Source: Nitrososphaerota archaeon (GTDB lineage: Archaea > Thermoproteota > Nitrososphaeria > Nitrososphaerales > Nitrosopumilaceae). From it: a stretch of 43,064 bases of DNA. Where the stretch lies: assembly GCA_016871975.1 (NCBI GenBank), contig VHBM01000003.1, positions 1-43,064 of the forward strand, read 5' to 3'. Numbering within the stretch: position 1 is the first letter of the stretch; every line of letters begins with the position of its first letter. Position numbers and translations under genes: made by a program. Below are positions 1 to 43,064 of the stretch, in pieces. The notes under the pieces were generated by a model, which was given only the letters and a program-made list of their open reading frames with translations, made no database searches and was not told the origin of the DNA.

Positions 1-40
1 TCTTTGTGAATTGGAAATTTTTACCTTTCTTAAGCCTTTC

Positions 41-1066
41 TCAGTTTGTGATAATTATCTTCATCGCACTCTCGCCGCTGTGTGCATGATCAAAGGCTTT
101 TTGTGAATCAAAAATAGAGTATCTGTGAGTGATTAGCTTGCTAACAGGAGTCTTTGCAGATTCGATTAGCTTTAGTGATTCTTTTGTATCAATATCAGAT
201 GCTGCATAACTTGTTACAAGTGTAATTTCTTTTGAATAAATGACACTCATGTCAAGTGAAATTGTTGCGCCTTTTGATGGAACGCCAAACAATACAATCC
301 AGCCGCCACGCCTTACATAATTTACTGAATCAAGCAGTGCTTGTAGGTTTCCTGTTGCAATAATTGCAACATCAACTCCTCTTCCGTTTGTTTCATCAAG
401 AATTGTTTTTTTTGCATCGTCAGCTGGCTTGAATGTCTTTGTTATTCCAAACTTTTTTGCAAAATCCAACCTAAAATCATTTACATCAAAACAAAATATT
501 TTGCCAGCATTGCTTGCCTTTGCAAGCATTACATGCATCATGCCTGTTGCGCCAACGCCAAACACTGCAACAGAGTCTCCTTTGTAAAAGTCAAATTTTT
601 TCCAAGCCCTGACACAACATGCGAGGGGTTCTATCATTGCTGCCTCTTCAAATGAGATAGAATCTGGAATCTTGAGAACACCGCCATGTACAACATTCCA
701 AGCTGGCACTACAAACTGCTCTGATAACCCACATGGCGAGAGGTTTGTCTCATAATATTTTTCACACATTGTTTCATTTCCATGAAGACAATAATGACAA
801 GAGTAGCATGGCACATGATGATGCACAAAAACCCTGTCGCCTTTTTTAAAACCTGATACGCCTTGTCCTACTTCTGTGATAACACCTGATGGTTCATGAC
901 CAAGCTTCATTGATGGCTGGCCATAACTTCCAAAGACTTTTTCGACATCAGAGCCGCAAATCCCGCAGGCATGCATTTTGACTAAAATCTCGCCTCGCTC
1001 TAGCTGTGGCTTTTCAATATCTTCTAATGCTACCTGTGATGGGCCCTTTACAACTGCAGCCTTCAT
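41..1066 (-). CDS. Zinc-dependent (MDR-family) alcohol/polyol/threonine-type dehydrogenase
   Basis: ORF track; GHEPSG, CGICGSD, Cys-rich structural Zn lobe (CYSCHYCLHGNETMC), Rossmann GVGATGMM. Confidence 0.9.
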   Translation of the reverse strand: MKAAVVKGPSQVALEDIEKPQLERGEILVKMHACGICGSDVEKVFGSYGQPSMKLGHEPSGVITEVGQGVSGFKKGDRVFVHHHVPCYSCHYCLHGNETMCEKYYETNLSPCGLSEQFVVPAWNVVHGGVLKIPDSISFEEAAMIEPLACCVRAWKKFDFYKGDSVAVFGVGATGMMHVMLAKASNAGKIFCFDVNDFRLDFAKKFGITKTFKPADDAKKTILDETNGRGVDVAIIATGNLQALLDSVNYVRRGGWIVLFGVPSKGATISLDMSVIYSKEITLVTSYAASDIDTKESLKLIESAKTPVSKLITHRYSIFDSQKAFDHAHSGESAMKIIITN

Positions 1067-1105
1067 AATAAATTCAGTTTTTTTGCTAAATTATAGAGCT
1101 TTCAG

Positions 1106-1426
1106 TTATACGCCTAGTATCTTTTTTAGCATCATGCGGTAGTCTACGTCACTTTTTTCGCTTCCTGGCGAAGGCAGTGAGAATACCAGTGGTGTTGACT
1201 TTTCTGCTCTTAGTGTGGTTAGCTTGCCAGTAATTGGGTTTGACATGTCATCACTTACAAGAATTAATCCAACACCAGGATCTGCAGTAAGCTGTTTTAT
1301 CTCATCATATGCTTTTTCTGGCGAATCAACGACTTTGCCTTGGACGCCTGCAAGCTGGAAGCTTGTGACAAAAACTCTGCTTCCAACAGTTACAATTTTC
1401 ACAAAAATCGTTTTTGATATGGGCAT
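1106..1426 (-). CDS. atpF: V/A-type ATP synthase subunit F
   Basis: 106 aa; 'VGLILVSDDM' and size/pattern of AtpF/NtpG family. Confidence 0.65.
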   Translation of the reverse strand: MPISKTIFVKIVTVGSRVFVTSFQLAGVQGKVVDSPEKAYDEIKQLTADPGVGLILVSDDMSNPITGKLTTLRAEKSTPLVFSLPSPGSEKSDVDYRMMLKKILGV

Positions 1427-1529
1427 TTAATTCTTTTTAAAAATAATTCTTTTCAGTTCATGGTTTTGTAGAAAAAAACTATTAGCATTTGGTATTATGA
1501 GATAACCAAATCATCAAATTAAAAAACAT

Positions 1530-1748
1530 GTGACAATCACATCTTATGTGATAAAACCGCTGGATAAAACACTAGAAGCGTTTCAGAACATAGAGGATAC
1601 AATAGCAGACATCAAAACACAACGAAATGTTATGATCGATGAGATTACGATTGCAGATTATGATAAAATACTGATTAGCTTGGAAAAGGCATCAGAAAAC
1701 CTAGTCAATGCGATTGTGATATTTCAGAGATATGAAAAGTCGTTGTAA
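1530..1748 (+). CDS. Small hypothetical helical protein
   Basis: 72-aa ORF with plausible composition; no recognised family. Confidence 0.4.
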   Translation: MTITSYVIKPLDKTLEAFQNIEDTIADIKTQRNVMIDEITIADYDKILISLEKASENLVNAIVIFQRYEKSL

Positions 1749-1878
1749 AAGATTCAATTGTTCCCAAGTAATTGCAGTTTTTACACAGATAAAACACAGT
1801 TCCATTTGAGTGACTCACAAACTTTTGTGGTTCTGCTTTTGGGCAGTTTGGCCTTCTAAAATTATGTCTTGTGTTCAT
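1705..1878 (-). CDS. Small Cys-containing protein (zinc-ribbon-like), MNTRHNFRRPNCPKAEPQKFVSHSNGTVFYLCKNCNYLGTIESF...
   Basis: Hand translation of the minus strand gives 57 aa with a CxxC pair; convergent overlap with the preceding ORF; not in the ORF track. Confidence 0.45.
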   Translation of the reverse strand: MNTRHNFRRPNCPKAEPQKFVSHSNGTVFYLCKNCNYLGTIESFTTTFHISEISQSH

Positions 1879-2023
1879 GTTTTCCTTATTACAAAATTAG
1901 TATAAAAACGCGTTTCTTTGTATCAACTCCTAAAAATGGCAGAAGTCTTAGGCTAAACGTCTATCCAAAATTTTATTTCTAAAAATCCAAACCTTGATTT
2001 AGTTTGGATTTTACACTAGAATA

Positions 2024-2320
2024 ATGGAACAAATTGACAAGCAAAAAGATGTGTATCTTTTTGTCCATGGAAGATTTGACTTGATGCAAAAATCAACTGA
2101 TGCACTGGTTGCAAACGGATTTGCAAAAGATAAGATAATTTCTGCAATGCCAAACAAGGTTGGAAATGTAGGAGATTACATGGCAATGCTTTGGATGCCG
2201 CCAAACCCTGATCATATAAAAATTCAGAAAATTACCAAAGTTGTAGATGTGCCGCCTGAGGGAATGATTGGACTGTGGAAGGGCGTATCAAAAGAGGATC
2301 TTTTTACAGTAAAACTGTAA
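2024..2320 (+). CDS. Conserved-looking hypothetical protein
   Basis: 98-aa ORF, good composition, unknown family. Confidence 0.6.
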   Translation: MEQIDKQKDVYLFVHGRFDLMQKSTDALVANGFAKDKIISAMPNKVGNVGDYMAMLWMPPNPDHIKIQKITKVVDVPPEGMIGLWKGVSKEDLFTVKL

Positions 2321-2321
2321 G

Positions 2322-2618
2322 CTAAAAGTCCATTGCGAGACTAGAGATAAAATCAACAAACTCGTCATCTGAGAACTTTATAATTTCTGCCTTGTTTTCT
2401 TTTTGTGCAAGTTTAACAGACTTTAGATGATAACATTCACTTTTGCCTTCCATTTTGCCAAAGTAATAGCTAGCACATGAGCAATAGTCAGCATCTGGGT
2501 CAAGCCAGTACTCTTTTTCTTTTCCAACTACAGTCCAGATTTTTCTTTGGCTTGGCTCAAAGACATGCAGCTTGACACGATTTTCAGATATTGTGGAATC
2601 GATTTTTTCGCTACTCAC
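2322..2618 (-). CDS. SWIM zinc-finger domain protein
   Basis: CSC...ECYHLKSV matches the CxC...CxH SWIM pattern. Confidence 0.7.
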   Translation of the reverse strand: MSSEKIDSTISENRVKLHVFEPSQRKIWTVVGKEKEYWLDPDADYCSCASYYFGKMEGKSECYHLKSVKLAQKENKAEIIKFSDDEFVDFISSLAMDF

Positions 2619-2649
2619 AAGGATTTAATTTAAAATCACTGGTATATTT

Positions 2650-3402
2650 TTGATGGTTCAAGTAAAGATAGTTCCATCACATCCTGCACTAATTATAGAA
2701 GGGAAAAATCGGTCTTTGGTTGTAACAGATCTGCATATTGGTTTTGAGGCTAATTTGGCTGCAAATGACATCTTTGTTGGAAAAAACACTACAGTAAATG
2801 AGACAATTTCAGAGCTTGAGAAAATAATTGAAAATACTAGAGCGGATTCTTTGATACTTTTAGGCGATGTAAAATCAAGCATAAAGTCGATTTCAAAAAA
2901 CGAGTGGGACGAGATTCCTTTGTTTTTTAATAAAATAAAGGAAAAATGCGACGTTACACTAGTTCCTGGGAATCATGATGGAAATATCCAGAAATTAGTT
3001 CCTGATGGAGTAAGTATGATTAGCTCAACTGGTTTGGTTATAGAAAACATGTTACTTACACATGGTCATACCATGCCGTCTGAGAATTTTTCACATGTTG
3101 ATAAGATAATCATGGGACATGTTCATCCAGTATTTTTTGATGAAGACTCTGTTTTAAATGGAAATAGAGTATGGGTTACAATAAAGACAGAAAAAGAGAA
3201 AGTGTTTCCTTCTGCATCAGGTGAGCTTGAGATCCTAGTTGTTCCATCATTTAACAAGTACTTTTATGCAACATACAAAAGGCAATACAAAAGATCAATT
3301 TCACCAATCATAGAAAAGACAAAAGATGCATTATCTGCAAAAATTCTTACACTTGATGGAACGATAATTGGTGATGAGTCTATACTAAAGCAGGTATTTT
3401 AG
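2650..3402 (+). CDS. Metallophosphoesterase (MJ0037/ICC-like)
   Basis: DLHIGFE, GDVK, PGNHDG, THGH, GHVHP metallophosphatase motifs. Confidence 0.9.
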   Translation: MMVQVKIVPSHPALIIEGKNRSLVVTDLHIGFEANLAANDIFVGKNTTVNETISELEKIIENTRADSLILLGDVKSSIKSISKNEWDEIPLFFNKIKEKCDVTLVPGNHDGNIQKLVPDGVSMISSTGLVIENMLLTHGHTMPSENFSHVDKIIMGHVHPVFFDEDSVLNGNRVWVTIKTEKEKVFPSASGELEILVVPSFNKYFYATYKRQYKRSISPIIEKTKDALSAKILTLDGTIIGDESILKQVF

Positions 3403-6400
3403 TTAATGGTATTGTATGGCTCAAGTGGCTCTTTTGTTGTCTCATTTTTCTGCAGCCACTCTAGTGTCTTGACAAAAGAATCTGCAAGCTCTGGCGTTGT
3501 AAGAACAGGTATTCCAAGCTCAACTGCCTTGCGCCTAATCTGATATTCATCATAAAGCATCCCAACGTATTTTTCTAGAGTCGATGTGCTTGGAATGTTT
3601 ATTATAAAATTGATCTTTCGCTCATACAATAAGTCAGCAATGTTTGGTTTTCGCTGTGGCTCACTAATTTTGTGAACAATTTCAACATCGCCAATTTTTT
3701 CAGAGAAAAATTCTGCGGTGTGCTCTGTTGCAAGGATTTTAAACCCAAGGTGTCTTAGCGCTGCAACAGTTGGCAAAAGCTTTTCTTTATTTTCTGCCCC
3801 ACCTATTGTAATTAGTGCAGTTCCTTTAGTTGGCAGATTATACCCAACAGAAATCAATCCCTTTGATAGCGCATCATAAAAGCTAACTCCAAAACATGCA
3901 GCCTCACCAGTTGATTGCATCTCAACTCCTAGTACCATGTCTGCGCCTTCAAGCTGCATAAATGAAAACTGTGGTACTTTGATTCCATAGGTATGGATTT
4001 TTTTCCACATATCATGCGGTAATTTAGGAAGATCTTTTCCTAAAATTGCACGAGATGCAAGACTAATCAAATTAACTTTTACTAGCTTTGAAACAAAAGG
4101 CATAGAACGTGATGCACGAATGTTTAGCTCAATTACATAAACATGGCCGTCATTTATCAAAAACTGCAAATTAAACGGACCCTTTATGTGAAATGCCTTT
4201 GCAATTTTATCGGTATAGTCTGTTATTGTTTCAATTATCTTGTTGTTTAGTCTCCATGGAGGAATGCACATCATTGCATCACCAGAGTGAACACCTGCAG
4301 ACTCGATGTGCTCAACTATGGCACCAATTATGACATGTTTTCCATCACAGATTCCATCAACGTCAACTTCGAGTGAGTTTAGCATGAACTTTGATATCAC
4401 AACTGGATGATCAGGTGATACTATTGCAGCCTCACTAACATACTGTTTTAGCTCCTCTTGTGACCAAACAACCTTCATTGCAGCACCACTTAGAACATAA
4501 GATGGCCTTACAATCACAGGATATCCTACCTCCTGTGCAAAGTTTTTTGCCTCACCAATTTTTGAAAATTCCTGCCATGGCGGCTGTTTTATGTGAAGCT
4601 GGTCAAGTATGCTGCTAAACTTGGAACGGTTTTCTGCCCTATCAACGTCTTCTGCACTTGTCCCAAGTAGATGAATTCCGCTTTTTGCAAGCTTTGGGGT
4701 TAGGTTGTTTGCAGTCTGGCCACCAACTGATGTAACTATGCCTTTAGTTTTCTCAAACTCTGTAATGTCTAGTATTCTCTCATGTGTGAGCTCTTCAAAG
4801 TAAAGCCTCTGGCAAATATCATAGTCTGTTGATACGGTTTCAGGATTACAGTTTACAACAGCTACGTTTTTTTCGCCATTTTCCTGCAGACCCCAGACCA
4901 TGTTTACTGTTCCCCAGTCAAACTCGACGCTGCTTCCTATCCTATATGGCCCTGCGCCAAGAACCATGACTCCCCGCTCTTTTTGCGTAACTTCCAAGTC
5001 ATTTTTGTTTCCGCCATATGTCAGGTAAAGATAGTTTGTCTTTGCAGGCCACTCTGCAGCTAGTGTATCGATTTGCTTTACAACTGGAATAATTCCAAGC
5101 TCTTTTCGCGTTTTCCTGATTTCTGATTCTTCTTTATTTTTTGCACGTGCAATTTGTCTGTCAGAGAATCCAAACTTTTTTGCCCGTGATAGCAATTGTG
5201 CATTAAGATCTTTTTCTTTAAGATCTTTTTCTATTTCAACAATGTTTTTTATTTTTTCAATGTACCATGGATCAATATCTGACAGTTTGTAGATTTTCTC
5301 AACACTCATTCCCTTTCGCAGTGCTGCCGCTACATAGTACAGTATTAGATCATCTGGTTTTGAAAGATGTTCTTCAATTTCTTCTTCGTCGTATGTTTTT
5401 CCATTGAGTCTATTCAGTACCAGTCCATCGTTTCCAATCTCTAGCATCCTGATTGCCTTTTGTAATGATTCTTCAAAGCATCGTCCTATTGCCATTACTT
5501 CTCCCACAGACTTCATTGTAGGTCCTAGTTTGCGATTTGCAAGCTCGAATTTTCCAAAATCCCACCGGGGGTGCTTGCAGACAATATAGTCAAGTGATGG
5601 CTCAAAACATGCAGTTGTGGATTTTGTAATTCGGTTTACAAGCTCTGGCAGGGTATAGCCAAGGCCAATTTTTGCAGACATGTATGCAAGTGGATATCCT
5701 GTTGCTTTTGATGCAAGTGCAGATGAGCGAGAAAGCCTTGGATTGATTTCAATTGCAGCAAATTTATCAGAATCTGTATCTAGTGCAAACTGGATGTTGC
5801 ATTCGCCAACTATTCCAACATGTTTTGTTGCTTTTAGTGCAGCAGTACGCAAAACATGGTATTCGCGATTATCAATTGTCTGAGATGGTGCAACTACGAT
5901 ATTATCACCAGTATGAACCTTCATTGAAAGAACATTTTCCATGTTGCAAACAATGACATTATTTCCAGAGTAGTCCTGCATTACCTCATATTCTATTTGC
6001 TTCCAGCTTCCAACATATTCTTCAATTAAAATTTGGCCTACCATGCTTGCAGAAAGACCACGCCCTGCAATCTCGTGTAGCTCGATTTCATTATACGCAA
6101 CACCTCCACCTTTTCCGCCAAGGGTATAAGCCACCCTCACAATTACAGGATAGCCAATCTCATTTGCAACAGCTTTTGCATCCTCAAATGAACGAACTGT
6201 CTTGCTTTTTAGAACTGGAATGCCACATTCAATCATAGAGTCTTTGAAAAGCTGCCTGTCCTCTGTTGCCTTTATTCCAAGAATTTGTGTGCCAAGTACT
6301 TTGACTCCATATTTTTTTAGTATTCCAAGTTCGTCTAGCTTTACTCCACAGTTTAGTGCAGTCTGGCCCCCAAATCCAAGCATCAGTCCATCTGGCCTTT

Positions 6401-6661
6401 CTTTTTCAATTATTGATTCAACATACTGTGGATTTACTGGAAGCAAGTATACCTTGTCTGCAAACCTTGTGTCTGTTTGAATTGTTGCAATGTTTGGATT
6501 AATTAGAATACTTTTCAGTCCATCTTCGCGAATTGCCTTGAGGCATTGGCTACCGGAGTAGTCGAATTGACGGTAGTTTAGCTACTTTCGCCAGCTTCTC
6601 CGATTTTTATTGCCCCACTTCCAAGAACTAGAATCTTTTTTAGCGATTCAGCTTTTGGCAG
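3399..6661 (-). CDS. carB: Carbamoyl-phosphate synthase large subunit; full product requires removal of a 20-nt insertion at 6567-6586
   Basis: The track ORF 3399-6446 is the body of CarB. Upstream in the 0 frame, CTG CCA AAA GCT GAA TCG ... GGC GAA [20 nt] TTC GAC TAC TCC GGT encodes (M)PKAESLKKILVLGSGAIKIGEAGE|FDYSGSQCLKAIREDGLKSILINPN. Length 3263-20 = 3243 nt = 1081 codons. Confidence 0.9.
6567..6586 (-). other. Candidate BHB intron (20 nt) in carB pre-mRNA: AGUAGCUAAACUACCGUCAA
   Basis: The insertion disrupts the conserved GE(A/G)GEFDYSG motif. It is flanked by a 4-bp central helix GGCG/CGUC (one G-U) and two 3-nt bulges AA^A and AA^U, with intron hairpin GUAG-CUAAA-CUAC. The predicted cuts remove exactly 20 nt and restore the frame. 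Confidence 0.8.
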
Positions 6662-7820
6662 CTCTGCCCTCCTCCATTAGATGTTTCAGCTCTTCAAAAA
6701 CAAACTCACAATCATAAGGTCCAGGTGATGCTTCTGGATGAAACTGTACTGCGATGATTTTTTTCTTTTTGTGTTTTATCCCTTCTACAGTTTTATCATC
6801 GGCGTTTGTAAACCATAATTTGAAATTTGATTTTTTAAGCGATTTTGGGTCAATGCAATAGCCATGGTTTTGGCTTGTAACGTACACCTGCTTGTTTTCA
6901 AGGTTAATGCAAGGCTTGTTTTGCCCACGATGGCCATATTTTAGCTTGTAAGTTTTTGCGTTTCCCGCAAGGCCTAGTATTTGTGCGCCAAGGCAAATCC
7001 CAAGTGTTGGGACGTTTTTTGAGATAAGTGATTTTGCAGTCTTGATTGTTTCTTTGCACTTTTTTGGATCACCAGGGCCGTTGCTAATTACAACACCTTT
7101 TGGGTTATAGGACAAAATTTTTTCAATTGTGGTATTCCATGGAACCTTGATTGCCTTGTATCCAATTTTTCTAACGTTTCGAATAATTGCATTTTTTACG
7201 CCAGTATCAATTACTACAACAGATTTGGGCTCGTTTCCAAAAACTTGATCATTTTTTGTTGATACTGTATTCATAAATTCTTCAGAGTTGTATTTTGGTG
7301 CCTTGGCAAGCTCACGCTTGACTTGGGTCTCGTCAATTGGAGTGTCAGATACTACCAAGGCAGCCATCATGACGCCAGATGTTCGAAGCTTTTTTGTTAA
7401 TTCTCTAGTGTCAATTCCTGAAATGCCTGGAATCTTTTCATTATACAGCCACTCATCAAGCGTTAGTGCAAGATTCCAGTGGCTTGCAATTGTAGATAAC
7501 TCATGGATTACCAGTCCGCGTATCTGGATCTTGTCTGACTCAAAGTGTTTTGAAATGCCATCATTGTCTTTTTGTGCAAGATCTGGTACGCCATAGTTTC
7601 CAACAAGTGGATATGTGAGTGTAAGAATTTGGCCGCTATAGGATGGGTCTGTCAGGGTTTCATTATACCCAACCATTCCTGTGTTAAAGACTAGTTCGCC
7701 AAAGACGGTTTTTGAATAACCAAAGCCACTTCCTTCAAAAACGGTGCCATCACCAAGAATCAGTTTTCCAAACTTGTTTACGTGTTTGGCTTTCTTTGTG
7801 GTTATTGTGACCCTCGACAA
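6648..7820 (-). CDS. carA: Carbamoyl-phosphate synthase small subunit
   Basis: Class I glutamine amidotransferase triad context (LGICLGAQ, QFHPEASPGP), CPSase small-subunit N-terminal domain. Confidence 0.96.
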   Translation of the reverse strand: MSRVTITTKKAKHVNKFGKLILGDGTVFEGSGFGYSKTVFGELVFNTGMVGYNETLTDPSYSGQILTLTYPLVGNYGVPDLAQKDNDGISKHFESDKIQIRGLVIHELSTIASHWNLALTLDEWLYNEKIPGISGIDTRELTKKLRTSGVMMAALVVSDTPIDETQVKRELAKAPKYNSEEFMNTVSTKNDQVFGNEPKSVVVIDTGVKNAIIRNVRKIGYKAIKVPWNTTIEKILSYNPKGVVISNGPGDPKKCKETIKTAKSLISKNVPTLGICLGAQILGLAGNAKTYKLKYGHRGQNKPCINLENKQVYVTSQNHGYCIDPKSLKKSNFKLWFTNADDKTVEGIKHKKKKIIAVQFHPEASPGPYDCEFVFEELKHLMEEGRAAKS

Positions 7821-7881
7821 GTGAATTTGTTTGCAGATTTAAATTTTGTGAAGCTGATCGCAGGGTTTTGTTTTAAAAAAA

Positions 7882-9069
7882 TTATAGTGCCTTAAACTCT
7901 GCACTCCACTTGTAATAAGCGCGGATCATCTCAGATGAAACGCTTGGTTTTCTTCGCTCCATTATTTCCCTAAAATCAATCATTGTTAATTCTCTTGGCT
8001 GTGGTTTTGCATCTCCTGCTACTGGTTCTTTGTAGTTTGCCGAGGTAAACAGCTCATTTACAACTTTCATTTGTGCTGATTGGCAGACGTCTTTGATATC
8101 ACTTGCACTGTATCCATCAAATAGTCTTGCAAGCTCCAAGGTTTTGAGTTTGGCATCCTTTCTTAGTGGCGAGGTATACAGCTCAAAAAGATTTTGTCTT
8201 GCCTCAATGGTTGGCAGTGAGACATAGATTCTTTTTTGGAATCTTCGCAAAAATGGCCAGTCAAGGCTCCATGGCTTGTTTGTTGCACCAATTACGTATA
8301 GCATGAGGTCCTTTCCTTTTCCATTAACTCCGTCCATTTCTGACAAAAATTGATTCTTGGTTCTAACCTCGCCTCCTACCTCGCTGTTTCTTACGCCAAG
8401 AAGCGAGTCAACCTCATCAATAAACAATATTACAGGAACCTTTTCCTTTTCTGCATGGTCTCGTGCCATCTTGAATAGTTTTGAAACATTTTTTTCAGCT
8501 TCGCCAAGCCATTTGCTCATCATCGATGCTGCATCTACAACTATGAAATATCCTGCAATCTCACTTGCTGTTGCAGCTGCAAGTAGTGTCTTGCCACATC
8601 CTGGCGGTCCGTAAAGTAACAGTCCTCTTGGCCAGCCAAGTGGAAAAAGATCAGGTCTTCTGCTAGGATATACAATTGATTCACGCAAAGCGTTTTTTGC
8701 ATCATCAAGCCCTACTACTTCTTCCCAGCTGACATCGGGTTTTTCTTTCATGATTAGGTCTTCAAAGTCACGATTGTCTTTTGCAGCATTTCGTTCTTCA
8801 GGAGAAGCGTTTGGATCAACTGCCGGTTCTAGGTCATTGCCACGAAGCTCTTGCAGCGCCTTTATTCTACTTTGATAAGAGCGCATCCTTTCTGAATATA
8901 CAGAGTTTAGCTTGCTTGTTGGGTAAAGATGAAGTAGTTGCATTAGGGCATCTATTGCTTTTTGATAGTTTGCAATTGCCATGCCACGGGCACCTTGAGA
9001 ATCGCATTTTATTGCCTCAGAGGCATATTTGCTTGCAGTATTCTCTAGTTGTTGTGGTGCCATACTCAT
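7882..9069 (-). CDS. cdvC: CdvC / Vps4-like AAA ATPase with N-terminal MIT domain
   Basis: MIT-like helices at the N-terminus; GPPGCGKT Walker A, ILFIDEVDSL Walker B, AAA SRH. Confidence 0.9.
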   Translation of the reverse strand: MSMAPQQLENTASKYASEAIKCDSQGARGMAIANYQKAIDALMQLLHLYPTSKLNSVYSERMRSYQSRIKALQELRGNDLEPAVDPNASPEERNAAKDNRDFEDLIMKEKPDVSWEEVVGLDDAKNALRESIVYPSRRPDLFPLGWPRGLLLYGPPGCGKTLLAAATASEIAGYFIVVDAASMMSKWLGEAEKNVSKLFKMARDHAEKEKVPVILFIDEVDSLLGVRNSEVGGEVRTKNQFLSEMDGVNGKGKDLMLYVIGATNKPWSLDWPFLRRFQKRIYVSLPTIEARQNLFELYTSPLRKDAKLKTLELARLFDGYSASDIKDVCQSAQMKVVNELFTSANYKEPVAGDAKPQPRELTMIDFREIMERRKPSVSSEMIRAYYKWSAEFKAL

Positions 9070-9114
9070 ATCTAAATTACCTACAGGTTCAGCTTTAGAT
9101 TTGCGTAGGTATCC

Positions 9115-9570
9115 CTAAAGGTAAACTGGTGTAGCAGATCTTGTTAAATTATTTGTACTATTCTGCTTGGCAGATTTTGAAAAATCATCAGATTTGGCAT
9201 ATTCTTCAGATATTAGATTCTCAGAGACATTGCTCTGAAGATGCTTTATTTTCTTAATCGAATCTTCTGCAGAAATTACAAGCTCACTTAGATTGTCATT
9301 TAGTGTATCCATGGAGCCAACTGAGCTGTTTACCATATCAACAAATTCCTTTATCAGAGAAAAGACCTCCTTTTTGTGTTCATATTTGTATAAGATATAG
9401 TCTGCAATGCGAAGAATTTGGTTAAAGTCTTGCAGCTCTTCTACTGAAAGATGGCTTGTTTTCTTTTTATCGGAGTCTAGCTCTGCAAGCCTTTTTTCAA
9501 CAAGGCCAGATATCTTTTGAATTCTTTTTCTGCTTTTTTGTATATTTATAGCGGGTTTTATTGATACCAT
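9115..9570 (-). CDS. Helical/coiled-coil protein in the cdvC operon, unknown
   Basis: 151 aa, strongly alpha-helical, same strand, 5 nt from the upstream ORF. Confidence 0.6.
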   Translation of the reverse strand: MVSIKPAINIQKSRKRIQKISGLVEKRLAELDSDKKKTSHLSVEELQDFNQILRIADYILYKYEHKKEVFSLIKEFVDMVNSSVGSMDTLNDNLSELVISAEDSIKKIKHLQSNVSENLISEEYAKSDDFSKSAKQNSTNNLTRSATPVYL

Positions 9571-9575
9571 TTAGA

Positions 9576-10130
9576 TTAAGCGAGCTCTGGTTTCGCAAAA
9601 TCTAGATTAGGATACTGCTTGTTTATTTTAGAGTCTGCGATCAACTTTGCTTCATCTAGGATTGTCTGCGACTCTTTATTTGATTGGCCAAAGTCAAATT
9701 TTGCCTCGGTTATTGTAGCAGAGTCCATTACTATGCTTCCTAGCACTGATGAGAGCTCGCAAAAAGCCCTATAATATTCTGGAAAATGCCTATAGAGTCT
9801 TGCACTTGTTATTCTGATAACCGATGTTGCAGAGGCAAGGTTTGTTGTAATGCTACTTATGCCCTTTATTGTACAAATTCGCCTTTGGATTTGTTTTAAT
9901 GATTCTATTGCAAGGCAAATTTCGCCTTCTAGTTCTGCGAGTTTTATAAAATCAGAGTCGTCTATTTTCCCATATAGTGCAAGGTTTTGGCTTCCAATGT
10001 GAGTTCTTTTTTTATCAAGCTGCATTAGAATGGTTTCAAGTAATTCAACAGAGTAAACTAGTCTAGGCATTAGCGTATTTTTATGCGAATTGTCAGAGTT
10101 TTCTTTTTCAGTTGCTGCCATGTCCATCAT
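9576..10130 (-). CDS. ESCRT-III-like (CdvB-family paralog) protein
   Basis: Helical core with pattern ...LASATSVIRITSARLYRHFPEYYRAFCELSSVLGSIVMDSATITEAKFDF..ESQTILDEAKLIADSKI resembling thaumarchaeal CdvB paralogs; adjacent to cdvC. Confidence 0.6.
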   Translation of the reverse strand: MMDMAATEKENSDNSHKNTLMPRLVYSVELLETILMQLDKKRTHIGSQNLALYGKIDDSDFIKLAELEGEICLAIESLKQIQRRICTIKGISSITTNLASATSVIRITSARLYRHFPEYYRAFCELSSVLGSIVMDSATITEAKFDFGQSNKESQTILDEAKLIADSKINKQYPNLDFAKPELA

Positions 10131-10286
10131 GGAAAAATATTGAGAAATTTACTATATCAGGACGTTGTCACAAATTTCCAGTTAACCACAGTCACATATA
10201 TCGCCGGATACAGCTCAGAAAAATTTCCATTATTAGTACAAGGAATTTAGCTTATCATCTTACCTAACCACTAGTGATCGTTTGAT

Positions 10287-11453
10287 ATGGTTAAGGAGAA
10301 TGGCCTTACTGTAAGTCTTGAAGAGTTTGGGCTAAGCAAGTATGAGGCAAAGGCCTATGTTACTTTGGTCTCTCATGGCACAATTTCTGCAAGCGAGGTT
10401 GCATATTACTCTAATCTTCCTCGAACCAAGATTTATCCAACTTTACTAAAACTAGAGAAAAAAAGACTGGTAATTATTTCCAAAAGCAAGCCAATAATGT
10501 GCACTGCAATTGCACCAGAAGATGCCTTTGATGATATTATTCAAGAGCATATAGACAAGGTAAACCAGATGAACACACTTGTTTCAAAGCTAAAGCGTGC
10601 AAGTGAGGAAAGCAAAAAGACAAGGGGTGCAGAAGAAAAAAGATATTTTCATATCAATTCAAACAATGTCCTAAACCAGCTTAAAATAATGACAGAGGGA
10701 ACAAAGTCATCAATTCAAGCCACTGTTGACAGTTGGGGACTAAACTTGCTTGCAGAGTGCAAAGAGCAGCTACTTTTAGTGCTAAGAAGAAATGTTGATG
10801 TAAAAATTATTGTTGCGCCATCACAGATTGGTTCTGAATCATTTTATGCAATACCAGATGGGGCAAAAATCAGAGTTGCAGATACTGTGCAAAACAGCTT
10901 TATTTTTGATCAGACAGAGGTGCTGCTAATTGATGGCGATAATGGAAAAGGTGCAGTGTTTTCTGCAACAGATGTTCTAGGCTCAAGTCAGGCCAAAGTA
11001 TTTTCACAAATGTGGGAAAATGCCCTAAAGACAGATGGCCTGTATGACATGGCAAAATCTGATGCCCAGTCAGTATATCGCATAATCCAGCTTGTAAGTC
11101 AAAACGGCCTTGGCTTTACTCTAAATTCTGCCATTGATTCAAAAAATTCAAGTGTTGATTTTCTAAAGCTGCTAGAAAAAGAGGGAATTAATCTAAAATC
11201 AAAGTCATTTGAGGACGTAACTGGCATAATCAACTCTGTATTACAGATAACATGTGCAGGTCATCTAAGCTATGATTCTGCCAAAAACAACATAACTGTA
11301 GAATCAAAGATAAATGGAGGCCATTCGCTTCCATGGACAAGCATGCTTGATCAGTATTTGCAAAGCTGCGGATACAATACAAAGCTAATTTACCAGAATC
11401 ATTCCCAAAAGGGAGAGAAAGTTTTCATCAAGATTCATCCAAACAAAAACTAA
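10287..11453 (+). CDS. TrmB-family transcriptional regulator
   Basis: N-terminal wHTH (LSKYEAKAYVTLVSHGTISASEVAYYSNLPRTKIYPTLLKLEKKRLV) typical of TrmB. Confidence 0.85.
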   Translation: MVKENGLTVSLEEFGLSKYEAKAYVTLVSHGTISASEVAYYSNLPRTKIYPTLLKLEKKRLVIISKSKPIMCTAIAPEDAFDDIIQEHIDKVNQMNTLVSKLKRASEESKKTRGAEEKRYFHINSNNVLNQLKIMTEGTKSSIQATVDSWGLNLLAECKEQLLLVLRRNVDVKIIVAPSQIGSESFYAIPDGAKIRVADTVQNSFIFDQTEVLLIDGDNGKGAVFSATDVLGSSQAKVFSQMWENALKTDGLYDMAKSDAQSVYRIIQLVSQNGLGFTLNSAIDSKNSSVDFLKLLEKEGINLKSKSFEDVTGIINSVLQITCAGHLSYDSAKNNITVESKINGGHSLPWTSMLDQYLQSCGYNTKLIYQNHSQKGEKVFIKIHPNKN

Positions 11454-11481
11454 AAACACGACACATTCCATCGTATTTTAA

Positions 11482-11937
11482 ATGATTGAAGAGAGGTTAA
11501 AGTCGCTAAACATAGTTCTGCCTAGTCCCCCAAAGCCTGCAGGTTCTTATGTACCTGTAACAATATCTGGCAAAACAGCCTATGTGTCAGGCCAGATCCC
11601 AATAACAGATGGCAAAATAACCCACAAAGGAAAGGTTCCAGTACAACAATCAGTTGAAGAGGCGCAAAAGGCAGCAAGACTGTGCATCATAAACGCACTG
11701 GCTCAGCTAAAAGCAGAGATTGGAAGTCTTGATAAAATTTCAAGAATTCTCAAAGTGTCTGGTTTTGTAAATTCAGCACCAGACTTTGTTGATCAACCAA
11801 AGGTGGTCAATGGCGCATCAGATCTTCTCTTTGAGATTTTTGGTGAAAAAGGAAAACATTCTAGAGTTGCAATAGGAGCTGCAAGCTTGCCACTTGACTC
11901 TACTGTTGAAATTGATATGATAGTTGAGCTTAGCTAA
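11482..11937 (+). CDS. RidA/YjgF/UK114 family protein
   Basis: PKPAGSYVPVTISGKTAYVSGQIP and IGAASLPLDSTVEIDMI motifs. Confidence 0.85.
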   Translation: MIEERLKSLNIVLPSPPKPAGSYVPVTISGKTAYVSGQIPITDGKITHKGKVPVQQSVEEAQKAARLCIINALAQLKAEIGSLDKISRILKVSGFVNSAPDFVDQPKVVNGASDLLFEIFGEKGKHSRVAIGAASLPLDSTVEIDMIVELS

Positions 11938-12940
11938 GCTTTGCGTTAAACGCTTTAAGAAATTTTGTCATCTTGTCTTTTGGGATGACTGCACCACATG
12001 CCTTGTCATGTCCTCCACCAGAGCCGCCAAGCGATGTGGCAAGTGGGTTTACTATTTTGCCAAGATGTAGCTTGCATGACCTTGAGCCACGTATTGACAC
12101 TGCGTATATTCCCTGCTCTGTTCTTTCCTTGTATGCAACGCCAACGTCTTTTCCTGACAATCCAAGTACAAAGTTTACAGCACCGCTTGCACCAGAATCC
12201 AAGACTTCCATGTATGCAAGGTTTTTCATTTTCTTCATTGATTTTTTTACTTGTAAAATAATTGATGCAAGCTTTGCAACCTGAAGCTGGGCAAACTCAA
12301 ATGTGTTTGGGATTTCATGTGGATATTTTGAGTCAGATAATTCCTCGACAAGATAGAGAAGATAGTCAGAATCTTTTTGATGTCCTGTTATGTTAAATGT
12401 CAACACGGTTGCACTAATTAATGCAAATTGCCTATCAAAGATTTGCAAAAGTTTTGCACCTATTGGCCTGTCTTCCATATAGTCAGTTATTGCAGCACAT
12501 GCTGCTACAAACTGTGCATGATCATTTAGTTTTGATTTGAATGCATCATAGACTTGTACGGTAGTGCATTCGTTAATGTCATGAATTACTTTGACTTTGA
12601 GCTTTTCAAGCTTTTTGATTATTTTATTATCCATATCATGGTGATCAATGTATGTTATTGCGATTTTATTTTTCCTAAGACTTGTCAGTATTTCGACAAA
12701 CTCGTCTTGATTTTTTTGACTAAGGCCTACATCGCAGATAAAAAGTGTCTTTAGTTTTTCATTGTCTTTTATTTTTGCAAGCGCATCCATCATGCCAGGA
12801 TAGTCAACAAGTACAGTATCGCCTCCAAATGCCTGCCTAATCAGTGCAGCTGCACTTATCCCATCAGCGTCTTCTTTGTGAGAAACGCAGAGGAGTCTGT
12901 CTCTTTTTGTTTTTTGTGTGCTAATTTCTGACATTTGCAA
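11930..12940 (-). CDS. DHH/DHHA1-family phosphoesterase (archaeal RecJ-like)
   Basis: SHKEDADGISAAALI, ITYIDHHDMD, C-terminal GGSGGGHDKACGA. Confidence 0.85.
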   Translation of the reverse strand: MQMSEISTQKTKRDRLLCVSHKEDADGISAAALIRQAFGGDTVLVDYPGMMDALAKIKDNEKLKTLFICDVGLSQKNQDEFVEILTSLRKNKIAITYIDHHDMDNKIIKKLEKLKVKVIHDINECTTVQVYDAFKSKLNDHAQFVAACAAITDYMEDRPIGAKLLQIFDRQFALISATVLTFNITGHQKDSDYLLYLVEELSDSKYPHEIPNTFEFAQLQVAKLASIILQVKKSMKKMKNLAYMEVLDSGASGAVNFVLGLSGKDVGVAYKERTEQGIYAVSIRGSRSCKLHLGKIVNPLATSLGGSGGGHDKACGAVIPKDKMTKFLKAFNAKLS

Positions 12941-12975
12941 AAAATCGAATCTGCCCTCATTTAAATTAAGAAAAG

Positions 12976-13188
12976 CTAGTGGTGGGTTTTATTATCAAAA
13001 GTTTTTGTTTTTGTAACAACCTTTTCCTCAGGAGTTTTTTTCAATGTACATGCGTACTCGTCATAAAATGAACGCCCGCTTAGTTGAGTAGATTTGTCTA
13101 TTTCCTGCAGTTTTAGTAATGACTCGCCTGAGGCATGAAGTATTTCCTCATCTACCTGCTTGATGTACTTGCGTTCTGCTTCTGACAT
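12976..13188 (-). CDS. Small hypothetical protein
   Basis: 70-aa ORF. Confidence 0.45.
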   Translation of the reverse strand: MSEAERKYIKQVDEEILHASGESLLKLQEIDKSTQLSGRSFYDEYACTLKKTPEEKVVTKTKTFDNKTHH

Positions 13189-13304
13189 TGATTTTAGATT
13201 AAAAATTTCGATTTATGGGGCGGCTTTGATAGATTAGACAATTTGCTAAATTTGGTGTCCCTTATTAGAAAGAATAATTAGTAATTTTCTTTCAATCTAA
13301 CTCA

Positions 13305-14483
13305 TTGGATACAAAAAATATCGGCCTAAGAGATATCGAGGTTGCAGATACTAGAATATCGGATATAGATGGAGAAAGAGGCAAGCTCATCTATCGTGGC
13401 TATGATATACTAGATCTTACAAAAAACTCTAATTTTGAGGAAACTGCATATCTTCTTCTTCATGACAGGCTGCCCTCAAAGACAGAGCTAGACGATTTTA
13501 GGGCAAGGCTTGCAGATGCACGCCTGATCCCAACTCACATGCAAGAGAACATGGGAAACTGGAGAAAGGATGCAGATCCCATGGATGCGCTTCAGGCCTT
13601 TGTTGCAGCACTTGGAGGCTATTATGATGAAGAGTTTTCAAGCAAGAATGCAAGCTATGATAGGGCAATCAATCTTATCGCAAAGGTTCCAACAATTGTA
13701 GTAAGCTGGGAAAGAATCAGAAATAATAAAAAAATCATAAACCCAGATCCAAAGCTAAGCCATGCAGCAAACTTTCTTTACATGCTTACTGGCGAAAAGC
13801 CTGACCCAGAGATAGAAAAAGTCTTAGATGTTTGTCTTATTTTGCATGCAGACCACAGCTTTAATGCATCAACATTTGCTGCAAGACAGGTCGCATCAAC
13901 GCGAGCCCATATGTTCTCTGCTGCAAGTGCTGCAATTGGGGCACTAAGTGGCGAGCTACATGGCGGCGCAAACTATGAGGTAATGAAGATGTTACTTGAG
14001 ATTCAGACTATGGACAATGTAGAGCCATGGATTATAGAACAAATAGAAAAAGGAAACAGGATTATGGGAATGGGTCATGCAGTATACAAGACATTTGACC
14101 CGCGAGCTTTGGTGCTAAAGGAACTTTCAAAAAAGTTGGCAAAAAAAACAGGTCAGCCTTGGTATGACATTACAGAAAAAGTAGAACATGTGACTATTCG
14201 CGAGATGAAAAACAGAAAAGGAATTGATATCTACCCAAATGTTGACCTGTATAGTGCATCAGTATACTATATGATGGGAATACCAATGGACCTTAATACG
14301 CCACTTTTTGCAGTATCTAGATGTGCTGGATGGGCAGCTCACATAATCGAAGAAAAATTTGCAGAGGCTGCACCAAAGCCTGCATTGTATAGACCAAAGG
14401 CATCTTATGTTGGAAAATATTGTGGGCCAGAAGGCTGCAAGTATACTCCACTTGATCTAAGACCTGAACCACAGGTAAGTTAA
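13305..14483 (+). CDS. gltA: Citrate synthase (TTG start)
   Basis: GLRDIEVADTRISDIDGERGKLIYRGYDI, LHADHSFNAS, GMGHAVYKTFDPRA. Confidence 0.95.
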   Translation: MDTKNIGLRDIEVADTRISDIDGERGKLIYRGYDILDLTKNSNFEETAYLLLHDRLPSKTELDDFRARLADARLIPTHMQENMGNWRKDADPMDALQAFVAALGGYYDEEFSSKNASYDRAINLIAKVPTIVVSWERIRNNKKIINPDPKLSHAANFLYMLTGEKPDPEIEKVLDVCLILHADHSFNASTFAARQVASTRAHMFSAASAAIGALSGELHGGANYEVMKMLLEIQTMDNVEPWIIEQIEKGNRIMGMGHAVYKTFDPRALVLKELSKKLAKKTGQPWYDITEKVEHVTIREMKNRKGIDIYPNVDLYSASVYYMMGIPMDLNTPLFAVSRCAGWAAHIIEEKFAEAAPKPALYRPKASYVGKYCGPEGCKYTPLDLRPEPQVS

Positions 14484-14686
14484 TTTCTTGAGTTAAGCCA
14501 CTGTTTTGCTCTAGAGTTTACGTCGTGTTTGTAAAGAACCTCAAAGACCATGTCATAAAATGACACTCCTTTTTGTCGTGCCTGTTCATCAAGCCACTTT
14601 ATTCCATCTGCAAGTTCTGGGTCATATTGTGCAAACTCAACTAGATCATCGACCATCTTTGTAAAGAAGGAGTGTGATTCAAGCAT
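14480..14686 (-). CDS. Small hypothetical protein (start trimmed from track ORF 14480-14896)
   Basis: MLESHSFFTKMVDDLVEFAQYDPELADGIKWLDEQARQKGVSFYDMVFEVLYKHD...; the N-terminal extension in the track reads as intergenic. Confidence 0.5.
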   Translation of the reverse strand: MLESHSFFTKMVDDLVEFAQYDPELADGIKWLDEQARQKGVSFYDMVFEVLYKHDVNSRAKQWLNSRN

Positions 14687-14763
14687 TGCATTGGCATTTC
14701 CAAGTATGCTATTCAGACGTAAATTCAAATTATATAGACAAATGACACCTTTTTGGTTGACAT

Positions 14764-15147
14764 ATGAAGCACATTTTTTACTGTGATGGAAATCAAAAAA
14801 AGATTGCATGGGTAATACAGACAGATGGTAATGCAGTAGAACAACAGCGAGACCATGCAGACATTTACCTAGACAAGGTAACAGATGAACAATCAAAGTT
14901 CATTGCACTGCATGTTGGAGTTTTTTGGGGAATTGGAAAATTTATCATAAAAAATAATGATAGCATAAGTATCATGCTTGATTCTAAATCAATGTTTGAG
15001 CATCTCAATGGGGATAAGGAAAACACTGACTCCTTTATACAAAATAGAGCACAATTTATCAATCAGATTGTAGAGCAGAGAAAGCTAAATGTAGAGTGTC
15101 ATTTAATTGACGCAAAAGATAACGTGGCACACAAATTACTTGATTAA
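14764..15147 (+). CDS. RNase H-like fold protein
   Basis: N-terminal FYCDG, central IMLDSKSMFEHL, C-terminal HLIDAKDNVAHKLLD resemble RNase HI catalytic strand pattern. Confidence 0.55.
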   Translation: MKHIFYCDGNQKKIAWVIQTDGNAVEQQRDHADIYLDKVTDEQSKFIALHVGVFWGIGKFIIKNNDSISIMLDSKSMFEHLNGDKENTDSFIQNRAQFINQIVEQRKLNVECHLIDAKDNVAHKLLD

Positions 15148-15252
15148 AGCTTTAGTTTTCATAATTGCCACTTACGATTTAATTTACCAAAATATTGATA
15201 AATATCTAAGAACGATTTGTATTAGATCGTATATCAGGACGTTGAAAATAGG

Positions 15253-15333
15253 ATGGAAGAATACGGCGAAATGTATTTCCACGCAGAAAAAGTCAAGCGA
15301 ATGAAAAAAAGAGACCGAAGAAAACGGGATTAA
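15253..15333 (+). CDS. Possible 26-aa highly charged microprotein MEEYGEMYFHAEKVKRMKKRDRRKRD
   Basis: ATG...TAA by hand translation, preceded by an A/G-rich stretch; not in track. Confidence 0.3.
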   Translation: MEEYGEMYFHAEKVKRMKKRDRRKRD

Positions 15334-15342
15334 TTTTTTAAT

Positions 15343-16620
15343 CTAGTTTAGAATCAAGCCTATATCCATCAGATTAGTGTGCGTGTAACCTGTTTTAACT
15401 AGGCCGCCATATTTTTTAAAAAAAGAGTTTGAATCATTGTTTTTTAAATAATTTTGAATATTTTTTGCACTTACAGTATTGTCAGTAATTGCTCCTGCAA
15501 ATTTTGTATTTCCATCAATTCCATCTGTTCCTACAGATGCAAAAGTAAATCTATTTTTTTTATTCTGCATCTGTTGCAAAATGCGCAGAACAAGTTCCTG
15601 ATTTCTTCCACCTTTTCCATTTCCAGTTACATTAACTGTTGGTTCGCCCCCAAAAATAATACAAGTATGATGTCTTTTTTGAATCAAAGTTGCTAGTTTT
15701 TTAGCAACACTTGTCACATTGCCAGAAGTTGTGATAGTTTTTGTAACAAAGCCAAACTGCCTTGATTTTTTACTCATTGCATCAAGCAAATCGCGATTTT
15801 GTGCAATAATGATGTTGTTTATTTTTGGATGCTTTGGTGTTTCTTGGATTTTTCCTTTCATCCCAGCGTTGAATCGCCTGATTATTTTATTTGAGATTAA
15901 TTTTCCAAGTTTGTATTTTTTTATTATCTCAAGTGCATCATCAAATGTGGTATTGTCATGGTATGCATAGCCAGATGCTATTGATGATAGATCATCGCCG
16001 ATAACATCTGACATTACAAATGCGACAGCATCACAGCCAAGATTCTCAACTAGTTTTCCACCTTTTATTGCAGAAAGATGTTTTCTAATGCAGTTGATTT
16101 CGTGTATTGTTGCGCCTGATTTTATCAAAACTTGGTTAACGTGTTTTTTTTCTTCAAATGTAATTCCTTCTGGCACACACATTAATGCAGAAGAGCCACC
16201 AGATACAAGAAAAATAATAAACTCACGATTTGTTCTGTTTTCTACAAATTCTTTGACAGCCTTTCCCGCTCTGTAGCTTTGTAAAGTCGGCAGCGGATGA
16301 CCTGCATAAATGACTTGAAATTTCTTATTTTTGATCAGAGATTTTGTTCCTTTTGGCACTACAACTATGCCTCCATCAATTTTTGTAATGTCATCTACTG
16401 TCTTTGCCATAGAGTCTGCGGCTTTGCCAAAGGCTACCAAGTAGATTTTGTCGTATTTTTCTAGATTAATCGTCTTTTTACCTACAATGATTTGATTCTT
16501 TTTGATAAATTTTGGCAGTATTTTTTGCGGCAAGGCTTGCGCAATTCCAAATTCTATAATGTCAGTTGCGATTTTTTTATGTCTGGTTTTTGTTAATTCT
16601 TTGTAATTTTGTATAATCAT
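15343..16620 (-). CDS. Glycerate kinase (MOFRL family, GckA-like)
   Basis: VSGGSSALMCVPEGITFEEK, GGEPTVNVTGNGKGGRNQELVL, SVGTDGIDG. Confidence 0.92.
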   Translation of the reverse strand: MIIQNYKELTKTRHKKIATDIIEFGIAQALPQKILPKFIKKNQIIVGKKTINLEKYDKIYLVAFGKAADSMAKTVDDITKIDGGIVVVPKGTKSLIKNKKFQVIYAGHPLPTLQSYRAGKAVKEFVENRTNREFIIFLVSGGSSALMCVPEGITFEEKKHVNQVLIKSGATIHEINCIRKHLSAIKGGKLVENLGCDAVAFVMSDVIGDDLSSIASGYAYHDNTTFDDALEIIKKYKLGKLISNKIIRRFNAGMKGKIQETPKHPKINNIIIAQNRDLLDAMSKKSRQFGFVTKTITTSGNVTSVAKKLATLIQKRHHTCIIFGGEPTVNVTGNGKGGRNQELVLRILQQMQNKKNRFTFASVGTDGIDGNTKFAGAITDNTVSAKNIQNYLKNNDSNSFFKKYGGLVKTGYTHTNLMDIGLILN

Positions 16621-16714
16621 TAAAAGATAATTCTAATGTTTTAATATCAATACTTTTGTTCCGAGTTTGAATGTGACATCAAGATATAATAATGATTAAG
16701 AATTTCATTTTCCC

Positions 16715-17659
16715 ATGCATGCTGTAAAAATTCCAAAAATAATTAATTTTGGAAAAAATGCATTAGGCGAAACACAGTATCCAAAAAACGCACTAGTTGT
16801 AACAACGGCACCACCAAATATTTCAGGAAAGTGGCTTGCCAAGATGGGAATTCAAGATTACATGTTATATGACAAAGTCACTCCAGAACCATCAATTGAT
16901 GACGTGAAGACAGTGATTGCACAGTTCAAGGACAAGAATCCGTCTGTATTGATCGGTCTTGGTGGAGGAAGTTCGATGGATGTTGTAAAATATGCTTCAG
17001 CAGAAATGGGCAAGCAAAAGATTTTGATCCCAACTACATTTGGCACAGGTGCTGAAATGACAACGTATTGCGTTTTAAAATTTGATGGAAAGAAAAAGCT
17101 GTTGCGCGAGGATAAATTCCTTGCAGATATGGCAGTAGTTGATTTCTACTTTATGGATGGAACACCAGAACAAATTATCAAAAATTCTGTATGTGATGCT
17201 TGTGCACAAGCAACCGAAGGATATGACAGCAAGCTTGGAAATGAATTCACAAGAACATTGTGCAAGGAAGCATTTGATGTCTTGTATGATGCTATAATGA
17301 ATGACAAGCCAGAAAACTATCCTTATGGCTCGATGTTATCAGGCATGGGCTTTGGCAACTGCTCAACAACACTAGGACATGCATTATCGTATGTCTTTTC
17401 AAATGAAGGAGTTCCACATGGATATTCACTTTCGTCATGCACTACTGTTGCACACAAATTCAACAAATCAATCTTCTATGATAGATTCAAACAAATAGTA
17501 AAGAAGCTTGGTTTTGAAAAACTGGACCTTAAAGCACCAGTTGATGTGGCAGCAGAAACTGTAATGACAGATAGAGGACATCTTGACCCAAATCCAATTC
17601 CAGTAACAAAAGAAGACATAATGAAATGTCTAAATGACATTAAATCAGGAAACCTGTAA
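16715..17659 (+). CDS. Iron-containing alcohol dehydrogenase family (candidate malonic/succinic semialdehyde reductase)
   Basis: IGLGGGSSMDVVKYA, IPTTFGTGAEMT, GHALSY...GVPHGYSLS Fe-ADH motifs. Confidence 0.85.
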   Translation: MHAVKIPKIINFGKNALGETQYPKNALVVTTAPPNISGKWLAKMGIQDYMLYDKVTPEPSIDDVKTVIAQFKDKNPSVLIGLGGGSSMDVVKYASAEMGKQKILIPTTFGTGAEMTTYCVLKFDGKKKLLREDKFLADMAVVDFYFMDGTPEQIIKNSVCDACAQATEGYDSKLGNEFTRTLCKEAFDVLYDAIMNDKPENYPYGSMLSGMGFGNCSTTLGHALSYVFSNEGVPHGYSLSSCTTVAHKFNKSIFYDRFKQIVKKLGFEKLDLKAPVDVAAETVMTDRGHLDPNPIPVTKEDIMKCLNDIKSGNL

Positions 17660-17749
17660 ATTCAAAAACATTTTTTAATTTTTTATAAAGTGCGAAATTC
17701 ATAAAATTTCCTAGACTTTAATAACGTCAAAAAATACCCTAACGGTATC

Positions 17750-18838
17750 ATGGCGTTCTTGAAGTTTGGAATTCAAAACGGACTTAATGTAGCAAGAGCC
17801 GGATATTCTGAAGACCAAATCTTGACTGCATGTATTTTAGCTGATAGAACAGGATACGATTCTATTTGGTATATGGACCACACAAATGTTCCGCAATGGA
17901 AAAATGCTGTGGTTCTTGACCCCTGGGTGATGCTATCTGCAATTGCTGCAACAACAAACAAGGTTGAGATTGGCACATGTGTTACCGATGCAATACGCAG
18001 ACATCCATCAAACATTGCACTAGCTACGATTACACTAGATAGAGTATCAAAAGGCAGGGCGGCACTTGGCATTGGTGCAGGGGAAGCACAGAACCTAAAA
18101 GAATTTTGCATTCCTTTTGAAAAACCAGTTTCAAAGTGGGAAGAACAAATCCAAGTAATACAATTGCTTTTTGGCTCAACTCCTGACCACAGGGTTAGCT
18201 ATGACGGAAAATTTTACAAATTAGAAGAAGCTTGTCTTCAGGCAAAACCGATTAGAAAACCACAGCCTCCAATCTACATGGCATCTGGAGGCCAGCGAAC
18301 ACTAGAGCTTACAGGAAAATATGGGGATGGCTGGATTCCAATTGGCTACACGCCTGAGCTATTCGAGGATCATGCCGCAATTATTAAAAAATCAATGAAA
18401 GAAAATGGCCGAAATCATGACGATTTTAACTTTGCACTAGATATTGATGTGTATTTTTCTGATGATGCAGAAGAATCATGGGCAAAAATGAAAGAAGCAG
18501 TAAAGGTCAGCTTGTTCAAGCCAGAAGTTTTGCGTGTACACAAACTAAAAGAAATTGAAGGATTTGATTTTAAAAAATACTTTACAGAATATTCAATGTC
18601 AAATCAAGAGTGGATTGTAAAGATGCGCGAAGCTGCAAAGACGATTCCTGATCCTGTTGCACGATCATCGACAGCTGTTGGAACACCAGAGGATGTGATC
18701 CCAATCTTTGAGCGTTTTATGAAGGCAGGTGTGAATCATTTTATAATTCGATTTTGGGGCAAAAACTATTTTGGCTCAATTGATAAATTTGCAAGCGAAG
18801 TTATGCCTCATCTAAGAAAAGAAACAAAAAACAAGTAA
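17750..18838 (+). CDS. LLM-class flavin/F420-dependent oxidoreductase (Mer-like)
   Basis: Luciferase-like TIM-barrel motifs: IEIGTCVTDAIRRHP, GRAALGIGAGEA, PIYMASGG. Confidence 0.88.
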   Translation: MAFLKFGIQNGLNVARAGYSEDQILTACILADRTGYDSIWYMDHTNVPQWKNAVVLDPWVMLSAIAATTNKVEIGTCVTDAIRRHPSNIALATITLDRVSKGRAALGIGAGEAQNLKEFCIPFEKPVSKWEEQIQVIQLLFGSTPDHRVSYDGKFYKLEEACLQAKPIRKPQPPIYMASGGQRTLELTGKYGDGWIPIGYTPELFEDHAAIIKKSMKENGRNHDDFNFALDIDVYFSDDAEESWAKMKEAVKVSLFKPEVLRVHKLKEIEGFDFKKYFTEYSMSNQEWIVKMREAAKTIPDPVARSSTAVGTPEDVIPIFERFMKAGVNHFIIRFWGKNYFGSIDKFASEVMPHLRKETKNK

Positions 18839-18902
18839 AGCATTTTCCAAAGCGCCTAAAGCAATCTAGATTTAATAGTATTTCAAAAGAAGAACAAGAG
18901 TA

Positions 18903-19535
18903 ATGCAGCTATTAGGAAGATTGGAGATAAAATCAAAGGAAAAGATTGTCCAGTTTTTAAATCAAGAGCATACAGGAAGGATCTGCAGTATTGATGAAAA
19001 TGGCTATCCCCAGATTATTCCAATGAATTTTGTGTTTTTAAATGACTCAATATACATGCATTCTCATACAAGAGGCGAAAAGCTAGACAATATCAGACGC
19101 AATGACAAAGTAGGCTTTGAAGTAGATAAAAGTCTGGAATTTTTGCCATCATATTTTACCCACCCAACGGATGCCTCACAGGCAGATACTCTTTACATCA
19201 GTGTTGTAATCAAGGGCAGAGGAAAAATAATAGAAGACAGATCAGAAAAAACAATTGCACTAAATGGTTTGATGAAAAAATATCAGCCAGAGGGGGGTTA
19301 TGAACCAATTAAACCAGAAATGGCAGTAGTAGAGGGGGTTGCAATTATCAAAGTAATACCAGAGTCGATGAAAGGAAAGTACAAGGTAGGACAGCATCTC
19401 CAAAAAAATGAGCGAACAAAATTAGCACAACAAATTCTTGAACACAAATCAAAGACTGCAAAAGAAACATTGCACGTAATGGGCTTTGAGGTTGTAGGAA
19501 ATGATGTCAAGATGGTTGAAGACCCATCTTGGTAG
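18903..19535 (+). CDS. Pyridoxamine 5'-phosphate oxidase-family FMN-binding protein
   Basis: GRICSIDENGYPQIIPMNFVFLNDSIYMHSHTRGEKLDNIRRNDKVGFEVD. Confidence 0.8.
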   Translation: MQLLGRLEIKSKEKIVQFLNQEHTGRICSIDENGYPQIIPMNFVFLNDSIYMHSHTRGEKLDNIRRNDKVGFEVDKSLEFLPSYFTHPTDASQADTLYISVVIKGRGKIIEDRSEKTIALNGLMKKYQPEGGYEPIKPEMAVVEGVAIIKVIPESMKGKYKVGQHLQKNERTKLAQQILEHKSKTAKETLHVMGFEVVGNDVKMVEDPSW

Positions 19536-19627
19536 AATCTGAAGCCGTTGTGAAATAAAGGGTTGTAACTAGTAAACACTGTTTTCTTCGAAATTATTTT
19601 ACGTGAGGTAAATTCCGGTTTAATTTC

Positions 19628-19852
19628 ATGGAAGAAAAAGAGCTAGTAGATTATGTATCAGAGTGTCTTGATATTATCGATGCAAATCTAGAGATTCTCT
19701 CAGATATTGAATTTGAAATCGAGCAACAAAAAGACGACGCGATTGTTTCAAACATGCAGCTGCATGACTTGATTGACATGACACAAGATGTTGCAGATTC
19801 TATAAAGATTAGAAAAGCAGAAGCTAGCTATATGCGTCGACAGTTTGACTAG
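19628..19852 (+). CDS. Small hypothetical acidic helical protein
   Basis: 74-aa ORF. Confidence 0.45.
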   Translation: MEEKELVDYVSECLDIIDANLEILSDIEFEIEQQKDDAIVSNMQLHDLIDMTQDVADSIKIRKAEASYMRRQFD

Positions 19853-19962
19853 TTAGCTACTACTTCGATTGGTTTTTCTTGTTTTTGCTTTGCCTCTTTT
19901 TGCATTTTTGCTAGCAAAGCTGCAAGTTGTGCCTCATGAATCTCATCTAGTGTTTCGCACAT
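19849..19962 (-). CDS. Possible 37-aa microprotein MCETLDEIHEAQLAALLAKMQKEAKQKQEKPIEVVAN
   Basis: Hand-translated minus strand ORF. Confidence 0.3.
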   Translation of the reverse strand: MCETLDEIHEAQLAALLAKMQKEAKQKQEKPIEVVAN

Positions 19963-20013
19963 ACAGTACAATCTTGTAACAAATACTTAAACGCTTTTTA
20001 TGATTTAGAATAG

Positions 20014-20115
20014 CTAGTCTTTTGTTGCTTCGTTTGCACATTTGTAGGAACAGAACACGCTTGTCATGCTTTGATATTCTCTTCCGCAATGCTTGCATTC
20101 ACGCAAAAGCCTCAT
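20014..20115 (-). CDS. 33-aa zinc-finger microprotein MRLLRECKHCGREYQSMTSVFCSYKCANEATKD
   Basis: CxxC-x11-CxxxC treble-clef-like pattern; hand translated; not in track. Confidence 0.55.
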   Translation of the reverse strand: MRLLRECKHCGREYQSMTSVFCSYKCANEATKD

Positions 20116-20235
20116 GGGACAGAATATAGATCGTTATCATATATAATTGCGATCCAAGATAACAAAAACATATAACATAATTCAAAAATGATGTTTGAGA
20201 ATTACCATTGCTTTAAATTCAGTTTTTAAATATTT

Positions 20236-22191
20236 TTGTCGTTGCAACAGATACCAAGTTTTCAGCTAGCCTCAGATTATCAGCCAACAGGCGACCAACC
20301 TCAGGCAATAGAATCACTAGTTAGAGTGGTAAGACAAAATAAAGTTCAAACGCTTTTGGGCGTAACAGGAAGTGGCAAGACATTTGCTATTGCAAATGTT
20401 ATACAAAGAACTGGAAAAAACACACTTGTAATCTCACATAACAAGACACTTGCTGCACAGCTTTATTCGGAGCTAAAACAGTTTTTCCCAAAAAATAATG
20501 TCGGATATTTTGTCAGCTATTACGATTATTATCAGCCTGAAAGTTACATTCCACAAACAGACACTTACATAGAAAAAGACACTCAGATAAATGAAAAAAT
20601 CGAAAAAATGAGACTAGAGGCTACTGCCATGCTTCTTTCTGGCGAGCCTACGATTATAGTTGCTACAGTATCATGCATTTACTCACTTGGCTCGCCTCGA
20701 GACTGGGAAGAAATGGCAATTACAGTCTCTCAAGGAGACCAAATTGAGCGTGCAAATCTAATAAAAAAGCTAGTCAATGCCAGATATGAGCGCAATGAGA
20801 TGGAGCTTGCGCCAGGCAATTTCCGCGTCAAAGGAGACACCATTGACATTATACCTGCATATTCTGATGATATTGTTAGAATTTCCTTATTTGGCGATGA
20901 GATAGAAAAAATATCAATTTGTGATTATATAACATTAAAAGAAAAACGAAAACTCGCATCTATCAAAATATTTCCTGCAAAGCACTATCTTGTTGCAAAA
21001 GATGTAAGAGACAAGGCAGTATCATCAATCAAGTCTGAGCTAAAAAAGCGACTGCCGGAGCTAAATGAGCTTGAACGACAAAGACTAGAGATGAGAACAA
21101 AATTTGATCTTGAGATGATCGAAGAGCTTGGGTACTGTTCTGGCATTGAAAATTATTCAAGACATTTTGATGGAAGAAAGCCTGGAGAAAAAGCATTTTG
21201 TCTTTTGGATTTTTTTGGCAACGACTTTTTGCTTGTAATTGACGAGTCACATGTAACACTGCCACAGCTTCATGGAATGTACAAAGGAGATCATTCAAGA
21301 AAAAAAGAGCTTGTGACCTATGGGTTCAGACTGCCAAGCGCATATGATAATAGACCACTAAAGTTTGAAGAGTTTGAAAAGTACATTAAAAATTGCATTT
21401 TTGTTTCTGCAACACCATCAGAGTATGAAAGAAAAAAGTCATTTCAGATTGCAGAGCAGCTTGTCAGGCCTACAGGACTTGTAGACCCAATTGTTGAGAC
21501 AAGACCTACAAAAAACCAGATGGATGATCTAATTGTAGAAATTAAAAAAAGAGCAGAAAAAAACCAGCGAATCCTAGTAACAACTCTGACAAAAAGAATG
21601 GCAGAAGATTTGGCAGAATACCTATCAAAAAAACAAATCAAGGTTCGCTATTTGCATTCAGAAATTGAAGGCCTCCAGAGAACAGAGCTAATCAGGCAGC
21701 TAAGACTAGGTGAGTTTGATGTACTTGTTGGGATAAATCTGTTAAGAGAGGGCCTTGATATTCCCGAAGTTTCACTTGTAGCAATACTTGATGCAGACAA
21801 GGAAGGATTTCTTCGTAATACGACAAGCCTGATTCAGACATTTGGCAGAGCAGCACGAAATGTCGAAGGCGCTGTAATCATGTATGCAGATTCGATAACG
21901 CAATCAATGAAGACTGCGATTTCTGAGACAAACAGGCGCAGAAAAAAGCAGCTAGAGTATAACAAAGTTAGAAACATCACACCAAAAACTATCATAAAAT
22001 CAATTCCAGCTCAGGTTGCAACACTTGATGATATAAAACACAAGTCAGGCCATGACCTTGCAAAAGAAATGATAGAGCTTGAAGCAGAAATGAAAAAATT
22101 TGCAGAGAGTTTGGATTTTGAGCGAGCAATAGAGTGCAGAGAAAAAATTAGGCGAATGCAAAAGGAGCTTGAAAAGAAAAATGAACGCTAA
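20236..22191 (+). CDS. uvrB: Excinuclease ABC subunit B (TTG start)
   Basis: LLGVTGSGKTFAIANVI, YYDYYQPESYIPQTDTYIEKD, C-terminal UVR domain. Confidence 0.97.
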   Translation: MSLQQIPSFQLASDYQPTGDQPQAIESLVRVVRQNKVQTLLGVTGSGKTFAIANVIQRTGKNTLVISHNKTLAAQLYSELKQFFPKNNVGYFVSYYDYYQPESYIPQTDTYIEKDTQINEKIEKMRLEATAMLLSGEPTIIVATVSCIYSLGSPRDWEEMAITVSQGDQIERANLIKKLVNARYERNEMELAPGNFRVKGDTIDIIPAYSDDIVRISLFGDEIEKISICDYITLKEKRKLASIKIFPAKHYLVAKDVRDKAVSSIKSELKKRLPELNELERQRLEMRTKFDLEMIEELGYCSGIENYSRHFDGRKPGEKAFCLLDFFGNDFLLVIDESHVTLPQLHGMYKGDHSRKKELVTYGFRLPSAYDNRPLKFEEFEKYIKNCIFVSATPSEYERKKSFQIAEQLVRPTGLVDPIVETRPTKNQMDDLIVEIKKRAEKNQRILVTTLTKRMAEDLAEYLSKKQIKVRYLHSEIEGLQRTELIRQLRLGEFDVLVGINLLREGLDIPEVSLVAILDADKEGFLRNTTSLIQTFGRAARNVEGAVIMYADSITQSMKTAISETNRRRKKQLEYNKVRNITPKTIIKSIPAQVATLDDIKHKSGHDLAKEMIELEAEMKKFAESLDFERAIECREKIRRMQKELEKKNER

Positions 22192-24994
22192 ATTAAAAAT
22201 TCGCGGAGCAAGACACCACAATCTAAAAAATATTGATCTTGATATTCCAAAAAACAATCTTGTAGTAATTAGCGGTCTGTCTGGCTCTGGCAAGTCAACA
22301 CTTGCATTTGATACGATTTATGCAGAAGGACAAAGGCGCTATGTAGAGTCGCTATCTGCATATGCAAGACAGTTTTTGGAAATGATGGACAAGCCTGATG
22401 TTGACTCTATTGAGGGTCTTTCTCCTGCAATATCAATTCAGCAAAAAACAACAAGCAAAAATCCACGCTCTACTGTTGGCACTACAACTGAGATCTATGA
22501 CTATCTAAGACTGTTGTATGCAAGAATTGGAATCCCCCACTGCACAAACTGTGGACGCAAAATCTCAAACCAGTCAGTTGAATCAATTTGTGATTCTATC
22601 TTGCGTGACTTTGATGGAAAAAAGATTCTTATTTTAGCGCCAATCATACAACGAAAAAAAGGAACCTATGAGAAACTATTTGAGCAGATAAAAAAAGATG
22701 GATATTCTAGGATTCGCCTGGATGGACAGATAACACAGCTTGATGAAACGCCATCACTTGACAGACAAAAGTGGCACAATATCGAAATTGTCGTAGACAG
22801 AATCGGAGTTTCAAAGTCTGAAAAAAGCAGACTCTTTGAGGCAATCCAGACTGCACTCAAGGCTGCAAAAGGCTCTGTTCTAATCTCAGATGAGAGCAAA
22901 GACAAGATTTTTTCTCAAAATAATGCATGCCCATATTGTGGCATCACAATAGGCGAGCTTGAGCCTAGGACGTTTTCGTTTAACTCGCCTTTTGGCTCTT
23001 GCAAGGCCTGCAATGGCTTAGGCGTCAAAATGGAGTTTGATCCTGATTTAGTAATACCTGACAAGTCAAAATCAATACTTGATGGGGCCATAGTCCCATG
23101 GAGTGGAAGATTTTCCTCGTTTAGAAAGCAAGCATTGCAGCATGTTGGAAAAGAGTTTGGATTTAATCTGATGACTCCAATGAACAAGATAACACCAAAA
23201 CAGCTCAAAGTGATTCTTTATGGAACAGACAAGATGATTCGCTTTAGATACGAATCAAGGTCTAGTGATTCATCTTGGGAATATACTGATGCATTTGAAG
23301 GAGTGCTGGAAAATCTGCAGCGAGTCTTTATGGAAACAGATTCTGAGGCAAAAAGAGAATGGCTAAAGCAGTTTATGCGCGATACTCCATGCAATGTATG
23401 CAATGGAAGAAAGCTAAAGCCTGAAGCACTTGCTGTAAAGATAAACTCGATGAACATAATGGATGTTTGTGATTTGTCAATTGATGCATGCTATGATTTC
23501 TTTAACGCACTAAAGCTGACAGAGACAGAACAATACATTGCACGTGATGTGTTAAAGGAGATAAAAGAAAGACTGGAATTTTTAAAAAATGTTGGATTAA
23601 ACTATCTTACATTAAATCGCCTAAGCTCAACTCTGTCTGGTGGAGAGTCACAACGAATACGCCTTGCAACACAGATTGGCTCTAATCTAACAGGTGTACT
23701 CTATGTTCTTGATGAGCCAACAATTGGGTTGCACCAAAGAGACAATCAGAGACTGATAAAAACACTGACAAAGCTTCGTGATTTAGGAAATACAGTAATT
23801 GTTGTAGAGCATGACGAAGAAGTGATACGAAGCTCTGACTGGATTGTTGACCTTGGGCCAGGTGCAGGAGTACATGGAGGCGATGTTGTTTTTGAAGGAA
23901 CTGTAGATCAAATCCTAAATGGACACAAGTCAATCACAGGAACTTATCTAAAAGACAAGTCACTGATAAAACTTGAAAATAAAAAACGAATGCAAAAAGG
24001 CAAGCTTGTTGTAAGAGGCGCCTCTGAAAATAACCTAAAAAATATCGATGTCGAGTTCCCATTAGGACTTTTTATCACAATTACAGGCGTTTCAGGCTCT
24101 GGAAAATCGACTCTGATAAATGAGATTTTGCTAAAGTCGCTTTCTTCCCACTTTTACAAGTCAAATGAGCGTCCAGGAAAACACGTCAAAATCGAAGGAA
24201 TCGAGAATATAGACAAGGTAATAGCAATTGACCAGTCCCCAATAGGAAGGACCCCACGCTCAAATCCTGCTACCTACATTGGTGCCTTTACACCAATTCG
24301 CGAATTATACGCAAACACAGAAACCTCAAAGGAGCGAGGATACAGTCCAGGCCAGTTCTCATTTAATGTTCAAGATGGTCGCTGCTTTGCATGTGAAGGC
24401 GATGGTGTAAAAAAAATCGAGATGCAGTTTCTATCAGATGTTTATGTTAGATGTGATGAATGTAAAGGAAAAAGATACAATTCTGAAACACTTTCTATAT
24501 TATACAAGGGAAAAAACATTGCCGATGTTTTAGAGATGACAGTGTATGAGGCACTACAGTTTTTTGAAAACATTCCTGCAATAAAGAGAAAGCTTCAAAC
24601 AATTTTTGATGTTGGCCTAGGCTACATAAAACTAGGTCAATCATCAACTACACTATCAGGTGGGGAGGCCCAACGTGTCAAGCTTGCATCAGAGTTATCA
24701 AAGAAAGGCACAGGAAAAACACTTTACATCCTAGATGAGCCAACAACAGGACTGCACTTTGCTGATGTGCAAAAACTACTTGATGTGTTAAACAGACTAG
24801 CAAACCTTGGAAATACAGTAATTGTAATTGAGCACAACTTGGATGTTATAAAAAATTCTGACTGGATTGTAGACCTAGGACCAGAAGGCGGAGATAACGG
24901 TGGTAAAGTTGTTGCCACAGGCACTCCATCACAGGTTGCAAGCAATCCAAAAAGCTACACAGGACAACATCTTGCAAAATTTATGAAAAGATGA
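22169..24994 (+). CDS. uvrA: Excinuclease ABC subunit A
   Basis: ISGLSGSGKSTLAFDTIYAEGQRRYVESLSAYARQFL; two ABC modules; zinc fingers. Confidence 0.97.
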   Translation: MKRKMNAKLKIRGARHHNLKNIDLDIPKNNLVVISGLSGSGKSTLAFDTIYAEGQRRYVESLSAYARQFLEMMDKPDVDSIEGLSPAISIQQKTTSKNPRSTVGTTTEIYDYLRLLYARIGIPHCTNCGRKISNQSVESICDSILRDFDGKKILILAPIIQRKKGTYEKLFEQIKKDGYSRIRLDGQITQLDETPSLDRQKWHNIEIVVDRIGVSKSEKSRLFEAIQTALKAAKGSVLISDESKDKIFSQNNACPYCGITIGELEPRTFSFNSPFGSCKACNGLGVKMEFDPDLVIPDKSKSILDGAIVPWSGRFSSFRKQALQHVGKEFGFNLMTPMNKITPKQLKVILYGTDKMIRFRYESRSSDSSWEYTDAFEGVLENLQRVFMETDSEAKREWLKQFMRDTPCNVCNGRKLKPEALAVKINSMNIMDVCDLSIDACYDFFNALKLTETEQYIARDVLKEIKERLEFLKNVGLNYLTLNRLSSTLSGGESQRIRLATQIGSNLTGVLYVLDEPTIGLHQRDNQRLIKTLTKLRDLGNTVIVVEHDEEVIRSSDWIVDLGPGAGVHGGDVVFEGTVDQILNGHKSITGTYLKDKSLIKLENKKRMQKGKLVVRGASENNLKNIDVEFPLGLFITITGVSGSGKSTLINEILLKSLSSHFYKSNERPGKHVKIEGIENIDKVIAIDQSPIGRTPRSNPATYIGAFTPIRELYANTETSKERGYSPGQFSFNVQDGRCFACEGDGVKKIEMQFLSDVYVRCDECKGKRYNSETLSILYKGKNIADVLEMTVYEALQFFENIPAIKRKLQTIFDVGLGYIKLGQSSTTLSGGEAQRVKLASELSKKGTGKTLYILDEPTTGLHFADVQKLLDVLNRLANLGNTVIVIEHNLDVIKNSDWIVDLGPEGGDNGGKVVATGTPSQVASNPKSYTGQHLAKFMKR

Positions 24995-26571
24995 CTCGGG
25001 ATATTTCTAAAATAAACATACCTAGTCATCCAGGAATTTATTTAATGAAAGATAAAACTGACAAAGTCATATACATTGGAAAGGCAAAAAATCTAAAAAA
25101 CCGTGTAAGATCATATTTTTTAAAAAATCAAAATTATAAAACACAAAAACTAGTTGAAAACATTTCAGATGTTGAGTTTGTTTTAACAGATAATGAAAGA
25201 GAAGCGTTTTTGCTTGAGGCAAATATGATAAAGCGATACAGACCAATTTTTAATATCGAGCTAAAAGACCAGCAACGATACACCTACCTTAGAATCACAA
25301 ATGAGCAATATCCACGACTGCTAGTTGCACGCAGGACAAGAACTGGCAAGTTTTTAGGCTCAGGCAGGATATTTGGGCCCTTTACGCAAGGTAGCTCAAA
25401 ATTGCTCACAATAGGCTCGCTTCGCAAGACCTTCAAGATACGAATCTGCAAGACTCTACCAAAAAAGGCCTGCTTAGAGTATCACCTTGGAAACTGCGAA
25501 GCTCCGTGTGAATTCAAAGAGGCGCAGAAAAGATACACTCAACATGTTTCTAATCTTGAATCAATTCTAAAAGGAAAACAAAAGATGCGAGATTTTATTG
25601 AAAAACAAAAACAGGAAATGAAACAAGCCTCTGACTCGCTAGAGTTTGAGCGTGCCAGAGAGATAAGAGATACTTTGCAAAGACTAGGAAACCTACAAAC
25701 AAGACAAAAAATGGAATTTATTCAAAGCTCTGATGAAGAGTTCTTTGGAGCAAGGATACAAGATCAGGTTGCACATGTCATGACATTTAGAAAAACTAAC
25801 GGTGTGATAAGAGACAGCGACAAGTTTTCTTTTGATCTTGTTGGAGATAATTCATTTTCAAACTTTTTGTTTCAATATTATACGACACATAAAATTCCAA
25901 AAACAATTGTTGTAAGCCAGATTCCAGAAAGAAAAGAACTTTTAGAATCAATTCTTTCTGAAAATGCAGGATTTTCAGTAGAGATTGTGATGCCAAAAAA
26001 AGGTAAGAGAAAAGAGATGATTGATTTGATAATGAAAAACTTGGACTTAATTGAAGCAAAGGGGGCAGAGCCAGGACTTGTTGAGCTAAAAGAACAGCTT
26101 GGCTTGTCAGAAATTCCAAAAGTAATAGAGTGTTTTGATATATCAAATCACGGAGATGCGTTTGCGGTGGGTTCCATGTCAAGGTTTGTTGGAGGAAGGC
26201 CAGACAAATCAGGCTATAGGAAATTTAAGATAAAAACAGTAAAGGGAAAAGATGATTTTGCAATGATTGGCGAGATAATAAAGCGCAGATATCACAGATT
26301 GTCTGAAGAAAAACAATCTCTTCCAGATTTGGTTGTAATTGATGGTGGAAAAGGCCAGCTTGGCTCTGCATTAAAGTCGCTTCAGGCTGTAAGAGTGGCC
26401 ATTCCCTGCATTTCACTTGCAAAGGAAAATGAGGAAATATACCTGCCTAGGCAAAAAGAGCCGCTTGTGATTTCAAAAGCAAGTCCTGCGCTTAAAATTC
26501 TCCAGCATGCAAGAGATGAGGCTCACAGGTTTGGCGTAAGATATAACAGAAATCTTCAGCTAATTTCCTAG
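24991..26571 (+). CDS. uvrC: Excinuclease ABC subunit C (short; no C-terminal HhH)
   Basis: GIY-YIG domain (PGIYLMKDKTDKVIYIGKAKNLKNRVRSYF), UVR motif, UvrC RNase H-like domain (ECFDISNHGD, VVIDGGKGQL). Confidence 0.95.
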   Translation: MTRDISKINIPSHPGIYLMKDKTDKVIYIGKAKNLKNRVRSYFLKNQNYKTQKLVENISDVEFVLTDNEREAFLLEANMIKRYRPIFNIELKDQQRYTYLRITNEQYPRLLVARRTRTGKFLGSGRIFGPFTQGSSKLLTIGSLRKTFKIRICKTLPKKACLEYHLGNCEAPCEFKEAQKRYTQHVSNLESILKGKQKMRDFIEKQKQEMKQASDSLEFERAREIRDTLQRLGNLQTRQKMEFIQSSDEEFFGARIQDQVAHVMTFRKTNGVIRDSDKFSFDLVGDNSFSNFLFQYYTTHKIPKTIVVSQIPERKELLESILSENAGFSVEIVMPKKGKRKEMIDLIMKNLDLIEAKGAEPGLVELKEQLGLSEIPKVIECFDISNHGDAFAVGSMSRFVGGRPDKSGYRKFKIKTVKGKDDFAMIGEIIKRRYHRLSEEKQSLPDLVVIDGGKGQLGSALKSLQAVRVAIPCISLAKENEEIYLPRQKEPLVISKASPALKILQHARDEAHRFGVRYNRNLQLIS

Positions 26572-26711
26572 TCTAGATTTTTTCTTTGATCTTGGCCTTT
26601 GCGTCTTTGCTCCATACATGACTGGAGCTCGTCTTTGCTGTGATTTTTAATTGATTTTCCACACATTGCACAGGTCGGATCAGAAACTATTGGTTTTCTT
26701 TCAAATGGCAT
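26568..26711 (-). CDS. Small 47-aa protein with one CxxC, MPFERKPIVSDPTCAMCGKSIKNHSKDELQSCMEQRRKGQDQRKNLD
   Basis: Hand translated; CAMCGK motif; not in track. Confidence 0.5.
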   Translation of the reverse strand: MPFERKPIVSDPTCAMCGKSIKNHSKDELQSCMEQRRKGQDQRKNLD

Positions 26712-26718
26712 TTGCTAT

Positions 26719-27708
26719 TTAGATAAAATCATCAAGGGATTCTTCACGTAATGGCTGTGCATCTATTCCAAGTGATTTAAGATGTGCAGAAAACTCTTCA
26801 ACAAAGCCATGAATTGTATAGACTTTATCAGCGCCGCTTTTCTTTACAAGCTCAACTAGCTCATCAAAGTCGCAATGATCACTTAGCGGTATTGAATAGT
26901 CAGCTCGTCTTCCAAAAGAAAAGTGCGAAGACTTTGCCCAGCCAGAAAACCCTATAGTTTCTGCACCATACTTTGATTTCATTTGCCTGATAAAGTAACT
27001 TTTTTCTGACATGAACGGTGCAACCATTACCCATGGTTTTTTTGCAAGTAGTCCTTTTTCTTCTGCTTCTGTGTGGCCGATGCAGTCTTTTAGGTTTACA
27101 CCAAAGCTTCGATGCAAGTCATTCATTTCCTTTACAGAGTCATGGTAGTATAATGGCTCCCAGTGACCAAATAGCTGTGATATTGTCTGTGCTTTACCAA
27201 GCTGATATCCAAACAAAATTACTGGAATTCCACGAGAGTAATGCTCAGATATTATCTGGTTTACGGTTTTTTTTATCTCATCTAGTTTTGGAAAAATAAA
27301 TTCTGGCAGGCCAAATGTGCATTCTGTTATCAGCGTCTTGCATTTTGGAATCTTTGCGCCAGAAAGAAACCCTCGATTTCTTGTGCAAATATCACCCGTG
27401 TAAAAAATATCATCAAATAACAATCCACGTGAGCCAAAGATGTGTCCGCTGTCTAGGAGTGAAAAGGCCTCCAAACTATCAATAGAGTCCATCTTGCAGC
27501 CACGAAGTTTGGCAATCCTGCTTGTCTCAATTGAAGCCAGCATAGGCACGCCATTTTGAGTTGGCAGATGATCAGAGTGTGCATGTGAGACAAAGTTTAC
27601 GCATTGTTCTAGCGGGATTTTTGGATCCAAAAGTACGGTTTTGTTATTTGTCTTGCATACGATACCGTTTTTTGTCATCCTTATTTTTTGGGCCAAACAC
27701 AAAAACAA
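26719..27708 (-). CDS. MBL-fold (beta-CASP/SNM1-like) exonuclease family protein
   Basis: SHAHSDHL, DSGHIFGSRG, IFYTGD, SDHCDFDEL, IHGF. Confidence 0.8.
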   Translation of the reverse strand: MFLCLAQKIRMTKNGIVCKTNNKTVLLDPKIPLEQCVNFVSHAHSDHLPTQNGVPMLASIETSRIAKLRGCKMDSIDSLEAFSLLDSGHIFGSRGLLFDDIFYTGDICTRNRGFLSGAKIPKCKTLITECTFGLPEFIFPKLDEIKKTVNQIISEHYSRGIPVILFGYQLGKAQTISQLFGHWEPLYYHDSVKEMNDLHRSFGVNLKDCIGHTEAEEKGLLAKKPWVMVAPFMSEKSYFIRQMKSKYGAETIGFSGWAKSSHFSFGRRADYSIPLSDHCDFDELVELVKKSGADKVYTIHGFVEEFSAHLKSLGIDAQPLREESLDDFI

Positions 27709-27754
27709 ACGTGAGATTTGATATAAATTGCAGCTTTAGCCTAGTTTTGACTAG

Positions 27755-28357
27755 TTGCTAAATCTTGCAATTTTGATCTCAGGTCGCGGCAGTAACATGG
27801 AAGCAATTCTCAAGGCGATCAAGACAGAAAAAATTCCTGCAAATACAGCAGTTGTCATATCAAACAAGCCTGATGCAAAGGGCTTGGAGATAGCAAAAAA
27901 GCTTGGAGTAAAAACCGAAGTTGTAGATAGCCATGATTTTAAAGGCGACAGGTGGGAGTATGATAAAAAAATTATCGCAGTGTTAGAAAAATACAATGTT
28001 ACTCCAGAAAATGGCCTTGTCTGCCTTGCAGGATTTATGCGAATTATTAGTTCAGAGTTTATCAAAAAATACAAGAATCGAATCATGAACATACATCCTG
28101 CACTATTGCCATCATATCCAGGGCTTCACGCACAAAGGCAGGCACTAGAAGATGGAGCCAAGTATTCTGGCTGTACGGTTCACTTTGCAGATGAAAAAGT
28201 AGACCATGGTCCAATAATTTTGCAAGCTACAGTAGAGGTAAAAAAAGACGATACTGAAGAAACTCTATCTGAACGGATTTTAGAACAAGAACATAAAATT
28301 TATCCAGAGGCAGTCAGGCTTTTTGCACTAGGCAAAATCAAATTAAAAGAAAATTAA
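27755..28357 (+). CDS. purN: Phosphoribosylglycinamide formyltransferase (TTG start)
   Basis: LAILISGRGSNMEAI, CLAGFMRI, NIHPALLPSYPGLHA, GCTVHFADEKVDHGPII. Confidence 0.96.
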   Translation: MLNLAILISGRGSNMEAILKAIKTEKIPANTAVVISNKPDAKGLEIAKKLGVKTEVVDSHDFKGDRWEYDKKIIAVLEKYNVTPENGLVCLAGFMRIISSEFIKKYKNRIMNIHPALLPSYPGLHAQRQALEDGAKYSGCTVHFADEKVDHGPIILQATVEVKKDDTEETLSERILEQEHKIYPEAVRLFALGKIKLKEN

Positions 28358-28698
28358 GAGTCTGGTCCGCCAAAAAAATAAATCACTACAAGCTCTTTTG
28401 TGTTGCCAAAAAAATAGTGCTCCATGTTTTTTGGAACAAAAAATGTCTTTCCGTCCTCGATAGTATAGTCTTTTTTGTCTATTTTCAGATATCCGTTGCC
28501 ACGTATTACATAGTACAGCTCATCTAAATCATGTGGGGCCTGTGTGTCTTTTTCTCCTGGCTGTAGCACCAAGACGCCTGCTGCAAGAGTGTCTTTATTG
28601 ATAAATGTATGAAAATAGTTGCTGCTTTTTTGAAGCTCATCTATGTATTTTCTAGTATCAAACTCAAATTTCATAATCTGCTTTGATTTCCAATCCAT
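28354..28698 (-). CDS. Cupin-domain protein
   Basis: APHDLDELYYVIRGNGYLKIDKKDYTIEDGKTFFVPKNMEHYF. Confidence 0.85.
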   Translation of the reverse strand: MDWKSKQIMKFEFDTRKYIDELQKSSNYFHTFINKDTLAAGVLVLQPGEKDTQAPHDLDELYYVIRGNGYLKIDKKDYTIEDGKTFFVPKNMEHYFFGNTKELVVIYFFGGPDS

Positions 28699-28750
28699 TT
28701 TAAAATTTCAGATTCCAAGGATTAAATAGCAAAAATATCGAACAAAGGCG

Positions 28751-29614
28751 TTGAGTGGCACAAAAATTGATGGTCTTGCAGTAGCACAGGCTGTAAAAGA
28801 GCGTGTAAAAAAGGCAGCAAGTGAGATAAAATCTCAAGGAGTCAATCCATGTCTTGCAACTGTACTTGTTGGAGACAGCCAAGCATCTGCTACATATGTA
28901 AAAAATAAGCAAAAAGCATGTGCTGAAGTTGGAATTACAACAAAGGATCATCACCTCCAAGATTCAATTTCTCAAAAAGAGCTAAATTCCCTAGTTGATT
29001 CACTTAACAATGACAAAACAGTTCATGGCATACTAGTGCAGCTGCCACTGCCTGATCAGATAAACGAGTTTGAAGTAGTATCTAGGATTTTGCCGACAAA
29101 AGATGTCGATGGTCTTACACCACACAATGCCGGACTTTTGGCTATGGGAAAGGCAGTGCTCAAGGCATGCACGCCTTCTGGCATTATGGAGTTATTTGAT
29201 TATTACAAAATTGATCTTGCGGGAAAAAATATCGTAATGATAAATCGAAGTAATTTAATTGGAAAACCACTCTATCACATGCTCTTAGAAAAAAACGCCA
29301 CAGTTACTACGTGTCACTCAAAGACAAAAAATCTTGCCGACTTTACAAAGTCTGCAGATGTTATAATTACAGCAGTTGGGGACAGGACAAAGTTTACGCT
29401 AAAGCAAGACATGATAAAAAATGGCGCTATAGTAATTGATGTTGCAATAACAAGGCACAATGGCAAGCTTGCAGGTGATTGTGATTATGATGATATAATA
29501 AAAAAGGCATCTTTTGCGACGCCTGTACCTGGCGGAGTTGGACCAATCACAGTTGCCATGCTATTAAAAAATACCGTAACTGCTGCATCTTTGAGTAAAG
29601 GTCTTGGAAGCTAG
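28751..29614 (+). CDS. folD: Bifunctional methylenetetrahydrofolate dehydrogenase/cyclohydrolase (TTG start)
   Basis: VGDSQASATYVKNKQKAC, PLPDQIN, PTKDVDGL, PVPGGVGPITVAML. Confidence 0.96.
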   Translation: MSGTKIDGLAVAQAVKERVKKAASEIKSQGVNPCLATVLVGDSQASATYVKNKQKACAEVGITTKDHHLQDSISQKELNSLVDSLNNDKTVHGILVQLPLPDQINEFEVVSRILPTKDVDGLTPHNAGLLAMGKAVLKACTPSGIMELFDYYKIDLAGKNIVMINRSNLIGKPLYHMLLEKNATVTTCHSKTKNLADFTKSADVIITAVGDRTKFTLKQDMIKNGAIVIDVAITRHNGKLAGDCDYDDIIKKASFATPVPGGVGPITVAMLLKNTVTAASLSKGLGS

Positions 29615-30173
29615 TAAAGAAAAGGCAAATATTCGCAAGTTTTTGCTTGAAAACAGGGACGCAATATCATTTGATCTTATAAAAATTGCAAGCAAGGCAA
29701 TTCATAAAAATCTAAAAAAAATTGATGATTTCAGGCAGGCAAAATTCATTGCAGGCTATTATCCAATAGGAAGTGAGGTAAAGACTCAGGAAATAATGCA
29801 AGAAGTACTTGCCGATGGCAAAACATTGGCACTGCCAAAGGTAAGAGGTGAAGACTTGGAGTTTAGAAAGGTAACAGATTTTGGAAACTTGGAAAAATCA
29901 GGGTTTGGCATAATGGAGCCAAAAGACTGGTGCAATATCATTGAAGACATTGATGTAATACTTGTCCCAACTGTTGGCATCACGCGAGATGGAATCCGCT
30001 TGGGTTATGGTTATGGCTATTATGACAGATTTTTAAAAAAAACTGGTGCAAAAATAATTGCACTTACCTATGCAAAACAGATTGTAAGAAATATCCCCCA
30101 GGCTGAAAATGACATCAAGGTAAACTGGATTGTTACAGAAAGCGAATGTATTGATGCATCAAAGAGAGGCTAG
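29604..30173 (+). CDS. 5-formyltetrahydrofolate cyclo-ligase family
   Basis: RLGYGYGYYDRFL, FGIMEPK; overlaps folD. Confidence 0.88.
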   Translation: MEASKEKANIRKFLLENRDAISFDLIKIASKAIHKNLKKIDDFRQAKFIAGYYPIGSEVKTQEIMQEVLADGKTLALPKVRGEDLEFRKVTDFGNLEKSGFGIMEPKDWCNIIEDIDVILVPTVGITRDGIRLGYGYGYYDRFLKKTGAKIIALTYAKQIVRNIPQAENDIKVNWIVTESECIDASKRG

Positions 30174-31427
30174 GCCTTTTTTTCCAATGTCTTTTCTATA
30201 GTATTTGTTTTTCCAGTGGATTTTCTCTGCTGCAGAATATGCGTTTGATATGGCACCAGATAGTGTGTCGCCAAGTGCAGTAACACCAAGCACTCGTCCA
30301 CCATTTGTTAAAATTTTATTTCCTTCTTTTTTTGTTCCTGCGTGAAAAACAACTGTATCTTTTTGTGTCAAATCAAGGCCTGTAATTTCGTCTCCTTTTG
30401 GATATGCCTCTGGATATCCTTTTGATGCCATTACAACACATATTGCGCTTTTCTTTTTCCATGAGGGTTTTGGTAAAGAAGATAAAGTTCCATTTGAGCA
30501 TGCAAAAAGATAGTCATACAAATCAAAATCCATTCGCATAGTTATTGGCTGACATTCTGGATCACCCATTCTTGCATTAAATTCTAAAACATAGGGTTCG
30601 CCATCTTTAATCATAATTCCTGCATACAAAAATCCACAAAATACAATTCCTTCTTTTTTCATGCCAGAAATTGTTTTTTCAATGATATTTTTTTGGATTT
30701 TTTCTGTTAGTTTTTCATTTATTACAGGTGTTGGCGAATATGCACCCATTCCTCCAGTGTTTGGTCCTTCATCGCCATCATAGATTCGCTTGTGATCCTG
30801 GCTTGTTGCCATAGGAATTGCAATGTTTCCATCAGATAGTGCAATATAAGAGGCCTCGATTCCATCAATGCGCTCTTCAAGGATTATCTTGTCTCCTGCA
30901 TTGCCAAATGTCTTTTTTACAAGCATTGTCTCTACTGCAGAGACTACTTCCTCGTGGCTGTTGCAAACAATTACTCCTTTTCCTGCTGCAAGACCATCTG
31001 CCTTTACTACAAGATTGTGTTTTGATGATTTTGCATATTCGATTGCCTTTTTTGGCTCATCAAACACACCAAATGGTGCTGTTGGAATTCCATGTTTTTT
31101 CATGAAATTTTTTGCCCAGATTTTGCTTGACTCTAGTTGTGCTGCTGCTTTGGTTGGCCCAAAAATCTGCAACCCTTTCTTGCTAAATTCATCAACTATC
31201 CCCATTGCAAGCGGTGCCTCAGGGCCTACTACTGTAAAGCAGTCATTTTTTGAGACAAAACTGGCAAGCTCTTCTATTTTGTCTGCTGCTATAGGAACAT
31301 TGTTTTCTGTTCCGCCATTTCCTGGTGCATAATAGACCTTGTTTACTTTGGGGCTTTGTGATAGCTTCCATCCAAGGGCGTGCTCTCGTCCACCTGAACC
31401 TATCACTAAAACATTTACCAACACCAC
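30159..31427 (-). CDS. purD: Phosphoribosylamine-glycine ligase
   Basis: VIGSGGREHALGWKL, VVKADGLAAGKGV, GGMGAYSP. Confidence 0.97.
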   Translation of the reverse strand: MVLVNVLVIGSGGREHALGWKLSQSPKVNKVYYAPGNGGTENNVPIAADKIEELASFVSKNDCFTVVGPEAPLAMGIVDEFSKKGLQIFGPTKAAAQLESSKIWAKNFMKKHGIPTAPFGVFDEPKKAIEYAKSSKHNLVVKADGLAAGKGVIVCNSHEEVVSAVETMLVKKTFGNAGDKIILEERIDGIEASYIALSDGNIAIPMATSQDHKRIYDGDEGPNTGGMGAYSPTPVINEKLTEKIQKNIIEKTISGMKKEGIVFCGFLYAGIMIKDGEPYVLEFNARMGDPECQPITMRMDFDLYDYLFACSNGTLSSLPKPSWKKKSAICVVMASKGYPEAYPKGDEITGLDLTQKDTVVFHAGTKKEGNKILTNGGRVLGVTALGDTLSGAISNAYSAAEKIHWKNKYYRKDIGKKGLASL

Positions 31428-31482
31428 ATCTTTTAGAGTCTAATATATAATCCAAGTTTGAAGACTGTAGTGATTTTAGAAA

Positions 31483-34400
31483 ATGGAGCTAGCCAAAGAC
31501 TTTGAACCAAAAAAAATAGAAGAGACCATAAGGACATATCTTTCTGGAGTTCCAGTACAAAAATTAATTTTTGATTCACATGATAAAAATCAAAAAATTA
31601 CTTTCATTGAAGGCCCGCCAACAATGAACGGTGAGCCACATGCAGGCCATCTCAGAGGACGTATCTTTAAGGATCTTTGGTATCGATTCAACACACTGCG
31701 TGGATTTAAAATTTCATTTAATGCTGGATGGGACACCCAAGGACTGCCAGTAGAGCTACAGGCTGAAAAAGAGCTTGGCCTGACAAAAGGAAAATCAGAA
31801 ATTACAGATGATGCAGGAATTGAAAAACTAGTAGGTGAGTGCAAAAAAATTGTTCACAAGTATAACGAAAAGTGGGTATCAGTGGATAAACAGCTTGGCA
31901 TGTCATTTAATCAAGAAAATGCATACTGGACATACAAAGACGAGTTTATTGAGCGCGAGTGGCAGTTTCTAAAAAAAGCACATGAAAATAAAATTCTCAC
32001 AGAAGGATATAGGGTAGTTGCATACTGTCCTAGCTGCCAGACATCACTTAGTCATGCAGAAGTCAACCAAGGATATGAGGAGGTAACTGACCCATCTCTA
32101 TACTATAAGGTAAGGCTGCAAGACCAAGACGTATTTTTGATTGTATGGACAACAATGCCTTTTACACTAGTTACTGATGCAATGGTCGGCTTTAATCCAA
32201 AAGAAGATTATGTGTATGCCAAAGTAAATGACGAAACTTGGGTTGTTGGAAAAACTCGTCTTGAGGAATTTATGAAAGAGGCACGAGTTGAAAATTATAG
32301 CGTACTAAAATCAGCCAAGGGAAAAGACTTTGATGGCAAAAAATACGTCCATCCATTACTAGACCAGATTCCTGGCCTTTCTGAACTTGCAAAAAAATCA
32401 AACTATCATATCGCAGTTTCAGAAGAGTTTGTTGATGTAAATACTGGAAGCGGCATAGTACACTTGTCTCCAGCAAATGGTGAAGAAGACTACAATATTG
32501 CCACAAAGCGAAAGGTTGCTATTTTTAATCCAATAAATGACGAAGTAAAATTCACAAAAGATGCAGGAGTGTATTCTGATCTTTTTGTAAGAGATTCTGA
32601 TGAGAAAATCACACAAGCACTGCGTGAAAAAAACGCACTTGTCAGGCTAGGTAAAATAAAGCACAAGTATCCATTGTGCTGGCGCTCACACCACAAAATT
32701 GTGTGGCTTGCAAGAAGAGAATACTTTTACATGCTTGACAGGCTTGGAGACAAGGCAATAAAGGCAGCAGAGAAAGTCGAATATTTTTTTGATCAGCCAA
32801 AAAACAGATTCTTAGAAATTATAAAAGAAAAGCATCCATGGTGTATTTCGCGTGAAAGATTCTGGGGATGCCCTCTACCGATTTGGAATTGTAAAAACTG
32901 CGGCCATACTGAGTGCTTGTTTTCAAGAAAAGAAATTCTAAAGGCAGCGACGGAGCTTCCAGATGGCCAAGGCTTTGAGTTGCACAGGCCTTGGATTGAT
33001 AGAATTGTGATTACTTGCAAAAAATGCAAATCAAAAATGCAAAGAGAAGAGTTTGTCTTAGACACATGGCACAACAGCGGCTCTGCGCCATACTCGTCTT
33101 TGAGTGATGATGAATACAAAAAAAGTATTCCTGCGCCGTTTTTGACAGAAGGAATTGATCAGACAAGAGGATGGGCATATACTCTATTAATTGAAAATGT
33201 GATCTTGAACAACAAGCCAGTAGCGCCTTTTAGATCATTTTTGTTCCAAGGCCATGTTTTAGACAAAAATGGAAACAAGATGAGCAAAAGTCTTGGAAAT
33301 GTAATCGACGCAGCGCATCTTTTAGAAAAGTATCCTGTAGATTTGATTCGTTTCTACTTTATGTGGAAATCAAGCCCAATAGAGCCGCTTAATTTTGATA
33401 CAGATGAGCTAATGTCAAGGCCATATCAGGTGCTAAGTACATTGTATCACCTGCATCTTTACTTTAAGCAAAACAGCGATTACGATAAATTTGATTCATC
33501 AAAATATACAATCAAGTGGGCAAAAGACCAAAAGTTGCTTGCACCATCTGATGTGTGGCTCTTATCAAAGCTGCAAAGACTAGTTACTAGTGTAACACAG
33601 TCAAATGAAAAATGCAGGTTTCATGAGGCAGCAAGGGCACTAGATGATTTTATCATAAATTCACTCAGCCAAGTATACATTCCAATAACAAGGGGCGAGC
33701 TTTGGGAAGAAGATGAGTCAAAAAAGAACAGAAGGTTTGCAATTTATGCAGTGTTATCATCTATACTAAGAACACTGGATGTGCTGATGCATCCCTTTAG
33801 TCCCTTTGCAAGTGAGTATCTGTATCTTTGTGTGTTTAAAAAAATGCAAAGTGTCCTGCTAGAGTCTTGGCCTGCGCCTGATCAAAAACTCATTAATGAT
33901 AAAATCGAAGAATCATTTGATCTACTAAAAGAAACAATTTCTGTTTCAGCTGCTGCAAGAATGAAAGGAAAGCTAAAACGAAGATGGCCACTAGATGAAG
34001 CAATTATCTGTGTTAAAAAAAATCAAAGACAGCGGCTAGAGTCGCTTTCTGAGCTCCTAATAGCACAGCTAAATGTAGAAAATTACAAAATAGTAGAGCT
34101 AGAACATTTTGAAGGATTGGAAGTATTAAGTGAGCTAAAAAGTGCAAGCCTCCCAGTTACAGCTAAAGTTTCACTAGATCGTAAAAAAATAGGACCTAAA
34201 GCAAAAAATGAGCTGCCAGGCCTGGTGCAACAATTTGAAAAAACATCGCCTGACCAGATTGCAGATGCGTTACTAAAAGAGAATCACTATACATTTGATG
34301 TCAATGGAGCAAAAATAAAACTAGAAAGAGACGATTTTATAGTTGATTTTGATGCAAAAGAAGGTTATGCGTTTTCAAAGCGAGACGAGCTTCTAGTCAT

Positions 34401-34683
34401 AATCTCGACTGTGCGAAACCGCGAGATGATGGCCCGCGGTCTTGTAAAAGACCTAGCAAGAAGACTCCAGACTCTAAGAAAGGAGCGGGGCTACAACCCA
34501 ACTGATGTTCTGAATACAGCCTCAATTCTTGATTTAGATGAGGAAGCACTTGAGATGGCAAAAGAAAAGGCAAAAGATTTGGCGTTTTTGGTGCGTGTAA
34601 AGGAGGTCAATTTCACACAATCCTGCAGTAGTTACAAAGATGACGATATTGATGGCCAAAAAATCAGAATATCTGTAGAATAA
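31483..34683 (+). CDS. ileS: Isoleucyl-tRNA synthetase
   Basis: GPPTMNGEPHAGHLRGRIFKD, GWDTQGLPVE, KMSKSLGN. Confidence 0.97.
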   Translation: MELAKDFEPKKIEETIRTYLSGVPVQKLIFDSHDKNQKITFIEGPPTMNGEPHAGHLRGRIFKDLWYRFNTLRGFKISFNAGWDTQGLPVELQAEKELGLTKGKSEITDDAGIEKLVGECKKIVHKYNEKWVSVDKQLGMSFNQENAYWTYKDEFIEREWQFLKKAHENKILTEGYRVVAYCPSCQTSLSHAEVNQGYEEVTDPSLYYKVRLQDQDVFLIVWTTMPFTLVTDAMVGFNPKEDYVYAKVNDETWVVGKTRLEEFMKEARVENYSVLKSAKGKDFDGKKYVHPLLDQIPGLSELAKKSNYHIAVSEEFVDVNTGSGIVHLSPANGEEDYNIATKRKVAIFNPINDEVKFTKDAGVYSDLFVRDSDEKITQALREKNALVRLGKIKHKYPLCWRSHHKIVWLARREYFYMLDRLGDKAIKAAEKVEYFFDQPKNRFLEIIKEKHPWCISRERFWGCPLPIWNCKNCGHTECLFSRKEILKAATELPDGQGFELHRPWIDRIVITCKKCKSKMQREEFVLDTWHNSGSAPYSSLSDDEYKKSIPAPFLTEGIDQTRGWAYTLLIENVILNNKPVAPFRSFLFQGHVLDKNGNKMSKSLGNVIDAAHLLEKYPVDLIRFYFMWKSSPIEPLNFDTDELMSRPYQVLSTLYHLHLYFKQNSDYDKFDSSKYTIKWAKDQKLLAPSDVWLLSKLQRLVTSVTQSNEKCRFHEAARALDDFIINSLSQVYIPITRGELWEEDESKKNRRFAIYAVLSSILRTLDVLMHPFSPFASEYLYLCVFKKMQSVLLESWPAPDQKLINDKIEESFDLLKETISVSAAARMKGKLKRRWPLDEAIICVKKNQRQRLESLSELLIAQLNVENYKIVELEHFEGLEVLSELKSASLPVTAKVSLDRKKIGPKAKNELPGLVQQFEKTSPDQIADALLKENHYTFDVNGAKIKLERDDFIVDFDAKEGYAFSKRDELLVIISTVRNREMMARGLVKDLARRLQTLRKERGYNPTDVLNTASILDLDEEALEMAKEKAKDLAFLVRVKEVNFTQSCSSYKDDDIDGQKIRISVE

Positions 34684-34762
34684 ATCGAATAGAATTAGTC
34701 TATCAAATGGTTAGCTTTTAGTAAATCAGGCATAATAAATAAGAAAACTGCGAGTTATAGAT

Positions 34763-35092
34763 ATGGTAAAGCAGATTAGTCTTGATACTTGGTCAGTCCA
34801 GCACCTAGCAGACCTTCTTCGCAAGGGCTCACTTGTTGTAGCAAAAACAAACACACCACTTGTGCTTTACAGACAAACCCTAGAAGAAGACGACAATGCA
34901 TATGAGGAAATTGTTTGCACTCTGACAAAAGACTATGTAGTTGAGCAGCTTGTCACTTCAGGTGGAGTTATAGCTCCTGCATTTCATCAACAGCTGGTTT
35001 TTACAGTAGATGAATTTCCAGACAGGTTGCTAAGAAAAAGCAAGGATCTGTTTTTACAAGTTGTTGAAACATTAGAAAATCAAATAGAATAG
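34763..35092 (+). CDS. Hypothetical protein
   Basis: 109-aa ORF with clean upstream region; unknown family. Confidence 0.6.
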   Translation: MVKQISLDTWSVQHLADLLRKGSLVVAKTNTPLVLYRQTLEEDDNAYEEIVCTLTKDYVVEQLVTSGGVIAPAFHQQLVFTVDEFPDRLLRKSKDLFLQVVETLENQIE

Positions 35093-35133
35093 TTATCATA
35101 CAGATTATAAGGACGTCTCTGAATGATTTTTTC

Positions 35134-36240
35134 ATGCGTCTTTTAGAGTATCAAGCAAAGCAGCTATTTTCAGAATATGGAATAAAAATACCAAAAGGAA
35201 TCACATCAAAAAATATTGAACAGGGAAGAAAGGATGCAAAAGAGCTTGGCTTTCCATTTGTTATCAAGGCTCAGGTGCCAGTTGGCGGTCGTGGAAAAGT
35301 AGGTGCCATACAAAAGTGTAACAATGCTGATGAGTTTGAGCTAAAATATCCACAAATCTTGGAAATGACAGTCAAAGGAGAAAAAGTGCGAGCTATTCTA
35401 CTTGAAAAGATGGCCGAATACAAAAAAGAGCTTTATCTTTCGCTTTTTTTAAACCGCGGTAAAAGATGCTATACTATTATTGCATCAGCTGAAGGCGGTG
35501 TTGAAATCGAGTCTGTCAAAAATCAGGTAATACGAGAGGCTGGCCTAGGCGATGTTGAAAAATCTGTGGCAGAAGAGGTTGCAAAGGCAATTGGCCTCAA
35601 GGATAACACAGTAAATGAGTTTGTTGACCTTGTACAGCGATTATCAAAATTAATAGTTGAAAAAGAAGCCGAGCTTGCAGAGATTAACCCAGTTGCAATC
35701 TTAAATGATGGCAGCATTCTTGCGCTAGATGGCAAGATAATAACAGATGATAATGCGGGTTTTAGACATCGAGAGCTTGCAAAGTTTCAGGAAAGATCAG
35801 AGCTTGAAGAAAAGGCTGAAAAAAGTGGATTCACTCTAGTTGAGCTAGACGGAAACATTGCAGTTGTTGGAAACGGTGCAGGTCTTGTCATGTCAACACT
35901 AGATATGTTATCAGACAATGGTGGCAAGCCTGCATGTTTTTTGGATGTTGGTGGAGGTGCTACGACAGAGTCAGTCTATGAAGCTTTAACTCTAGTTAGT
36001 AAAATGAATAAAGTCAAAGGAATTCTTGTCAATCTTTATGGCGGCATTGTCAAGACTACAACAGTTGCCTCTGCTTTTATCAAGGCATATGATGACAAGC
36101 TAATTGATCTGCCAGTATTTGCAAGACTGATGGGTGCAGAGTCTGACAAGGCAAAAGAGATGTTAAAAAATACAAAAACAAAGCTGTTTGATTCTGTTGA
36201 AGCAGCAATAAACGCTGCCGTGATTGGAGTAAGAAAATGA
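35134..36240 (+). CDS. sucC: Succinyl-CoA ligase (ADP-forming) beta subunit-like
   Basis: LLEYQAKQLFSEYGI, AQVPVGGRGKVGAI, FLDVGGGA. Confidence 0.93.
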   Translation: MRLLEYQAKQLFSEYGIKIPKGITSKNIEQGRKDAKELGFPFVIKAQVPVGGRGKVGAIQKCNNADEFELKYPQILEMTVKGEKVRAILLEKMAEYKKELYLSLFLNRGKRCYTIIASAEGGVEIESVKNQVIREAGLGDVEKSVAEEVAKAIGLKDNTVNEFVDLVQRLSKLIVEKEAELAEINPVAILNDGSILALDGKIITDDNAGFRHRELAKFQERSELEEKAEKSGFTLVELDGNIAVVGNGAGLVMSTLDMLSDNGGKPACFLDVGGGATTESVYEALTLVSKMNKVKGILVNLYGGIVKTTTVASAFIKAYDDKLIDLPVFARLMGAESDKAKEMLKNTKTKLFDSVEAAINAAVIGVRK

Positions 36241-37154
36241 ATGACATATTTGAGCTTCTTCAAGGAAAACAAGGAGAACCTGATTACAAAAAAAAGTCAG
36301 TAATTGTACAGGGAATTACAGGAAAGTTTGGCTCGCTTCACACTAAATTGATGGTTGGTTATGGCACAAACATTGTAGCTGGCGTTACACCGGGAAAAGG
36401 CGGGCAAAAGTTTGAAGGAATCCCAATTTATGAAACAATGAGTGAAGCAGTGCAGGCAACAGGTGCAAAAATTTCAATCATATTTGTTCCTGCAAAGTTT
36501 TTTCTTGGCGCTGCAGTTGATGCGCTAGAGGCAGGAATAAAACTTCTAGTTGCAATACCTGAACATGTTCCGGTACGAGACACTATGACTCTGCTTGAGC
36601 TTGCAAAGAAAAATGACGCAATTATAATTGGTCCAAATACTCCTGGCATAATGATTCCTGAAGTAATTAAAATTGGCATAATGCCTGCAAGCTCCTTTAG
36701 AGCAGGCGATATTGCCGTACTATCAAAAAGTGGAACTTTGATGTATGAAGTATCACATAACCTAACTGAAGCAGGATTTGGACAATGCATAACGCTAGGC
36801 ATTGGCGGCGACCCAATCAATGGTACAACACTAATTGACGCATTTGATATGGTAAAAGACAATCCTGAGCTTAAGGGAATTGTAGTTGTAGGTGAAATAG
36901 GTGGTGATGCGGAAGAAACGCTTGCACAGCACGTCATTGACTCTAATTTTGAAAAACCGATTGTTGCCTATATTGCAGGCCGTGCTGCCCCAAAAGAAAA
37001 AAGGATGGGTCATGCAGGAGCTATAGTTTATGGAAACTATGGTTCTGCTGAATCAAAGGTTTCAATGTTTAATAAGGCAAACATACCTGTTGCCAAAAGA
37101 CCTGCAGAGGTGCCCATGCTTTTGGCAGGCAAGTTTGAAAAATACAAGGATTAA
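36237..37154 (+). CDS. sucD: Succinyl-CoA ligase (ADP-forming) alpha subunit-like
   Basis: VIVQGITGKFGSLHTKLMVGYGTNIVAGVTPGKGG, GPNTPGI, GHAGAIV; ATGA overlap with sucC. Confidence 0.95.
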   Translation: MNDIFELLQGKQGEPDYKKKSVIVQGITGKFGSLHTKLMVGYGTNIVAGVTPGKGGQKFEGIPIYETMSEAVQATGAKISIIFVPAKFFLGAAVDALEAGIKLLVAIPEHVPVRDTMTLLELAKKNDAIIIGPNTPGIMIPEVIKIGIMPASSFRAGDIAVLSKSGTLMYEVSHNLTEAGFGQCITLGIGGDPINGTTLIDAFDMVKDNPELKGIVVVGEIGGDAEETLAQHVIDSNFEKPIVAYIAGRAAPKEKRMGHAGAIVYGNYGSAESKVSMFNKANIPVAKRPAEVPMLLAGKFEKYKD

Positions 37155-37180
37155 AAGGGAGCATTTTTGAGGAAAGAAAT

Positions 37181-37348
37181 ATGCCGATAACTGATTCAGA
37201 AAAAAAACAAATTGCACAAAAGGCACGTTTACATCTTAAGATCTGTTTTCATTGTGGGGCACGAAATTCAATTTCTGCAACAAGATGCAGAAAGTGTCAT
37301 AACAGTTACCTAAGACTCAAAAACAGAACACTTGGCATAAAGAAGTAA
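37181..37348 (+). CDS. rpl40e: 50S ribosomal protein L40e
   Basis: MPITDSEKKQIAQKARLHLKICFHCGARNSISATRCRKCHNSYLRLKNRTLGIKK; CxxC...CxxC; not in track. Confidence 0.93.
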   Translation: MPITDSEKKQIAQKARLHLKICFHCGARNSISATRCRKCHNSYLRLKNRTLGIKK

Positions 37349-37386
37349 TACAAAAAGACAAAAGCCTCCTTTATTTTATGAACCTT

Positions 37387-37482
37387 GGACCGGTAGTCTA
37401 GTGGTTAGGATGACGCTCTCACACAGCGTAAAGATGCAAGAACATCTCGCTAAGGTCATGGGTTCAAATCCCATCCGGTCCA
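37387..37482 (+). tRNA. tRNA-Val (anticodon CAC) with 23-nt intron
   Basis: Acceptor GGACCGG/CCGGTCC, D arm GTCT..GGAT, anticodon arm ACGCT-CTCACAC-AGCGT, T arm ATGGG-TTCAAAT-CCCAT, discriminator A. Confidence 0.95.
37431..37453 (+). other. tRNA-Val intron (non-canonical, between positions 44 and 45): AAGAUGCAAGAACAUCUCGCUAA
   Basis: BHB: AGCG-UA^A-AGAUG-caagaa-CAUCU-CGCU-AA^G. Cutting yields AGCGU-AGGUC-AUGGG, a regular tRNA. Confidence 0.92.
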
Positions 37483-37603
37483 TTATGGTTCCAAGTAACT
37501 TCTTACATGAACCGCATTTTTGTAGAAATTTTTAATTTTAATTTTAAATTTTTTTGAAATGATTTAGAAATGCACTATTGATTTTTGTAAAAATTATTAT
37601 GTT

Positions 37604-37655
37604 ATAGGTTCAAATCCAGAGCGTTCTGAACCCTAAAGACCGGTCCGCGCCCATG
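37604..37655 (+). other. Possible decayed tRNA 3'-end fragment
   Basis: GGTTCAAATCC and, about 20 nt later, CCGGTCC, both present in the tRNA-Val 3' half, within an AT-rich gap. Confidence 0.25.
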
Positions 37656-37683
37656 GTTTTACTTGAAGAAAATCGTGCAAAAA

Positions 37684-37926
37684 TCAGTTAAGCAACTCAT
37701 GAATCAGATACATCATTCGTTTTGTTACAAAAAATGATCCAAAGAATACCAAAGGCAAAACAAAAATTATCGGCATCAGCAAATACGTGTAAGGCTCATT
37801 AATGCATTGAACAATCTTGTTTGACTCGTCTGTTTGGCAGTTCACAAAATGATACAACGGAACAAACAACCAATGTAATTTTTGATTCAAGTGTGTTCCA
37901 ATGTGTAAGCTGATACCATTAAACAA
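37684..37926 (-). CDS. Small hypothetical membrane protein
   Basis: 80-aa ORF with hydrophobic segment LLMPIIFVLPLVFFGSFFV. Confidence 0.4.
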   Translation of the reverse strand: MFNGISLHIGTHLNQKLHWLFVPLYHFVNCQTDESNKIVQCINEPYTYLLMPIIFVLPLVFFGSFFVTKRMMYLIHELLN

Positions 37927-38002
37927 TAAAAGTGATATTTGGATTACAGTATTAAAAAACTGTGTGTTTTAAAGAGAGAAATAAAAATTAGTTTTTTATG
38001 AA

Positions 38003-38857
38003 TCAATAGTTATGAACGATTTTAGACTGTTCTTTAATTGTGACTTTTGCTATAAGACCAGCAGACCTACATGCTAGAGTTCCAAGCAACAATGCAACTG
38101 CAATCAAAACAATTGTTCCTGATGGGGCTAAATTAAGATAGTACGAAAGGAAAATGCCCGTAACCACGGATGATACAGACATCAGAATAGAAATCACGAC
38201 AGTTTTTTTGAATCCTTTACCAAAAAGCATTGCAGAAATATTTGGAATTACGATTAGTGCAGATATCAACAGTATTCCCACTAATCTCATCGAGTTCACC
38301 ACAGTCACAGCTGCCAGGATAACAAAAAGATAATTTAGAAACGTGGTATTGAGTCCTGCAACTTTGGCCTGTTCTTCATTAAATGATAGATGCAAAAACT
38401 GTTTTTGAAACACAAGAAGAGTCCAAACTATTCCTGCACTAATTGCAGTAATCATTATCATATCTTCAAGGCCAATTAAGAGAATACTACCAAACAAAAA
38501 GCTAAACAAATCAACTGAAAAACCTCCTGATGCACTGACAAGTGTTACTCCAACTGCCAAACCAGATACTAAAACGACAGCGACAGCTGCATCACCAGAT
38601 ACTTTGGTGCTTGAGCGTAGTTTCTGAAGGCCTAAGCCACCAAATACGGATGCAATGAAGGCGCCCCATAATGGAACAATTCCTAAGAACAAACCTAATG
38701 AAATTCCACCAAAAGCAACATGTGCTATACCATCACCAAAAAGCGAATATCTTCGGAGTACAAGAAAGATCCCCATAAAAGAGCAGATTATGGCTACAGC
38801 GATTCCTGCAATCAGTGCTTTTTGCATAAACCCGTACGATAACACATCTAAGATCAT
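38003..38857 (-). CDS. znuB: Zinc/manganese ABC transporter permease
   Basis: ABC-3 family: LVLRRYSLFGDGIAHVAFGGISLG; multiple TM helices. Confidence 0.9.
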   Translation of the reverse strand: MILDVLSYGFMQKALIAGIAVAIICSFMGIFLVLRRYSLFGDGIAHVAFGGISLGLFLGIVPLWGAFIASVFGGLGLQKLRSSTKVSGDAAVAVVLVSGLAVGVTLVSASGGFSVDLFSFLFGSILLIGLEDMIMITAISAGIVWTLLVFQKQFLHLSFNEEQAKVAGLNTTFLNYLFVILAAVTVVNSMRLVGILLISALIVIPNISAMLFGKGFKKTVVISILMSVSSVVTGIFLSYYLNLAPSGTIVLIAVALLLGTLACRSAGLIAKVTIKEQSKIVHNY

Positions 38858-38867
38858 TTCTCAACAC

Positions 38868-39674
38868 CTAATGATTATGATCATGCATGTGCATCTGCAT
38901 TGCAGACTCTGTGTAGGTTTTAAGAAGATTTTCATCGGCAAAGAATTTCTCTTTTTCACCGTGAAAGAAGAGTTTCCGATTCATGCATGCAACCCTACTA
39001 GCGTATTTTTTAATTGCGTCAAGATCATGTGACGACCAAACAACTGTGATTCCATTTTCCTTGTTGAGTTTTTCAATTATCTTGTAGAACTTTGTTTGTG
39101 ACTCTACATCAACACTTGTTACCGGTTCATCAAGAATCAAAAGCAGGGGATCCTTTACCAGTGATTTGGCGATGAATACTCGTTGCAACTCCCCGCTAGA
39201 TAGCTCACCAATCCTTCGATTTTTGAGATGTTCTAGTCCTACTGTTTTGAGGGATTCGTGTATCTTATCTTCTGCCTTGTCAATCTTTTTGTAAATTCTA
39301 TTCCAGCAACAACCACATTGCTGAATCAATTTTGCTCCCTTTACAATTTTTTTATCAGAGATAATCCCCATGGAAACTATATCGTAAACTGTTGCAGGAA
39401 AGTTGGGCTCAAATGCAATCTTTTGTGGAACGTATCCGACAAGTGGAATCAATGATTTGTATTTGTCAGGCTCAAAGCCAAACAGCTTTATCTTTCCTTT
39501 GTAATCTTGTAATCCAAATATTGCACGAAAAAGAGTCGTCTTTCCTGCACCATTTGGTCCCACTATTCCAAGCAGTTCACCTTCTGAGACATCAAAGCTG
39601 ATATCATCTACTGCAACGTGGCTGTCATATCCAATGCTGAGTTTTTCTACTTGGAGCACTTTGGTCATTGACAT
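38868..39674 (-). CDS. znuC: Zinc ABC transporter ATP-binding protein with CxCC insert and His-rich C-terminus
   Basis: GPNGAGKTTLF, LSSGELQRVFIAKSL, LLILDEPVTSVD; insert QQCGCCWNR; tail MQMHMHDHNH. Confidence 0.9.
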   Translation of the reverse strand: MSMTKVLQVEKLSIGYDSHVAVDDISFDVSEGELLGIVGPNGAGKTTLFRAIFGLQDYKGKIKLFGFEPDKYKSLIPLVGYVPQKIAFEPNFPATVYDIVSMGIISDKKIVKGAKLIQQCGCCWNRIYKKIDKAEDKIHESLKTVGLEHLKNRRIGELSSGELQRVFIAKSLVKDPLLLILDEPVTSVDVESQTKFYKIIEKLNKENGITVVWSSHDLDAIKKYASRVACMNRKLFFHGEKEKFFADENLLKTYTESAMQMHMHDHNH

Positions 39675-40930
39675 TCCAAGGCCACCTTGAGAACATCTAA
39701 GTTTTGCTCCATTTTTTCCAAGAAGGTCGTTCCGTTAGACATTTCCTCTGGCGTGAGTGCCTCAATTGGGCTGAAAATTAACACCTGTGCCCCTGCCTCA
39801 TCTGCAATAACTTGTGCAAGCCTCGGGCCTATCAATTCTTCTGCAAATATAACTTTGATATCATTATCATGTACAAAGTCTACAAATTCTGCGATCTCAG
39901 CAGCTGATGCTTCAACATCTGGAGCAAAGCCACCTATTGCAAATACAGTTAATCCATATCGTTCACCGAAATAGGTAAATGCATTATGGAATGGAACAAA
40001 TGTGTCCTTTTGGCAGTTTGAGAGTTCGGATCTTACTTTTGCATCAAAGGCATCTAACTTTGCATTGTATGCTGCTGCATTTTGTTCATAATAGTTTGCA
40101 TTCTCAGGATCAGCATCAACTAGTGCGTTCTTTATGTTGTTGACCTGTTGTTTTACAAGAATTGGATCAAGCCAGATGTGCGGATCATGCTCAAAAGAAT
40201 GGCCATGTCCGTGTTCATCTTCTTTTTCATGGTCTTTATCATGTACATCTTCTCCATAGACCAAATGGCGAATCTCCTCTATCCCCTCTGGAGCATCAAT
40301 ATGTCCATCCTCGATTTCATGTACTAATTTTTCAATCTCTTCGATGATGCCTTCACCATGTTCATGCCCGTCACCTTCATGCTCGTGCAGTATTTCTTTG
40401 ATAGCCTGAAGAGTTTGGGATTCCGTCAGGTGTCCTTCTTCAAACTCTTCTATTACTCGTGCAATCTCTTCTAAAAATTCTTCTGCATGGCCATGCTCTT
40501 CGTGTTCTCCTGGTTCCAAAAGTTTTACGCCGTCTGATGCTTTAACAAAAACTACATGATCAAATTCTCCAGAATTAATTATGTTATCAACATATGGCTC
40601 CATTCCAAGTCCATTATACACAAACACATCAGCGTTTTTCAATGACTGTATTTCGCCAGCTCTAGGCTCCCAGTCATGGGCCGCTATCCCTGATGGAAGA
40701 TATTGTTTTACGACTGCCCTGTCTCCTGCAACATTCTTTGTAAATTCATAGTAGGGATAAAATGATGCATAAACTGCGAGTTTATCTTTCTGAATAACAT
40801 TACCTGCTTGAGAAGTATTTGCATCAATATCATTTTCCGTGAGACTCATAACTGAAACAACTGCAATCATAATAGCTACAGCTGCGCTTCCTCCAATCAC
40901 ATAGGAAATATTTTTGTTCATAGATAACAT
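39665..40930 (-). CDS. znuA: Zinc ABC transporter substrate-binding protein with His/Glu-rich helical insert
   Basis: ASFYPYYEFTKNVAGDRAVVKQYLPSGIAAHDWEP, DPHIWLDP, long His-rich loop. Confidence 0.92.
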   Translation of the reverse strand: MLSMNKNISYVIGGSAAVAIMIAVVSVMSLTENDIDANTSQAGNVIQKDKLAVYASFYPYYEFTKNVAGDRAVVKQYLPSGIAAHDWEPRAGEIQSLKNADVFVYNGLGMEPYVDNIINSGEFDHVVFVKASDGVKLLEPGEHEEHGHAEEFLEEIARVIEEFEEGHLTESQTLQAIKEILHEHEGDGHEHGEGIIEEIEKLVHEIEDGHIDAPEGIEEIRHLVYGEDVHDKDHEKEDEHGHGHSFEHDPHIWLDPILVKQQVNNIKNALVDADPENANYYEQNAAAYNAKLDAFDAKVRSELSNCQKDTFVPFHNAFTYFGERYGLTVFAIGGFAPDVEASAAEIAEFVDFVHDNDIKVIFAEELIGPRLAQVIADEAGAQVLIFSPIEALTPEEMSNGTTFLEKMEQNLDVLKVALECQ

Positions 40931-40989
40931 AACATATTATTAACAATTCTATATAAATTAATAATTACTACTTTATTTTTAGTGTTTAT

Positions 40990-41013
40990 TAATAATTAAA
41001 TGGCTAATTATTA
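40990..41013. promoter_or_regulatory. Candidate operator: perfect 9-bp inverted repeat TAATAATTA-N6-TAATTATTA
   Basis: Located between divergent znuA and the NikR-like regulator; additional half-site TAATAATTA at 40959-40967. Confidence 0.45.
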
Positions 41014-41050
41014 CCATAAAGTTATTAAGTTTGCATTCCAATTTTAAACA

Positions 41051-41455
41051 ATGGTTAATAATCTAAAGGACGTAAGCATCATCTCAATATCTCTGAACAA
41101 TGACCTGACAAAAGAACTAGACAGATTACAAAAAACATTGGGGTTTACAGGGCGTTCTGAGATCGTTAGGGCCGGAATACGCACCTTTGTCCAAGAAGAA
41201 AAACAAAAGCAGGATATGAAAGGAATAAAGAATGCAATACTAATGGTTGTTCATGCAGATGAATTTGATGATCAGGTGGCAGGGATAAAACATGATTATG
41301 AAAATCTGATTAAGACACATCTTCATAATAAAATCGACAACAATAGATGTGTTGAATTGTTTTTACTAGATGGAGATGCAAAGAAGATAGAGGCAGTGAC
41401 AAAGGGATTTTTGACAAATAAAAAAATGGATAATGTAAAACTTCTTGTTCTATAG
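41051..41455 (+). CDS. NikR-like (ribbon-helix-helix plus ACT-like) metal-responsive regulator
   Basis: RHH: ISISLNNDLTKELDRLQKTLGFTGRSEIVRAGIRTFV; C-terminal HLHNKIDNNRCVELFLLDGDAKKI. Confidence 0.8.
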   Translation: MVNNLKDVSIISISLNNDLTKELDRLQKTLGFTGRSEIVRAGIRTFVQEEKQKQDMKGIKNAILMVVHADEFDDQVAGIKHDYENLIKTHLHNKIDNNRCVELFLLDGDAKKIEAVTKGFLTNKKMDNVKLLVL

Positions 41456-41552
41456 TTTAGGCCAAGATAAAAAGATTTAAAATTTAATGAATAGGTTCTA
41501 CGATGATTGATTTAGGATTCATTGTATGTCATAAAAAAGGTAAAAATTTGGT

Positions 41553-41840
41553 TTATGCACATGATATGTTTTTAATTTGAAACGTCTCACTCATGGCAAT
41601 ATACTCGTCAATCTTTTGTCTTATATCATCAGAAGTTGTATCGTCCATCCCAGAAAAACCAGCGTGGAAAGAAATTTTCTTTCCCGATACATTTACGTCA
41701 GATACTTCCATATCAGCGTAGACGTTGGTGATTTCATGTACCCATTCTTGTGCTTCATGCTTGTCAATACCGTCAGTTTCAAGATTTACTTGAATCATCT
41801 TTGTCATATCATTGTAAATCATTATACCATATTTAGACAT
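41553..41840 (-). CDS. Hypothetical protein
   Basis: 95-aa ORF with natural composition. Confidence 0.55.
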   Translation of the reverse strand: MSKYGIMIYNDMTKMIQVNLETDGIDKHEAQEWVHEITNVYADMEVSDVNVSGKKISFHAGFSGMDDTTSDDIRQKIDEYIAMSETFQIKNISCA

Positions 41841-41979
41841 TATGAAATATACTCAAATATTTCATAGTAATTATTAAAAATATAAAATTTATTAATAACC
41901 TTCCTGTACAAAATGTAAGCATCCACATGCTACACAATACTGACAGGCTTGTCCTGCCAGGTTGTGTTTAGGAGAAAAA

Positions 41980-42159
41980 ATGAAACAAGAAGAAAATGAC
42001 ACAAATGAAGTGAAAATTGAGATAAACGATTCCAATAATACACATAACAACAACCATTCAATAACACTAAAATCAAAAATGATCGATGTTGACAAATTGC
42101 TCCCGATGGCGCAAAAATGGTTAGAGGAATTCAAGCAAAAAAAATGGCTTGAGAGATAA
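41980..42159 (+). CDS. Small hypothetical protein (start moved from 41962)
   Basis: AGGAG Shine-Dalgarno 6 nt before ATGAAACAAGAAG; 59 aa. Confidence 0.5.
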   Translation: MKQEENDTNEVKIEINDSNNTHNNNHSITLKSKMIDVDKLLPMAQKWLEEFKQKKWLER

Positions 42160-42448
42160 ACTTGGTTATCGGTAATAACGTGAATGTAACTTTCGAACGA
42201 CCAAGTTGGGATGAATATTTTATGATTCAAGCAGTGTTTTTTCTATGACTGCAGAAACTAGATCTCGTCTTGTTCGTTCTTTTGGCGTCAACAGATTGTT
42301 TTTTTTTTTGCGTGTTTAATAAGATACCGAAATTTAATTTTGAATAATCAATATAATAAATTCAAATATTGAGTGCATTGCAATCACTTTGAAGATAACA
42401 CAACACTACCTATGTATGGTTAGGATTGGTTTTAGCAACTTGAAAAAA

Positions 42449-42550
42449 TCATGTATCGCAATGGCAACAAATGTTATCATGGTTTTTCTTGCAGCCAGGA
42501 CAGCTAACTGCACCACCAAAATGACATTTACAGTCGCAGATTTGTTTCAT
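42449..42550 (-). CDS. 33-aa Cys/His-rich microprotein MKQICDCKCHFGGAVSCPGCKKNHDNICCHCDT (metallothionein-like)
   Basis: Hand translation of the minus strand; 8 Cys and 3 His of 33; neighbours a Zn uptake locus; track lists only the antisense ORF. Confidence 0.6.
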   Translation of the reverse strand: MKQICDCKCHFGGAVSCPGCKKNHDNICCHCDT

Positions 42551-42566
42551 ATCCAGTTGATACGAT

Positions 42567-42580
42567 GGTAGAGTTCTACC
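42567..42580. promoter_or_regulatory. Perfect inverted repeat GGTAGA-GT-TCTACC upstream of the Cys-rich microprotein
   Basis: 6-2-6 palindrome, extended by ATAC...GTAT outside; 17-30 nt upstream of the ATG at 42550. Confidence 0.4.
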
Positions 42581-42648
42581 GTATACATAAAGGAATGTTG
42601 TAAGTTATTTTCAATTGGTATTTTAAAGGTCAGAATCAAACTACGAAA

Positions 42649-43064
42649 ATGCGGCGATTTGAAACAGGAAAATGGGATCTTTCCTATCTTGCAAGGAGTC
42701 AAAACAGCCCTCAGTTTTCACAAAAAATTCAAGATGTTGAAAATAAAGTAAAGCAGTTTGAGAAAATAAAGCAAAATCTAAAGCCTAGCATGCAGCCAAA
42801 AAAGTTTCAAAACATCCTACATGATCTAGAAGAGATTTCAGAAAAAATCAGCATTGTTGCAGGCTATGCACATCTATCCTATGCTGCAAATACCCAATCA
42901 GATGAGGCCACATCACTTGTAACAAAGATGACAAAGCTTGCTGCAGATATTGAAAATCGTACGCTCTTTTTTGATCTGTGGTGGAAAAAAAAGATTGATG
43001 AAAAAAATGCATCAAGGCTCATAAAAGATTCAGGCCAGCTATCAAACTATCTAAGATACAAGCG
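42649..43064 (+). CDS. Oligoendopeptidase F-like M3 peptidase (N-terminal part, runs off window)
   Basis: MRRFETGKWDLSYLARSQNSPQFSQKIQDVENKVKQFEK... typical PepF N-terminal region; open to window end. Confidence 0.7.
   Translation, partial: MRRFETGKWDLSYLARSQNSPQFSQKIQDVENKVKQFEKIKQNLKPSMQPKKFQNILHDLEEISEKISIVAGYAHLSYAANTQSDEATSLVTKMTKLAADIENRTLFFDLWWKKKIDEKNASRLIKDSGQLSNYLRYK

Follow-up and report, generated by a model that had tools for sequence, protein, structure and literature searches.

A probable ancient bulge-helix-bulge intron in the carB pre-mRNA of the archaeal class Nitrososphaeria

Introduction

How is a complete CarB protein made from a gene that is interrupted as written? In the window analysed here, a 43,064-nt stretch of contig VHBM01000003.1 from a Nitrososphaerota archaeon, carB is encoded on the minus strand in two pieces. 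Exon 1 (6587–6661) holds 25 codons from an apparent CTG start at 6659–6661 and translates as LPKAESLKKILVLGSGAIKIGEAGE, and exon 2 (3399–6566) encodes the CPSase large subunit, beginning FDYSGSQ and staying open for about 1,055 codons up to its terminal stop codon. Between GGC GAA and TTC GAC lie 20 nt (6567–6586; AGTAGCTAAACTACCGTCAA) that include an in-frame TAA at 6578–6580. The gene for the CPSase small subunit, carA (6648–7820, minus strand), overlaps the carB start, and a gene for a MIT-domain AAA ATPase resembling Vps4/CdvC (7882–9069, minus strand) is located directly upstream of carA.

The first-pass annotation took the 20 nt for a bulge-helix-bulge (BHB) intron that is removed by the splicing endonuclease EndA and closed by a ligase. 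Re-reading the sequence reproduces the insert, its coordinates, the frame and the in-frame TAA. Deleting exactly 6567–6586 yields the motif GEAGEFDYSGSQ, which is uninterrupted in intronless relatives, where the same 25 residues of exon 1 also occur. A second intact carB was looked for in the source genome, a draft assembly that is 86% complete, and none was found, leaving a single copy.

Results

The junction region of the carB transcript has a minimum-free-energy fold of −24.1 kcal/mol (z = −2.9) that contains both helices proposed in the first-pass annotation. In this predicted fold, the central helix pairs GGCG of exon 1 (6589–6592) with CGUC of the intron (6569–6572), in agreement with the alignment, and the intron hairpin pairs GUAG (6582–6585) with CUAC (6573–6576), in agreement with covariation; these elements and those below are all on the minus strand. 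The two strands carry 3-nt bulges, AAA (6586–6588) on the 5′ side and AAU (6566–6568) on the 3′ side. Under the cut rule of the literature (AA^A and AA^U), EndA is predicted to cleave between 6587 and 6586 and between 6567 and 6566, which excises exactly 20 nt, and the predicted cuts coincide with the frame borders in all homologs. Further out, fold, alignment and codon usage point to an exon arm between AUCGGAG (6598–6604) and CUCCGGU (6552–6558). An outermost exon helix joins GGGGCA (6611–6616), seen in the fold and 91% paired across the alignment, to UGCCUC (6540–6545), indicated by fold, alignment and codon usage. The pairing of the exon arm therefore stands as first described, but its direct abutment on the 3′ bulge does not, as the two are separated by a short irregular stretch in which C-G, G-C and A-U pairs are interspersed with bulged bases. 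Rfam covariance models gave no match to positions 6300–6900 up to E = 1.

BHB-like geometry is common, so a single sequence is suggestive and not conclusive. Both strands of 843 kb, comprising 40 pieces of genome G008 and the window, contain 13,471 motifs by geometry alone. Requiring two joined open frames and presence in the predicted minimum-energy fold leaves 9, of which the most stable two are the two carB introns, while four decoy geometries passed through the same filter give 4–10 motifs each. No further coding BHB intron in these 843 kb rose above the decoy geometries. One 19-nt BHB-like candidate in G008 (L268, reverse strand, offset about 3955–3974 of the reverse complement) joins two ORFs at −19.1 kcal/mol, within the decoy range. 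It is the cross-genome comparison, and not geometry, that lifts the predicted carB BHB above chance.

A first search of 61 genomes revealed an insert at the same site in most family members and in both other species of the source genus, and an order-level survey followed, with more than 100 loci retrieved for inspection. In total, 117 insert-bearing loci carry 74 distinct inserts of 20–40 nt. The ends are unchanged in longer inserts (40 nt in L149, 33 nt in L143 and 30 nt in L239), so the intron loop tolerates growth. Across the class, about 131 of 205 matched genomes are intron-bearing by the count in the covariance-model survey table (251 searched). Among the matches listed, E-values are at most 4.2e-18 for intron-bearing and at least 4.3e-14 for intronless genomes, a gap consistent with the fetched sequences. 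Eight families have the insert (f1, f3, f5, f8, f10, f11, f12 and f20), the last of them outside the order and inside the same class; f2, f4, f6, f7, f9, f14, f15 and f17 were insert-free in the few genomes sampled from each. Through named relatives, f1 was assigned to Nitrosopumilaceae and f8 to Nitrososphaeraceae. A survey of 300 genomes across the phylum found no carB with the intron outside the class; the sole match there (G431) spans 66 nt, the insert-free length, and was not counted.

Among named records, the insert is present in Nitrosotalea (L055) and Nitrososphaeraceae MAGs (L059 and L060), and absent from Nitrosopelagicus (L053 and L057) and Nitrosopumilus limneticus (L056). It is also present in G111 and G087, which we take to be N. 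viennensis and N. gargensis, and in G003 and G143, presumably Cenarchaeum symbiosum and N. adriaticus; G118 and G021, presumably N. maritimus SCM1 and N. brevis, are insert-free. These six identities serve as leads only. The comparison of carB among relatives suggested in the first-pass annotation thus finds the insert in many genomes and precisely absent from others, where the reading frame is uninterrupted. A disabling mutation in a carB pseudogene, or an assembly or sequencing artefact, could be suspected from a gene that is broken as written in an incomplete draft genome. However, inserts recur at the same site in more than 100 genomes, single-contig ones among them, which excludes an artefact; in addition, exon 2 is fully open and conserved, the genome shows no second carB, and the structure covaries. 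We attach almost no credence to this explanation. The earlier conclusion that an artefact is unlikely holds, although its argument from BHB geometry alone was weak.

Pairing in the central helix and the intron hairpin stands at 98.7% across 29 distinct sequences. Two-sided changes number 26 where 6.5 are expected (reached by 0 of 500 shuffles), and sliding the partner by 1–3 columns reduces pairing to 15–56%. RNAalifold recovers the same structure unaided. The f5 family has a GGUG/CACC central helix instead of GGCG/CGYC. Insert sequence and length vary freely, and the putative BHB is maintained by compensatory changes. At all 96 distinct loci, the predicted cut sites are the reading-frame borders defined by the protein, and at least three of four hairpin pairs are possible at those borders. 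The central helix has four of four pairs at 76 of these loci and three of four, with one terminal mismatch, at the other 20; the BHB lies within the minimum-energy fold at 64 of the 96, with a mean pair probability of 0.74.

The exon arms carry a second signature of selection on the RNA. In 48 intron-bearing f1 genes, paired third codon positions (ATC, GGA, GGC, GAC, TAC and TCC) are 96–100% fixed and unpaired neighbouring codons (GAA/GAG and TTC/TTT) vary freely, while 26 intronless genes mostly have ATT, GGT, GGA, GAT, TAT and TCT at the paired codons. As read from these alignments, the synonymous-site constraint tracks the intron, not the protein. An in-frame stop occurs in 28 of 28 distinct inserts with a length divisible by three, which owing to relatedness are not 28 independent events, and inserts of other lengths shift the frame; unspliced message would therefore not yield CarB.

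Programmed translational bypassing, for example in phage T4 gene 60, also involves a non-coding hairpin gap inside a gene and needs matched take-off and landing codons. If ribosomes skipped the carB insert in this way, or by frameshifting over the hairpin, the RNA would stay unspliced, and, like bypass sites, the insert combines a hairpin with an in-frame stop. Archaeal cbf5 introns were formerly taken for frameshifts (PMC2738675), so bypass and intron look alike in DNA. Nevertheless, the insert lengths of 20–40 nt occupy all three frames, and exon 2 is preceded by a variable codon (CAA, AAA, TAA, CAG, AAT and TAT) that does not match the take-off codon GAA/GAG, so that carB shares the intragenic hairpin gap of the gene 60 type and not its matched codons. 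The conserved exon–intron central helix and two 3-nt bulges are features of an EndA substrate. Since codon and length vary without rule, we consider bypassing very improbable.

Splicing, in comparison, would draw on enzymes that the source genome encodes: a predicted two-subunit EndA and an RtcB RNA ligase. The RtcB gene is itself in pieces, and an intron there was rejected, as the pieces are contig ends. In the proposed mechanism, the carAB transcript would form a 4-bp central helix flanked on either side by a 3-nt bulge and topped with the intron hairpin, with pairing between the two exons holding the structure. EndA would cut each bulge after its second nucleotide, RtcB would seal the exons to give GGC GAA UUC GAC, and CarB of normal sequence would then be translated from the joined exons. 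Covariation, the match between predicted cuts and frame borders, the frozen exon arms and the presence of the enzyme genes together lend strong support to the claim that carB contains a BHB intron spliced by EndA and a ligase. Cleavage and ligation are steps that we infer, as is the failure of unspliced message to give CarB. We counted against splicing the gap between arm and bulge, the terminal mismatches at 20 of 96 loci and the presence of the BHB in the minimum-energy fold at only 64. Ribosomes loading on exon 1 would also compete with folding, and in many intron-bearing genomes carB has no canonical start to account for its translation. Taken together, the insert is very probably a genuine BHB intron in the pre-mRNA, of ancient origin and lost several times, with EndA excising it and RtcB sealing the exons.

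On a tree of 144 CarB exon-2 sequences, insert presence is strongly clustered and changes 9 times, at least 6 of them on supported branches. The tree is most simply read as an early gain, which would make the intron ancient in the class, followed by several clean losses, of which that in Nitrosopumilus and related lineages is the largest. Members of three genera (g4, g12 and g20) share one intronless clade, so the intronless allele may have spread between genera. Later breaks in carB were considered as second introns and rejected: a TGA in G008 (L288) and frame changes in G003 (L298) and G146 (L299) resemble point lesions or small indels in the ORF listing.

The idea that splicing gates pyrimidine or arginine synthesis found no support, and the intron was lost several times. 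Stated more narrowly, a real intron could act as a regulatory gate whose splicing efficiency determines how much CarB is made compared with CarA. The stops in every insert divisible by three, weak start codons in many intron-bearing genes and retention of the intron in a 0.8-Mb genome (G006) all fit this view, but the stops could stem simply from selection against misread protein, and repeated clean losses speak against a gate. A regulatory role thus seems unlikely.

A Shine-Dalgarno-like element (GGAGGAGGG, 6667–6675, minus strand) precedes the CTG start of carB. The start position in intron-bearing f1 genes is CTG in 38 of 52 and ATG in 11, and the 26 intronless f1 genes counted all have ATG or TTG. 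Intron-bearing f8 genes have ATG (13), TTG (10), TCG (10), GCG (4) or other codons, and 30 of 42 have a Shine-Dalgarno-like site close by. Non-canonical starts occur at codon −25 before the intron in the window (6659–6661), L143, L144, L153 and other loci; intronless L066, L232 and L233, outside f1 proper, likewise have no canonical start nearby. The association of start codon with intron status points in one direction in nearly all pairings (3–4 for and 0 against; median p 0.125), which is not significant because independent pairs are too few. The carA–carB overlap, for example ATGCCAAAAGATGA, puts carB in the +1 frame, and carB may be initiated either at unusual codons or by reinitiation or +1 frameshifting from carA. 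At several f8 loci (L141–L144, L147, L149, L150 and L153–L157), the C terminus of CarA extends into a long lysine/alanine-rich tail, and this tail terminates within the carB start region, which lacks a canonical start. A CarA–CarB fusion by +1 frameshift, or coupled reinitiation, is conceivable in f8.

It is possible, though doubtful, that splicing precedes translation: weak or non-standard starts (CTG, TCG and GCG) near Shine-Dalgarno-like sites, together with the intron stops, would prevent ribosomes from unwinding or reading across the BHB until EndA acts, and ATG or TTG starts would return once the intron is lost.

Discussion

The closest known system is the BHB intron of cbf5 pre-mRNA in Crenarchaeota, which likewise is short and lies within coding sequence (Watanabe 2002; Yokobori 2009, PMC2738675). 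It is also lineage-wide with several losses, occurs in hosts with hetero-oligomeric EndA, and is cleaved after the second bulge residue, ahead of the third (PMC2738675). The carB intron differs in gene and lineage, and the two have no detectable sequence or position in common; we therefore rejected homology with the cbf5 intron. Splicing of cbf5 was demonstrated by cDNA, whereas that of carB is predicted here from DNA sequence. The BHB introns of archaeal tRNA and rRNA have the same motif and probably share EndA and RtcB with carB, but they sit in structural RNAs, whereas the carB exon arm consists of protein-coding codons with fixed synonymous sites. In Haloferax, the HVO_1309 BHB is an EndA substrate in mRNA, as proposed for carB, but it is located in the 5′ UTR and joins no coding exons, whereas that of carB would join two (PMC7714728).

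As late as 2020, a paper listed cbf5 as the sole further archaeal mRNA with a reported BHB intron (PMC7714728), and earlier predictions in Sulfolobus and a rudivirus are unproven (PMC2738675). No earlier report of an archaeal carB or carbamoyl intron was found in the open-access literature searched. BHB introns in mRNA as such are already known from cbf5; the probable carB BHB intron would be a new, clade-wide case.

In many genomes, CarB has probably been mis-annotated as a truncated or frameshifted protein. Comparison can draw on numerous natural relatives with and without the intron, and the order of splicing and translation in a prokaryote becomes testable; splicing before translation, if true, would be one solution to mRNA splicing under coupled transcription and translation. 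After cbf5, carB would be the second gene family with a spliced archaeal protein-coding message. Such a second case, located in a central enzyme and conserved among ammonia-oxidizing archaea, would mean that archaeal pre-mRNA splicing extends beyond Crenarchaeota and beyond a single gene.
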